From the NCBI RefSeq assembly GCF_040958095.1, contig NC_091175.1, positions 22,548,683 to 22,612,682 of the forward strand: DNA of 64,000 nt. The letters run 5' to 3'. The notes under the pieces were generated by a model. It was given only the letters and a program-made list of their open reading frames with translations, was not told the DNA's origin and searched no databases. The translations under genes were made by a program, and so were the position numbers. Positions within the stretch are counted from its first letter, which is position 1; every line of letters begins with the position of its first letter. Shown here one piece after another: positions 1 through 64,000 of the stretch. This DNA is from Procambarus clarkii (Eukaryota; Arthropoda; Malacostraca; Decapoda; Cambaridae).

Positions 1-2
1 TC

Positions 3-662
3 TCAGATTGGCGAGACGTTACAAGTGGAGTCCCGCAGGGGTCAGTCCTTGGACCTATACTGTTTCTGATATATCTAAATGATCTCCCAGAGGGAATAGA
101 CTCGTTTCTCTCAATGTTTGGTGATGATGCAAAAATTATGAGGAGGATTGAAACAGAGGATGATAGTAGGAGGCTACAAGATGACCTAGGCAGACTGAAT
201 GAATGGTCCAACAAATGGCTGCTAAAGTTCAACCCGAGTAAATGCAAAGTTATGAAAGTAGGCGGTGGAAACAGGAGGCCAGACACAGGATACAGAATAG
301 GAGATGAAGTACTTAATGAAACGGACAGAGAGAAAGATCTAGGAGTTGATATCACACCAAACCTGTCTCCTGAAGCCCACATAAAAAGAATAACGTCTGC
401 GGCATATGCGAGGCTGGCTAACATCAGAACAGCGTTCAGGAACCTGTGTAAGGAATCATTCAGAATCTTGTATACCACATATGTAAGACCAGGCCTGGAG
501 TATGCGGCCCCAGCATGGAGCTGATACCTTGTCAAGCACAAGACGAAGCTGGAAAAAGTTCAAAGATATGCCACTAGACTAGTCCCAGAACTATGAGGCA
601 TGAGTTACGAGGAAATGGCTGCGGGAAATGCACCTTACGACACTGGAAGACAGAAGAGTAAG

Positions 663-663
<1 letters not shown>
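3..663 (+). pseudogene. LINE-1 reverse transcriptase, C-terminal fragment, decayed
   Basis: The frame is already open at base 3, upstream of the first ATG at 114, and carries the RT palm motif SGVPQGSVLGP followed by FGDDAK, a variant of the usual FADD catalytic box. The later LGVDI and YVRPGLEYAAPAW segments are typical of non-LTR retrotransposon RT. The frame stops at TGA 522-524, reads on in the same frame ([19 protein letters not shown]), stops again at about 597, and then runs into (CA)n. The 5' part lies outside the window. It would encode the RT of a LINE (CR1/L2-like grouping is a guess). With two stops and an altered catalytic box it is almost certainly dead. Confidence 0.88.

Positions 664-664
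<1 letters not shown>

Positions 665-733
<69 letters not shown>
665..733. repeat. (CA)n microsatellite inside LINE-1 sequence
   Basis: About 34 CA dinucleotides interrupt the LINE-1 coding segment directly after an AGAGTAAGGGGA context. The second LINE-1 segment restarts on its other side with sequence already present on the left. Confidence 0.97.
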
Positions 734-735
<2 letters not shown>

Positions 736-1154
736 TCCCGGAACTGAGAGGATTGAGCTACGAGGAAAGGCTAAAGGAGCTGAACCTCACATCCCTGGAA
801 AACAGAAGAGTAAGGGGAGACATGATAACCACCTACAAAATTCTCAGGGGAATTGACAGGGTGGACAAAGACAAACTCTTCAGCACGGGTGGGACACGAA
901 CAAGGGGACACAGGTGGAAACTTAGTACCCAGATGAGCCACAGAGACGTTAGAAAGAATTTTTTCAGTGTCAGAGTAGTTAATAAATGGAATGCACTAGG
1001 AAGTGATGTGGTGGAGGCTGACTCCATACACAGTTTCAAATGTAGATATGATAGAGCCCAGTAGGCTCAGGAATCTGTACACCAGTTGATTGACAGTTGA
1101 GAGGCGGGACCAAAGAGCCAAAGCTCAACCCCCCGCAAGTACAATTAGGTGAGT
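734..1154 (+). pseudogene. LINE-1 RT C-terminus and 3' UTR, second copy
   Basis: An open frame from the array to TAG 1062-1064 contains LRGLSYEERLKELNLTSLEN, then [24 protein letters not shown] and FFSVRVVNKWNALGSDVV, ending in RYDRAQ. This is the C-terminal end of the same LINE ORF. The 3' UTR follows (GTTGATTGACAGTTGAGAGG and CTCAACCCCC) and the 3' terminus is AGGTGAGTAC joined to (AC)n. The segment repeats material already seen at 590-663, so it is a separate copy or partial duplication. Confidence 0.85.
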
Positions 1155-1200
1155 ACACACATACACACACACACACATACACACACACACACACACACAC
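1155..1200. repeat. (CA)n microsatellite at LINE-1 3' terminus
   Basis: Imperfect CA repeat with two CATA interruptions, beginning directly at the LINE-1 3' end (GGTGAGTAC) and ending directly at a third LINE-1 segment. Confidence 0.95.
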
Positions 1201-1624
1201 TGAGAGGAATGAGCTACGAGGAAAGACTAAAGGAGCTGAACCTCACGTCCCTGGAAAACAGAAGAGTAAGGGGAGACATGGTAACCACCTACAAAATTCT
1301 CAGGGGAACAGACAGGGTGGACAAAGACAAACTCTTCAGCACGGGTGGGACACGAACAAGGGGACACAGGTGGAAACATAGTACCCACACGAGCCACAGA
1401 GACGTTAGAAAGAACTTTTTCAGTGTCAGAGTAGTTAACGGATGGAATGCATTAGGCAGTGATGTGGTGGAGGCTGACTCCATACACAGTTTCAAGTGTA
1501 GATATGATAGAGCCCAATAGGCTCAGGAATCTGTACACCAGTTGATTGACAGTTGAGAGGCGGGACCAAAGAGACAAAGCTCAACCCCCGCAAGCACAAC
1601 TAGGTGAGTACAATTAGGCGAGTA
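1201..1624 (+). pseudogene. LINE-1 RT C-terminus and 3' UTR, third copy
   Basis: Coding to TAG 1518-1520 repeats the previous copy from [15 protein letters not shown] to RYDRAQ with few changes (for example RGTDRVDK, NGWNALG). The same 3' UTR follows, with CTAGGTGAGTAC and a second AGGCGAGTAC. Copies two and three start at nearly the same point and are separated only by (CA)n. Confidence 0.85.
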
Positions 1625-2388
1625 CCTGTGTGTGAGTCATCTTGTTCATAGTCATCTTGGTTTGTCGTCATGTTCAGTAAAATCTAGTGTTATCCTGATG
1701 AACACTTTGTGCTCTGGTGAACTCCTCTTGTCTCGCTCCACCCCCTCTGCCTCCACCTCTTCCTCCGTTCTCTTGAGTGGTTCTTACTTTAAAAAATTTA
1801 GACATTATAAAGTGCATTGCGATTGAATATGTTATTGTTTACCTGCGAGTGATGACCATATACGTATTTCTGAAGATTGATGAACCAAAATAAAGCACTG
1901 ATATTTTATTGGTGTTTAGTAAAAAGGAAATATGAAGAAATCAAGAAATTGCATCTTAATTTATGTTTATTTTCGGATGTCTGTGTTCTTCTCATACATC
2001 GTGGAACACTTCAATCAGACCTCCCCCCCCCCACACCCCTCCGCCCTCCCCCCCACACCCCTCCGCCCCCCCCCCCCCACACACCCAGGAAAGAACTGCT
2101 CCCAGCTGGGGATTCGTGATTCACGTTTATTTGTTGATTGAATTTAGGCAAATATGAGGCTTGAGAGGGAGAGGGAGAGGGCGGCAGTTCCGGTTTGGCC
2201 ATAGTGGCAGTCGACCCGTGCAGGAGGGGGGGGGAGGGGGTTGAGAGAGACGTAAATCTCTTGTCAGCCTGCAGTACTAACACCCCCCCCCCCCCCCCAG
2301 TGGGGGCACATGTTCGGCAAATGACCTTGATTCAACGCTCAGTCAACGTCGGTAACGGTATTTGAACGTTACTCCGGCATGTTTTAGA
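1625..2388. other. No gene seen; C-tract DNA
   Basis: I recognise nothing coding here. Long C runs occur at 2024-2088 and 2281-2299, with a purine-rich stretch at 2160-2245. Short open frames in this stretch come from the C tracts. Confidence 0.5.
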
Positions 2389-2537
2389 CAACCCGTCTTC
2401 TCACTAGGATGGTTAAAGCGGCGGCCGTCCTCCCTAGACAACCCGTCCTCTCACTAGGATGGTTAAAGCAGCGGCCGTCCTCCCCAGACAACTCGTCCTC
2501 ACACTAGGATGGTTAAAGCAGCGGCCGTCCTCCCCAG
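2388..2537. repeat. 50-bp tandem triplication of the MITE end
   Basis: Three 50-bp units start at 2388, 2438 and 2488. Each begins ACAACCCGTC or ACAACTCGTC and contains CACTAGGATGGTTAAAGC. The unit begins with the MITE terminus, so the element's end was duplicated in tandem. Confidence 0.85.
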
Positions 2538-2863
2538 ACGCATTCATCAATTTTAACATACTGTGTATTAAACATTGGTTTGTTCTCATATATAAATTAA
2601 CATTGTTATACATACAAATTTTATGTATAGTTATGTGTAGGTTAAGTTATGTGTTTAGGTTCTGTTGGCGATTATTTGTATTTGAAGTTCGTGGGTGAAA
2701 CATAGAATTGTGGTTCGAACAGCGGACGTGAGCGAAACACTTATTCCGGAAGTGTTCGAACGTCATCAGTTGTGAGTCGTGTGTAAACCGTTTTTCATTC
2801 ATAAACATCGGGTTTGGCGGCTGGATTAACGAGCTTGGATCTTTGTATGCGAGGTCGGGGCTG
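2389..2863 (-). mobile_element. hAT-like MITE, diverged copy A
   Basis: Aligned by eye to the reverse of the better copy at 24192-24570. Shared blocks include GACGCATTCAT, TTAGGTTCTGTTGGCGATTA, CGTGGGTGAA, TTGTGAGTCGTGTGTAAACC, TTCATTCATAAACA and GGATCTTTGT. The left end CAACCCGTC matches the terminus of copy B and the right end is a diverged GAGGTCGGGGCTG. I see no clean target duplication. It has no transposase and is non-autonomous. Confidence 0.65.
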
Positions 2864-3520
2864 GTTGAGTCGTCTAGCCTCGTCTTCGGCGGGCCATTCA
2901 CCTTTTCTGACGAATTTGATTAATGGGGAAAAAATGGAGGTAGTAAGAGTGAGCAGTTCACATGGCGGCCGTTGTGTGTGTGGCGCGAGGCCTCGTCCTC
3001 CTCCCACACACTCATTGATGAATTCAGACGAGCCGGACTTGCTTAAGTCCATGAGGCTTATCTTCAGTCTGGGTTCCTGAGGTGTGGGAGAGGAGGGGTG
3101 AAGGGGGTGGGGGGGGGATGAATTGAAAGAAAAGGAACCGAGGTCATGTCTGCTGTTCTCATCAGCCCCCCCCCCCTCCCCTCCCCCAACCTCTACCCAA
3201 CCCCCCTCCTCAACCCCTTCCATCTACCCCCCCACCCCCACCCGACCCAAGCCCGTCGGGTTTTGAAAAATTGGGCGACTGTTGTGGAGATTAATTCACG
3301 TTTGTTTTTGTTTGTTTTGTTTCTCGTTCTGGAGGACCAAGACTGTCTCAAGGCTGCAACATTTTTTTTTATATTTTTCTTGGACTTTGTTTTTTTTATT
3401 GTTTTGAAGAGGATGTTGTCTTGGAGACGTTGTGAGGTCTTGAGGGTTATAATGTTCTCCTTGAACCCTCGTTGACGTCTTATTGTGATAGTTTGTTTAT
3501 TATCTTACTTCCCATCACTT
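2864..3520. other. No gene seen
   Basis: Contains G/C tracts around 3082-3120 and 3165-3245 and T-rich DNA at 3300-3420. No coding or mobile-element signature was recognised. Confidence 0.4.
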
Positions 3521-3875
3521 TCCATGGTTTGCTTGTTAAGGAGATCAGTCTGTATGCACGAACATATGCATAGTCTGTAGGTTCGAACCCTCATCACGGC
3601 CGGGAGCCGGTCGGCCGAGCGGACAGCACGCGGGACTTGTGATCCTGTGGTCCCGGTTTCGATCCCGGGCGCCGGCGAGAAACAATGGGCAGAGTTTCTT
3701 TCACCCTATGCCCCTGTTACCTAGCAATAAAATAGGTACCTGGGTGTTAGTCAGCTGTCACGGGCTGCTTCCTGGGGGTGGAGGCCTGGTCGAGGACCGG
3801 GCCGCGGGGACACTAAAGCCCCGAAATCATCTCAAGATAACGGCCCTTGTGGATTTGTTCAGATTAGTCTGTAGT
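3521..3875 (+). mobile_element. SINE-2 remnant split by a younger SINE
   Basis: The left part ends in TAGGTTCGAACCCTCATCAC, a tRNA B-box followed by ACGGCC. The right part resumes at 3840 with ACGGCCCTTGTGGATTTGTT. The uninterrupted order, B box, CACGGCCCTTGTGGATTT, is seen at 7905-7941. The element between the two halves is SINE-1. Confidence 0.6.
3602..3839 (+). mobile_element. SINE-1b, tRNA-derived, nested in SINE-2
   Basis: The head has an A-box-like GGTCGGCCGAGCGG and a B-box GTTTCGATCCC, as in RNA polymerase III promoters derived from tRNA. The family body follows (AGCAATAAAATAGGTACCTG, CAGCTGTCACGGGCTGCTTC), then the tail GGCCTGGTCGAGGACCGG ending CATCTCAAGATA. The flanks carry ACGGCC at 3596-3601 and 3840-3845, a plausible 6-bp target duplication. 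Confidence 0.85.
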
Positions 3876-4265
3876 TTAGTGGTTCATCTCTTGTATAATG
3901 TTATGACATGCGCCTCCGTCCACCAGTGTGACCCCCAACTCTGTCTTCAGAGGTGCGTCACATATTATTGTGAGTGGCTAGCACAGGGATTTGGCAGCTT
4001 CTTTTAAGGTGCATGGGGATATCCTGCCAGGTGCCATAGTTTTTATTTTGACGAGTCCTGGAGCTGGCTTCTAGCCACGTCCTCTGATTTCTGTGAGGTG
4101 GGGACTTTACAAGAGGGCTGCATACTCTACAACTGGTCTCAAGTAGGTGGTGGCCAGTGAAGTTGAAGTTAGTGGCTCCAATAACATTAGGTGTGCTGAT
4201 GCTCTCCAGTTGTACATATGTACTACTGTGTTCACTGTGTGTACGCAGCTGTGATTGCTATTGTG
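3876..4265. other. No gene seen
   Basis: Single-copy-looking sequence without a recognisable frame or repeat. Confidence 0.35.
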
Positions 4266-4315
4266 AAACTTCAGCTCATGAACCCCGCCTCTCAATCTTC
4301 AATCGACTAGGGGTG
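4266..4315 (-). mobile_element. LINE-1 3' UTR scrap
   Basis: AGCTCATGAACCCCGCCTCT and CAATCGACTAGGG resemble the reverse complement of the LINE-1 3' UTR (CCGCCTCTCAACTGTCAATC elsewhere). Short and diverged. Confidence 0.4.
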
Positions 4316-4336
4316 TAGTTTCTCTGACCCCTCCTG

Positions 4337-4590
4337 AGGTTATCTTGAGATGATTTCGGGGCTTAGCGTCCCCGCGGCCCGGTCCTCGACCAGGCCTCCT
4401 TTTTGTTACACACCCCCAGGAAGCAGCCCGTAGCAGCTGTCTAACTCCCAGGTACCTATTTACTGCTAGGTGAACAAGGGCATCAAGGTAAAAGAAACTC
4501 TACTCATTTGTTTCCGCCTCCACCGGGGATCGAACCCTGAACTTCAGGACTACAAATCCCGAGCGCTGTCCACTCAGCCGTCATGCCCCT
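4337..4590 (-). mobile_element. SINE-1a, tRNA-derived
   Basis: Near full-length reverse copy. It begins with the tail GGTTATCTTGAGATGATTTC and GGTCCTCGACCAGGCC, then the CTTTTTGTTACACA segment typical of subtype a, the body GGTACCTATTTACTGCTAGG, and ends with the tRNA-like head (GGGGATCGAACCC and CCACTCAGCCGTC). Confidence 0.88.
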
Positions 4591-4710
4591 TTTTCCACTT
4601 TACTTCATCGGTTATTCCATATTTTGTTACTATTATGAAGGCCGCATTAGTTCTTTTCAGATATGCAAGTAGCTCATTCCAGAACTTAGTTTCCATGTGT
4701 TTACCTTGAG

Positions 4711-4925
4711 GGTGTTCCGAGGATCAATGACCTCACAACCCGGTTTCTGATCAAGCCTCTTGGTTAGCGTTCTGATCAATCTGGCTGTTAGACGCCAGTA
4801 CTCGCAGTCTGTGAGTCATGCATCAGGGTGCGAGCAATCGCCTCCAACAGTCTGGTTGACTAGACTACCAACCAGGAGGCCTGGTCAGAGACTGGGCCGC
4901 GGAGACTTTGATCCTAGGAACCGAC
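4711..4925. repeat. Foldback of LINE-2 3' tail sequence
   Basis: The left arm GTTCCGAGGATCAATGACCT through GATCAAGCCTCTTGGTT is approximately the reverse complement of the right arm at 4873-4925 (AACCAGGAGGCCTGGTCAGA, then GATCCTAGGAACC). Between them lie ATCAATCTGGCTGTTAGACG and GAGTCATGCATCAGG, diverged forms of the LINE-2 3' coding end and UTR seen intact at 48590-48670. Confidence 0.55.
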
Positions 4926-4992
4926 GCAAAGTACTTGTCTTGCAAAATATGTGAGTTATGTCTCAACCTGTCAATTCCATGTTGTTGTTGTT

Positions 4993-5672
4993 GTTGCTTG
5001 CGTAACTGCTTCGTGAATCTGGCCCCAGGTTCGCAAATGCTTGCGTAACTGCTTCGTGAATCTGGCCCCAGGTTTGTCAATGCTTGCGTAACTGCTTCGT
5101 GAATCTGGCCCCAGGTTCGCAAATGCTTGCGTAACTGCTTCGTGAATCTGGCCCCAGGTTTGTAAATGCTTGCGTAACTGCTTCGTGAATCTGGCCCCAG
5201 GTTCGTAAATGCTTGCGTAACTGCTTCGTGAATCAGGCTCCAGGTTCGTAAATGCTTGCGTAACTGCTTCGTGAATCTGGCCCCAGGTTTGTAAATGCTT
5301 GCGTAACTGCTTCGTGAATCAGGCCCCAGGTTCGTAAATGCTTGCGTAACTGCTTCGTGAATCTGGCCCCAGGTTCGCAAATGCTTGCGTAACTGCTTCG
5401 TGAATCAGGCCCCAGGTTCGTAAATGCTTGCGTAACTGCTTCGTGAATCAGGCCCCAGGTTCGTAAATGCTTGCGTAACTGCTTCGTGAATCTGGCCCCA
5501 GGTTCGTAAATGCTTGCGTAACTGCTTCGTGAATCAGGCCCCAGGTTCGTAAATGCTTGCGTAACTGCTTCGTGAATCAGGCCCCAGGTTTGTAAATGCT
5601 TGCGTAACTGCTTCGTGAATCTGGCCCCAGGTTTGTAAATGCTTGCGTAACTGCTTCGTGAATCAGGCCCCT
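4993..5672. repeat. 43-bp satellite made from FB-2 termini, about 16 copies
   Basis: The unit contains TGCTTGCGTAACTGCTTCGT, then GAATC(T/A)GGCCCCAGGTT and CGTAAA. It equals the terminal 43 bases of foldback element FB-2 (single-copy at 8084 and 8344). Variation is mainly T/A after GAATC and C/T after GGTT. Long reverse-strand frames here are repeat artefacts. Confidence 0.92.
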
Positions 5673-6085
5673 GGTGTTGAGGTCGGTGAGATGTGGAAAA
5701 AAAAATTCTCGCTTGCGTCACATGTGAACTGGTTCAAGGAATGTCTTGAACGACTCCTTGTTCGGCTGTAGGGAGTTAGTACACATGCCGACGGACCTCT
5801 CGGATGCCGATGATGGCACCCAGTTGGTGTGTGCTTCATGGAATAGCTTGGTGTGATATCCTCAGGTACTTTGTCCGATCTTAAGAGTGGTTTCCTGTCG
5901 CATTTTCAACGTTGTGGGCAAAATCGTCAGTCCACCGCGCCATCCTTCATTACATTGCATTTACTCTTGTTGAAATTTAACAACCACTTATTAGACGTTG
6001 ATATTATTCGTGTTGGTAATTTTCCCGTCGTGAAACATTGACAGGAAGTAGAATTTCCTTCCTAGATATAATTCATCTCGAGAAG
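5673..6085. other. No gene seen
   Basis: Mixed-composition sequence with no recognised feature. Confidence 0.35.
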
Positions 6086-6087
6086 GT

Positions 6088-6427
6088 GATTGGAACTAAT
6101 GATTGGAGCTAATGATTGGGGGCTAGTGATTGGGGCTAATGATTGGAGCTAGTGATTGGGGCTAATGATTGGGGGCTAATGATTGGAGACTAATGATTGG
6201 GGCTAATGATTGGAGCTAATGATTGAGGTTAATGATTGAGGTTAATAATGGGGGTTAATGATTGAAGCTGATGATTGGGGCTAATGATTGGGGGCTAATG
6301 ATTGGAGACTAATGATTGGGGCTAATGATTGAGGTTAATGAGTGAGGTTAATAATGGGGGCTAATGATTGAGGTTAACGATTGGAGCTTATGATTGGGGA
6401 CTAATGATTGGGGGTTAATGATGGGGC
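6088..6427. repeat. Degenerate short tandem repeat, TAATGATTGGGGC core
   Basis: Roughly 12-14-bp units of TAATGATTGG(G/A)GC, with variants such as TTAATGATTGAGG, repeated about 25 times. Irregular, so probably old. Confidence 0.85.
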
Positions 6428-6711
6428 CTCTAACGACACCCGGCTTGCCTCCTCTCCTCCCCTGGTGACGTCACACTGCCCCACCCGACCTCTCGCCTCT
6501 TACCTTATAGTTTTACCGGTTTCGAACACTTCGTTAAAAATGCGACGTCTTGGTCAACTTTAAAGCACCGTAATGCAGACGTTTTCCCCGCTCGGCTTCG
6601 GTGGGTTAGGTCGGTTGTGCGGGTCCGTACGTTTCTGGTAATGGCAAAAAGGTTGCATTTTGTACGGAGTGGCAGTTCTAGAGAAGAAAATATGCCATAT
6701 CTATATAACAC
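6428..6711. other. No gene seen
   Basis: Unrecognised sequence between the short repeat and the next SINE. Confidence 0.35.
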
Positions 6712-6962
6712 GGGGCCTGACGGCTGAGTGGACAGCGCTCGGGATTCGTAGTTCTAAGGGTTCCTGGTATGATCCCCGGTGCAAGTGGAAACAAATGGGT
6801 AGAGTTTCTTTTACCCTGATGCTACTGTTCATCTAGCAGTAAATAGGTACCTGGGAGTTAGACAGCTGCTACGGGCTGCTTCCTGGGGATGTGTAACAAA
6901 AAGGAGGCCTGGTCGAAGACCGGGCCGCAGGGACGCTAAGCCCCGAAATCATCTCAAGATAA
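6712..6962 (+). mobile_element. SINE-1a, tRNA-derived
   Basis: The head GGGGCCTGACGGCTGAGTGG holds the A box. The B box is damaged (GGTATGATCCCC). Body and tail are intact: AGCAGTAAATAGGTACCTGG, CAGCTGCTACGGGC, GTGTAACAAAAAGGAGG, and GACGCTAAGCCCCGAAATC ending ATCTCAAGATAACC. Confidence 0.9.
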
Positions 6963-7434
6963 CCTATTTTTACTCACCTATTTGAGTTAATAGGACAGAG
7001 CTTAAGCTCCTGGGCTCCGCATTTCCAGCTGTTGCCGCGTGTTTTAGCGACCTTTATTTTATAGTGTATGTGCTTACCTACCAGTGTGTACGGGGGAGTG
7101 AGGCCTGGCTCCTGGTACCCCGCCTGCTGCCCTTGTTGTACCTGCTGCGTAATAATTGAACGATGTGTATATATTATATGTGTGTTTGCGAGTGTCAGAG
7201 GAGAAGGAGGGAAAGTACATATGTATGTAGTGAGCACAAACACCAGGCCAGTCGGGTTGTAGTGGGCGTGTGGGCGTGCGGGACGCTTCAAACAACAGCC
7301 TCTTCAATCAAGTTATCACCAGAAAAGTCTGGCCCCAGGCCTGGCTTGGGGAGTATCAGAACTACTGGATTGGTCTGTGTTCTTCCCAGACCTCTGTGGA
7401 TTAGTAAGGGGGGGGGGGGGGGGTAGCCCCAAGT
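6963..7434. other. No gene seen; short LINE-tail scrap
   Basis: Short overlapping open frames on both strands show no recognisable domain. CCCAGGCCTGGCTTGGGGAG at about 7334 resembles the LINE-2-associated 3' sequence at 46150. A G run lies at 7410-7423. Confidence 0.35.
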
Positions 7435-7680
7435 GGGAGCCGGTGGCTGAGCGGACAGAACACTGTACGCGTGATCCTGTGGTCCCGGGTTCGATCCCGG
7501 GCGCCGGCGAGAAACAATGGGCAGAGTTTCTTACACCCTGCTGCCCCTGTTACCTAGCAGTAAATAGATACCTGGGAGTTAGTCAGCTGTCACGGGCTGC
7601 TTCCTGGGGGTGGAGACCTGGTCGAGGACCGGGCCGCGGGGACACTAAGCCCCGAAATCACCTCAAGATAACCTCAAGAA
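7435..7680 (+). mobile_element. SINE-1b, tRNA-derived
   Basis: The head GGGAGCCGGTGGCTGAGCGG and perfect B box GGGTTCGATCCCGGGCGCC can form acceptor-like and T-arm stems. The body with CAGCTGTCACGGGCTGCTTC and the full tail to CACCTCAAGATAACCTCAAG follow. Confidence 0.9.
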
Positions 7681-7777
7681 GTGTAGGGTTCAAGACCTGA
7701 GGAAGGTGTGCCTCCCTCCACGTCATCACTGCTCAGTAAACAAACCATTAAAACTAAACCTAACGAAAATGGATACG

Positions 7778-7941
7778 AAATCCACAAGGGCCGTGACGAG
7801 GGTTCGAACCTACGTCCGAGAGATTCCCAGACGCTGCCTTAATCGACTGAGCATGGTTATGTCGTAGCTCAGTCGATTAAGGCAGCGTCTGGGATGCTCT
7901 CGGACGTAGGTTCGAATCCTCGTCACGGCCCTTGTGGATTT
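7778..7941. mobile_element. SINE-2 inverted pair (tRNA-like palindrome)
   Basis: Two 75-bp arms (7778-7852 and 7867-7941) face each other across a 14-bp spacer, with about three mismatches. The plus arm reads GCTCAGTCGATTAAGGCAGC (A box) and GTAGGTTCGAATCCTCGTCA (B box), then CCCTTGTGGATTT. Each arm is a tRNA-derived SINE head, so this is a head-to-head inverted insertion or inverted duplication that can extrude a hairpin. Confidence 0.85.
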
Positions 7942-8083
7942 ATTCATTTGATACATCACGCTATTGTGATTTCTGTGTGGAAATGGATAACATTTTGGGC
8001 TTTGTATATGTTGTATACATGTGAGTGACTGTCACTATGAAGTCGTAGTGTTGATATCACTATAGGTTTTAAACCCTGGTTTT

Positions 8084-8344
8084 GGGGCCAGATTTTTTGA
8101 AGCAGTTACGCAAGCACTTACGAACGTGTACATCTTCCCTCAATCTTTGACGGCTTTGGTTATATTTATTAAACAGTTTACAAGCATGAAAACTTGCCAA
8201 TCAACTGTTGTTATTGTTATAAACAGCCTCCTGGTGCTTCGGAGCTCATTAACTGTTTAGTAATTGTAAACCAAGCCGCCAAAGATTGAGAAAAGATGGA
8301 CAGGTTCGTAAGTGCTTGCGTAACTGCTTCGTGAATCTGACCCC
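8084..8344. mobile_element. Foldback element FB-2, uninterrupted copy
   Basis: Termini GGGGCCAGATT...GAAGCAGTTACGCAAGCACT and TAAGTGCTTGCGTAACTGCT...GAATCTGACCCC are inverted repeats. The arms extend inward through TGTACATCTT / AAGATGGACA and CAATCTTTGACGGCTTTGG / CCAAGCCGCCAAAGATTG, roughly 85 bp each. The central part holds GCCTCCTGGTGCTTCGGAGC. No coding capacity. This copy preserves the empty site (GTTTAGTA at 8255-8262) used by the hAT-like MITE in the second copy. Confidence 0.85.
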
Positions 8345-8382
8345 TAGGGTCAAGGAGGCTGCTGTAACCTGGGGGAGATCTT

Positions 8383-8470
8383 TGCGGGGGGGTTGAGCTT
8401 AGGCTCCTTGGTCCCGCCTCTCAACCGTCAATCAACTGGTGTACAGATTCTTGAGCCTACTGGGCTCTAT
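8383..8470 (-). mobile_element. LINE-1 3' UTR fragment
   Basis: Reverse complement of the LINE-1 tail: GGGGGGTTGAGCTTAGGC, GGTCCCGCCTCTCAACCGTC, CAACTGGTGTACAGATTC, GAGCCTACTGGGCTCTAT. Faces another LINE-1 fragment at 8740. Confidence 0.8.
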
Positions 8471-8739
8471 ACCAGTAGAGGTGTGCGAGTACAAGACCAT
8501 AAGAGGTGTGAGCCAGAATGCAAGGTCGCGTGTTAAAATGCAAGAAGGGATGTTAAAGTTAACAAAAAAAGATGTGGAAATATTAGAATGCGTGTCAAAC
8601 GCGTCCGGTGTCCAATCCGTCCTCTTAAAAATAACGTCGCTTTTCGCCCGTATGCGCGCTATGGCCAAAAATGGACGTAATTTTAAATGAAATCGGCTCA
8701 TGAATGTGATGTATTGTCCCGTTTAAGTCCCCAGGCACC
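8471..8739. other. Unrecognised sequence between two LINE-1 tails
   Basis: Open on both strands for about 80-90 codons but with no recognisable domain. Flanked by inversely oriented LINE-1 3' ends. No function can be assigned. Confidence 0.3.
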
Positions 8740-8918
8740 AGGCAATGGAATGCATTAGGCAGTGATGTGGTGGAGGCTGACTCCATACACAGTTTCAAGT
8801 GTAGATATGATAGAGCCCAGTAGGCTCAGGAACCTGTACACCTGTTGATTGACAGTTGAGAGGCGGGACCAAAGAGCCAGACCTCAACACCCGCAAGCAC
8901 AACTAGGTGAGTACACTC
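8740..8918 (+). mobile_element. LINE-1 3' end fragment
   Basis: Starts within coding sequence (GGAATGCATTAGGCAGTGAT, encoding WNALGSD in other copies) and continues through GACTCCATACACAGTTTCAA, the UTR (TTGATTGACAGTTGAGAGGC) and the end AACTAGGTGAGTAC. Confidence 0.85.
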
Positions 8919-9120
8919 TCATCGCCCACACAAGAATAATAAACACAAAACCTTCCCACTCACACCCCGGGTGCCATATGTTCTCTTCCTCGAGCAGCGG
9001 GGTTCCCCCAACCAGAGAAGGGTATTGGGGTACAACTGACAGGCACAGAGACGCCTCACCCGTGATCCAAACAACTATTGGTAATTTTTTGTTAAATTTT
9101 GCCCCGAGGGCGAGTTTATT

Positions 9121-9622
9121 GGGCAGCGCCACTCATCCTGTGATTGGACACACCGCCATAGTGACAGTATTAGGCAGCGCCACTCATCCTGTGAGTGGAC
9201 ACACCGCCATAGTGACAGTATTGGGCAGCGCCACTCATCCTGTGAGTGGACACACCGCCATAGTGACAGTATTGGGGCAGTGCCACCCATACTGTGAGTG
9301 GACACACCGCCATAGTGACAGTATTGGGCAGCGCCACTCATCCTGTGAGTGGACACACCGCCATAGTGACAGTATTGGGGCAGTGCCACCCATACTGTGA
9401 GTGGACACACCGCCATAGTGACAGTATTAGGCAGCGCCACTCATCCTGTGAGTGGACACACCGCCATAGTGACAGTATTAGGCAGCGTCACTCATCCTGT
9501 GAGTGGACACACCGCCATAGTGACAGTATTGGGCAGCGCCACTCATCCTGTGAGTGGACACACCGCCATAGTGACAGTATTGGGCAGCGTCACTCATCCT
9601 GTGAGTGGACACACCGTAATAG
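9121..9622. repeat. 51-bp minisatellite, about 10 copies
   Basis: The unit includes GGCAGCGCCACTCATCCTGT, GAGTGGACACACCGCCATAG and TGACAGTATT. A variant unit with GGGGCAGTGCCACCCATACT occurs twice. 51 bp is 17 codons, so long frames are open on both strands without being genes. Confidence 0.95.
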
Positions 9623-10260
9623 CAGCATGTACAACACTCCCCAATAGGAAGAAAACCCGCTGGGTTGTTCATCCTGTCACTTGTACCCAGACACAGCTGG
9701 GACTTGCTTAACTGTCTCAAGGGAACATTTGTGTTTCCAATTTTTTAAAGCTTAATAAACTCTATAACTTAAAGCTTCTTTATATTGAAGGAGCTTCCTT
9801 CTCCTCACAAATGATTGTTTTTCCCTTCTTTTTGACTCAAAAAAACTTATTCTTTATAATTATCATTGACATCAACTGTATGCTTATTGACGTCTCACAT
9901 TGCTAATTAATTGTGTTTATTTCAGGATAATAATACATATTGCAGAAAGAGAAGTCTGATATTATGTGTGAAATGAAACTAATCTTTTGTGTTTATCGTA
10001 CTAAGCCAAAATTTCTGAATAATTGGTAGTGAAAGAAACATTAGTTTACTCCCCTGAAGCGAAGTAGTGTGTGTGGCCAAGTGGTATAGTGAGGAGCGGT
10101 GAGGGAGAGAGTGAGGGAGAGTGAGGGGGAGTGAGGGAGGGGAGAATAAAGCGGTGAGAGGGGAGAAAGTGAGGAAATATATCAGTGAAGTGTAAGACAA
10201 GAAAAAACTTGAAAAGCCAGATAATCCAAAGTTTAAAGATAAGAGAAATTTGTGAGAGGT
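9623..10260. other. No gene seen; AT-rich DNA
   Basis: AT-rich from 9730 to 10040, then purine-rich GAGGGAGAGTGAGGGGGAG-type DNA at 10090-10180. No exon-like or repeat signature recognised. Confidence 0.4.
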
Positions 10261-11427
10261 TGTGGTGAAGGAGATTGTGGTAGTGGTGGTAGAGGAGGTG
10301 GTGGTAGTGGTGGTGGTGGGAGCGTGGACAGCACCGCGAGCAGCCACTCCCCACGTCACAAGAGCCACCACTGTTATAAGGCACTGTAAATATTGCCTGC
10401 CAACCAGCTTACACTGTACAGACCAGTGGACACCCCCTCGACCACCCAGGGCAACGGTCTCACGATCACACACTTGAGTGTGTTGGCAGGGTCTCACCCT
10501 TAAGGGTTAGTGTCCCCCCCCACTTCCCCCCTTCAAGGGTGTGTGGTGAATTCTACCCCTTCCCCCACAACCCGCCTCCCTCAAGAATATGTGGGGTGTT
10601 GTACCCCTTCAAGGAATAGGCACAGCAAGATCTCGTTTCTCTGGGTGTATACACTGCAAGTTTTAAAGGCAGTCAGCATCCATAACAGATGTCAGCATCC
10701 ATAAGAGACGTCAGCATGCATAACAGGAAAGGCCAACATCCACAGACCCAAACTAACATCCATGTGTGTCAACATCTGAAGTTCAGGAGGAGTTTCACAT
10801 GTTAGATTTTCTACCCAGGAACTACGATAAGGAATTAAGGCATACATCTGCTGGGTAACATGACTCTGAAGGTGAGGTTGGCAGGTGTGTGTAGGTTTGT
10901 ATTCCTCTCTTAAGAGTCCGGCCAATTCACCGGATCGCCTCCAATAACCTGTTACGAATCTAATAGACCACAAACTGCCCTGACCCCCTTGACCCCGGCC
11001 GGCCAAATATAGGGTCCCCCACGCGCCTGAAACGACAGACAACTCTTGACTGACAGGAACAACAGGGGCGCCCCGTTGACCGTTCCTTCCTGTCAAGTTT
11101 GTACGCTGGTTCGAGTGGAGGAAAGGTGGTTCCTCCTAGTTAATCAAAGTACTTCGTTGTCTAGTGAATACAGGAATACAATGCTGTTACAGCTACCAGT
11201 GGCACGCTAGAGGTGCCTCACACTGCTTCACCCTCGTTAGTGCTGTTTGACCTCATCCCAAACCACCGTGACCCCCCAGGCTGACCCTCGTCCTAATTGC
11301 AGTGGGCATCTGGCACTCTCTCAAGCTACTAATAGGTCGAAGGTCATGACCTCCCAGCGAGGTGCAGATGGGACCTGTCGGATGCCAACACCAATAGTTA
11401 TCTCCATCAGAGCGTAATACACACATG
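10261..11427. other. No recognised gene
   Basis: Begins with a GTGGTAGTGGTGG-type tract (10270-10320), followed by mixed unique-looking DNA. Open frames up to about 130 codons occur on the reverse strand (10692-11096) but match no domain I know. A short direct-repeat cluster (CAGCATCCATAA) lies at 10674-10725. Confidence 0.35.
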
Positions 11428-11536
11428 ATTTTCGCGTAATCTGCCAGATCAGACGGCGTCAGAAAATGTCAAAATGAATCTTGGAAAACATTAACTTTAT
11501 TTTCGCGTAATCTGCCAGATCAGACGGCGTCAGAAG
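11428..11536. repeat. 37-bp direct duplication
   Basis: ATTTTCGCGTAATCTGCCAG followed by ATCAGACGGCGTCAGAA occurs at 11428 and again about 71 bases later, separated by AT-rich sequence. Confidence 0.85.
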
Positions 11537-11689
11537 AAGAAAAGTTGGAGAACTGCGAAAGACATCGTTCGAGGCTCCTGTTTGTGTGTGCCGGAAGTGG
11601 TTCCTTGAGGCACGAGCCAGAGGGGGGTGGGGGAGAGTAGTTAAGATGAGGCGTGATGTCCTCACGCCAAGCATGGCTCCTTGGCCCTC

Positions 11690-11885
11690 TTCTGACGTCG
11701 CTGTAGCCCTACAGTGATGTCTTAGTGACGTCTTGGTGACGTTATAGTTCCTCGTGTCGTCATCGGGCTTCAATGACGTCATAGTGCCACCGTGACGTCA
11801 TAGTGGCAAAAGGACGTCATAGTGCCCTTAGTGGGATCAGAGTGCCACAGTGACGGAGTTGCTTCTCAGTGGCATCATAGTGGTG
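11690..11885. promoter_or_regulatory. Cluster of CRE-like TGACGT(C/T) motifs
   Basis: The palindromic CRE TGACGTCA occurs twice (about 11773 and 11791), with further half-sites GTGACGTCTTG, GTGACGTTA, GGACGTCAT and AGTGACGG within 190 bases. Known role: CREB/ATF binding. The spacing and shared TGACGTCATAGTG context suggest a degenerate tandem repeat, which may be the whole explanation. Confidence 0.3.
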
Positions 11886-11918
11886 TGACCCCCCCCCCCC
11901 CGGAGCGACCAGCTCTCG

Positions 11919-12189
11919 TATAAACCGGAGGGGAGTGTGCTCTGGGGAGAGAGCCGTCAGCCCCACCCTCCAGGATGCCGCTGTTCACCGCCTGTGTGTG
12001 CAAGAGAGCACACAAGGGGCCAAAAGTCAGCCCTCCACTTCATCTGCTTCTTCAGGTAGGTCCTCCATCTTTGTCTTAAGTGTTTGGGCTTCCTTGCAGG
12101 ACAGAAAGAAGAAGTTGTGGAAGCCACCTCCATCCACAGGTACAAGAAGCGGGGCATGAAAGATTTAGACCTCCTTTCCCCGTGTCAGT
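11919..12189 (+). other. Possible TATA box with short open frame; weak gene-start candidate
   Basis: TATAAA lies at 11919-11924 and ATG at 11975. A frame of 27 codons reaches CAG|GTAGGT at 12055, and an acceptor-like TTCCTTGCAG ends at 12099, followed by a basic segment. The implied intron is only 44 bases, too short to be comfortable, and a SINE begins at 12191. I do not call a gene. It is recorded because it is the most gene-start-like spot in the window. Confidence 0.15.
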
Positions 12190-12190
12190 A

Positions 12191-12438
12191 ATGACGGCTC
12201 AGTGGGCAGCGCTCGGGGTTCGTAGACCTGAGGTTCCGGGTTCGATCCCCGGTGGAGGTGGAAACAAATGGGCAGAGTTTTTTCACCCTGATGGCCCCTG
12301 TTCATCCTAGCAGTAAATAGGTACCTGGGAGTTAGACAGCTGCTACGGGCTGTTTCCTGGGGATGTGTAACAAAAAGGAGGCCTGGTCGAGGACCGGGCC
12401 GCGGGGACGCTAAACCCCGGAAATCATCTGAAGATAAC
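12191..12438 (+). mobile_element. SINE-1a, tRNA-derived
   Basis: The head ATGACGGCTCAGTGGGCAGC and perfect B box GGGTTCGATCCCCGG, the body with AGCAGTAAATAGGTACCTGG and CAGCTGCTACGGGC, GTGTAACAAAAAGGAGGCC, and the tail to CATCTGAAGATAAC. Confidence 0.9.
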
Positions 12439-12895
12439 GTCCTCTGAAGATACTGTTAGGTAAGTACTCTCTCTCCCGTAAGTACTGTTAGGTAAGTACT
12501 CTCTCCCCCGTAGGTACTGTTAGGTAAGTGTCTTCCCCCAAACGTCTCCCCCCCTTCCCCCCCCCCCCCCTACCCCACCGGACAGTAAGGCCACTGTCAG
12601 CTGGCTTGGCTGACAGTGTAATTGTCATTGTCATCGTAATTGTCTAGAGCGGGTACTGACCTCTCCCCCCCCTCACCCCCCCTCCCTCCCCACCCCCCTT
12701 CCTCCCCACTTTGCCAGGGAGGGGGGGGGGGCAAGAAAAGGAGGGGGGGGGGCAAGGAGAGGAGGGGGGGGGGAGCGTGCAACAATAACGTATAGTACTG
12801 TAAAAATTATGGGTAAAAATGTTCAGGGAGAATCAGCAAATTCTTCTCTGAATGCCTTTTATTGTCTTCCCCGAGGATGTGGGTCCCAAAAATTG

Positions 12896-12897
<2 letters not shown>
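12439..12897. other. Polypyrimidine and polypurine tracts
   Basis: Four GGTAAGTACTCTC-like repeats at 12460-12530 are followed by C-rich (12545-12580, 12660-12710) and G-rich (12717-12775) runs on the same strand, which could pair as a hairpin or adopt non-B structure. No gene seen. Confidence 0.5.

Positions 12898-12969
<72 letters not shown>
12898..12969. repeat. (TA)n microsatellite
   Basis: About 36 uninterrupted TA dinucleotides followed by CATACATACATA. Confidence 0.97.
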
Positions 12970-12973
<4 letters not shown>

Positions 12974-13082
12974 CATACATATAGACTGCCAATCATTCTG
13001 TTCTCAGGATGACCCTTGACCCCTGTCAGTGTATGACTGCAGGAATCTCGAGTTTGAGGATGACAGACTGACTGACAAGTGT

Positions 13083-14413
13083 TGTAACACTGTAAAAGTG
13101 TTTGGGTTAGTTTATTTAAAATATATATAGAGTACACGAGTCACAGACAAGGATCTGAGAGGCGCCAGTTGTCTGCCTGAGATCTCACACCTCTAACCGT
13201 TAATGACCCCAAGTGACCTGAGGTCAGATCATGATAATTTCACCTTGCTTCCGCTAAGCGTATAATTGGAGCCGGGTAGCCTTCAAACATGCCGACGTTT
13301 AAGGAGTGGCTTGGTAGTGCCGGAGGCTATCTACTTGTGGGCGGAGTTAGCTACTAGGTTCCCCAATATAAACTCGGAGAGCTATCCAGCATGGAGCATT
13401 AACAGACAGAACGGCAGTCAGGATTGCAGAGGAGACGGCCTAGCAGGAAGGCTGTCGGCCGGCAGGGCGGGAGTCTCTGTCAACTACAGACCCCCCCCCC
13501 CCTCTATCCAGCTATAGGCAGAGACACTTGGTGAGTGAACAGTAAGGTGACTTGTCGTGTTTTACAAGTGTTGTGTGATGATCAGGGGCAGTCAAGTTGT
13601 AGGGTTCTCGAATTCTTGGATGATGACTCACTTTGCATATTAAACTGGAACATTTTAATTGAATTTTAAATTATGATACTTCATGTGAAATATAATTATG
13701 AATTTATTATTTAAATTGTGTTTAACTTTGTTCCCTAGAGATTTTGAGTTGAGGTGAGAAAGCCTCTGTGATTACTGGTTTCATGATTTAATGAGTACAT
13801 GTTTGGAGAATGATACATGGTACAGAGGGAACATACTAATAATGAACTCATAACATCTTTTGAGAATATTTTGATACAGGCAAGTTCCATTCCTTGTCTT
13901 GTATGTAATGATTATGAATGGATGGTGGCAGCATTTCGTCTTCTACTATCTACTTTCTACTTCTACTATCTACTCTTCTACTTCTACCTATCTACACCTC
14001 TCCCTCCACCCCTCTCTGAACTCTCACTTTCAACTAATGACCCTCCTCGCCCCTCCCACCTCCCTACCTCTTACCCCAAACCCTCACTAATTACTTCACT
14101 ATTCATTTCTTTCCTTTCGTTTCCTCTTTAACGTTTGTGGCAATGATTATGTATTCTAGAGTTCTCTCTAGAGTTTCGGGTAACTGATCAAGTGACGGCG
14201 CCTTGTAGTCTTAGCACCTAGGTAGTCAAATACCTAGGTTACAAGGTGTTGAACGAGAGAGGTTGCCTTAGGAGCTCTGGGAGTGCTCTAGAATAGTTAG
14301 CTAACTGGGGACGGGATAACGGACTAGAGAGAGCTGTTTCCCCCGGCCTCGTTAGATAACTGGGGGGTGGAATAATGGACAAGATAGAGCTATTTCCCCC
14401 ACCCCCCGTTACA
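13083..14413 (+). repeat. 5' LTR
   Basis: 1331 bp, TGTAACACTG... to ...CCCCGTTACA. A TTTAAAATATATATAG stretch near the start is AT-rich. The right part holds two related blocks, TAACTGGGGACGGGATAACG and TAACTGGGGGGTGGAATAAT. A short open frame (13266-13517) is duplicated exactly in the 3' LTR and is not evidence of a gene. Confidence 0.93.
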
Positions 14414-14414
14414 A

Positions 14415-14428
14415 TGTTGGCAGCGGTG
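14415..14428 (+). other. Primer binding site, tRNA-Leu type
   Basis: TGTTGGCAGCGGTG starts one base after the LTR end and matches 13 of 14 bases of TGGTGGCAGCGGTG, the complement of the 3' end (with CCA) of a tRNA-Leu(AAG)-type tRNA as I recall it. A tRNA primer for minus-strand synthesis is the expected role. Confidence 0.7.
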
Positions 14429-14429
14429 T

Positions 14430-14472
14430 TGAACAATGTTGTAGGTAGTTGGTGTTCTTTTAACATTGTTCA
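14430..14472 (+). other. Stem-loop just after the primer binding site
   Basis: TGAACAATGTT (14430-14440) and AACATTGTTCA (14462-14472) are perfect 11-bp inverted arms with a 21-base loop. The position is where dimerisation or packaging signals lie in LTR elements. That role is inference. Confidence 0.45.
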
Positions 14473-16455
14473 GTCCCACGTGTCTTTTTGCCGCTCAGGC
14501 GCTATCAGGGAGATCTTGACAGGTGTTTATTATTCACGATTTAGCGAGCTTTTCCAGGTTAGGAGATAGTGATTCTCTGGTGATTTGGTTTCGTGATTTT
14601 GTGAGTTTTGTGAAGTTCAGGGAATGTTCACCAGAACTTGCGTGTGTAGTGATTTATGTTAGTAATAAGATTTGGTGATTTTGGAACTTAGCGGTGTTGG
14701 TAGTGGAGCTCACCTGAGTGTGACAGGTGACCTCGCATGTCCCACGGGGACACCCAGCCACCGCTGGTCTCCAGGTCAGTGGGGAGTGGCAGATGTAGTT
14801 CTTAAGTAGTTTAAGTGTGGTTCTGCTCAGATTATTGCGATCGACTGTTTTACTCCATTTGAACGCAATAACCCGAGGTGTACTGGTCTTGTACAGCATG
14901 CTAGGGGGAGCTTTAGTATGTCAGTAGACTTCACGTTGGGGACGCTCGACGTTAGATAGTCTGGTCACAGGGGTGGCAACAGTTTTGAGTTGTTGACCGG
15001 CGGAGAAGCTAGGGAGACACTCTGGGTCACGTAGGTGGCTGTAGGTTAAGGGTGGGAGTAATGGTTAATTATGTACTTAAGATTAGGAACGGTACAGTTA
15101 AGTTTAGGCTAGTGTTTTGTCTATTAGTGTTGATTTTTTTTGTGACAAGTTAAAGGTAGTGATGACCTTATTCTCTCTTCTCTAACTTTCCTCTGTTACT
15201 GTCTTATGTTCCACCAAGTCAATATCATTCAGTGTTAATTGGATTATTTTAAAAATTTAAGTGTAGTTGTTGCCAGGAGGAGAGCGGTATGACTGGACTG
15301 TGTAACCCTATACAAACTACAGGGTCACATAACATATCTTGGGAGCACGATATTGTCGCCTTTCTGTTCACCCACAGGTGGGAGCCAGAAGAGAGGAGAG
15401 ACGCACATACAAAAGAGGGAGACGGCTGCTGTGTACCACACTCACGGGCGTTAATCACCACCACCACGACCAGCCCACTACCTGGAGGTCACGGCTCCAC
15501 CACCATCACCACCCCAGGGGACCCCAAGATGCAGCCCTCTCGGTCAGTCAACATTGGTCTACCCAGTGGACCCCAGGTCGTTCTGCAGACGACCCCAGAC
15601 GACCCAGTAAAAATGGAAGAGGAGCAACAACGATTCCAGTCTGTCCCACCAACATCGGTCTACCCAGGATGGACCCCAGGACGGACGGACCCCAATGGAC
15701 CCCAGGTCGCTTGTCAAAGACCCATGGGAGGAGGAAGAGAGAAGAAAGAAGAGAGAAGAAGGAAGAGAGAAGAAAGAAGAAAGAAGAAGAAGAAGATAAG
15801 ACAAGCTGAGTGAGACACGATGCCTCGTGTCCCTTGCTGGTGTCAGCATCATTGCAGGGAGCGTAATTGCAAGACAGGATCGTTTGCCTTAACTGGCCGC
15901 CCCTCCTACAAGCATGTTGCTCTGTTGAGTGATTCTTCCTGTGTCATGCGGACTTGATGTGGCTGTCAGAAGTAGCTCTCTGAAGGAGGCGTGCTGGAGC
16001 AACAGGGAGGAAGAAGAGTAGGATGGGATTTCTACTGTTGGCAACTATATGAAGGTCTCGAAACTTGTAGTCCCTATAGCTGTGAAGAACCCCAATATAC
16101 GTCTCTCATGGTGACTGACGTAGGGCCAATTACAGATCAGCTGGGACAACCGAATTCCACGGTCCTGTGCGCAGTTCAAGTAGTAACGGCTTTCGGGTTG
16201 ACCAAGTGTTGTTGTGCGTTAACGACGGAGAAGCGACGGAGGCAGTTGTGTTGAAGAAATGTGGTACAGGATTATCTACAAGACCAAGCAGTGACGTCGC
16301 CCAGCCAGAGACAATGGACGTCTGTCTATATATTTCATTTTTTAGAGTAGGATGATGTATATTTGTTTAGCTAGGATGTATTTTTTTTTTTTTTCGTTAA
16401 TAAAGTTGTCGCACACAGCTAGCTTGCTTTAGCAGTGTTGCAAAAACTTTATTTC
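14473..16455 (+). other. Internal region of the LTR element, no recognisable protein
   Basis: The longest frame (15289-15813, about 174 codons) is His/Thr/Pro-rich and ends in a Lys/Arg/Glu tract encoded by GAA/AGA repeats (15730-15800). It shows no zinc knuckle, protease or RT motif. AATAAA occurs at about 16399. I read this as a gutted internal region. Confidence 0.6.
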
Positions 16456-16470
16456 GGGGAGAAGGGGAGA
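16456..16470 (+). other. Polypurine tract
   Basis: GGGGAGAAGGGGAGA lies directly against the TG of the 3' LTR, the expected position for the plus-strand primer. Confidence 0.9.
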
Positions 16471-17784
16471 TGTAACACTGTAAAAGTGTTTGGGTTAGTT
16501 TATTTAAAATATATATAGAGTACACGAGTCACAGACAAGGATCTGAGAGGCGCCAGTTGTCTGCCTGAGATCTCACACCTCTAACCGTTAATGACCCCAA
16601 GTGACCTGAGGTCAGATCATGATAATTTCACCTTGCTTCCGCTAAGCGTATAATTGGAGCCGGGTAGCCTTCAAACATGCCGACGTTTAAGGAGTGGCTT
16701 GGTAGTGCCGGAGGCTATCTACTTGTGGGCGGAGTTAGCTACTAGGTTCCCCAATATAAACTCGGAGAGCTATCCAGCATGGAGCATTAACAGACAGAAC
16801 GGCAGTCAGGATTGCAGAGGAGACGGCCTAGCAGGAAGGCTGTCGGCCGGCAGGGCGGGAGTCTCTGTCAACTACAGACCCCCCCCCCCCTCTATCCAGC
16901 TATAGGCAGAGACACTTGGTGAGTGAACAGTAAGGTGACTTGTCGTGTTTTACAAGTGTTGTGTGATGATCAGGGGCAGTCAAGTTGTAGGGTTCTCGAA
17001 TTCTTGGATGATGACTCACTTTGCATATTAAACTGGAACATTTTAATTGAATTTTAAATTATGATACTTCATGTGAAATATAATTATGAATTTATTATTT
17101 AAATTGTGTTTAACTTTGTTCCCTAGAGATTTTGAGTTGAGGTGAGAAAGCCTCTGTGATTACTGGTTTCATGATTTAATGAGTACATGTTTGGAGAATG
17201 ATACATGGTACAGAGGGAACATACTAATAATGAACTCATAACATCTTTTGAGAATATTTTGATACAGGCAAGTTCCATTCCTTGTCTTGTATGTAATGAT
17301 TATGAATGGATGGTGGCAGCATTTCGTCTTCTACTATCTACTCTTCTACTTCTATCTACTCTTCTACGTCTACTTTCTACCCCTCTCTAAACTCTCACTT
17401 TCAGCTAATGACCCTCCTCGCTCCTCCCACCTCCCTACCTCTTACCCCAAACCCTCACTAATTACTTCACTATTCATTTCTTTCCTTTCGTTTTCTCTTA
17501 TACGTTTGTGGCTATGATTCTGTATTCTAGAGTTCTCTCTAGAGTTTCGGGTAACTGATCAAGTGACGGCGCCTTGTAGTCTTAGCACCTAGGTAGTCAA
17601 ATACCTAGGTTACAAGGTGTTGAACGAGAGAGGTTGCCTTAGGAACTCTGGAGGTGCTCTAGAATAGTTAGCTAACTGGGGACGGGATAACGGACTAGAG
17701 AGAGCTGTTTCCCCCGGCCTCGTTAGTTAACTGGGGGGTGGAATAATGGATAAGTTAGAGCTATTTCCCCCACCCCCCGTTACA
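16471..17784 (+). repeat. 3' LTR
   Basis: 1314 bp and collinear with the 5' LTR. Differences concentrate in the CT-rich CTACTTCTAC-type tract (17324-17390), which is 17 bp shorter here, plus scattered substitutions after it. Confidence 0.93.
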
Positions 17785-17788
17785 GTGT

Positions 17789-18127
17789 TACCAATAGACT
17801 GACAGTAGCGATAACAGTAATCCCGCCCAATTGTTAAGTGCACAATAGCTTGATTTGCTACTTATAAAAGTTACGATTTCCAAGTTGGTGATTACAATGC
17901 AATATTAAAGGTTGTGGTTCGCCATGCCGCCGCACTGTGGCGCTGTATCAGGAGACTGGCTGCTCTTGGGTCTTTGGTAGTCTCAATGAGCCTAGAACCC
18001 AATTCTTTGAGAATGCTCAAGGCATACTTAGCCCCTTTGGCCAAGGGTCTTGATAATATATCGGCATGTTATCAAGCAGGTAAGGCCATAGTTATAGATA
18101 TATTATATATTCATCATGTTATTGTTA
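17789..18127. other. No gene seen
   Basis: Short flanking sequence between the LTR element and the next array, without recognised features. Confidence 0.4.
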
Positions 18128-20752
18128 TTGACCCTAACACCTGCCCTTAAACACACTTTACAAGTAACACCAACACTTAACACCTGCCCTTAAACACACT
18201 TTACAAGTAACACCGACACTTAACACCTGCCCTTAAACACACTTTACAAGTAACACCAACACTTAACACCTGCCTTTAACACACTTTACAAGTAACACCG
18301 ACACTTAACACCTGCCCTTAAACACACTTTACAAGTAACACCAACACTTAACACCTGCCTTTAACACACTTTACAAGTAACACCAACACTTAACACCTGC
18401 CTTAAACACGCTTTACAAGTAACACCAACACTTAACACCTGCTTTAAACACACTTTACAAGTAACACCAACACTTAACACCTACTTGAAACACTTTACAA
18501 GTAACACCAACACTTAACACCTACTTGAAACACTTTACAAGTAACACCAACACTTAACACCTACTTGAAACACTTTACAAGTAACACCGACACTTAACAC
18601 CTGCCTTTAACACACTTTACAAGTAACACCGACACTTAACACCTGCCCTTTAACACACTTTACAAGTAACACCGACACTTAACACCTGCCCTTAAACACA
18701 CTTTACAAGTAACACCAACACTTAACACCTGCCTTTAACACACTTTACAAGTAACACCAACACTTAACACCTGCCCTTAAACACACTTTACAAGTAACAC
18801 CAACACTTAACACCTGCCTTTAACACACTTTACAAGTAACACCGACACTTAACACCTGCCCTTAAACACACTTTACAAGTAACACCAACACTTAACACCT
18901 GCCTTTAACACACTTTACAAGTAACACCAACACTTAACACCTGCCCTTAAACACACTTTACAAGTAACACCAACACTTAACACCTGCCTTTAACACACTT
19001 TACAAGTAACACCAACACTTAACACCTGCCTTAAATACGCTTTACAAGTAACACCAACATTTAACACCTGCCCTTTAACACACTTTACAAGTAACACCAA
19101 CACTTAACACCTGCCTTTAACACACTTTACAAGTAACACCAACACTTAACACCTGCCTTAAACACGCTTTACAAGTAACACCAACACTTAACACCTGCTT
19201 TAAACACACTTTACAAGTAACACCAACACTTAACACCTACTTGAAACACTTTACAAGTAACACCAACACTTAACACCTACTTGAAACACTTTACAAGTAA
19301 CACCAACACTTAACACCTACTTGAAACACTTTACAAGTAACACCGACACTTAACACCTGCCTTTAACACACTTTACAAGTAACACCGACACTTAACACCT
19401 GCCCTTTAACACACTTTACAAGTAACACCGACACTTAACACCTGCCCTTAAACACACTTTACAAGTAACACCAACACTTAACACCTGCCTTTAACACACT
19501 TTACAAGTAACACCAACACTTAACACCTGCCCTTAAACACACTTTACAAGTAACACCGACACTTAACACCTGCCTTTAACACACTTTACAAGTAACACCG
19601 ACACTTAACACCTGCCCTTAAACACACTTTACAAGTAACACCAACACTTAACACCTGCCTTTAACACACTTTACAAGTAACACCAACACTTAACACCTGC
19701 CTTAAACACACTTTACAAGTAACACCAACACTTAACACCTGCCTTTAACACACTTTACAAGTAACACCAACACTTAACACCTGCCTTAAACACGCTTTAC
19801 AAGTAACACCAACACTTAACACCTGCCCTTTAACACACTTTACAAGTAACACCAACACTTAACACCTGCCTTTAACACACTTTACAAGTAACACCAACAC
19901 TTTACACCTGCCTTAAACACGCTTTACAAGTAACACCAACACTTAACACCTGCTTTAAACACACTTTACAAGTAACACCAACACTTAACACCTACTTGAA
20001 ACACTTTACAAGTAACACCAACACTTAACACCTACTTGAAACACTTTACAAGTAACACCAACACTTAACACCTACTTGAAACACTTTACAAGTAACACCG
20101 ACACTTAACACCTGCCTTTAACACACTTTACAAGTAACACCGATACTTAACACCTGCCCTTTAACACACTTTACAAGTAACACCGACACTTAACACCTGC
20201 CCTTAAACACACTTTACAAGTAACACCAACACTTAACACCTGCCTTTAACACACTTTAAAAGTAACACCAACACTTAACACCTACTTGAAACACTTTACA
20301 AGTAACACCAACACTTAACACCTGCCTTAAACACACTTTACAAGTAACACCAACACTTAACACCTGCCTTAAACACACTTTACAAGTAACACCAACACTT
20401 AACACCTGCCTTAAACACACTTTACAAGTAACACCAACACTTAACACCTGCCCTTAAACACACTTTACAAGTAACACCGACACTTAACACCTGCCTTTAA
20501 CACACTTTACAAGTAACACCGACACTTAACACCTGCCTTAAACACACTTTACAAGTAACACCAACACTTAACACCTGCCGTAAACACACTTTACAAGTAA
20601 CACCAACACTTAACACCTGCCTTAAACACACTTTACAAGTAACACCAACACTTAACACCTGCCCTTAAACACACTTTACAAGTAACACCAACACTTAACA
20701 CCTGCCCTTAAACACACTTTACAAGTAACACCAACACTTAACACCTGCCTCA
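18128..20752. repeat. About 42-bp minisatellite with a 755-bp higher-order period
   Basis: Core TTTACAAGTAACACCAACAC then TTAACACCTGCC(C)TTAAACACAC. Unit lengths vary from about 40 to 44 bp by short deletions. Blocks of three units with CTACTTGAAACAC begin at 18481, 19237 and 19992, giving periods of 756 and 755 bp, so groups of about 18 units were duplicated together. Confidence 0.95.
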
Positions 20753-20819
20753 AATCTCCCTCCAAGTTTATAAATTTACATTTAAAAATGAGAACCAGTT
20801 TGAACATTATGGTAATTCG

Positions 20820-22082
20820 GGGTTGTTGTGGTTGTTAGTGTGCTGTGAACACTGCTTGTTGTTGTGGTTGTTAGTGTGCTGTGAACACTGCTTGTTGTGG
20901 TTGTTAGTGTGCTGTGAACACTGCTTGTTGTTGTGGTTGTTAGTGTGCTGTGAACACTGCTTGTTGTGGTTGTTAGTGTGCTGTGAACACTGCTTGTTGT
21001 GGTTGTTAGTGTGCTGTGAACACTGCTTGTTGTGGTTGTTAGTGTGCTGTGAACACTGCTTGTTGTTGTGGTTGTTAGTGTGCTGTGAACACTGCTTGTT
21101 GTGGTTGTTAGTGTGCTGTGAACACTGCTTGTTGTGGTTGTTAGTGTGCTGTGAACACTGCTTGTTGTTGTGGTTGTTAGTGTGCTGTGAACACTGCTTG
21201 TTGTTGTGGTTGTTAGTGTGCTGTGAACACTGCTTGTTGTTGTGGTTGTTAGTGTGCTGTGAACACTGCTTGTTGTGGTTGTTAGTGTGGTGTGAACACT
21301 GCTTGTTGTGGTTGTTAGTGTGCTGTGAACACTGCTTGTTGTGGTTGTTAGTGTGGTGTGAACACTGCTTGTTGTGGTTGTTAGTGTGCTGTGAACACTG
21401 CTTGTTGTGGTTGTTAGTGTGCTGTGAACACTGCTTGTTGTGGTTGTTAGTGTGCTGTGAACACTGCTTGTTGTGGTTGTTAGTGTGCTGTGAACACTGC
21501 TTGTTGTTGTGGTTGTTAGTGTGCTGTGAACACTGCTTGTTGTTGTGGTTGTTAGTGTGCTGTGAACACTGCTTGTTGTTGTGGTTGTTAGTGTGCTGTG
21601 AACACTGCTTGTTGTTGTGGTTGTTAGTGTGCTGTGAACACTGCTTGTTGTGGTTGTTAGTGTGCTGTGAACACTGCTTGTTGTGGTTGTTAGTGTGCTG
21701 TGAACACTGCTTGTTGTGGTTGTTAGTGTGCTGTGAACACTGCTTGTTGTGGTTGTTAGTGTGCTGTGAACACTGCTTGTTGTGGTTGTTAGTGTGCTGT
21801 GAACACTGCTTGTTGTGGTTGTTAGTGTGCTGTGAACACTGGTTGTTGTGGTTGTTAGTGTGCTGTGAACACTGCTTGTTGTGGTTGTTAGTGTGCTGTG
21901 AACACTGCTTGTTGTGGTTGTTAGTGTGGTGTGAACACTGCTTGTTGTGGTTGTTAGTGTGGTGTGAACACTGCTTGTTGTGGTTGTTAGTGTGCTGTGA
22001 ACACTGGTTGTTGTTGTGGTTGTTAGTGTGCTGTGAACACTGCTTGTTGTGGTTGTTAGTGTGCTGTGAACACTGCTTGTTC
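20820..22082. repeat. 33/36-bp minisatellite, about 37 copies
   Basis: Unit TTGTTGTGGTTGTTAGTGTG then CTGTGAACACTGC (33 bp), with an extra TTG giving 36 bp. Both lengths are multiples of three, so frames of more than 420 codons are open on both strands. They encode only the repeat and are not called as genes. Confidence 0.96.
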
Positions 22083-22257
22083 AACACTCACTTCCTCCTC
22101 CTCCTCCCCCGTCGCTCATTACCACGTTCTCTCAGTTTGCTTCTCCGTAAAAAAATTCAACTGTTTTACCAAACTTGAAAGGTAAACAATAATTGATTTA
22201 CCTAACCAAGAACCTTAAAAAAAATGGGCGCAATAGTTTTCGTAGCTAGAAACGTTA
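22083..22257. other. No gene seen
   Basis: CTCCTCCTCC-type start followed by AT-rich sequence. Confidence 0.4.
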
Positions 22258-22379
22258 ACAATGCAACTGTTGAGCAGACCACACACTACTAGAAAGTGAA
22301 GGGACGACGACGTTTCGGTCCGTCTTGGACCTTTCTCAAGTCGATTGTGTAATTGCATAATCGACACAATGCAACTGTT
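22258..22379. mobile_element. FB-3 single-arm fragment with 14-bp flanking repeats
   Basis: ACAATGCAACTGTT at 22258-22271 is repeated at 22366-22379. Between them is one arm of the FB-3 foldback: CAGACCACACACTACTAGAA, GGGACGACGACGTTTCGGTC, CTTTCTCAAGTCGATTGTGT. The flanking repeats look like a target duplication, longer than usual for a DNA transposon and more in line with retroposition. Confidence 0.6.
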
Positions 22380-22630
22380 TGGCCTAACTGCAAACATACG
22401 AACTCAAGGAACCCAATTTGTCGAATGGGTAAAAAAAAAAAAATGGGGAGCATTGTGCAGGAAGAGAGGTTGGTGAGAGAGGAGCTTCAGGGTCGGGGTG
22501 TTGTTGCATATCAGCTTGGGTTAGATCTTGGACACGGATCTTAGATGATGCTGGCTGATAAGGTGTTTTGTCTCTGACGTGCTGGGCTGTTGGGTGTTCT
22601 GTGTGGCCGAAACCATGTTTTTTTTTTTTT
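22380..22630. other. No gene seen
   Basis: Unrecognised sequence with A and T runs at 22430 and 22618. Confidence 0.35.
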
Positions 22631-22754
22631 GTGTGTGTGTGTACTCACCTAGTTGTACTGCAAGAAACTCTGCCCATTTGTTTCCGCCGGGGATCGAACC
22701 CGGAGCCTTAGGATTACGAATCCCGAGCGCTGTCCACTCAGCCGTCAGGCCCCT
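22631..22754 (-). mobile_element. SINE-1a head fragment beside a LINE-1 end
   Basis: (GT)n followed by GTACTCACCTAGTTGTACT is the reversed LINE-1 3' terminus. At 22661 it joins the reversed SINE-1 head (AAACTCTGCCCATTTGTTTC, GGGATCGAACCC, CCACTCAGCCGTCAGGCCCC). The SINE body and tail are missing. Confidence 0.75.
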
Positions 22755-23012
22755 GTGTGTGTGTGCGTGCGTGTTCTAGGAAACACAATTTCTGTTTCAG
22801 GTCATCAAAGCCAAATTTACTAAAATCACATTTATAATATCGGCAGTTTTAGAATACAGTACACAACTCCTTCACACAGTTACAACCATTCACAACTTTA
22901 ATAACAACTAATACATTATCTACCGTTGCTACGCTATTCATCAAAGGCTTAAGAGCGTAGTCTCCTCTGGTTAGTTCAGAGGACAGAAAGCTGTCCTGTC
23001 TTTCATTATATC
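22755..23012. other. No gene seen; AT-rich
   Basis: Unrecognised AT-rich DNA. Confidence 0.35.
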
Positions 23013-23090
23013 CGTCCACCTAGACTTGTCGATTGAGCAACAGCCTCGCTTCAGGCAAGGTCGGCGTTCGAGCCTCGTTTGTGGGATGAC
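23013..23090 (+). mobile_element. SINE-4 fragment, tRNA-like
   Basis: CGTCCACCTAGACTTG, CAGCCTCGCTTCAGGCAAGG and TCGGCGTTCGAGCC correspond to the head and B-box region of the better SINE-4 copy at 27041. Confidence 0.5.
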
Positions 23091-23148
23091 TGGCTGTTTG
23101 GGGAGGAGGGGGGGGGGATGGTGGGATGGGGCCGGGATGCTGGGATGC

Positions 23149-23702
23149 GTGTGCAATGGCTGCTCCATGCAGCCATTGCTTCACGCAGCTATTGCTCCAT
23201 GCAGCCATTGCTTCACGCAGCTATTGCTCCATGCAGCCATTGCTTCACGCAGCCATTGCTCCATGCAGCCATTGCTTCACGCAGCCATTGCTTCACGCAG
23301 CCATTGCTTCACGTAACCATTGCTTCACGCAGCCACTGCTTCACGCAGCCATTGCTTCACGTAACCATTGCTTCACGCAGCCATTGCTCCATGCAGCCAT
23401 TGCTTCACGCAGCCATTGCTCCATGCAGCCATTGCTTCACGCAGCCATTGCTCCATGCAGCCATTGCTTCACGCAGCCATTGCTTCACGCAGCCATTGCT
23501 TCACGTAACCATTGCTTCACGTAACCATTGCTTCACGCAGCCACTGCTTCACGCAGCCATTGCTTCACGTAACCATTGCTTCACGCAGCCATTGCTTCAC
23601 GTAGCCATTGCTTCACGCAACCATAGCTTCACGCAGCCATTGCTTCACGCAACCATAGCTTCACGCAGCCATTGCTTCACGCAACCACTGCTTCACGCAG
23701 CC
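23149..23702. repeat. 16-bp minisatellite, about 34 copies
   Basis: Unit CACGCAGCCATTGCTT, with variants CATGCAGCCATTGCTC and CACGTAACCATTGCTT. The 16-bp period rotates through all three frames without creating stops. Confidence 0.95.
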
Positions 23703-23931
23703 AATAGATAAATCCTGGACCTGCAAAGATTCATCCGATTGTTGGATAGTTCCAAACGTAGGTTTGTATGGGTATCAACAGGAACTGCCTCGTATAGGGC
23801 AGCACAAGCTATAGGCCTTCTGTAGTTAAAATGTTTCCGTCGTTTTTATCTGTTTAGTACCGAGACCTGATGTACTGAGGCGCTCTGGAATTATATTACC
23901 CTAAACGTCCTTAGTTGCTGCAGTCCTGGGC
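23703..23931. other. No gene seen
   Basis: Unrecognised sequence. Confidence 0.35.
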
Positions 23932-24704
23932 CCAGATTTACGAAGCAGTTACGCAAGTACTTACGAACCTGGGGCCAGATTCACGAAGCAGTTACGCAAG
24001 TACTTACGAACCTGGGGCCAGATTCACGAAGCAGTTACGCAAGCACTTACGAACGTGTACATCTTTCCTCAATCCTTGACGGCTTTGGTTACATTTATTA
24101 AACAGTTTACAAGCATGAAAACTTGCCAATCAACTGTTGTTATTGTTATAAACAGCCTCCTGGTGCTTCGGAGCTCATTAACTGTTTAGTACAGCCCGTC
24201 CTCCAAACAAAGATCCAAAAGTGATTCCATGCACCCGCCAAACCCCCTGTTTATGAATGAAAAGCGGTTTACACACGACTCACAACTGCTGACGTTCGAA
24301 CATATCCGGAACAAGTGCTTCACTGACGAATTTTGTTCGAACCACAACGCTATAAATGCTTCACCCACGTACTACAAATACAAATAATCGCCAACAGAAC
24401 CTAAACACCTAACCTAACCTATGCCTATATATACACAATATGCTAATATATTATAATATTAATTTATACTTGAGAAAATTCCCGTTTTGAATGAACAGCA
24501 TGTTGAAATTTATGAATGCGTCTGTGGGGTTGACCGCTGGATGTAATGGACTTGAGTCGAGGACGGGTTGGTTTAGTAATTGTAAACAAAGCCGCCAAAG
24601 ATTGAGAAAAGATATACAGGTTCGTAAGTGCTTGCGTAACTGCTTCCTGAATCTGGCCCCAGGTTCGTAAGTGCTTGTGTAACTGCTTTCGTGAATCTGA
24701 CTCC
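23932..24704. mobile_element. FB-2 copy with multiplied ends, split by a MITE
   Basis: The left terminal 43 bp (GGGGCCAGATTCACGAAGCA through ACTTACGAACCT) is present three times from 23932. The element body then follows as at 8084, and the right terminus is present twice (to 24704). The body is interrupted at GTTTAGTA by the hAT-like insertion 24192-24570. Outside that insertion it is collinear with the uninterrupted copy. Confidence 0.88.
24192..24570 (+). mobile_element. hAT-like MITE, copy B, with 8-bp target duplication
   Basis: 379 bp, starting CAGCCCGTCCTC and ending GAGGACGGGTTG, i.e. 12-bp terminal inverted repeats with one mismatch. GTTTAGTA flanks it at 24184-24191 and 24571-24578, and the empty target with a single GTTTAGTA exists at 8255-8262. 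Known family features, an 8-bp duplication and a CA(G) terminus, fit hAT. It has no transposase. Interior includes CCTAACCTAACC. Confidence 0.85.
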
Positions 24705-24966
24705 AGGTGTTTGTGATTGTATTTTATCTATCAGATTTGACATTGTCGCCAAAAGTGATTTGTACTGGAGAGCTTTTAGCGTTTTCCAGAGGTTATTGAG
24801 ACAACTGTGTCATTGTTCATTGACTGTATGTGGCGGTTCAAAGCGAGGTTTCGTGGTATCGGCGCCTCCAAGAGCTGCCATCTAGCGGTGGGATTTGCGA
24901 CTGGAGAGGCATATCTCACTGGGCTCAGAGCTACTTACTGTTCTGCCTAGTGTTAACGGTGGTTTG
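24705..24966. other. No gene seen
   Basis: Unrecognised sequence; a short open frame only. Confidence 0.35.
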
Positions 24967-25238
24967 GGTTTAGTCTGTGAGAGCGTTTGTTGAGAGCGTG
25001 TGAGAGCGTGTGTTGAGAGCCTGTGAGAGCATGTGTTGAGAGCGTGTATTGAGAGCGTGTGAGAGCGTGTGTTGAGAGCGTGTATTGAGAGCGTGTGAGA
25101 GCGTGTGTTGAGAGTGTGTGTTGAGAGTGTGTGTTGAGAGTGTGTGTTGAGAGTGTGTGTTGAGAGTGTGTGTTGAGAGCGTGTGAGAGCATGTGTTGAG
25201 AGCGTGTATTGAGAGCGTGTGTGAGAGCGTGTGTTGCC
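24967..25238. repeat. Short tandem repeat, GAGAGCGTGTGTT core
   Basis: Mixed units GAGAGCGTGTGTT, GAGAGCGTGTGA and GAGAGTGTGTGTT, about 20 repeats. The reverse-strand frame is repeat-derived. Confidence 0.9.
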
Positions 25239-25492
25239 CTTGTAACGTGCTGGTTTCCGACCTCTCTTTTCCCCTTATGAATAGAAGATAGAATATACCA
25301 CATCAACTATAGCCTCAACGAAGAAAAACTCTTGGCCAAATTCTACAGCAATTTTCACAGACGGGTCTCACATCCTAATTATACAACCGTAGCCACTGTG
25401 GGGAACCCGCATTGCCACCTCCGGCGGGAATGATGGCTGTCGGACATTAACAGTGCAGACGAGGAGTCACAATAACGTGGCTCAAGTATGTT
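25239..25492. other. No gene seen
   Basis: Unrecognised sequence between the short tandem repeat and FB-3. Confidence 0.35.
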
Positions 25493-25646
25493 GACCAGAC
25501 CACACACTAGAAAGTGAAGGGACGACGACGTTTCGATCCGTCCTGGGCCATTCTGAAGTCGATTGTGGTCTCACATTGGACTTGAGAATGGTCCAGGACG
25601 GACCGAAACGTCGTCGTCCTCTCAAGTTCTGATGTATGGTTTGGTC
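25493..25646. mobile_element. Foldback element FB-3
   Basis: The left arm GACCAGACCACACACTAGAA, GGGACGACGACGTTTCGATC, CATTCTGAAGTCGATTGTGG is approximately the reverse complement of the right arm ACTTGAGAATGGTCCAGGAC, GGACCGAAACGTCGTCGTCC, ending GTATGGTTTGGTC. The arms are about 70 bp with scattered mismatches and a short loop. No coding capacity. Confidence 0.75.
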
Positions 25647-26107
25647 ATTGTGTCTTTAGCCTCGTTAATGTGACTCTTAGTCTGTTAAAATTAACTTCAA
25701 GCAAGTACATATCCCCATCAAAATATCTTTTTAACATCTATCACATATTAGGGGGAGAAGAGACTTCTCAATAAATATAAAATACTAAACTAATAAGTAG
25801 TCAAAACATTGGCTAAGTATCTTCAGTCAACCCAAAAATTAGGCCCCACTGGGACAACCATAGAAAACGTAATCTTGGCTACAGCCAATCAGCTGACACC
25901 ATCAACACAGCACCCAGCCATCGCCACCATGCTTGTAATTCTGATTTTAGAATACATTTAGTTTCGTGGTCGCTCTTGCCCCAGCCAGCGACAACAGACA
26001 CTGACGCACCGTTGAGACGCGACTCCAAATATTACCGCACGTGCAGGCATCCGTAGGGTAATAATACTAATTTAATCTCAGTATTAAGTTTTAGTCTTAG
26101 TGTTTTT
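25647..26107. other. No gene seen
   Basis: Unrecognised, moderately AT-rich DNA. Confidence 0.35.
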
Positions 26108-26230
26108 CCTGCCTGAAACGCTTTGTGTAATAGTGGCTTTAGGCATTGTGTGTACTAGCTCTATCTATAAATCCATCAACTTTGTATGTATGTACCTAAA
26201 TAAATATTTGTATTTTTGTATTTTGTATTT
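26108..26230 (+). mobile_element. Retroelement 3' tail with AATAAATA end
   Basis: CCTGCCTGAAACGCTTTGTG, AATAGTGGCTTTAGGCATTG, GTGTACTAGCTCTATCTATA, ATGTACCTAAATAAATATTT. Recurs at 26826 and reversed at 60914. Each copy ends in A/T-rich AAATAAATA-like sequence, as LINE or SINE 3' ends do. The parent family is unknown. Confidence 0.6.
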
Positions 26231-26825
26231 GATAAAACCTCACGCAGTTAGGATTTTTTAGCGTAAGTCTTTGGGTAGGTTAGTGAAGGATGCCACTAAG
26301 TTAGCCTACCCTGTGTCTGGGTATACTTCCCACTCCCTGCCACTCCTCCTCCTCTCCCTGTCTCAGCGACCTGCCCCAAATATACACAGTATACTCAGAT
26401 ATGCACACAGATATGCCGCTATAAGGAGGGAGACGTCTTATATGGTGTCTTATCTTAAGAGTGCTCATCCAGGCGTTTTGCCCGAGATTCCCATAAACAA
26501 ACCGTACTGCCTTATCTAACTGTCTGTTTGTGCTAGCAGCTTGCATAGCAAAATTAGACGTTCCATAGCATTTACCTTGAATTAAAAGTAATGATTTAGC
26601 AATATTTATTATGAGGAGATTGTTAAAGAAGAGATAAGCTTGGATTCGCTTCCTAGGTGATAAATGAGGCATTGTTGAGCCTAATTGAAATCTCTTCATG
26701 GCTTGTGAAGATCACAATAAGAGCGGAGAAACCTCCATAAAATGTTGTCTCCTGCCACCAGCCCTGGAACACTTACCTTGACGTGGTTCCCATGGTCCCC
26801 GCGGCCCGGTCTCCCGCATTTGCTT
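26231..26825. other. No recognised gene
   Basis: An 82-codon plus frame and a 132-codon minus frame overlap here. Neither shows a domain I recognise, and they shadow each other. Confidence 0.35.
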
Positions 26826-26937
26826 GATTCTGCCCGAAACGCTGCGCGTACTAGTGGCTTTACAAGATTGTAATTACTATATTATGTATCCTCACAATCC
26901 CAATGTACCTTCTTGTATATAAATAAATAAATAAATA
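26826..26937 (+). mobile_element. Retroelement 3' tail, second copy
   Basis: CTGCCCGAAACGCTGCGCGT, ACTAGTGGCTTTACAAGATT, AATGTACCTTCTTGTATATA, then (AATA)n. Confidence 0.6.
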
Positions 26938-26939
26938 GT

Positions 26940-27040
26940 TGGGGGTGTGGTCAACCTGGCTGGCTGTTGGACGCGGCTGCTCGCAGCCGGACGTATGAAT
27001 CACAGCCTGGTTGATCAGGTATTCTTTGGAGGTGCTTATC
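26940..27040 (-). mobile_element. LINE-2 ORF C-terminal fragment
   Basis: The reverse strand encodes RIPDQPGCDSYVRLRAAASN, identical to the C-terminus of the LINE-2 copy at 48590-48690. It breaks off at GAGGTGCTTATC and is joined directly to SINE-4. Confidence 0.75.
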
Positions 27041-27245
27041 GTGCTTACCGTCCAGTCCACTTGGACTGGGCGGTAGAGAGACGATCTCGCTTCGTGCAGG
27101 TTGACGTTCAATCCCCGACCGTCCACCAAGTGGTTGGGCACCATTCCTTATCCCACCGTCCCATCCCAAATCCTTATCCTGACCCCTTCCCAGTGCTATA
27201 TAGTCGTAAAGGCTTGGCACTTTCCCCCTGATAGTTCCCTTCCCT
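27041..27245 (+). mobile_element. SINE-4, tRNA-like
   Basis: CTTACCGTCCAGTCCACTTG, GGGCGGTAGAGAGACGATCT (A-box region) and GTTGACGTTCAATCCCCGAC (B-box-like), then a body with GGTTGGGCACCATTCCTTAT, GTGCTATATAGTCGTAAAGG and CACTTTCCCCCTGATAGTTC. Confidence 0.6.
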
Positions 27246-27339
27246 TCCCCCCCCCCCCCTCCTCCTCCCTACACTCTCTCATAGTCGTTCCTACCCCCCC
27301 TCTCACCCCCCTCTCCCTGCCCCTTCTCCCCCCCACCCC

Positions 27340-27490
27340 ACCTACATGTACATAAATTAGAACTAACATTGACAGACGCAGACAGTTCAACATGCTGCCT
27401 CCCGCTTTAAGAAATATCATTTACACTCTGCAGGAATGGTCGAGCCTGTTGGGCCGTCATTGATGCTCACCTTCGTCAGTGGCTAACGTT
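27340..27490 (+). pseudogene. Possible retroelement ORF tail
   Basis: The plus strand encodes RTNIDRRRQFNMLPPALRNI before decaying. A conserved-looking NMLP segment is reminiscent of LINE ORF C-termini (compare RLFNTLPLHIR in LINE-2). Assignment is weak. Confidence 0.3.
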
Positions 27491-27977
<487 letters not shown>

Positions 27978-28001
27978 AACAGTTAATCAACCATAGCCCC
28001 C

Positions 28002-28032
28002 CTCAGCCGTCAGGGGCCCCCTGACGGCTGAG
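28002..28032. repeat. Perfect palindrome at the SINE-1 start
   Basis: CTCAGCCGTCAGGGG and CCCCTGACGGCTGAG (15 bp each, one base between). The right arm is the first part of the following SINE and the left arm is its inverted copy. Confidence 0.85.
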
Positions 28033-28277
28033 TGGACATCGCTTCGGATTCATAGTCCTGAGGTTCCGTGTTCGATCCCCCGTGGAGGCGGAAACAAATG
28101 GGCAGTTTCTTTCACCTTGATGCTCTGTTCACCTAGCAGTAAATAGGTACCTGGGAGTTAGACAGCTGCTACGGGCTGCTTCCTGGGGGTATGTAATTAA
28201 AAAAAGGAGGCCTAGTCGAGGACCGGGCCGCGGGGACGCTAAGCCCCGAAATCATCTCAAGATAACCTCAAGATAAC
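28015..28277 (+). mobile_element. SINE-1a, tRNA-derived
   Basis: The head CCTGACGGCTGAGTGGACAT and B box GTGTTCGATCCCCC, the body AGCAGTAAATAGGTACCTGG and CAGCTGCTACGGGC, and the tail with the doubled end CATCTCAAGATAACCTCAAG. Confidence 0.9.
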
Positions 28278-28365
28278 CCTGGGCGTGTAAGCATAGGCTG
28301 CGACAGCTCCACTAGCTAGCTAGGTAAACCACACAGAGATACTAGAATGTTGTTCAGTCACTCAT

Positions 28366-28518
28366 TAGGCAGTGATGTGGTGGAGGCTGACTCCATACAC
28401 AGTTTCAAGTGTAAATATGAGTGACCAAACTCAGGGCCCTATACACCAGTTGATTAGTGGTCGAGAGGCGGGGGAAAAAATCAAGAGCTGAAGCTCAACC
28501 CCCACAAGTAGGTGAGCA
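28366..28518 (+). mobile_element. LINE-1 3' end fragment
   Basis: CATTAGGCAGTGATGTGGTG, GACTCCATACACAGTTTCAA, a diverged UTR (CCAGTTGATTAGTGGTCGAG), and CAAGTAGGTGAGCACA. Confidence 0.8.
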
Positions 28519-28568
28519 CAAAACACAGGATGGAGGACCAGGGCTGAAGTGTGAAGTTAAGAGAGTAT

Positions 28569-28816
28569 ATCTTGAGGTTATCTTGAGATGATTTCGGGGC
28601 TTTTTAGTGTCCCCGCGGCCCGGTCCTCGACCAGGCCTCCACCCCCCAGGAAGCAGCCCGTGACAGGTGACTAACACCCAGGTACCTATTTTACTGCTAG
28701 GTAACAGGGGCATAGGGTGAAAAACTCTGCCCATTGTTTCTCGCTGGCTCCTAGGATCGAACCCAGGACCACAGGATCACAAGTCCAGCGTGCTGTCCAC
28801 TCGGCCGACCGGCTCC
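28569..28816 (-). mobile_element. SINE-1b, tRNA-derived
   Basis: Reverse copy from ATCTTGAGGTTATCTTGAGA through GGTCCTCGACCAGGCCTCC, GGTACCTATTTTACTGCTAG and the head GGATCGAACCCAGG...CCACTCGGCCGACCGGCTCC. Confidence 0.88.
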
Positions 28817-28818
28817 CT

Positions 28819-29105
28819 GTATGGGGACAGGTTGAGACAAGACTCTTGAAGCTACACAAGGTAAGATCAGGGTAAGATACCATTGCCACACTGTTCCTGC
28901 ACAATCTATGGATTTATGTCGAGGGTTCAGGGGTCAGCCAGAGTGAGAGAGTGTGGTGTGAAACACCTTTGGGCAGGTTGGTACACGACCTCGCTCCTTG
29001 CAGGATCAGGGCTCGATCCTGCAACCACCTGCATATTCCAACGTTGCATTTTTTTTTACCACAGTGGCCATACATATATATATACACTTTCGTCCACGTA
29101 GTTAG
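28819..29105. other. No gene seen
   Basis: Unrecognised sequence with one TTTTTTTT run and a short TA tract near 29075. Confidence 0.35.
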
Positions 29106-29155
29106 TAACCTAGGGCCAGATTGACGAAGCAGTTACGCAAGTAATTACGAACGTG
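29106..29155. mobile_element. FB-2 terminus fragment
   Basis: CTAGGGCCAGATTGACGAAG, CAGTTACGCAAGTAATTACG, AACGTGTAAG match the FB-2 left end and stop exactly where the 23-bp array begins. Confidence 0.75.
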
Positions 29156-31315
29156 TAAGTTTTGGGCCCTTGTGTTGGATAGTTTTGGGCCCTTGTGTTG
29201 GATAGTTTTGGGCCCTTGTGTTGGATAGTTTTGGGCCCTTGTGTTGGATAGTTTTGGGCCCTTGTGTTGGAGTTTTGGACCCTTGTGTTGGATAGTTTCG
29301 GACCCTTGTGTTGGATAGTTTTAGACCCTTGTGTTGGATAGTTTTGGGCCCTGAATGTTGGATAGTTTTGGACCCTTGTGTTGGAGTTTTGGACCCTTGT
29401 GTTGGATAGTTTTGGGTCCTTGTGGTGGATAGTTTTGGGTCCTTGTGTTGGATAGTTTTGGGTCCTTGTGGTGGATAGTTTTGGGTCTTTGTGGTGGATA
29501 GTTTTGGGTCCTTGTGGTGGATAGTTTTGGACCCTTGTGGTGGATAGTTTTGGGTCCTTGTGGTGGATAGTTTTGGGTCCTTGTGGTGGATAGTTTTGGG
29601 TCCTTGTGTTGGATTGTTTTGGGTCCTTGTGTTGGATAGTTTTGGGCCCTTGTGTTGGATAGTTTCGGACTCTTGTGTTGGATAGTTTTGGACCCTTGTG
29701 TTGGATAGTTTTGGGCCCTTGTGTTGGATAGTTTTGGGCCCCTTGTGGTGGATAGTTTTGGGTCCTTGTGGTGGATAGTTTTGGGCCCTTGTGTTGGATA
29801 GTTTTGGGCCCTTGTGTTGGATAGTTTTGGGCCCCTTGTGGTGGATAGTTTTGGGTCCTTGTGGTGGATAGTTTTGGGCCCTGGTGTTGGATAATTTTGG
29901 GCCCTTGTGGTGGATAGTTTTGGACCCTTGTGTTGGATAGTTTTGGACCCTTGTGTTGGATAGTTTTGGGCCCTTGTGGTGGATAGTTTTGGGCCCTTGT
30001 GTTGGATAGTTTTGGGCCCTTGTGTTGGATAGTTTTGGGCCCCTTGTGGTGGATAGTTTTGGGTCCTTGTGGTGGATAGTTTTGGGCCCTGGTGTTGGAT
30101 AATTTTGGGCCCTTGTGGTGGATAGTTTTGGACCCTTGTGTTGGATAGTTTTGGACCCTTGTGTTGGATAGTTTTGGGCCCTTGTGGTGGATAGTTTTGG
30201 GCCCTTGTGGTGGATAGTTTTGGGCCCTTGTGTTGGATAATTTTGGGCCCTTGTGTGGGATAGTTTTGGGCCCTTGTGTTGGGGCCTTGTGTTGGATAGT
30301 TTTGGGCCCTTGTGTTGGATAGTTTTGGACCCTTGTGTTGGATAGTTTTGGGCCCTTGTGTTGGATAATTTTGGGCCCTGAATGTTGGATAGTTTTGGGG
30401 CCTTGTGTTGGATAGTTTTGGACCCTTGTGTTGGATAGTTTTGGGCCCTTTTGTTAGATAGTTTTGGGCCCTTGTGTGGGATAGTTTTGGGCCCTTGTGT
30501 TGGGGCCTTGTGTTGGATAGTTTTGGGCCCTTGTGTTGGATAGTTTTGGACCCTTGTGTTGGATAGTTTTGGACCCTTGTGTTGGATAGTTTTGGGCCCT
30601 TGTGTTGGATAGTTTTGGACCCTTGTGTTGGATAGTTTTGGGCCCTTGTGTTGGATAGTTTTGGGCCCTTGTGTTGGATAGTTTTGGACCCTTGTGTTGG
30701 ATAGTTTTGGGCCCTTGTGTTGGATAGTTTTGGGCCCTTGTGTTGGATAGTTTTGGACCCTTGTGTTGGATAGTTTTGGACCCTTGTGTTGGATAGTTTT
30801 GGACCCTTGTGTTGGATAGTTTTGGGCCCTTGTGTTGGATAGTTTTGGACCCTTGTGTTGGATAGTTTTGGGCCCTTGTGTTGGATAGTTTTGGACCCTT
30901 GTGTTGGATAGTTTTGGGCCCTTGTGTTGGATAGTTTTGGGCCCTTGTGTTGGATAGTTTTGGGCCCTTGTGTTGGATAGTTTTGGACCCTTGTGTTGGA
31001 TAGTTTTGGGCCCTTGTGTTGGATAGTTTTGGGCCCTTGTGTTGGATAGTTTTGGGCCCTTGTGTTGGATAGTTTTGGGCCCTTGTGTTGGATAGTTTTG
31101 GGCCCTTGTGTTGGATAGTTTTGGGCCCTTGTGTTGGATAGTTTTGGACCCTTGTGTTGGATAGTTTTGGGCCCTTGTGTTGGATAGTTTTGGACCCTTG
31201 TGGTTGATAGTTTTGGGCCCTTGTGTTGGATAGTTTTGGGCCCTTGTGTTGGATAGTTTTGGACCCTTGTGGTTGATAGTTTTGGACCCTTTTAGTTTTG
31301 GACCCTTGTGTTGAT
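29156..31315. repeat. 23-bp satellite grown from LINE-2 coding sequence, about 94 copies
   Basis: Unit AGTTTTGGGCCCTTGTGTTG plus GAT, with variants GGACCC, GGTCC, GTGGTGG. On the minus strand it reads in the frame of the LINE-2 segment NIRGPRLFN. The right flank (31300 onward) continues as LINE-2 sequence in the correct order, so the array sits in place inside a LINE-2 remnant. A long minus-strand frame (30454-31326) is the repeat itself. Confidence 0.92.
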
Positions 31316-31600
31316 AGAATTATCACTTTGGGTACTTATTGCACCTCCGCTTTTCAACGTTAATTTTTTTTGTTTTTTTCCAATTTTGTGCGATGTTTTG
31401 CCCAATTTTGCCCAATTTTTTGCCCAGTTTTGCCCAATTTTTTGCCCAATTTTGCCCAATTTTTTGCCTAATTTTTTGCCCAATTTTTTGCCCATTTTTG
31501 CACGTCATTTCATGCCTCTTGATCTCGTGTGATATTATTTCTGTTTGCCGTCGCTCGAATATTTTTCTCAATTTTCTCAATATTTTTCAATGAGCTTTTT
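31300..31600 (-). mobile_element. LINE-2 C-terminal remnant next to its own satellite
   Basis: TGTTGATAGAATTATCACTT, TATTGCACCTCCGCTTTTCA and GTGTGATATTATTTCTGTTT correspond base-for-base order to 48785-48890 of the LINE-2 copy (TGTTGATAGAGTTCTCTC, TGTTGCACCTCTGCTTTTCA, GTGGTGTTATTTCTGTGT). The reverse strand encodes KIFERRQTEIISHEIKRHEM, a decayed version of the family. Confidence 0.7.
31390..31498. repeat. TTTTGCCCAA short tandem repeat inside the LINE-2 remnant
   Basis: About ten units of 10-12 bp (TTTTGCCCAATTT, TTTTTTGCCCAA). A second, independent expansion within the same LINE-2 copy. Confidence 0.9.
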
Positions 31601-31667
31601 CTCAAAGCTCATTATTTTCCATCTCTCTCGCCTGCACCCTAGGGAATGCAGATTTTTAAATTGTGGA

Positions 31668-31903
31668 GTAGACAGCGCTCGGGATTCGTAGTCTTAAGGT
31701 CCTGGGTTCGATCCCCTGCGGAGGCAGAAACAAATAGGCAGTTTCTTTCACCCTGATGCGTCTGTTCACCTAGCAGTAAATAGGTACCTGGGAGTTAGAC
31801 AGCTGCTATGGGCTGCTTCATGAGGGGTGTTTAAGAAAAAGGAGGTCTGGTCAAGGACCGGGCCGCGGGGACGCTAAGCCCCGAAATCATCTCAAGATAA
31901 CCA
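31668..31903 (+). mobile_element. SINE-1a, 5'-truncated
   Basis: Starts inside the head (GTAGACAGCGCTCGGGATTC), with B box GGGTTCGATCCCC, the body AGCAGTAAATAGGTACCTGG, and the tail ending CATCTCAAGATAACC. Confidence 0.9.
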
Positions 31904-32572
<669 letters not shown>

Positions 32573-32710
32573 TCGGAGCCGGAACTCGGCCCCCCTGGAC
32601 GGTCTCTTGTCAGGGCCGGACGGAAGTGAAGAGTCAGACAAGGAAGTCTTTGCAGGCCGCCAGTAAGGGCGGCCTGCTTCCCTTACTGGCTACTGGAAAT
32701 ATTTACTACA

Positions 32711-33985
32711 GGTCGCCGTGCTTCCTCCCAGGGGCGCCGTGCCTCCTCCCATGGGCGCCGTGCCCCTCCCATGGCGCCGTGCCCCTCCCATGGCGCCGTG
32801 CCCCTCCCATGGGCGCCGTGCTCCTCCCATGGGCGCCGTGCCCCTCCCATGGCGCCGTGCCCCTCCCATGGGCGCCGTGCTCCTCCCATGGCGCCGTGCC
32901 CCTCCCATGGCGCCGTGCCCCTCCCATGGCCGCCGTGCCCCTCCCATGAGCGCCGTGCCCCACCCATGGGCGCCATACCCCTCCCATGGCCGCCGTGCCT
33001 CCTCCCATGGCCGCCGTGGCTCCTCCCATGGGCGCCGTGCCCCTCCCATGGCGCTGTGCCCCTCCCATGGCGCCGTGCCCCTCCCATGGGCCCCGTGCCC
33101 CTCCCATGGTGCCGTGCCCCTCCCATGGTGCCGTGCTTCTCCCATGGCGCCGTGCCCCTCCCATGGGCGCCGTGCCCCTCCCATGGCGCCGTGCCCCTCC
33201 CATGGCGCCGTGCCCCTCCTATGGGCGCCGTGCCCCTCCCATGGGCGCCGTGCCCCTCCCATGGCGCCGTGCCCCTCCCATGGGCGCCGTGCCCCTCCCA
33301 TGGCGCCGTGCCCCTCCCATGGGCGCCGTGCCCCTCCCATGGCGCCGTGCCCCTCCCATGGGCGCCGTGCCCCTCCCATGGCGCCGTGCCCCTCCCATGG
33401 CGCCGTGCCCCTCCCATGGGCGCCGTGCCCCTCCCATGGGCGCCGTGCCCCTCCCATGGTGCCGTGCCCCTCCCATGGCGCCGTGCCCCTCCCATGGGCG
33501 CCGTGCCCCTCCCATGGTGCCGTGCCCCTCCCATGGTGCCGTGCCCCTCCCATGGCGCCGTGCCCCTCCCATGGCGCCGTGCCCCTCCCATGAGCGCCGT
33601 GCCCCTCCCATGGCGCCGTGCCCCTCCCATGGCGCCGTGCCCTCCCATGGGCGCCGTGCCCCTCCCATGGTGCCGTGCCCCTCCCATGGTGCCGTGCCCC
33701 TCCCATGGTGCCGTGCCCCTCCCATGGTGCCGTGCCCCTCCCATGGTGCCGTGCCCCTCCCATGGCGCCGTGCCCCTCCCATGGTGGCGTGCCCCTCCCA
33801 TGGTGCCGTGCCCCTCCCATGGCGCCGTGCCCCTCCCATGGTGGCGTGCCCCTCCCATGGTGCCGTGCCCCTCCCATGGCGCCGTGCCCCTCCCATGGCG
33901 CCGTGCCCCTCCCATGGTGGCGTGCCCCTCCCATGGTGCCGTGCCCCTCCCATGGCGCCGTGCCCCTCCCATGGCGCCGTACCGT
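32711..33985. repeat. 19/20-bp GC-rich minisatellite, about 66 copies
   Basis: Unit CGCCGTGCCCCTCCCATGG, plus G in 20-bp versions, with CATGGTG and CATGGTGG variants concentrated in the right half (after 33440). All six frames are largely open, giving overlapping pseudo-proteins of 300-450 residues. No genes. Confidence 0.96.
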
Positions 33986-34191
33986 GGTAACGCCGCCACA
34001 GGCACCCCGAAATGGTTCCTTGGTGAATTCTTCCGCTGCAAATTATAGTCGCCAAGTTAACTATAGTCTATGATGCTACAGTCAACCCGGAGAGGAGGAG
34101 GAGGAGGAGGGGGGGGGAGGCTGGAGTTGAGATCGAGCTCCAAGTTGTGCCAGAAAGGAGGGGAGAGGGGGGGGGATGTGATGTCGAATAG
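33986..34191. other. No gene seen; G-rich stretch
   Basis: GGAGGAGGAGGAGG and G runs at 34092-34175. Confidence 0.4.
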
Positions 34192-35275
34192 GTTCGAATA
34201 GTCGAGCCTTGGTCCCTGGCCGGACTCGAGGAGTAGAAGAACTACCGAAGTGACTCTGACGTATGAGTCACAGCCTGGTTGATCAGGTATCCTGTGGAGG
34301 TGCTTATCTAGTTATCTCTTGAACACTGTGAGGGGTCGGCCAGTTATGTCCCTTATGTGTAGTGGAAGCGTGTTGAACAGTCTCGGGCCTCTGATGGTGA
34401 TAGTTCTCTCTTGAACACTGTGAGGGGTCGGCCAGTTATGTCCCTTATGTGTAGTGGAAGCGTGTTGAACAGTCTCGGGCCTCTGATGGTGATAGTTCTC
34501 TCTTGAACACTGTGAGGGGTCGGCCAGTTATGCCCCTTATGTGTAGTGGAAGCGTGTTGAACAGTCTCGGGCCTCTGATGTTGATAGTTCTCTCTTGAAC
34601 ACTGTGAGGGGTCGGCCAGTTATGCCCCTTATGTGTAGTGGAAGCGTGTTGAACAGTCTCGGGCCTCTGATGTTGATAGAGTTCTCTCTTGAACACTGTG
34701 AGGGGTCGGCCAGTTATATCCCTTATGTGTAGTGGAAGCGTGTTGAACAGTCTCGGGCCTCTGATGTTGATAGTTCTCTCTTGAACACTGTGAGGGGTCG
34801 GCCAGTTATGCCCCTTATGTGTAGTGGAAGCGTGTTGAACAGTCTCGGGCCTCTGATGTTGATAGTTCTCTCTTGAACACTGTGAGGGGTCGGCCAGTTA
34901 TGTCCCTTATGTGTAGTGGAAGCGTGTTGAACAGTCTCGGGCCTCTGATGTTGATAGTTCTCTCTTGAACACTGTGAGGGGTCGGCCAGTTATGCCCCTT
35001 ATGTGTAGTGGAAGCGTGTTGAACAGTCTCGGGCCTCTGATGGTGATAGTTCTCTCTTGAACACTGTGAGGGGTCGGCCAGTTATGTCCCTTATGTGTAG
35101 TGGAAGCGTGTTGAACAGTCTCGGGCCTCTGATGTTGATAGTTCTCTCTTGAACACTGTGAGGGGTCTGCCAGTTATGTCCCTTATGTGTAGTGGAAGCG
35201 TGTTGAACAGTCTCGGGCCTCTGATGTTGATAGTTCTCCCTCAGAGTACCTGTTGCTCCTCTGCTTACTTGGTGG
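34192..35275 (-). mobile_element. LINE-2 C-terminal remnant containing a satellite
   Basis: The left part (to 34320) carries GACGTATGAGTCACAGCCTG and GTTGATCAGGTATCCTGTGG, matching the LINE-2 C-terminus. The right part after the array continues TCAGAGTACCTGTTGCTCCT as in the 48526 copy, then diverges at about 35275. Confidence 0.8.
34321..35242. repeat. 92-bp satellite, ten units, derived from LINE-2 coding sequence
   Basis: GAACACTGTGAGGGGTCGGC recurs at 34321, 34413, 34505, 34597, 34691, 34783, 34875, 34967, 35059 and 35151. The spacing is 92 bp except one 94-bp step that keeps GATAGAG. The reverse strand encodes RGPRLFNTLPLHIRG then ITGRPLTVFKREL, the LINE-2 C-terminal segment, over and over. 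Confidence 0.95.
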
Positions 35276-35882
35276 TCGGCCAAATCACATACCAGAATGA
35301 ATGACCAGAGACCGGCCCGCAGGCACATCGATCCCCGAAGCCACCTCAAGTTAAGCGTTCACGGCTGGTGGTAGAAGAGAACGTTCTCGAGTTCTCTTTT
35401 CACTCCCATTGTGATCATCACGACCGATGGTGAGATTTCAATTAGGCTCAATCTACAAACCCCCCCCCCCCCCCCACTCACCCACACAGCCAGCCCGGCC
35501 TCTTGAGTTGCCGCAACGGACAAAATACATGGTACTAAAACTCCTGAACCCAAACCACCCACCTAACCTTACTTACCCACGCACAGAAAACGTGGTTTGG
35601 CTGTTAAGCGGCTATTTTTCATAGCACCCTTTATTTTGTTCCTTGGGGGGGGGAGGAGATTATAGCGTCAAAATAATATATATTATTTGAGAGGACTCGT
35701 TAAATATAGACTCCAAACATACATTTCTCTCCCCCCCCCCTATACACGCTTCCAAAAACAACCCCCCTCCCACTCCAACCCCCCAAACTAGTCCCCAGAA
35801 ACCCCCCCTCACATACACTTGGTAACAATCACCACAATCCACCATAAACATGACTGTGGACCCATTCTTGGGCCGCTGCTCA
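35276..35882. other. No gene seen; SINE-tail scrap and C tracts
   Basis: GACCAGAGACCGGCCCGCAG...CCACCTCAAGTTAAG at 35305-35355 resembles a worn SINE-1/LINE-2 tail. C runs at 35460-35476 and 35733-35742. Otherwise unrecognised. Confidence 0.4.
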
Positions 35883-38800
35883 AACGACCCAACCACCAGC
35901 CCCCACAAACGACCCAACTACCTGCCCCCCACAAACGACCCCAACCACCAGCCCCCCACAAACGACCCCAACTACCAGCCCCCACAAACGACCCAACCAC
36001 CAGCCCCCACAAACGACCCAACCACCAGCCCCCACAAACGACCCCAACCACCAGCCCCCCACAAACGACCCAACTACCAGCCCCCACAAACGACCCAACC
36101 ACCAGCCCCCACAAACGACCCCAACCACCAGCCCCCCACAAACGACCCCAACTACCAGCCCCCCACAAACGACCTCAACCACCAGCCCCCCACAAACGAC
36201 CTCAACCACCAGCCCCCCACAAACGACCCAACCACCAGCCCCCACAAACGACCCCAACTACCAGCCCCCACAAACGACCCCAACTACCAGCCCCCCACAA
36301 ACGACGCCAACTACCAGCCCCCACAAACGACCCCAACTACCAGCCCCCACAAACGACCCCAACTACCAGCCCCCACAAACGACCCAACCACCAGCCCCCA
36401 CAAACGACCCCAACCACCAGCCCCCACAAACGACCCCAACTACCAGCCCCCCACAAACGACCCCAACTACCAGCCCCCACAAACGACCCCAACTACCAGC
36501 CCCCACAAACGACCCAACCACCAGCCCCCACAAACGACCCAACTACCAGCCCCCACAAACGACCCAACTACCAGCCCCCACAAACGACCCCAACCACCAG
36601 CCCCCCACAAACGACCCCAACCACCAGCCCCCCACAAACGACCCAACCACCAGCCCCCACAAACGACCCAACCACCAGCCCCCACAAACGACCCCAACTA
36701 CCAGCCCCCACAAACGACCCAACCACCAGCCCCCACAAACGACCCAACCACCAGCCCCCACAAACGACCCAACCACCAGCCCCCACAAACGACCCCAACT
36801 ACCAGCCCCCACAAACGACCCCAACTACCAGCCCCCACAAACGACCCAACCACCAGCCCCCCACAAACGACCCAACCACCAGCCCCCCACAAACGACCCA
36901 ACTACCAGCCCCCACAAACGACCCAACCACCAGCCCCCACAAACGACCCAACCACCAGCCCCCACAAACGACCCCAACTACCAGCCCCCACAAACGAGCC
37001 AACCACCAGCCCCCACAAACGACCCAACCACCAGCCCCCACAAACGACCCAACCACCAGCCCCCACAAAGGACCCCAACCACCAGCCCCCACAAACGACC
37101 CCAACTACCAGCCCCCACAAACGACCCAACCACCAGCCCCCACAAACGACCCCAACTACCAGCCCCCACAAACGACCCCAACTACCAGCCCCCACAAACG
37201 ACCCAACCACCAGCCCCCACAAACGACCCAACCACCAGCCCCCACAAACGACCCCAACCACCAGCCCCCCACAAACGACCCCAACTACCAGCCCCCCACA
37301 AACGACCCAACCACCAGCCCCCACAAACGACCCCAACTACCAGCCCCCACAAACGACCCCAACTACCAGCCCCCACAAACGACCCAACCACCAGCCCCCA
37401 CAAACGACCCAACCACCAGCCCCCACAAACGACCCCAACTACCAGCCCCAACAAACGACCCAACCACCAGCCCCCACAAACGACCCAACCACCAGCCCCC
37501 ACAAACGACCCCAACCACCAGCCCCCACAAACGACCCCAACTACCAGCCCCCACAAACGACCCAACCACCAGCCCACACAAACGACCCAACCACCAGCCC
37601 CCACAAACGACCCCAACTACCAGCCCCCAAAAACTACCCCAACTACCAGCCCCCACAAACGACCCAACCACCAGCCCCCACAAACGACCCAACCACCAGC
37701 CCCCACAAACGACCCCAACTACCAGCCCCCACAAACGACCCAACCACCAGCCCCCACAAACGACCCAACCACCAGCCCCCACAAACGACCCCAACTACCA
37801 GCCCCCACAAACGACCCCAACTACCAGCCCCCACAAACGACCCAACCACCAGCCCCCCACAAACGACCCAACCACCAGCCCCCACAAACGACCCCAACTA
37901 CCAGCCCCCACAAACGACCCCAACCACCAGCCCCCCACAAACGACCCAACCACCAGCCCCCCACAAACGACCCCAACTACCAGCCCCCACAAACGACCCA
38001 ACCACCAGCCCCCACAAACGACCCCAACTACCAGCCCCCACAAACGACCCAACCACCAGCCCTCACAAACGACCCAACCACCAGCCCCCCACAAACGACC
38101 CCAACTACCAGCCCCCACAAACGACCCAACCACCAGCCCTCACAAACGACCCAACCACCAGCCCTCACAAACGACCTAACCACCAGCCCCCACAAACGAC
38201 CCAACCACCAGCCCCCACAAAGGACCCCAACCACCAGCCCCCACAAACGACCCCAACTACCAGCCCCCACAAACGACCCAACCACCAGCCCCCACAAACG
38301 ACCCCAACTACCAGCCCCCCACAAACGACCCAACCACCAGCCCCCCACAAACGACCCCAACCACCAGCCCCCACAAACGACCCAACCACCAGCCCCCCAC
38401 AAACGACCCCAACCACCAGCCCCCCACAAACGACCCCAACCACCAGCCCCCACAAACGAACCCAACCACCAGCCCCCCACAAACGACCCAACCACCAGCC
38501 CCCACAAACGAACCCAACCACCAGCCCCCCACAAACGACCCCAACCACCAGCCCCCACAAACGAACCCAACCACCAGCCCCCCACAAACGACCCAACCAC
38601 CAGCCCCCACAAACGAACCCAACCACCAGCCCCCCACAAACGACCCAACCACCAGCCCCCACAAACGAACCCAACCACCAGCCCCCCACAAACGACCCCA
38701 ACCACCAGCCCCCACAAACGACCCCAACCACCAGCCCCCACAAACGAACCCAACCACCAGCCCCCACAAACGAACCCAACCACCAGCCCCCCACAAACGA

Positions 38801-39203
38801 CCCCAACCACCAGCCCCCCACAAAGGACCCTAACTACCAGCCCCCACAAACGACCCAACCACCAGCCCCCACAAACGACCCAACCACCAGCCCCCACAAA
38901 CGACCCCAACTACCAGCCCCCCACAAACGACCCTAACTACCAGCCCCCCACAAACGACCCCAACTACCAGCCCCCCACAAACGACCCCAACTACCAGCTC
39001 CCACAAACGACCCAACCACCAGCCCCCACAAACGACCCAACCACCAGCCCCCACAAACGACCCCAACTACCAGCCCCCCACAAACGACCCTAACTACCAG
39101 CCCCCCACAAACGACCCCAACTACCAGCCCCCACAAACGACCCTAACTACCAGCCCCCCACAAACGACCCCAACTACCAGTCCCCCACAAACGACCCAAC
39201 CAC
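35883..39203. repeat. 25-27-bp C-rich satellite, about 128 copies
   Basis: Unit ACAAACGACCCAACCACCAG plus CCCCC, with variable C-run lengths (GACC(C)C, CAGCCCCC(C)) and CAAC(C/T)ACCAG. The complementary strand has repeated runs of four or more G. Open frames of up to about 1000 codons come from the stop-free unit and are not genes. Confidence 0.96.
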
Positions 39204-39654
39204 CTCGACAACAATCTTACAGAAATACTAAAAGTTTTACACTCAATTATCATCAATTCCCAACATCCTCTCCCCGAGAGAGAGATTTTCATCTGGTGGA
39301 GATGCTCCCTTTGTACTCTCCAGCATCCCAGTTACCACTCCGTAAAAAATACAGCGGTTTTGCCTGTACAGAAACGTGCCAACCCAAGCAACCCACCTAA
39401 CCTATGAATGTAAATAGTTCCACGAGCTGAGAGGGTTAACGGTAATATTGCGTAAGGGGGTTCGTAGAGGAGGAGGGGGAGGGGGGGAGCCGGGTTGGGG
39501 GTTGGGGGGGGAGTCGTGGGGGGTGGGGTGGGGGGAAGGGGGGGGGGTGAAGGGGTCGCGCGGGGTGGAGGGAGTTAGACACCACCAGCATGCCAATTTA
39601 CGCATAGTTTCTTATGTCTAATCTGCGTGTAGATCTGTGTAAGGTAGACACTGC

Positions 39655-39657
<3 letters not shown>
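39204..39657. other. No gene seen; long G-rich tract
   Basis: G-rich 39455-39570 (GGGGGTTGGGGGGGGAGTC, GGGGTGGGGTGGGGGG), with quadruplex-forming potential. Confidence 0.45.

Positions 39658-39738
<81 letters not shown>
39658..39738. repeat. (GT)n microsatellite at a LINE-1 end
   Basis: About 40 GT dinucleotides running directly into a reversed LINE-1 3' terminus. Confidence 0.97.
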
Positions 39739-39740
<2 letters not shown>

Positions 39741-39812
39741 ACTAGTTGTGTTTTTACGGGGGTTGAGCTTTGCTCTTTCGGCCCGCCTCTCAACTGTCAA
39801 TCAACTGTTTAC
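39739..39812 (-). mobile_element. LINE-1 3' UTR fragment
   Basis: ACTAGTTGTG, GGGGGTTGAGCTTTGCTCTT, CCGCCTCTCAACTGTCAATC, CAACTG. Confidence 0.8.
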
Positions 39813-39853
39813 TAAATACTTTTTTTTTTTTTCCACACCACACACACACACCC

Positions 39854-40026
39854 CAGGAAGCAGCCCGTGACAGCTGACTAACTCCCAGGTACCTATTTAC
39901 TGCTAGGTAACAGGGGCACTTAGGGTGAAAGAAACTTTGCCCATTTGTTTCTGCCTCGTGCGGGAATCAAACCCGCGCCACAGAATTACGAGTCCTGCGC
40001 GCTATCCACCAGGCTACGAGGCCCCT
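39854..40026 (-). mobile_element. SINE-1c, tail missing
   Basis: Reverse copy beginning in the body (CAGGAAGCAGCCCGTGACAG) and ending with the head: CGGGAATCAAACCCGCGCC, CTATCCACCAGGCTACGAGG, CCCC. Same head type as the copy at 40276 in opposite orientation. Confidence 0.85.
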
Positions 40027-40027
40027 A

Positions 40028-40246
40028 CGAGACGTTAGTAAGAGTTTTTCAGTATCAGAGTAGAAGACAAATGTAATGCATTAGGAAGTGATGTGGTGGA
40101 GGCTGACTCCATACACAGTTTCAAGTGTAGATATGATAGAGCCCAGTAGGCTCAGGAACCTGTACACCAGTTGATTGACAGTTGAGAGGCGGGACCAAAG
40201 AGCCAGAGCTCAACCCCCGCAAGCACAACTAGGTGAGTGCACACAG

Positions 40247-40250
<4 letters not shown>
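40028..40250 (+). mobile_element. LINE-1 3' end fragment
   Basis: Coding part ACGAGACGTTAGTAAGAG then GCATTAGGAAGTGATGTGGT, the UTR (TTGATTGACAGTTGAGAGGC), and the end AACTAGGTGAGTGCACAC leading into (CA)n 40250-40274. Confidence 0.85.
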
Positions 40251-40275
<25 letters not shown>

Positions 40276-40278
<3 letters not shown>

Positions 40279-40527
40279 GGGCCTCGTAGCCTGGTGGATA
40301 GCGCGCAGGACTCGTAATTCTGTGGCGCGGGTTCGATTCCCGCACGAGGCAGAAACAAATGGGCAAAGTTTCTTTCACCCTAAGTGCCCCTGTTACCTAG
40401 CAGTAAATAGGTACCTGGGAGTTAGTCAGCTGTCACGGGCTGCTTCCGGGGGGTGGAGGCCTGGTCGAGGACCGGGCCGCGGGAACACTGAAAGCCCCGA
40501 AATCATCTCAAGATAACCTCAAGATAA
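40276..40527 (+). mobile_element. SINE-1c with an intact tRNA-like cloverleaf head
   Basis: The first 72 bases after GG can form a full cloverleaf: acceptor GCCTCGT/ACGAGGC (7 bp), anticodon stem CAGGA/TTCTG with loop CTCGTAA (anticodon position CGT), and T-arm GCGGG-TTCGATT-CCCGC. The shared SINE-1 body and LINE-like tail (CATCTCAAGATAACCTCAAG) follow, so it is a SINE and not a tRNA gene. Confidence 0.88.
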
Positions 40528-40872
40528 CGTCTCTATGGCTCATTTGTGCACTCAATATCTACCTGTATCCCCCTAGTGCGTGTGCCCCTTGTGGTAAATA
40601 GTCTGTCTTTATCTACCCTATCAATTCCTCTAAGAATCTTGTATGTGGTGATCATGTCCCCTCTAACTCTTCTGTCTCCCAGTGACGTGAGGTTTAATTC
40701 CCGTAGTCTCTCCTCGTAGCTCATACCCCTCGGTACTAATCTGGTGGCAAATCTTTGAACCTTTTCCAGTTTAGTCTTATGCCTTGACTAGATAGGGACT
40801 CCATGCTGGAGCCGCATGCTCCAGGATTGGTCTGACATAGATGGTATACAAAGTTCTGAAAGATTCCTTTCA
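40528..40872 (-). pseudogene. LINE-1 RT C-terminal fragment
   Basis: The reverse strand encodes SFRTLYTIYVRPILEHAAPA, then after a one-base insertion near 40780 [19 protein letters not shown], then [20 protein letters not shown] through [17 protein letters not shown], and decays. It lies directly against the end of the preceding SINE. Confidence 0.85.
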
Positions 40873-40937
40873 GAACTGAATTGCTTTCAGAAATGTGTCT
40901 GGGCGGAGGGGGGGGGGGCCTTTCCAAACTATACATT

Positions 40938-40987
40938 CAATCATTAAAGGAACCTGCAGAGTGCCTGTTGGCCCATACGAGGCAGCT
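40938..40987. mobile_element. Short retroelement tail shared with the Penelope-like fragment
   Basis: AAAGGAACCTGCAGAGTGCC, TGTTGGCCCATACGAGG resembles GTAACTGCAAAGGGCCTATTGG...CCATACTTCC at 42985-43015, next to the GIY-YIG coding end. It leads directly into (TA)n. Confidence 0.4.
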
Positions 40988-40990
40988 CTT

Positions 40991-41076
<86 letters not shown>
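40988..41076. repeat. (TA)n flanking FB-1
   Basis: TA repeat with one early AAATA interruption, ending at the FB-1 terminus. Confidence 0.95.
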
Positions 41077-41080
<4 letters not shown>

Positions 41081-41467
41081 GTGCCTAGTAGCCAGAACGC
41101 ACTTCTCAGCCTACTATGCAAGGCCCGATTTGCCTAATAAGCCAAGTTTTCCTGAATTAATTAATTTTCTCTAATTTTTTTCTTATGAAATGATAAAGCT
41201 ACCCATTTCATTTTGTATGAGGTAATTTTTTTTTTATTGGAGTTAAAATTAACATAGATATATGACCGAACCTAACCAACCCTACCTAACCTAACCTAAC
41301 CTATCTTTAATGGTTAGGTTAGGTTAGGTAGCCGAAAAAGTTAGGTTAGGTTAGGTTAGGTAGGTTAGGTAGTCGAAAAACAATTAATTCATGAAAACTT
41401 GGCTTATTAGGCAAATCGGGCCTTGCATAGTAAGCTGAGAAGTGCGTTCTGGCTACTAGGTACGACA
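41077..41467. mobile_element. Foldback element FB-1, copy 1, with TTAGG core
   Basis: 391 bp. Termini TGTCGTGCCTAGTAGCCAGA and TCTGGCTACTAGGTACGACA are inverted, and the arms continue through AACGCACTTCTCAGCCTACT, GATTTGCCTAATAAGCCAAG and further, over 90 bp. The centre holds CCTAACCTAACCTAACC followed by GGTTAGGTTAGGTTAGG-type runs, the arthropod telomeric motif TTAGG in both orientations. Flanked by TA repeats, so TA is the likely target. No coding capacity. Confidence 0.85.
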
Positions 41468-41511
41468 TATATATATATATATATATATAGCCTCGGCTAT
41501 CACCTCATTAT

Positions 41512-41614
41512 GTCCGGTCGTGATGGTCAAGTGGATTAAGGCGTCTTGTACATACCAGTTGCGTTGCTTCTGGGAGTATGGGTTCGAGTCACTTCTGGGG
41601 TGTGAGTTTTCAGT
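41512..41614 (+). mobile_element. tRNA-Leu-like SINE between FB-1 copies
   Basis: GGTCGTGATGGTCAAGTGGA (A box), TTAAGGCGTCTTGTACATAC, a long variable region, then TATGGGTTCGAGTCACTTCT (B box) and GGGGTGTGAG. The long variable arm suggests a class II tRNA ancestor. It could be a decayed tRNA-like sequence rather than a SINE. Confidence 0.55.
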
Positions 41615-41615
41615 T

Positions 41616-41617
<2 letters not shown>

Positions 41618-41701
<84 letters not shown>
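41618..41701. repeat. (TA)n flanking FB-1
   Basis: About 40 TA dinucleotides ending at FB-1 copy 2. Confidence 0.96.
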
Positions 41702-41702
<1 letters not shown>

Positions 41703-42070
41703 GTCGTACCTAGTAGCCAGAACGCACTTCTCAGCCTACTATGCAATGCCCGATTTGCCTAATAAGCCAAGTTTTCATGAATTGTTTTTCGACTACCTAA
41801 CCTTCCTAACCTAACCTTACCTAACTTTTTCGGCTACCTAACATAACCTAACCTATAAAGATAGGTTAGGTAGGGTTGGTTAGGTTCGGTCATATATCTC
41901 CGTTAATTTTAACTCTAATAAAAAAAATTGACCTCATACATAATGAAATGGGTAGCTTTATCATTTCATAAGAAAAAATTAGAGAATATATATTAATTCA
42001 GGAAAACTTGGCTTATTAGGCAAATCGGGCCTTGCATAGTAGGCTTAATATTGCGTTCTGGCTACTAGGT

Positions 42071-42076
<6 letters not shown>
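41702..42076. mobile_element. Foldback element FB-1, copy 2
   Basis: 375 bp. TGTCGTACCTAGTAGCCAGA at the left, TCTGGCTACTAGGTACAACA at the right, central CCTAACC / GGTTAGG tracts. Opposite internal orientation to copy 1 (the AATTGTTTTTCGACTACC side comes first). Confidence 0.85.

Positions 42077-42128
<52 letters not shown>
42077..42128. repeat. (TA)n between FB-1 copies
   Basis: Uninterrupted TA repeat joining FB-1 copies 2 and 3. Confidence 0.96.
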
Positions 42129-42132
<4 letters not shown>

Positions 42133-42515
42133 GTACCTAATAGCCAGAACGCACTTCTCAGCCTACTATTCAAGGCCCGATTTGCCTAATAAGCCAAGTT
42201 TTCATGAATTAATGTTTTTTCGTCTACCTAACCTACCTAACCTAACCTAACCTAGCTTTTTTTGGCTACCTAACCTAACCTTACCTATAAATATAGGTTA
42301 GGTTAGGTTAGGTAGGGTTGGTTAGGTTCGGTCATATATCTACGTTAATTTTAACTCCAATAAAAAAAAATGACCTCATACATAATGAAATGGGTAGCTT
42401 TATCATTTCATAAGAAAAAAATTAGAGGAAATATATTAATTCAGGAAAACTTGGCTTATTAGGCAAATCGGGCCTTGAATAGTAGGCTGAGAAGTGAGTT
42501 CTGGCTACTAGGTAC

Positions 42516-42519
<4 letters not shown>
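42129..42519. mobile_element. Foldback element FB-1, copy 3
   Basis: 391 bp. TGTCGTACCTAATAGCCAGA ... CTGGCTACTAGGTACGACA, central TTAGG-type tracts, same orientation as copy 2. Confidence 0.85.

Positions 42520-42594
<75 letters not shown>
42520..42594. repeat. (TA)n between FB-1 and the Penelope-like 3' region
   Basis: TA repeat about 75 bases long. Confidence 0.96.
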
Positions 42595-42598
<4 letters not shown>

Positions 42599-42999
42599 GT
42601 AGCAGTCTTTCTTGTAAACATATGTTGTTAAATATGACCGAAAAGGTAAGATTAATAATTCTAACACGAATTTTCTCAATATTTCTTGTTTCTTTTCACT
42701 GTCGATGGTAATTGAAAAATCAATTCACCAAAATTCATTTTTATTTCTAGTCTTGAACACGACGCTTGAATGCGTATCGTAATAACTTATTACATTTTCA
42801 AAGACTTTAGTTTACACACACAACTGTAACCTGTAAACACGCCATTTGCTTCCATATTTATACTCGCATTTGGGTGAGGTGATATGGTACAACAGTTTTG
42901 GATGAGGTGAACAAACGTGTGACAAACACAAGACAGAACATGGAACAATGGGTATTAATTGGATATGAGAGCATAAGAATGGAAGTAACTGCAAAGGGC
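42595..42999 (-). mobile_element. Penelope-like element, 3' noncoding side (probable)
   Basis: AT-rich sequence directly downstream, on the minus strand, of the GIY-YIG coding segment and ending at (TA)n. Contains GTAAACATATGTTGTTAAAT and ACCGAAAAGGTAAGATTAAT. Assignment rests on position only. Confidence 0.4.
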
Positions 43000-43690
43000 C
43001 TATTGGCCCATACTTCCTCTTGATGCTTCTATATTGTTTCGGAGTTTTGAAATGGGTAGAATATAGTTGTGCATTAATTGGCTGTTGATTGCTGGTGTTG
43101 ACTTCTTGATGTGTAGTGCCTCGCAGATGTCGAGCCACCTGCTGTCGCTGTATCTACCGATGATTTCTGTGTTGTTTGTTAAGACGTCTCTGGTGATGGT
43201 CTGGTTGTGGGAAGAGATTATATGTTCCTTAATGGAGCCCTGTTGCTTATGCATCGTTAATCGCCTGGAATGAGGCGTTGTTGTTTTGCCTATATTCTGA
43301 GTTCTTTGGGGCTTACAGTCCCCAAGTGGGCATTTGAAGGCATAGACGACGTTGGTTTTCTTCAAGGCGTTCTGCTTTGTGTCTGGGGAGTTTTTCATGA
43401 GTAGGTTGGCCGTTTTTTTGGTTTTATAGTAATCGTCAATTATATTTTCTGTTTTTTTGTCTGTAGGGATAACGTTCCTATCAACAATATCTTTCAGGAC
43501 CCTTTCCTCCGTTTTATGAGCTGTGGAAAAGAAGTTCCGGTAAAATAGTCTAATATGGGGTATAAGTGTTGTGTTAGTTGTCTCTTCAGAGGTTGCATGG
43601 CGTTTTACCTTTTTTTATGATGTCTTCAACGAAACCATTAGAGAAGCCGTTGTTGACTATTCATACATGTCTCGCCTACGCTTGAAACAA
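43000..43690 (-). pseudogene. Penelope-like retroelement, GIY-YIG endonuclease part
   Basis: Read on the minus strand, the frame from about 43608 gives KRHATSEETTNTTLIPHIRL, LKDIVDRNVIPTDKKTENII, a DDYYKTKK linker, then the GIY-YIG region VVYAFKCPLGDCK, IGKTTTPHSRRLTMH and SIKEHIISSHNQ, ending EALHIKKSTPAINSQ. In this family the C-terminal endonuclease nicks the target. The Y of the usual YIG appears as N (NIG). Upstream NNGFSNGFVEDIIKK is one base out of frame (A run near 43612), and the RT domain is absent. Confidence 0.85.
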
Positions 43691-44560
43691 TCTAGTGATC
43701 CCACATATATTGTATTGCCATACAGTATCTCCCTGTTACCTAACCTTTATTTACCTAGGGTTTTGTTTATATTTAAATTTAATCTTATCTCAATTGTATC
43801 CCTTGTTTCGTGTTGATATATTTAAATGTTTATTATATCATTCTTTAATTTCTAAAGTTCAACTTAAGATGTTGAATTTGAGACGCCTTATTCTTCGTCT
43901 CTCTGGAGTTTCCAGTATGTAAATTAAGATGTTTATCCTCTCTAAATAAGGGAGGTTTGTAATTTCTGGGATTAACCTTGTCATCTTCTCTATACATGTT
44001 CAGAGGAATGTGTCTGTTGTACAGAGAACAGAACTGAAGGGGCCGGGAGCTGAAAAAATATTAGAATTTTGTGAAAATTACAATTAAATGTTACAGAAAT
44101 CTCCAACTTATGTACTTCAGCTCCATGAAAGTTTCATTCCAATATTTTCAGAAATGTCTTTTAGACGATTTAAAAAAAGGTTTTGTTAATAAGGAGAACA
44201 GCTTCTTTACACACAGAGATCACACTAATTTGTTCATTTGAACAGCTTCTAATAACTGGAACTGATGGATAATGCAATATTAAAGAGATGCAAGCATATG
44301 TCTGACGCACAAAGAAGAAGGATAGTAGTAAGAAGTATCCACAATGTGGATAAAAAGTTATTATGTATTACTCATTGGTGAGTAATACATAATAACACCA
44401 ATAATAATGAGTATGTTATTATGCTCTATTTTGATATATCTCATATACATACATTACCCAATGTGGCACTTTCATGAATGTCCCCAAAAATTCATATTTT
44501 AGTTTTTCCCAGTTTTATTTTATTTTTTTCCTTTGTTTATTATTTGATTTTGTTGTAACC
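43691..44560. other. No gene seen; AT-rich DNA
   Basis: AT-rich unique-looking sequence. Short open frames lack recognisable domains. Contains the palindrome at 44357. Confidence 0.4.
44357..44396. repeat. Perfect 18-bp-arm palindrome
   Basis: GTTATTATGTATTACTCA, loop TTGG, TGAGTAATACATAATAAC. Could form a stable hairpin. No T run follows and no element was recognised around it. Confidence 0.9.
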
Positions 44561-45937
44561 TTTACATGTTGTAGAGTGCCTACCTGTCCCTGACTATGTC
44601 AAGTTAGAATGTTTACATGTTGTAGAGTGCCTACCTGTCCCTCACTATGTCAAGTTAGAATGTTTACATGTTGTAGAGTGCCTACCTGTCCCTCACTATG
44701 TCAAGTTAGAATGTTTACATGTTGTAGAGTGCCTACCTGTCCCTCACTATGTCAAGTTAGAATGTTTACATGTTGTAGAGTGCACACCTGTCCCTCACTA
44801 TGTCAAGTTAGAATGTTTACATGTTGTAGAGTGCCTACCTGTCCCTCACTATGTCAAGTTAGAATGTTTACATGTTGTAGAGTGCCTACCTGTCCCTCAC
44901 TATGTCAAGTTAGAATGTTTACATGTTGTAGAGTGCACACCTGTCCCTCACTATGTCAAGTTAGAATGTTTACATGTTGTAGAGTGCCTACCTGTCCCTC
45001 ACTATGTCAAGTTAGAATGTTTACATGTTGTAGAGTGCCTACCTGTCCCTCACTATGTCAAGTTAGAATGTTTACATGTTGTAGAGTGCCTACCTGTCCC
45101 TCACTATGTCAAGTTAGAATGTTTACATGTTGTAGAGTGCCTACCTGTCCCTCACTATGTCAAGTTAGAATGTTTACATGTTGTAGAGTGCACACCTGTC
45201 CCTGACTATGTCAAGTTAGAATGTTTACATGTTGTAGAGTGCACACCTGTCCCTGACTATGTCAAGTTAGAATGTTTACATGTTGTAGAGTGCACACCTG
45301 TCCCTCACTATGTCAAGTTAGAATGTTTACATGTTGTAGAGTGCCTACCTGTCCCTCACTATGTCAAGTTAGAATGTTTACATGTTGTAGAGTGCCTACC
45401 TGTCCCTCACTATGTCAAGTTAGAATGTTTACATGTTGTAGAGTGCCTACCTGTCCCTCACTATGTCAAGTTAGAATGTTTACATGTTGTAGAGTGCACA
45501 CCTGTCCCTGACTATGTCAAGTTAGAATGTTTACATGTTGTAGAGTGCACACCTGTCCCTGACTATGTCAAGTTAGAATGTTTACATGTTGTAGAGTGCC
45601 TACCTGTCCCTCACTATGTCAAGTTAGAATGTTTACATGTTGTAGAGTGCCTACCTGTCCCTCACTATGTCAAGTTAGAATGTTTACATGTTGTAGAGTG
45701 CACACCTGTCCCTGACTATGTCAAGTTAGAATGTTTACATGTTGTAGAGTGCACACCTGTCCCTCACTATGTCAAGTTAGAATGTTTACATGTTGTAGAG
45801 TGCCTACCTGTCCCTCACTATGTCAAGTTAGAATGTTTACATGTTGTAGAGTGCCTACCTGTCCCTCACTATGTCAAGTTAGAATGTTTACATGTTGTAG
45901 AGTGCACACCTGTCCCTCACTATGTCAAGTTAGAATG
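44561..45937. repeat. 51-bp minisatellite, about 27 copies, very homogeneous
   Basis: Unit TTACATGTTGTAGAGTGCCT, ACCTGTCCCTCACTATGTCA, AGTTAGAATGT. Two recurrent variants are CACACCTG for CTACCTG and CCTGACT for CCTCACT. 17 codons per unit keeps the plus frame open. Near identity implies recent homogenisation. Confidence 0.97.
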
Positions 45938-46087
45938 AAATTGGTCAACAAATAAATCAATCACAACTGGCAGAACTTTGGACTGGATTTTTGGGTGTGA
46001 TTTTTTCACAGATCTCAAACTCTATTATCTTTGTCTCTTTAGGTTGTCTTGATGATTAGGGACCAGATTAGCTCTTTATAACTTATA

Positions 46088-46225
46088 TAAAGTCTGGTTG
46101 ATACCTGGTTGATACCTGGTTGATGGGGTTCTGGGAGTTCTTCTACTCCCCAAGCCCGGCCCGAGGCCAGGCTCGACTTGTGAGAGTTTGGTCCACCAGG
46201 CTGTTGCTTGGAGCGGCAACTAGTC
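46088..46225 (-). mobile_element. LINE-2-associated 3' tail variant
   Basis: GGTTGATACCTGGTTGATAC, GGGTTCTGGGAGTTCTTCTA, CTCCCCAAGCCCGGCCCGAG, GCCAGGCTCGACTTG. Pieces recur at 7328, 34215, 57536 and 59660. Ascribed to the LINE-2 group because it abuts LINE-2 coding sequence at 34192-34320. Confidence 0.45.
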
Positions 46226-46539
46226 TACATATAGATCCCATAAATCCCCTAAATCCCCTAAACCTAGTCTACATATAGATCCCCTAAATCAATATAATTA
46301 ATCCTATATTTTGTTAGTGGGGGGTATTTTTTCTTGACTTAATTTCAACACATATTGACCCACAACTTAAACATATTCCAGTAAGAATGTCAATGTTTAT
46401 TCAAACTTGTAAAACAAGTAAATTAATGAATTAGTACAACCTTATTCCTTATTTCATTGTCCATAACTTAAATCAATTAGTTACAGGCTTACCTGGGTGG
46501 TTTTGGAGGATAGTGGGGGATAGTCTTTCTACTGGGTGG
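46226..46539. other. No gene seen; AT-rich
   Basis: Unrecognised. Includes a duplicated CTAGTCTACATATAGATCCC segment at 46218 and 46265. Confidence 0.4.
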
Positions 46540-46795
46540 ACGCCCCTCCACCCCAAGGGCCGCCCCTCCACCCCAAGGGCCGCCCCTCCACCCCAAGGGC
46601 CGCCCCTCCACCTCAAGGGCCGCCTCGCCACCCCAAGGACCGCCCCTCCACCCCAAGGGCCGCCCCTCCTCCCCAAGAACCTCCCCTCCACCCCTAGGGC
46701 CGCCCCTCCACCCCAAGGGCCGCCGCTCCACCCCAAGGGCCGCCCCTCCACCCCAAGGGCCGCCGCTCCACCCCAAGGGCCGCCCCTCCACCCGC
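46540..46795. repeat. 20-bp GC-rich minisatellite, about 13 copies
   Basis: Unit CCGCCCCTCCACCCCAAGGG, with a few point variants. Frames on both strands are repeat artefacts. Confidence 0.95.
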
Positions 46796-47097
46796 ATGCA
46801 GACATGGAGACCGTTTAACACACCCTTGGGCTCATTAACCGCGTGAGCTTGGAGAACATCCCTTATAGTTATCCCTCCATACATCAATACCCCTCGCCCG
46901 TTAACACCGTCAGGGGCCTGAGGACCAGTTGGATAGAGAGGAGGATAGTGGTGGGATAGGAGAGCAGGGCAATTGGGTAATGGGAAGAGGGACAGGCGGG
47001 AGGTGGCTGGCTAGGTGGTTAGAAGGACGTAGGGGGCGTGGTTGGACGTTAGCGCCATGTCAAGAGAAAGGAAAGATAATTTAGCTGCTAAACGCAT
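46796..47097. other. No gene seen
   Basis: Unrecognised sequence between two arrays. Confidence 0.4.
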
Positions 47098-47610
47098 CGT
47101 GTCAGCATGGCGGACAGCCCGCCTGCTATCATAACATTGTGTCAGCATGGCGGACAGCCCGCCTGCTATCATAACATTGTGTCAGCATGGCGTACAGCCC
47201 GCCTGCTATCAAAACATTGTGTCAGCATGGCGGACAGCCCGCCTGCTATCATAACATTGTGTCAGCATGGCGGACAGCCCGCCTGCTATCATAACATTGT
47301 GTCAGCATGGCGGACAGCCCGCCTGCTATCATAACATTGTGTCAGCATGGCGGACAGCCCGCCTGCTATTATAACATTGTGTCAGCATGGCGGACAGCCC
47401 GCCTGCTATCATAACATCGTGTCAGCGAGGCGGACAGCCCGCCTGCTATCATAACATCGTGTCAGCAAGGCGGACAGCCCGCCTGCTATCATAACATCGT
47501 GTCAGCGAGGCGGACAGCCCGCCTGCTATCATAACATCGTGTCAGCGAGGCGGACAGCCCGCCTGCTATCATAACATCGTGTCAGCGTGGCGGCCAGCCC
47601 GCCTGCTGTG
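47098..47610. repeat. 40-bp minisatellite, about 13 copies
   Basis: Unit GTCAGCATGGCGGACAGCCC, GCCTGCTATCATAACATTGT. Later units carry AACATCGT and CAGCGAGG, so the left and right halves are distinct subtypes. Confidence 0.96.
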
Positions 47611-47778
47611 AAAGCTTGCCCTGTGTTCCATACCCCAACCTCTCATTTCACCTGGTCCTCTCCGTCATATTTACGGCTGAAATGAAAAAAAAACTCGATA
47701 AAAAAAAGGTTAATTACTCCCCACCAGCTGTTGTTAATTGGCAGCTGAATGATCACCTGTTGAACAGCTGCAGGTGTT

Positions 47779-48525
47779 GTGGCCCCCCTGCTGGTGTATA
47801 TATGTGGCCCCCTGCTGGTGTATATATGTGGCCCCCTGCTGGTGTATATATGTGGCCCCCTGCTGGTGTATATATGTGGCCCCCTGCTGGTGTATATATG
47901 TGGCCCCTGTTGGTGTATATATGTGACCCCTGCTGGTGTATATATGTGGCCCCTGCTGGTGTATATATGTGGCCCCTGCTGGTGTATATATGTGTCCCCT
48001 GCTGGTGTATATATGTGGCCCCCTGCTGGTGTATATATGTGGCCCCCTGCTGGTGTATATATGTGGCCCCTGCTGGTGTATATATGTGACCCCTGCTGGT
48101 GTATATATGTGGCCCCTGCTGGTGTATATATGTGGCCCCCTGCTGGTGTATATATGTGGCTCCCTGCTGGTGTGTATATGTGGCCCCTGCTGGTGTATAT
48201 ATGTGGCCCCTGCTGGTGTATATATGTGGCCCCCTGCTGGTGTATATATGTGTCCCCCTGCTGGTGTATATATGTGGGCCCCCCTGCTGGTGTATATATG
48301 TGGCCCCCTGCTGGTGTATATATGTGGCTCCCAGATGGTGTATATATGTGTCCCCTGCTGGTGTATATATGTGGCCCCTGCTGGTGTATATATGTGGCTC
48401 CCTGCTGGTGTATATATGTGGCCCCCTGCTGGTGTATATATGTGGCCCCCTGCTGGTGTATATATGTGTCCCCCTGCTGGTGTATATATGTGTCTCCCTG
48501 CTGGTGTATATATGTGTCCCCCTAC
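47779..48525. repeat. 24-bp minisatellite, left part (before LINE-2 insertion)
   Basis: Unit CTGCTGGTGTATATATGTGG plus CCCC (24 bp), or CCC (23 bp), with TGTCC, TGACC and GGCTCC variants. It contains the marker run GTGGGCCCCCC...GGCTCCCAGATGGTG (48268-48340) that also marks the right part, so both belong to one original array. Confidence 0.95.
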
Positions 48526-48944
48526 CTACCTTGAGGCTACCTTGAGGTGCTTCCGGGGCTTAGTGTCCCCGCGGCCCGGTCGTCGACCAGGCCTCCTGGT
48601 TGCTGGACTGATCAACCAGGCTGTTAGACGCGGCTGCTCGCAGCCTGACGTATGAGTCACAGCCTGGTTGATCAGGTATCCTTTGGAGGTGCTTATCCAG
48701 TTCTCTCTTGAACACTGTGAGGGGTTTGCCAGTTATGCCCCTTATGTGTAGTGGAAGCGTGTTGAACAGTCTCGGGCCTCTGATGTTGATAGAGTTCTCT
48801 CTCAGAGTACCTGTTGCACCTCTGCTTTTCAACGGGGGTATTCTGCACATCCTGCCATGTCTTCTGGTCTCATGTGGTGTTATTTCTGTGTGCAGGTTTG
48901 GGACCAGCCCCTCAATTATTTTCCACGTGTAAATTATTATGTAT
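48526..48944 (-). pseudogene. LINE-2 ORF C-terminus and 3' end
   Basis: The minus strand reads IIIYTWKIIEGLVPNLHTEI, then RMCRIPPLKSRGATGTLREN, SINIRGPRLFNTLPLHIRG, ITGKPLTVFKRELDKHLQRI, PDQPGCDSYVRLRAAAS. The 3' end reads GGCCTGGTCGACGACCGGGC and CACCTCAAGGTAGCCTCAAG, then GTAGGTAGG. It completes the ORF broken off at 50922. Direct repeats GTTCTCTCT lie at 48700-48708 and 48794-48802. Confidence 0.85.
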
Positions 48945-50921
48945 TATTATATACTGTGGGTTGGTTGGTGTAGTCGTCGTTGATCCTCCTCTACGGACAA
49001 CCCAACCCACAACTCGGTAGAGTGCTTATACTAGGAGATCACCCTTGGCGCTTCTGGCTCTTGGAGAGGGGCTCAACGTCACACGTTCAGGGGATGCGGC
49101 TCCAACACTTAGCCTCGTCGTCACGTGCACACACCCACTCGAGCCGCTGTGACTCCCCACTCTCTCCTTATGAGATATGATCTCCTCAATCCCCCTATGA
49201 CTTACTAGTATTACCTCCTACCCTGTCCACAGCAGTGGTTCATGGTTCTTTCTCTCTCTCTCTCTCCTTCTTTACTACCTCCTGGGAAGCCTCACTAGGA
49301 CAAGGGCAAACACCAGCAAATTGTAACACATTTACTGAACAAAGCACATACACGATACATACACACATCTAATAATAATGAATCCTATACTCTATAATAT
49401 CCAAATCAGGTTGCACTCCAATACCATCAGAACTCTATTATCAGCTTATCAAGTGGTATCCCAACTCCTGGTTCACCACCTGGTACTATTAACCTCCTCA
49501 AGTTGGTCAAGCCCACACACTGTTGCACCATCAGCAAGATAACATATATATATAGAAAACCAGCATTTGAATGCAATAACATATACCAGTATAAATGTTC
49601 ATTGATACTTCAATATAAGAAACTCCTTGACATAAGGATGCCAACAGTCACTCACCTCTCACTGCGTCTTGCACGCTACTGACAACCAAACACTATCAAC
49701 TCCCTATAAGTAATCCACCAGAACTTCCCCTTCCACCTCTGGAAGTTCACAACCCTAATATCCTTAGGTTCTTCCGGGCTTCACTACCAGGATCCTCTGC
49801 AGCTCCTCCAGGCTGCTATCATGAAGTTTCCTTGAGTAACTACGGTGCTTCACCCTTCTGTTAGGTTCTTCCACAGCTCTCTTGGCTGCTACACCACCTC
49901 TACAGAAGCACGTGACACTCCTCTTCACTGCTGCTTCTCCTCACAGCTCGAGGTCCTCTGCTCCACTACCTCGGAGTCTCATTAGCTACATCATCTGCTG
50001 GCTTCGAAGTTCTCAGCAACTTCTTCCCCAAAGAACAAACCTGCAACCCATCGACACTCCAATAAAATGTTCCCCTTTAACACATAAACAAAAATAACCA
50101 CACACTATGCTTGCCTCAAACCTCTATCTGTTCTCTACATACAGTGAGAGTGGACTCCCCCGTTTTGGGCGGGTCCATACTCCACCTCGCCTGGTGTCGG
50201 TCCTCACTCACTGGGAGGGTCTTCCTCCGTCAAGAGCCCGGCTCCCTCAGTCTTCCGCCAGCGCTCAGAGGGGGCGGACGTCGCTCCGTGTTCCTCCCTC
50301 TTCACTCTCCTATTTCAGGCTTTCTGCCTTATTAAAACATGTCTAACTTATACATAAACATTGCTACTGTCGCTGGGCACACGACCAAACTACAAGTAAT
50401 CACTATGAACTGGCGTTTATCGTGCTTACCACAGATTAATTGGTCGAGGGCGCTTTCCCTCTGACGGCGTCTGGTCAGGGCGCTCCACACAGCCCACAAT
50501 AATGCTTCTGGGCGATTTAATATCTGCTCGTCGACCAGGACTTGAGACCACAACGTTCCCAGCTCGATTCCACAGCTGGTACGTCCGCACACTTCTCTTC
50601 TCTTCGAGATATATCACTAGGGGTTCCCTTCTGGCGGGAGCTCAAACGGAGCGCGGCTTCCCCCTGCGATGTCTGGCACTCAAGTGAGGTCAAGGTCCTC
50701 CGGAAGCGAGCCTCACGCCTCCAGCAAAATGTCCACATCTCCTAGCCAGTCATTTATCTATTTTCTTCTGCATTGCCCATAATCTCAAACTGTTACACAT
50801 ATCCAACCAACTATTTTACATATGCGTTATCACCTCAATACTTGCTAGACCTTCTAGTTAGGTCAGGCTTGCTGAATAACTCTCAAGAAGGGAGACTCGT
50901 TTCTCCTGCAGGCTGAGATCA
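48945..50921. mobile_element. Insertion of about 2 kb inside LINE-2 (solo-LTR candidate)
   Basis: Separates codons RERY (minus strand, ending about 50922) from IIIYTWK (starting about 48944), which would be adjacent in an intact LINE-2. GTAT is present on both sides. On the minus strand the insert starts TGTTATGATCTC and near its end has CAACCCACA, i.e. TG...CA ends as in an LTR, but about ten extra bases (TATTATATAC) remain unexplained. No coding sequence was recognised. AATAAA at 50060. Confidence 0.6.
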
Positions 50922-53155
50922 TAACAGTATCTCTCCCGCCTGCGCTCAAGGGAGTACAGATTTAGGCTCTTTAGTCGGTCCCAGTAATTTAGATGTTTTA
51001 CTGAGTGGATTCTAGCAGTAAAGGATCTCTGCACGCTCTCTAGGTCAGCAATTTCTCCAGCTTTGAAAGGGGCTGTCATTGTGCAGCAGTACTCCACTCT
51101 AGATAGCACAAGCGTTTTGAAAAGTATCATCGGTATAGCATCTCTAGTGTGAAAAGTTCTTGTTATCCAACCTGTCATTTTTCTTGCAGTTGTGACGGCT
51201 ACTTTATTGTGTTCTTTAAAGGTAAGGTCTTCCGACATGAGTACACCCAGGTCCTTTACATTGCCTTTTCGTTCTATGTTATGATTTGCCTGCGTTTTGT
51301 ACGTGGTTCCTGTTTTTATGTTTTCAATTTTTCCGTAGCGCATGAGCTGAAACTTATCCTCGTTGAATACCATATTATTTTCTGTAGCCCATAGAAAGAC
51401 CTGATCAACATCTGATTGGAGGTTTGCCGTGTCCTCTATGTTGCCAACTCTCATGAAAATCCTAGTGTCATCTGCAAAGGATGATACAGTGCTATAGGTT
51501 GTGTTCTGGTCTATGTCCGATATGAGGATGAGAAAAAGTACTGGAGCAAGCACAGTACCCTGGGGGACTGAGCTCTTCACGGTTGATGGGCTGGATTTTA
51601 TTTTGTTGACTATTACACATTGGGTTCTGTCAGTCAGGAAATTGTAGATCCATCTGCCTATTTTCCCGGTAATTCCTTTTGAACGCATTTTATGTGCAAT
51701 AACACCATGGTCACATTTATCAAAAGCTTTTGCGAAATCTGTGTAAATTACATCAGCGTTTTGTTTGTCTTCCATAGCATCTAATGCCATATCATAGTGG
51801 TCCAGCAACTGCGACAGGCAAGAGCGCCCTGTTCTGAAACCATGTTGTCCGGGGTTATGGAGATGCTGTGATTCCATGTATTTTGTGATCTTACTTCTTA
51901 GCACTCTCTCAAAAATTTTTATGATGTGCGATGTTAGTGCTATCGGTCTGTAATTTTTTGCCTCTGCCTTATTTCCTCCTTTATGGAGTGGTGCTATCTC
52001 TGCTGTTTTTAGTATGTCAGGGATAACGCCAGTATCTAGGCTTTGTCTCCACAGAATGTGAAGGGCCTGCGATAGTGGTTTTTTACAGTTCTTGATGAAT
52101 ATGGAGTTCCAAGAATCCGGGCCTGGTGCAGAGTGCATAGGCATACTGTTTATGGCTTCTTCAAAATCTAGTGGGGATAGGGCGACGTCTGATATGTGAT
52201 TTGATGTTGGTATCATATCCATGAAAAATTCGTTTGGGTTATCAATCTTTAGTGCATTTAATGGCTCACTGAAAACAGAGTCGTACTGCTTCCTCAGTAA
52301 CTCGCTCATTTCTTTGTTGTCATCTGTGAAAGTTCCATCTCCCTTTCGCAGGGGCCCGATACTAGATGTGGTTTTTGATCTTGATTTTGCATAGGAGAAA
52401 AAATATTTTGGATTTCTCTCTATTTCACTGATGGCCTTTTGCTCTCTTTGCCTCTCCTGGGTTTTGTATGATTCTTGTAGCTTGAGTTCAATTGTTTCTA
52501 TTTCTCTACCTAACCTTCTTCGCCGTTCTTGAGATAGGGTGCGACTCTCAAGTTGTTCCGCGATTCGTTTTCTTCGCCTATATAAGGAACGACGTTCCCG
52601 TTCCAATCTGCATCTCTTTCTCTTTTTTCTTAGGGGTATGCGGTTTGAACGTATTTCTAGTGCTACTGAGCTTATTTTTTCCAGGCACTGGTTCAGGTTT
52701 GTAAATCCTAGCTGTTCTTCCCAGTTTATTTCTGTGAAGTCCTGGTTTATTTGCTCCCAGTTTATCCGTTTATTATTGAAGTTGAATTTGCTGAAATCTC
52801 CTCCACCGGGAATCTGGACTGGTTTTGGAGGTCCATTCCCCATGGTTGTCAGTACCTCAATTAAGTTGTGATCTGAGTAACAGGTATTTGTAATCATTAT
52901 GTTCCCGATCAACTCATCATTATTAGTGAAAATGAGGTCCAGCGTGTTCTCCTTCCTAGTTGGTTCTACTATTTGCTGGTTTAAGGCAAACCTATCGCAC
53001 ATCCGTAGCAGGTCATTTGCATGTGCCTGCTCATTTAGGCTACTTCCTGGTATTCTTTCTGATATTACTGTATTAGCCAGGTGCTTCCATTTCAGGTGCC
53101 GTAGGTTGAAGTCCCCAAGCAGGATGATGTTCGGAGCTGGATTTGTGAGGTTTTC
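50922..53155 (-). pseudogene. LINE-2 endonuclease (C-terminal part) and reverse transcriptase
   Basis: The minus-strand frame is open from the array junction at about 53155, beyond the first Met at 53002. It begins in the APE endonuclease (NIILLGDFNLRHLKW, LDLIFTN, YSDHNL), then a basic linker, then RT: APGPDSW, NYRPIALTS, QHGFRTGRSCLSQLLDHYD, DFAKAFDKCDHG, SVPQGTVLAPVLFL, FADDTRIF, DLGVLMS. The catalytic FADD is intact and there is no internal stop, so this is a young insertion. It is 5'-truncated in the endonuclease and loses its C-terminus at the insertion, where the frame runs into foreign sequence to a stop at 50858. Confidence 0.93.
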
Positions 53156-56100
53156 CTGCTGGTGTATATATGTGTCCCCCTGCTGGTGTATATATGTGTC
53201 TCCCTGCTGGTGTATATATGTGTCCCCTGCTGGTGTATATATGTGGCCCCCTGCTGGTGTATGTATGTGGCCCCCTGCTGGTGTATGTATGTGGCCCCCT
53301 GCTGGTGTATATATGTGTCCCCCTGTTGGTGTATATATGTGGCCCCTGCTGGTGTATATATGTGGCCCCCTGCTGGTGTATATATGTGGCCCCTGCTGGT
53401 GTATATATGTGGCCCCCTGCTGGTGTATATATGTGTCCCCCTGCTGGTGTATATATGTGGCCCCTGCTGGTGTATATATGTGGCCCCCTGCTGGTGTATA
53501 TATGTGGCCCCCTGCTGGTGTATATATGTGGCCCCTGCTGGTGTATATATGTGGCCCCCTGCTGGTGTATATATGTGGCCCCCTGCTGGTGTATATATGT
53601 GGCCCCTGCTGGTGTATATATGTGTCCCCCTGCTGGTGTATATATGTGGCCCCCTGCTGGTGTATATATGTGGCCCCCTGCTGGTGTATATATGTGGCCC
53701 CTGCTGGTGTATATATGTGGCCCCCTGCTGGTGTATATATGTGGCCCCCTGCTGGTGTATATATGTGTCCCCCTGCTGGTGTATATATGTGGCCCCTGCT
53801 GGTGTATATATGTGTCCCCCTGCTGGTGTATATATGTGGCCCCCTGCTGGTGTATATATGTGGCCCCCTGCTGGTGTATATGTGTCCCCCTGCTGGTGTA
53901 TATATGTGGCCCCTGCTGGTGTATATATGTGACCCCTGCTGGTGTATATATGTGGCCCCTTCTGGTGTATATATGTGGGCCCCCCTGCTGGTGTATATAT
54001 GTGGCTCCCAGATGGTGTATATATGTGTCCCCTGCTGGTGTATATATGTGGCCCCTGCTGGTGTATATATGTGGCCCCCTGCTGGTGTATATATGTGGCC
54101 CCCTGCTGGTGTATATATGTGGCCCCCTGCTGGTGTATATATGTGTCCCCCTGCTGGTGTATATATGTGTCTCCCTGCTGGTGTATATATGTGTCCCCCT
54201 GCTGGTGTATATATGTGGCCCTCTGCTGGTGTATATATGTGGCCCCTGCTGGTGTATGTATGTGGCCCCCTGCTGGTGTATATATGTGTACCCCTGCTGG
54301 TGTATATATGTGGCCCCTGCTGGTGTATATATGTGTCCCCCTGCTGGTGTATATATGTGGCCCTCTGCTGGTGTATATATGTGGCCCCCTGCTGGTGTAT
54401 ATATGTGGCCCCTACTGGTGTATATATGTGGCCCCCTGCTGGTGTATATATGTGGCCCCTGCTGGTGTATATATGTGTCCCCCTGCTGGTGTATATATGT
54501 GGCCCCTGCTGGTGTATATATGTGGCCCCCTGCTGGTGTATATATGTGGCCCCTGCTGGTGTATATATGTGTCCCCCTGCTGGTGTATATATGTGTCCCC
54601 CTGCTGGTGTATATATGTGGCCCCCTGCTGGTGTATATATGTGGCCCCTGCTGGTGTATATGTGTGGCCCCCTGCTGGTGTATGTATGTGGCCCCCTGCT
54701 GGTGTATATATGTGTACCCCTGCTGGTGTATATATGTGGCCCCTGCTGGTGTATATATGTGTCCCCCTGCTGGTGTATATATGTGGCCCTCTGCTGGTGT
54801 ATATATGTGGCCCCCTGCTGGTGTATATATGTGGCCCCTACTGGTGTATATATGTGGCCCCCTGCTGGTGTATATATGTGGCCCCTGCTGGTGTATATAT
54901 GTGTCCCCCTGCTGGTGTATATACGTGGCCCCTGCTGGTGTATATATGTGGCCCCCTGCTGGTGTATATATGTGGCCCCTGCTGGTGTATATATGTGTCC
55001 CCCTGCTGGTGTATATGTGTGTCCCCCTGCTGGTGTATATATGTGGCCCCCTGCTGGTGTATATATGTGGCCCCTGCTGGTGTATATGTGTGGCCCCCTG
55101 CTGGTGTATATGTGTGGCCCCCTGCTGGTGTATATATGTGTCCCCTGCTGGTGTATATATGTGGCCCCCTGCTGGTGTATATATGTGGCCCCCTGCTGGT
55201 GTATATATGTGGCCCCCTGCTGGTGTATATGTGTGGCCCCCTGCTGGTGTATATATGTGGCCCCTGCTGGTGTATATATGTGACCCCTGCTGGTGTATAT
55301 ATGTGGCCCCTTCTGGTGTATATATGTGGGCCCCCCTGCTGGTGTATATATGTGGCTCCCAGATGGTGTATATATGTGTCCCCTGCTGGTGTATATATGT
55401 GGCCCCTGCTGGTGTATATATGTGGCTCCCTGCTGGTGTATATATGTGGCCCCCTGCTGGTGTATATATGTGGCCCCCTGCTGGTGTATATATGTGTCCC
55501 CCTGCTGGTGTATATATGTGTCTCCCTGCTGGTGTATATATGTGTCCCCCTGCTGGTGTATATATGTGGCCCTCTGCTGGTGTATATATGTGGCCCCTGC
55601 TGGTGTATGTATGTGGCCCCCTGCTGGTGTATATATGTGTACCCCTGCTGGTGTATATATGTGGCCCCTGCTGGTGTATATATGTGTCCCCCTGCTGGTG
55701 TATATATGTGGCCCTCTGCTGGTGTATATATGTGGCCCCCTGCTGGTGTATATATGTGGCCCCTACTGGTGTATATATGTGGCCCCCTGCTGGTGTATAT
55801 ATGTGGCCCCTGCTGGTGTATATATGTGTCCCCCTGCTGGTGTATATATGTGGCCCCTGCTGGTGTATATATGTGGCCCCCTGCTGGTGTATATATGTGG
55901 CCCCTGCTGGTGTATATATGTGTCCCCCTGCTGGTGTATATATGTGTCCCCCTGCTGGTGTATATATGTGGCCCCCTGCTGGTGTATATATGTGGCCCCT
56001 GCTGGTGTATATGTGTGGCCCCCTGCTGGTGTATGTATGTGGCCCCCTGCTGGTGTATATATGTGTACCCCTGCTGGTGTATATATGTGGCCCCTGCTGG

Positions 56101-57018
56101 TGTATATATGTGTCCCCCTGCTGGTGTATATATGTGGCCCTCTGCTGGTGTATATATGTGGCCCCCTGCTGGTGTATATATGTGGCCCCTACTGGTGTAT
56201 ATATGTGGCCCCCTGCTGGTGTATATATGTGGCCCCTGCTGGTGTATATATGTGTCCCCCTGCTGGTGTATATATGTGGCCCCTGCTGGTGTATATATGT
56301 GGCCCCCTGCTGGTGTATATATGTGGCCCCTGCTGGTGTATATATGTGTCCCCCTGCTGGTGTATATGTGTGTCCCCCTGCTGGTGTATATATGTGGCCC
56401 CCTGCTGGTGTATATATGTGGCCCCTGCTGGTGTATATGTGTGGCCCCCTGCTGGTGTATATGTGTGGCCCCCTGCTGGTGTATATATGTGTCCCCTGCT
56501 GGTGTATATATGTGGCCCCCTGCTGGTGTATATATGTGGCCCCCTGCTGGTGTATATATGTGGCCCCCTGCTGGTGTATATGTGTGGCCCCCTGCTGGTG
56601 TATATATGTGGCCCCTGCTGGTGTATATATGTGGCCCCCTGCTGGTGTATATATGTGGCCCCTGCTGGTGTATATATGTGGCCCCTGCTGGTGTATATAT
56701 GTGGCCCCCTGCTGGTGTATATATGTGGCCCCCTGCTGGTGTATATATGTGGCCCCCTGCTGGTGTATATATGTGGCCCCCTGCTGGTGTATATATGTGG
56801 CCCCCTGCTGGTGTATATATGTGGCCCCCTGCTGGTGTATATATGTGGCCCCCTGCTGGTGTATATATGTGGCCCCCTGCTGGTGTATATATGTGGCCCC
56901 CTGCTGGTGTATATGTGTGGCCCCCTGCTGGTGTATATATGTGGCCCCCTGCTGGTGTATATATGTGGCCCCCTGCTGGTGTATATATGTGGCCCCCTGC
57001 TGGTGTATATATGTGGCC
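53156..57018. repeat. 24-bp minisatellite, right part, with 426- and 1351-bp higher-order repeats
   Basis: Same unit as 47779-48525, about 162 copies. Marker TGTGTACCCC occurs at 54285, 54711, 55636 and 56062, giving steps of 426, 925 and 426 and an overall period of 1351. The CCCAGATGG marker recurs with the same 1351-bp offset. The last 300 bases are uniform GGCCCC units. Frames up to about 1300 codons are artefacts of the stop-free unit in three phases. Confidence 0.96.
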
Positions 57019-57076
57019 CTCGTAGGGGTAGTCTCCTCTATCCTAACGGTTGTTTGGTTGTTAGCGTCTCAGCAAT

Positions 57077-57105
57077 ATGCAAATTAACCTTGTGATTATG
57101 CAAAT
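57077..57105 (+). promoter_or_regulatory. Two octamer motifs 21 bp apart
   Basis: ATGCAAAT at 57077-57084 and 57098-57105, the POU-domain octamer, spaced two helical turns. No promoter or gene was found nearby, so function is speculative. Confidence 0.2.
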
Positions 57106-57590
57106 TTTCCAGCCCATCTCCCAATGATGCAAGTGCATGGTGCAACAGTCTGGTCAGTCGTGTTTGGTTATTAAGAATTATCACCCTATTGAGGGTTAAG
57201 GATTGTTAACCTCTGGAGGGTTGTTAAGACCACAATAGATTACTGACCAACCAGCAAGTTTAGTCCAGGACTAATGTAAACTCTTGCTGTATTCAAGTTC
57301 ATGTATGTTTATTTAAGCAATACAAATACATTTCGAAAGGATAGAGTAGATTAGGCTAGTTCTACCCTCCTCTGCTTCAAGTCCGTCAGGGGACGCACAA
57401 GTCCAGTGAGTACAAATCTATAAATCACAGTACAATAATTACATTTAACATTGCAGGTTAGTATGGTAAACAGAGCATATGAGTGTTAGTCTCTTGGGGC
57501 AAAGTGCTTGTAGCTCCTAAGTATCAAGTTATCGCAAGTCGAGCCTGGCCTCAGGCCGGGCTCGGGGAGTAGAAGAAATCTTGATTATAT
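57106..57590. other. No gene seen; LINE-tail scrap
   Basis: CAAGTCGAGCCTGGCCTCAG, GCCGGGCTCGGGGAGTAGAA at 57536-57575 is the reverse of the tail variant at 46140-46180. The rest is unrecognised. Confidence 0.4.
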
Positions 57591-57614
57591 ATATATATAT
57601 ATAGTTGATATATA

Positions 57615-58001
57615 GTCGTACTTAGTAGCCAGAACGCACTTCTCAGCCTACTATGCAAGGCCAAATTTGCCTAATAAGCCAAGTTTTCCTGAATTAATAT
57701 GTTTTCTCTAATTTTTTTCTTATGAAATGATAAAGCTACCCATTTCATTATGTATGAGGTCAATTTTTTTTTTATTGGAGTTAAAATTAAAGTAGATATA
57801 TGACCGAACGTAACCAACCCTACCTAACCTAACCTAACCTATCTTTATAGGTTAGGTTAGGTTAGGTAGCCGAAAAAGTTAGGTTAGGTTAGGTTAGGTA
57901 GGTTAGGTAGACGAAAAACAATTAATTCATGAAAACTTGGCTTGTTAGGCAAATCCGGCTTTGCATAGTAGGCTGAGAAGTGCGTTCTGGCTACTAGGTA
58001 C

Positions 58002-58005
<4 letters not shown>
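57615..58005. mobile_element. Foldback element FB-1, copy 4
   Basis: GTCGTACTTAGTAGCCAGAA ... TCTGGCTACTAGGTACGACA with central TTAGG-type tracts, flanked by short TA repeats on the left and (TA)n 58004-58072 on the right. Same orientation as copy 1. Confidence 0.85.

Positions 58006-58073
<68 letters not shown>
58006..58073. repeat. (TA)n flanking FB-1
   Basis: About 33 TA dinucleotides. Confidence 0.96.
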
Positions 58074-58076
<3 letters not shown>

Positions 58077-58441
58077 AAGCATTAAAGCATTACAACTCCA
58101 TGACTGCAGTTCAAAATACATGAAATAAAAATTACTCCCCCCCCCCAAACTCTAGCATCGTACCTGTAATTGCTGACCCCCCATAGTTAGGCCCCTACTC
58201 CCCCCCCCCCCTCTTGCCAATTACTGATTCCACGCCCTCGTTGGTGCCTCCTCTAATCACCGCCTCACACGAATACTGATCAAGATACAACACTATGAAG
58301 TATTTTCTTGTGTAAAACTTTGAAAGAGAAATACTTGTATTTCTGGTACTTCTCTGTGTGTGGGAAAGTATAAAGTATTAAAAAAAATCTTTTGAATTTC
58401 TAATACTTTATAGTGATGACCTCTGGGTGGTTATCACTGGT

Positions 58442-58444
<3 letters not shown>
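58074..58444. other. No gene seen
   Basis: C runs at 58137-58147 and 58200-58212. Otherwise unrecognised AT-rich DNA. Confidence 0.4.

Positions 58445-58521
<77 letters not shown>
58445..58521. repeat. (GA)n microsatellite
   Basis: About 37 GA dinucleotides. Confidence 0.97.
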
Positions 58522-58524
<3 letters not shown>

Positions 58525-59070
58525 TTATACCTCAGATATATATTATTGCAAAAGTTACAAATGTATTTTTTACTGCAAGTTTGTCGATTCCGCAAATATT
58601 TTTTGGTCATAAAATAAGTGAAATCCGAATCATTAATAAATCTGCACACATATACTTTGTTCCATCTATCTCCCTCTCTGTCTCAGGAAAATATCTCGCG
58701 GAAGCCCACCATGATTCCACGAAGTGTTCCTGGACTAAGGGAGGAGGTAATCCAGACCAGTTAAATTGGTATAAATTCATACATATACAATCATATACAT
58801 TCAGAGGTTTTGGTATGCATTCAACTCACATATCGGGAGTCTCTTCCCCAGGCAGTTGATGACCTAGAGGCGGAGACCAAGAATTGGAGCTCGCTGCTTC
58901 GTTAATACATATGTATATATTATACAAGGCATGTGTACGCTCCTTAGTTATAGGAATGATGTATAGGAGCAGCGGATGACTCCTGATGCAGTATACAGGT
59001 GGTCGTGTACGTATGGACTCATCACAGTCCCATTTGTAGTCAGGTGTGTTGCTTCTGTGACCAGTACGTT
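58522..59070. other. No gene seen
   Basis: AT-rich, unrecognised. The longest frame crossing it begins inside the (GA)n tract. Confidence 0.4.
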
Positions 59071-59632
59071 GGACATCTGACTGTCTGGCTCCTGCTGGGT
59101 ATTGGACATCTGACTGTCTGGCTCCTGCTGGGTATTGGACATCTGACTGTCTGGCTCCTGCTGGGTGTTGGACATCTGACTGTCTGGCTCCTGCTGGGTA
59201 TTGGACATCTGACTGTCTGGCTCCTGCTGGGTATTGGACATCTGACTGTCTGGCTCCTGCTGGGTATTGGACATCTGACTGTCTGGCTCCTGCTGGGTAT
59301 TGGACATCTGACTGTCTGGCTCCTGCTGGGTATTGGACATCTGACTGTCTGGCTCCTGCTGGGTGTTGGACATCTGACTGTCTGGCTCCTGCTGGGTATT
59401 GGACATCTGACTGTCTGGCTCTTGCTGGGTGTTGGACATCTGACTGTCTGGCTCTTGCTGGGTGTTGGACATCTGACTGTCTGGCTCCTGCTGGGTATTG
59501 GACATCTGACTGTCTGGCTCCTGCTGGGTGTTGGACATCTGACTCCTGGCTCCTGCTGGGTATTGGACATCTGACTCCTGGCTCCTGCTGGGTGTTGGAC
59601 ATCTGACTCCTGGCTCCTGCTGGGTGTTGCTA
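59071..59632. repeat. 33-bp minisatellite, about 17 copies
   Basis: Unit TGGACATCTGACTGTCTGGC, TCCTGCTGGGTAT (or GTGT). The last three units lack TGTCTGG. 33 bp is 11 codons, so both strands stay open. It abuts a LINE-2 fragment. Confidence 0.96.
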
Positions 59633-59852
59633 TGCTGGGGTGGTGGCAGGCGTCTCCGGACTCCGGGCTCGGGGCAGCAGGAGAACTCTCAGAACCCCTT
59701 ACAGGTACATTCCAGGTAGTCCGTGTACATATACCACATCTGCATTCTGTTTTTGCTTCTAATGCCTCGGTGGTTTTGTCGTAGTGGTCAAGTACTGAGA
59801 GGCACGATCTTCCTGCTCGAAATCCATGTTGGATTGGGTTGTTGTGGTACAC
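59633..59852 (-). pseudogene. LINE-2-type RT fragment between two arrays
   Basis: The minus strand encodes NPIQHGFRAGRSCLSV then LDHYDKTTEALEAKTECRCG, aligning with QHGFRTGRSCLSQLLDHYD of the copy at 50922-53155 (one or two residues missing). The tail-like CCCGAGCCCGGAGTC follows. Both ends run straight into tandem arrays. Confidence 0.75.
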
Positions 59853-60091
59853 TGTAGGATGGTACACTGTAGGATGGTACGGTGTAGGATGATACACTGT
59901 AGGATGGTACACTGTAGGATGGTACACTGTAGGATGGTACACTGTAGGATGGTACACTGTAGGATGGTACACTGTAGGGTGGTACACTGTAGGATGGTAC
60001 ACTGTAGGATGGTACACTGTAGGATGGTACACTGTAGGATGGTACACTGTAGGATGGTACACTGTAGGGTGGTACACTGTAGGATGGTACA
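59853..60091. repeat. 15-bp minisatellite, about 16 copies
   Basis: Unit GGATGGTACACTGTA, with rare GGGTGG and GGTGTA variants. Five codons per unit keeps all frames open. Confidence 0.96.
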
Positions 60092-60745
60092 CACTTTCCA
60101 TGAGTGTATTGAGTGTACTCACCAAGTTATACTCACCAGGTGTGATTGCGGGATCGAGTATCTGCTCTTAATCTCCCCCTACTGTCGACTATTAGTTGCT
60201 CAATGATGTGGCTCATTTTCACTCATTTTTTTTACTCATTTTATCACTCATTTCTACATTCAAAAGTGTGTATCGAATTGGCATCAACAACTGCCTTGTT
60301 AAGTCCTGTCCGCTCGGGAGTCTATTGACTTTCTGGCAGCTCTTTGAGTGATCTGTGTTTCCTGTTTCCAAATATGTCCTTCTCTTCTACTGTTCCTTGG
60401 ATGAGTGGGTGTTTTTTTTTTTTTTGATGGATGTGTGTGTCAGATTTTATGTTTGTCCTTGCAGGTGCCGCTGTTGTTTCACAATTTGTGTGTGTCTCAG
60501 GAGAAGGTTAGGTATTGTTTCTATCTATATGCCGTTTCCCCCCCAAGATAATACCTTGCTTGTAGACTAGATTTCTATTTTCGTTACACTTGTAGGAATT
60601 CAACTCTATTAACCACCTGTTAGACGGCTTATGGAATTTGTCAGTCATTCTGAAGTTTCTTCCAAGTGACTAACACCTGAATTCCCACATTAGTGTCACG
60701 TTACTATATAAATCAGTACCTGCCTACAAATCTGTTGTTGGTTCC
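60092..60745. other. No gene seen
   Basis: T-rich and unrecognised. Short CACTCATTTT-type repeats at 60213-60250 and a T run at 60413-60424. Confidence 0.4.
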
Positions 60746-60800
60746 GAGGATCAACGTCCCCGCGGCCCGGTCTCTGACCAGGCCTCCTGGTTGGTCTGGT
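60746..60800 (-). mobile_element. LINE-2/SINE-1 tail scrap
   Basis: TTCCGAGGATCAACGTCCCC, GCGGCCCGGTCTCTGACCAG, GCCTCCTGGTTGG matches one arm of the foldback at 4711 and the LINE-2 3' end. Confidence 0.55.
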
Positions 60801-60913
60801 AAACCATGTGTGTGTTGTTTGGTAGATCGTTTTACCTGAAATAGGGTACGGGGTTTGTGTAGGAGGGAAGGAGGGGGGGGGGAAAGACGGTATACTTACC
60901 TAGTTATACCTGC

Positions 60914-61062
60914 AGGATAATAATAATAATAATAATTTTTATTTAGGCAAAGGTACATACATAAAGAGATTTTACAAAGTTTGTTGGCTTTATAGATAGA
61001 GCTAGTACATACAATGCCTAAAGCCACTATTACGCAAAGCGTTTCGGGCAGAATCGAGCTTT
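60914..61062 (-). mobile_element. Retroelement 3' tail, third copy
   Basis: (AATAAT)n then TTTTTATTTAGGCAAAGGTA, GATAGAGCTAGTACATACAA, TGCCTAAAGCCACTATTACG, CAAAGCGTTTCGGGCAG: the reverse of 26108-26225 and closest to it. Confidence 0.65.
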
Positions 61063-61085
61063 AACTCTTGGACCCCGTGTGTAGT

Positions 61086-61490
61086 GTGTGTGTACTCACC
61101 TATTTGTACTCGCCTATTTGTGCTTGCGGGGGTTGAGCTCTGGCTCTTTGGTCCCGCCTCTCAACCGTCAATCAACAGGTGTACAGGTTCCCGAGCCTAT
61201 TGGGCTCTATCATATCTACACTTGAAACTGTGTATGGAGTCAGCCTCCACCACATCACTTCCTAATGCATTCCATTTGTCAACCACTCTGACACTAAAAA
61301 AGTTCTTTCTAATATCTCTGTAGCTCATTTAGGCACTCAGTTTCCACCTGTGTCCCCTAGTGCGTGTGCCCCTTGTGTTAAATAGCCTGTCTTTATCTAC
61401 CCTGTCGATTCCCTTGAGAATCTTGAATGTGGTGATAATGTCCCCCCTAACTCTTCTGTCTTCCAACGAAGTGAGGTTTAATTCCCGTAC
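61086..61490 (-). pseudogene. LINE-1 RT C-terminus and 3' UTR
   Basis: The minus strand encodes [39 protein letters not shown], then a stop within KLSA*MSYRDIRKNF, then FFSVRVV and SFKCRYDRAQ. The UTR and end (GTACTCACC reversed) face (GT)n at 61080. Confidence 0.85.
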
Positions 61491-61506
61491 GTGTGTGTGT
61501 GTGTAT

Positions 61507-61830
61507 ACTTACCTAATTGTACTTACCTAATTGTGCTTGCGGGGGTTGAGCTTTGACTCTTTGGTCCCGCCTCTCAACCGTCAATCAACTAGTGTACAGA
61601 TTCCTGAGCCTATCGGGCTCTATCATATCTACACTTGAAACTGTGTATGGAGTCAGCCTTCATCACATCACTGCCTAATGCATTCCATTTACTAACTACT
61701 CTGACACTGAAAAAGTTCCTTCTAACGTCTCTGTGGCTCATTTGGGTACTCAGTTTCCACCTGTGTCCCCTTGTTCGCGTACCGCCAGTGTTGAATAGTT
61801 TATCCTTGTCTGCCATGCCAATTCCTTAAA
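61507..61830 (-). pseudogene. LINE-1 RT C-terminus and 3' UTR, tandem neighbour
   Basis: The minus strand encodes ADKDKLFNTGGTRTRGHRWK, LSTQMSHRDVRRNFFSVRVV, SKWNALGSDVMKADSIHSF. It is separated from the other copy by a (GT)n-TATACTTACC junction only, like the pair at 734-1624. Confidence 0.85.
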
Positions 61831-61950
61831 CAGAGGCTACAATTAAGGATTTGCGCCCAGTAAATCCTCCCCGGCCAGGATACGAACCCATGACAAAGCT
61901 CTCGCGGAACACCAGGCGAGTGTCTTACCACTACACCACGAAGACTGGTC
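61829..61950 (-). mobile_element. SINE-3, tRNA-derived
   Basis: On the minus strand: CTTCGTGGTGTAGTGGTAAG (A box), ACACTCGCCTGGTGTTCCGC, CATGGGTTCGTATCCTGGCC (B box), then GGGGAGGATTTACTGGGCGC, AAATCCTTAATTGTAGCCTC. Confidence 0.65.
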
Positions 61951-61956
61951 TTGGTC

Positions 61957-61958
<2 letters not shown>

Positions 61959-62038
<80 letters not shown>
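61959..62038. repeat. (GT)n microsatellite
   Basis: About 39 GT dinucleotides directly after the SINE-3 head. Confidence 0.97.
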
Positions 62039-62039
<1 letters not shown>

Positions 62040-62268
62040 CGTGAGGGTAGGGTTGGGATGTGTAAAAAAGTAGCTTTCCTAAGCATTACCTTCGAGCATG
62101 TCGGTCTGTCAGGGATAGAAAAGAGCGCATTAGCCGCTCTGTAATTACCAGGGTAGGTACTGGAGCCGAGAGGCGTGTCCTCCAAGGCACCCGGGAGGCC
62201 AGCTGTCTCCAAGTCAACACGTTCAACCATCTGGCTAAGCATGTTGGGCACTTGTGGCAAACCTGTCA
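62039..62268. other. No gene seen
   Basis: Unrecognised sequence. Confidence 0.35.
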
Positions 62269-62460
62269 AGTACAGCTGCTGTCCAAAGATGAGTACAGTT
62301 GCTGTCCAAAGATGAGTACAGCTGCTGTCCAAAGATGAGTACAGCTGCTGTCCAAAGATGAGTACAGCTGCTGTCCAAAGATGAGTACAGCTGCTGTCCA
62401 AAGATGAGTACAGCTGCTGTCCAAAGATGAGTACAGCTGCAATCCAAAGATGAGTACAGC
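62269..62460. repeat. 23-bp minisatellite, about 8 copies
   Basis: Unit TACAGCTGCTGTCCAAAGAT plus GAG. The last unit has CAGCTGCAATCC. Confidence 0.95.
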
Positions 62461-63224
62461 CAACAGCATCTTTATCTAGTGTACATCTATTGATAAATAA
62501 TTCTGTACCAGGGGTTTAGAGAACAGGTCAGCCATCATTACAGCAAGCAAGTCAGTTTTTGTTTTCACAAAGAGGTTACCCTTTAGAGCACTCATACGTG
62601 TTCCTCTACCAAATAAATCATCTACCTCTACCTTCGTCTACCTTGTATGGGCTTTAGTGAACACAATGGCAGACAGTGGAAACTGTAGATGACTTATTTG
62701 GCTCATGCCAGGCAGCTAGTGTGTGTGTATAGGAAGCAAATTCATTCCTCTTGAAATTATAGTACTCTCACTAACTAGTCAAAGTACCAATATGTAGTGA
62801 CGGACCTCGACAAAGTAAACTTTTGTTGTACTTTTTAATTTTGTAGAATCTGGGGGGGGGGGGAAAGATAGAGCAACTTAAACATTCCTAGGCCTATCAT
62901 ATTAACATATGTGTACTATACTAAGCCTAAAATAGCATATATTATTCCTAAGATTGGCACTAGTGGTTAGGTTAGGCTCGAAGTGTATAATTTAATCGCA
63001 ACATAAATATAGGTTCTATATTTATGTTGCAATTACAAAAGTTTATGCCTCGGCTAAATTCATTAACACAAAAGTGAACTTTCTTGTTATCCATCAGTAC
63101 ATATATGTACTTTTAGTAACTATTTGGTGGAAAGTATCATCATTTTATGAGCATGGTTTGTGATATAAATAGTTAACCATCGATGGAAAAATCTAGCGAT
63201 TCCGTGTCTGTTAGTCGTGACTAG
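62461..63224. other. No gene seen; AT-rich
   Basis: Unrecognised. Contains a G run at 62853-62863 and a hairpin at 62998-63030 (GCAACATAAATATAG, GTT, CTATATTTATGTTGC, perfect 15-bp arms). Confidence 0.45.
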
Positions 63225-64000
63225 AACCCCAGGAGGTGGCTGGGATGAGTTACCACCCCCAGGAGGTGGCTGGGATGAGTTACCACCCCAGGAGGTGGCT
63301 GGGATGAGTTACCACCCCAAGAGGTGGCTGGGATGAGTTACCACCCCCAGGAGGAGGCTGGGATGAGTTACCACTCCCAGGAGGTGGCTGGGATGAGTTA
63401 CCACTCCCAGGAGGTGGCTGGGATGAGTTCCCACTCCCAGGAGGTGGCTGGGATGAGGTCACCCCCAGGAGGAGGCTGGGATGAGTTACCACTCCCAGGA
63501 GGTGGATGGGATGAGTTACCAACCCCAGGAGGTGGCTGGGATGAGTTACCACCCCCAGGAGGTGGCTGGGATGAGTTACCACCCCCAGGAGGTGGCTGGG
63601 ATGAGTTACCACCCCAGGAGGTGGCTGGGATGAGTTACCACCCTAAGAGGTGGCTGGGATGAGTTACCACCCCCAGGAGGAGGCTGGGATGAGTTACCAC
63701 TCCCAGGAGGTGGCTGGGATGAGTTACCACCCCCAGGAGGTGGCTGGGATGAGTTACCACCCCCAGGAGGTGGCTGGGATGAGTTACCACCCCAGGAGGT
63801 GGCTGGGATGAGTTACCACCCCCAGGAGGTGGCTGGGATGAGTTACCACCCCAGGAGGTGGCTGGGATGAGTTACCACCCCCAGGAGGTGGCTGGGATGA
63901 GTTACCACCCCCAGGAGGTGGCTGGGATGAGTTACCACCCCAGGAGGTGGCTGGGATAAGTTACCACCCCCCAGGAGGAGGCTGGGATGAGTTACCACCC
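63225..64000. repeat. 30-bp minisatellite running off the window
   Basis: Unit CAGGAGGTGGCTGGGATGAG, TTACCACCCC, 29-30 bp, about 26 copies to the last base. GGAGGAGG and ACTCCC variants recur in a pattern (63352-63480 and 63660-63720), suggesting block duplication. Confidence 0.95.

Follow-up and report, generated by a model that had tools for sequence, protein, structure and literature searches.

The 92-bp tandem array examined here, from the crayfish Procambarus clarkii, is probably one copy of a dispersed, LINE-borne array that would have been founded by a duplication bounded by a short direct repeat, spread mostly by retrotransposition, and changed in unit number from site to site. We give this reading a probability of about 0.65. 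The array lies in a 64,000-bp stretch of DNA (C26:22548683-22612682), hereafter called the window. Satellites are often traced to mobile elements, yet the founding step is seldom visible. In this genome, a ladder of copies with zero, one, two and many units is present in the same register, and these copies, combined with a direct repeat at the array edges, the loss of an AG dinucleotide and a shared T39 mark, could allow the steps to be ordered. It thereby becomes possible to count, within one genome, the steps by which a satellite arises, spreads and builds up regionally.

The array and the unamplified copy in the window

TRF places the array at 34309-35238, with a period of 92, 10.1 copies and a 97% match. 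Its internal structure is defined by GTTCTCTCT, which occurs at 34403, 34495, 34587, 34681, 34773, 34865, 34957, 35049 and 35141, and by two outer copies carrying one mismatch each, GTTATCTCT at 34311 and GTTCTCCCT at 35233. These eleven copies enclose ten units, nine of the spacings being 92 bp and one 94 bp. The first-pass annotation had described ten units of LINE coding sequence, nine of 92 bp and one of 94 bp, in register inside a LINE remnant; the spacings and flanks bear this out, and its interval of 34321-35242 describes this array in a shifted register. LINE remnants adjoin both ends in the correct register, and the local LINE is truncated on both sides (Table 1). The junction of the 94-bp unit (G000:C26:22583355) is one of the exact AG-keeping tandem junctions counted below. 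Compared with the sampled arrays, that of the window is atypical, ending in a 92-bp unit and having its 94-bp unit in fourth place.

An unamplified copy of the LINE 3' end is also present in the window, and the interval 48523-48960 reads ...INIRGPRLFNTLPLHIRGITGKPLTVFKRELDKHL... on the reverse strand. GTTCTCTCT occurs in this copy at 48700 and 48794. Because the preceding A is common to both occurrences, the direct repeat that bounds the segment is 10 bp long, AGTTCTCTCT, rather than the 9 bp first proposed, and the proposed separation of 94 bp holds. The 419-bp copy contains two separate 10-bp direct repeats, the other of which is located in the CTACCTTGAGG tail. Among 5,000 dinucleotide shuffles of the copy, some 10-bp direct repeat appeared in 503, and one with a spacing of 90-96 in 12. 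Thirty left-junction copies were retrieved from C1, and many of them extend beyond the point matching 48944. One window can mislead in this respect: a single-unit copy is found beside an array, though the array most likely came from elsewhere.

Table 1 LINE-related features of the window (positions within the 64,000-bp stretch)
Feature	Position	Strand	Remarks
Further LINE fragment, left part only, 95%	26962..27040	-	Ends immediately ahead of the repeat region
Left-hand LINE remnant adjoining the array (3' side of the LINE)	34256..34310	-	Ends at the direct repeat
Ten-unit array, nine units of 92 bp and one of 94 bp	34311..35232	-	C-terminal part of the LINE coding sequence; coding sense on the minus strand
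Sole 94-bp unit of the array	34587..34680	-	Ends TTGATAGA, then GTTCTC
Right-hand LINE remnant adjoining the array (5' side of the LINE)	about 35233..35266	-	Begins with GTTCTCCCT
Unamplified single-unit LINE 3' end	48526..48944	-	State shared with the 30 left-junction copies retrieved from C1
10-bp direct repeat AGTTCTCTCT, first copy	48699..48708	.	
10-bp direct repeat AGTTCTCTCT, second copy	48793..48802	.	94 bp further on

Sequence comparison identified the array monomer as a segment of LINE coding sequence. A longer single-unit genomic copy (L053) encodes an RVT_1 domain upstream (E 3.3e-27), and the best solved relatives of its reverse transcriptase include LINE-1 ORF2p and R2 proteins, indicating that the element is a non-LTR retrotransposon; LINE-2 is the putative clade assignment of the first-pass annotation. 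A Pfam search with the short LINE end alone returned no LINE family, and viral contigs scanned for the pattern contained 0 matches.

Genome-wide distribution of the junctions

The assembly scanned comprises 4.03 Gb in 2,308 contigs. Genome-wide counts refer to exact patterns unless stated otherwise, so diverged copies are undercounted. The tandem junction, TTGATA-N0-2-GTTCTCTCTTGAACACTGTGAG, occurs 11,814 times, and its reversed control 0 times; AG is kept in 69 of these junctions. Left junctions into the unit number 7,922, and right ends without AG 1,341. When up to 3 mismatches to the T39 unit were allowed, the last unit was 94 bp long in 717 matches and 92 bp in 597, distributed over many contigs. 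The array itself is present in the hundreds of copies or more. The exact zero-unit form, which is the expected deletion product, was found once, so exchange at the repeat looks rare.

Exact single-unit copies fall into several classes. AG is lost and C39 present in 98, AG is lost and T39 present in 35, and AG is kept with T39 in 56. The figure of 98 covers only the 0-mismatch cases out of 1,055 pattern matches; these 1,055 single-copy matches and the 7,229 left-end matches were not used as counts, because internal units fit both patterns within 3 mismatches.

Anatomy of the sampled copies

Twenty-five arrays with a right flank were counted, of which 18 came from C1:16.6-19.8 Mb, six were picked for an AG-keeping junction, and one was that of the window. 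The sample is thus biased, and single-unit copies were found through an exact left junction. The 27 single-unit copies consist of 26 fetched copies and the one in the window, with L047, L062, L071 and L072 excluded. Four further array-bearing copies (L042, L079, L082 and L085) have no right flank in the fetched stretch and stand outside the 25, and L083 overlaps L045. Unit tallies leave out units outside 80-100 bp and partial first units. Right-flank matches that begin past position 6 or fall below 85% identity were pre-filtered, and no array was seen adjoining such matches.

Copies with a single unit, two units and many units, which the first-pass annotation had proposed to look for in LINE context, were all found. 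Among the first 30 left-junction loci, all in C1:1.3-15.7 Mb, none has a second unit; 28 reach the right flank and two end inside the unit. Arrays appear at four later loci among the 100 left junctions listed (L035, L037, L043 and L044). The arrays sit in place within dispersed copies of the element, and array right ends are found on many contigs. Unit number in the 25 arrays ranges from 2 to 43, the longest array extending over about 4 kb. Both LINE flanks are in register in 14 arrays and the right flank alone in 11; in several of these 11 the array is interrupted within a unit or by the limit of the fetched stretch. Wherever a LINE flank is kept, the array edge falls on the direct repeat, as had been anticipated: the flank meets the array at position 172-176 at all 14 left edges and at position 1-3 at all 25 right edges.

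The usual sampled form is a run of 92-bp units followed by one 94-bp unit, and L035 consists of exactly one of each. The last unit, adjoining the right flank, keeps GATAGAG or GATAGGG in 19 of the 25 arrays, a larger majority than that of the 94-bp last units genome-wide; in L084 the last unit is 90 bp long and ends in ATGATA. AG is lost in 153 of the 168 non-terminal units. T39 is carried by 127 of these 168 units, by 17 of the 25 terminal units and by 0 of the 27 single-unit copies. AG loss is likewise absent from all 27 sampled singles, and the rarer single-unit copies elsewhere in the genome do have these marks. Every one of the 25 arrays, across different contigs, contains at least one AG-lost unit and at least one T39 unit. 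Two arrays, L084 and L081, are composed mostly of 94-bp units, and both also hold AG-lost and T39 units.

Units are about as alike within arrays as between them, with an identity of 96.6% within (1,443 pairs) against 96.8% between (17,085 pairs). When averaged per array, identity is 97.4% within arrays and 97.1% for neighbouring units; these averages are slightly above the between-array figure, and some local homogenisation is possible. The occurrence of AG-lost and T39 units in all 25 arrays, taken with the similar identities, argues that the arrays share an ancestor and spread recently, with little homogenisation at individual sites.

Proposed founding of the array lineage

In the proposed course of events, a LINE copy would have suffered a tandem duplication of 92-94 bp between the two 10-bp direct repeats at its C-terminal coding end. 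Slippage, unequal exchange or reverse-transcriptase template jumping could each have produced this duplication, and the three would look alike here. The first-pass annotation had likewise placed a founding duplication at the direct repeat. The edges agree with that breakpoint; the part that is not supported is the window as the place of founding, given a junction that occurs 11,814 times. Its account of nine local units losing AG is not supported either, as AG loss and T39 are common to arrays on different contigs.

The register and the direct repeat are exact in the window, as they would be if a single duplication had founded the array there and nine units had subsequently lost AG. This local origin is nonetheless very improbable, and we reject it: the junction is dispersed and keeps AG in only 69 cases, the marks of the window array recur in arrays on other contigs, within-array identity about equals between-array identity, and the window's LINE remnant is truncated on both sides. 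The window array is probably a truncated, rearranged descendant and not the birthplace. The 10-bp repeat could instead act as a hotspot, with many independent foundings in separate LINE copies. Such recurrence would suit the arrays of mostly 94-bp units (L084 and L081) and the flank tree, where L035, L043, L044 and L080 are placed among single-unit copies, albeit at weakly supported forks. We nevertheless consider repeated founding quite unlikely, because all 25 arrays, including L084 and L081, hold AG-lost and T39 units, and because the reciprocal zero-unit product is represented by one exact copy against 7,922 left junctions.

The flank tree comprises the 40 rows in which both flanks were sufficiently represented: 26 single-unit, 13 array and 1 zero-unit. 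Arrays cluster in it (4 changes, where shuffling gives a mean of 11.2) without forming one clade, and the well-supported branches force only 1 change for the 13 array rows. Conversion or template switching may have transferred arrays from one LINE copy to another. Our interpretation is a single array lineage whose copies have, to some extent, exchanged arrays or flanks.

Two orders of events can be envisaged for this lineage. In the first, duplication of a 94-bp unit in the 10-bp repeat preceded the loss of one AG of AGAG from the first copy. In the second, AG was lost from a single copy, which was then duplicated at the same repeat, by that time 92 bp apart, and the 94-bp last unit would have been gained through later exchange. 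The terminal 94-bp units favour duplication before AG loss, whereas the AG-lost C39 singles keep the reverse order viable. For the 92-bp junction itself, founding through a 2-bp homology (AG against AG) fits as well as founding at the 10-bp repeat with the loss of one AG.

Collapse of arrays was also considered as the sole source of the AG-lost singles and was rejected. T39 is present in 35 of the 133 exact ones, as against 127 of the 168 non-terminal units, and this excess of C39 indicates that they are not the result of simple array collapse alone.

Spread and change in unit number

Homology to the LINE 5' of the array ends at different points in different copies, for example at 108, 127, 152, 195, 220 and 300 bp beyond the right edge; in others it continues for more than 500 bp. 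Among the 12 array copies that could be compared (12 of the 25), the 3' flank is shared by only two pairs, and the LINE 3' tail is kept in several array copies. Varied 5' end points, mostly unshared 3' flanks and retained 3' tails are the pattern left by 5'-truncated retrotransposition. The array-bearing lineage would thus have reached its many sites most likely by retrotransposition, with the machinery presumably supplied in trans. Unit numbers would then have grown and shrunk at each site, giving the 2 to 43 units of the sample, plausibly by later unequal exchange.

Copying between sites could also have proceeded at the DNA level, through segmental duplication, ectopic gene conversion or circular DNA, and regional concentration speaks for it. 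The interval C1:16.62-16.90 Mb accounts for 89 of the first 100 junctions listed and contains inverted pairs and shared flanks. On C1 up to 19.84 Mb, none of 14 array loci lies below 16.62 Mb, compared with 34 of 43 array-free left-junction loci (Fisher p 1e-7); these loci were merged and counted by hand from the junction listings, and the p value is too small because several of the 34 array-free loci share flanks and are not independent. Within the duplicated blocks of C1:16.6-19.8 Mb, flanks are shared by L036 and L039 and by L037 and L038. DNA-level copying is therefore also taking place in C1:16.62-16.90 Mb. However, 5' extents differ and 3' flanks are unrelated among the other array copies, several of which retain the LINE 3' tail, so that DNA-level copying appears rather unlikely as the general explanation, and retrotransposition remains the preferred main route.

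The region G000:C1:16620500-16898500 (L031-L039) is a dense cluster of array-bearing LINE copies, arranged as inverted pairs about 1-1.5 kb apart and as duplicated blocks.

A second array in the same LINE

A 32-bp unit, also tandemly repeated, was read in the reverse-transcriptase region, at a distance of about 760 bp from the 92-bp array on its 5' side; the coding strand there specifies SPQGTVLAPV. It is tandem in nine of the ten sampled array-bearing copies that span the site, with 3 to 20 copies (carriers include L032, L033, L034, L036, L037, L038 and L039), and in only one of 16 single-unit copies, which has two. The association with the 92-bp array gives a Fisher p of 3e-5, or 5e-4 after likely duplicates were merged by judgement. 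All nine copies with the 32-bp array are located in C1:16.67-16.90 Mb, and the only array copy outside this interval that spans the site, L043, has a single 32-bp unit; the 32-bp array may thus mark the C1 cluster and not the whole lineage.

The founding junction of the 32-bp array was read as having about 1 bp of homology, indicating that a long direct repeat is unnecessary for an array to start. Neither 32 nor 92 is a multiple of 3, and the frame is shifted in seven of the nine sampled 32-bp arrays, so most two-array copies could presumably not make an intact protein. We tentatively suggest that a LINE lineage carrying both the C-terminal 92-bp array and the 32-bp array of the PQGTVLAPV region might propagate non-autonomously as a VNTR-bearing element, seeding satellites where it lands. 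If so, this lineage would be the LINE counterpart of SVA elements.

Comparison with known systems

Satellites derived from retrotransposons are already known, and the crayfish case adds unusually complete intermediates. The closest parallels, given here as described in the portions of each source that were drawn on, involve both LTR and non-LTR elements. In Lathyrus sativus, satellites have arisen from internal tandem repeats of Ogre LTR retrotransposons (Vondrak et al. 2019, PMC7004042). As in the crayfish LINE, short arrays reside inside a dispersed retrotransposon, some of them expand, and the expanded ones are regionally concentrated. Ogre is, however, an LTR element with its repeats in the 3' UTR, whereas the crayfish repeat is coding sequence of a LINE, with a direct repeat at its edges (PMC7004042).

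Satellites related to LINE ORF2 include chicken HinfI (CR1) and Phodopus PROsat and seal Pvc 20 (both LINE-1), according to the part of the review considered (PMC9659126). Their monomers, like that of the crayfish array, are related to the coding sequence or 3' end of a LINE; as reviewed in that part, they come with neither a unit ladder in dispersed LINEs nor a shared founding breakpoint (PMC9659126). The ape SVA and LAVA elements are VNTR-containing composite retrotransposons whose unit number changes by a microhomology-driven mechanism, as set out in the portion cited (PMC4432496). They resemble the crayfish element in being non-LTR retrotransposons with an internal tandem array of variable length. 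They differ in that they are composite and their mobilisation by LINE-1 has been demonstrated, whereas the crayfish array derives from the element's own coding end and would presumably be mobilised in trans (PMC4432496).

Crayfish satellitome studies describe genomes rich in minisatellites of less than 100 bp (PMC13130569, PMC7859515). The term '92 bp' is absent from their main texts, and no LINE-derived family is named in the passages considered here.

Other repeats in the window

The 24 TRF arrays picked, with periods of 13-92, together occupy 22,887 of the 64,000 bp of the window. The sequence that follows the further LINE fragment at 26962-27040 is one that we take to be a tRNA-like SINE.

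Arrays with a 43-bp unit are located at 4995-5675, 23925-24054 and 24617-24708, with single copies at 8083-8128, 8301-8344 and 29107-29155. Their sequence corresponds to the inverted ends of a short, palindromic element of MITE-like structure whose two ends lie at 8083-8344, and they are another case, in the same window, of an array formed from the end of a likely mobile element.

Within a 24-bp array at 53155-57019, the pattern of variants recurs at an offset of 1,351 bp (e.g., 53933/55284 and 54663/56014), suggesting that part of the array has undergone a large duplication. A further array of this 24-bp unit, at 47778-48523, adjoins the unamplified LINE copy.
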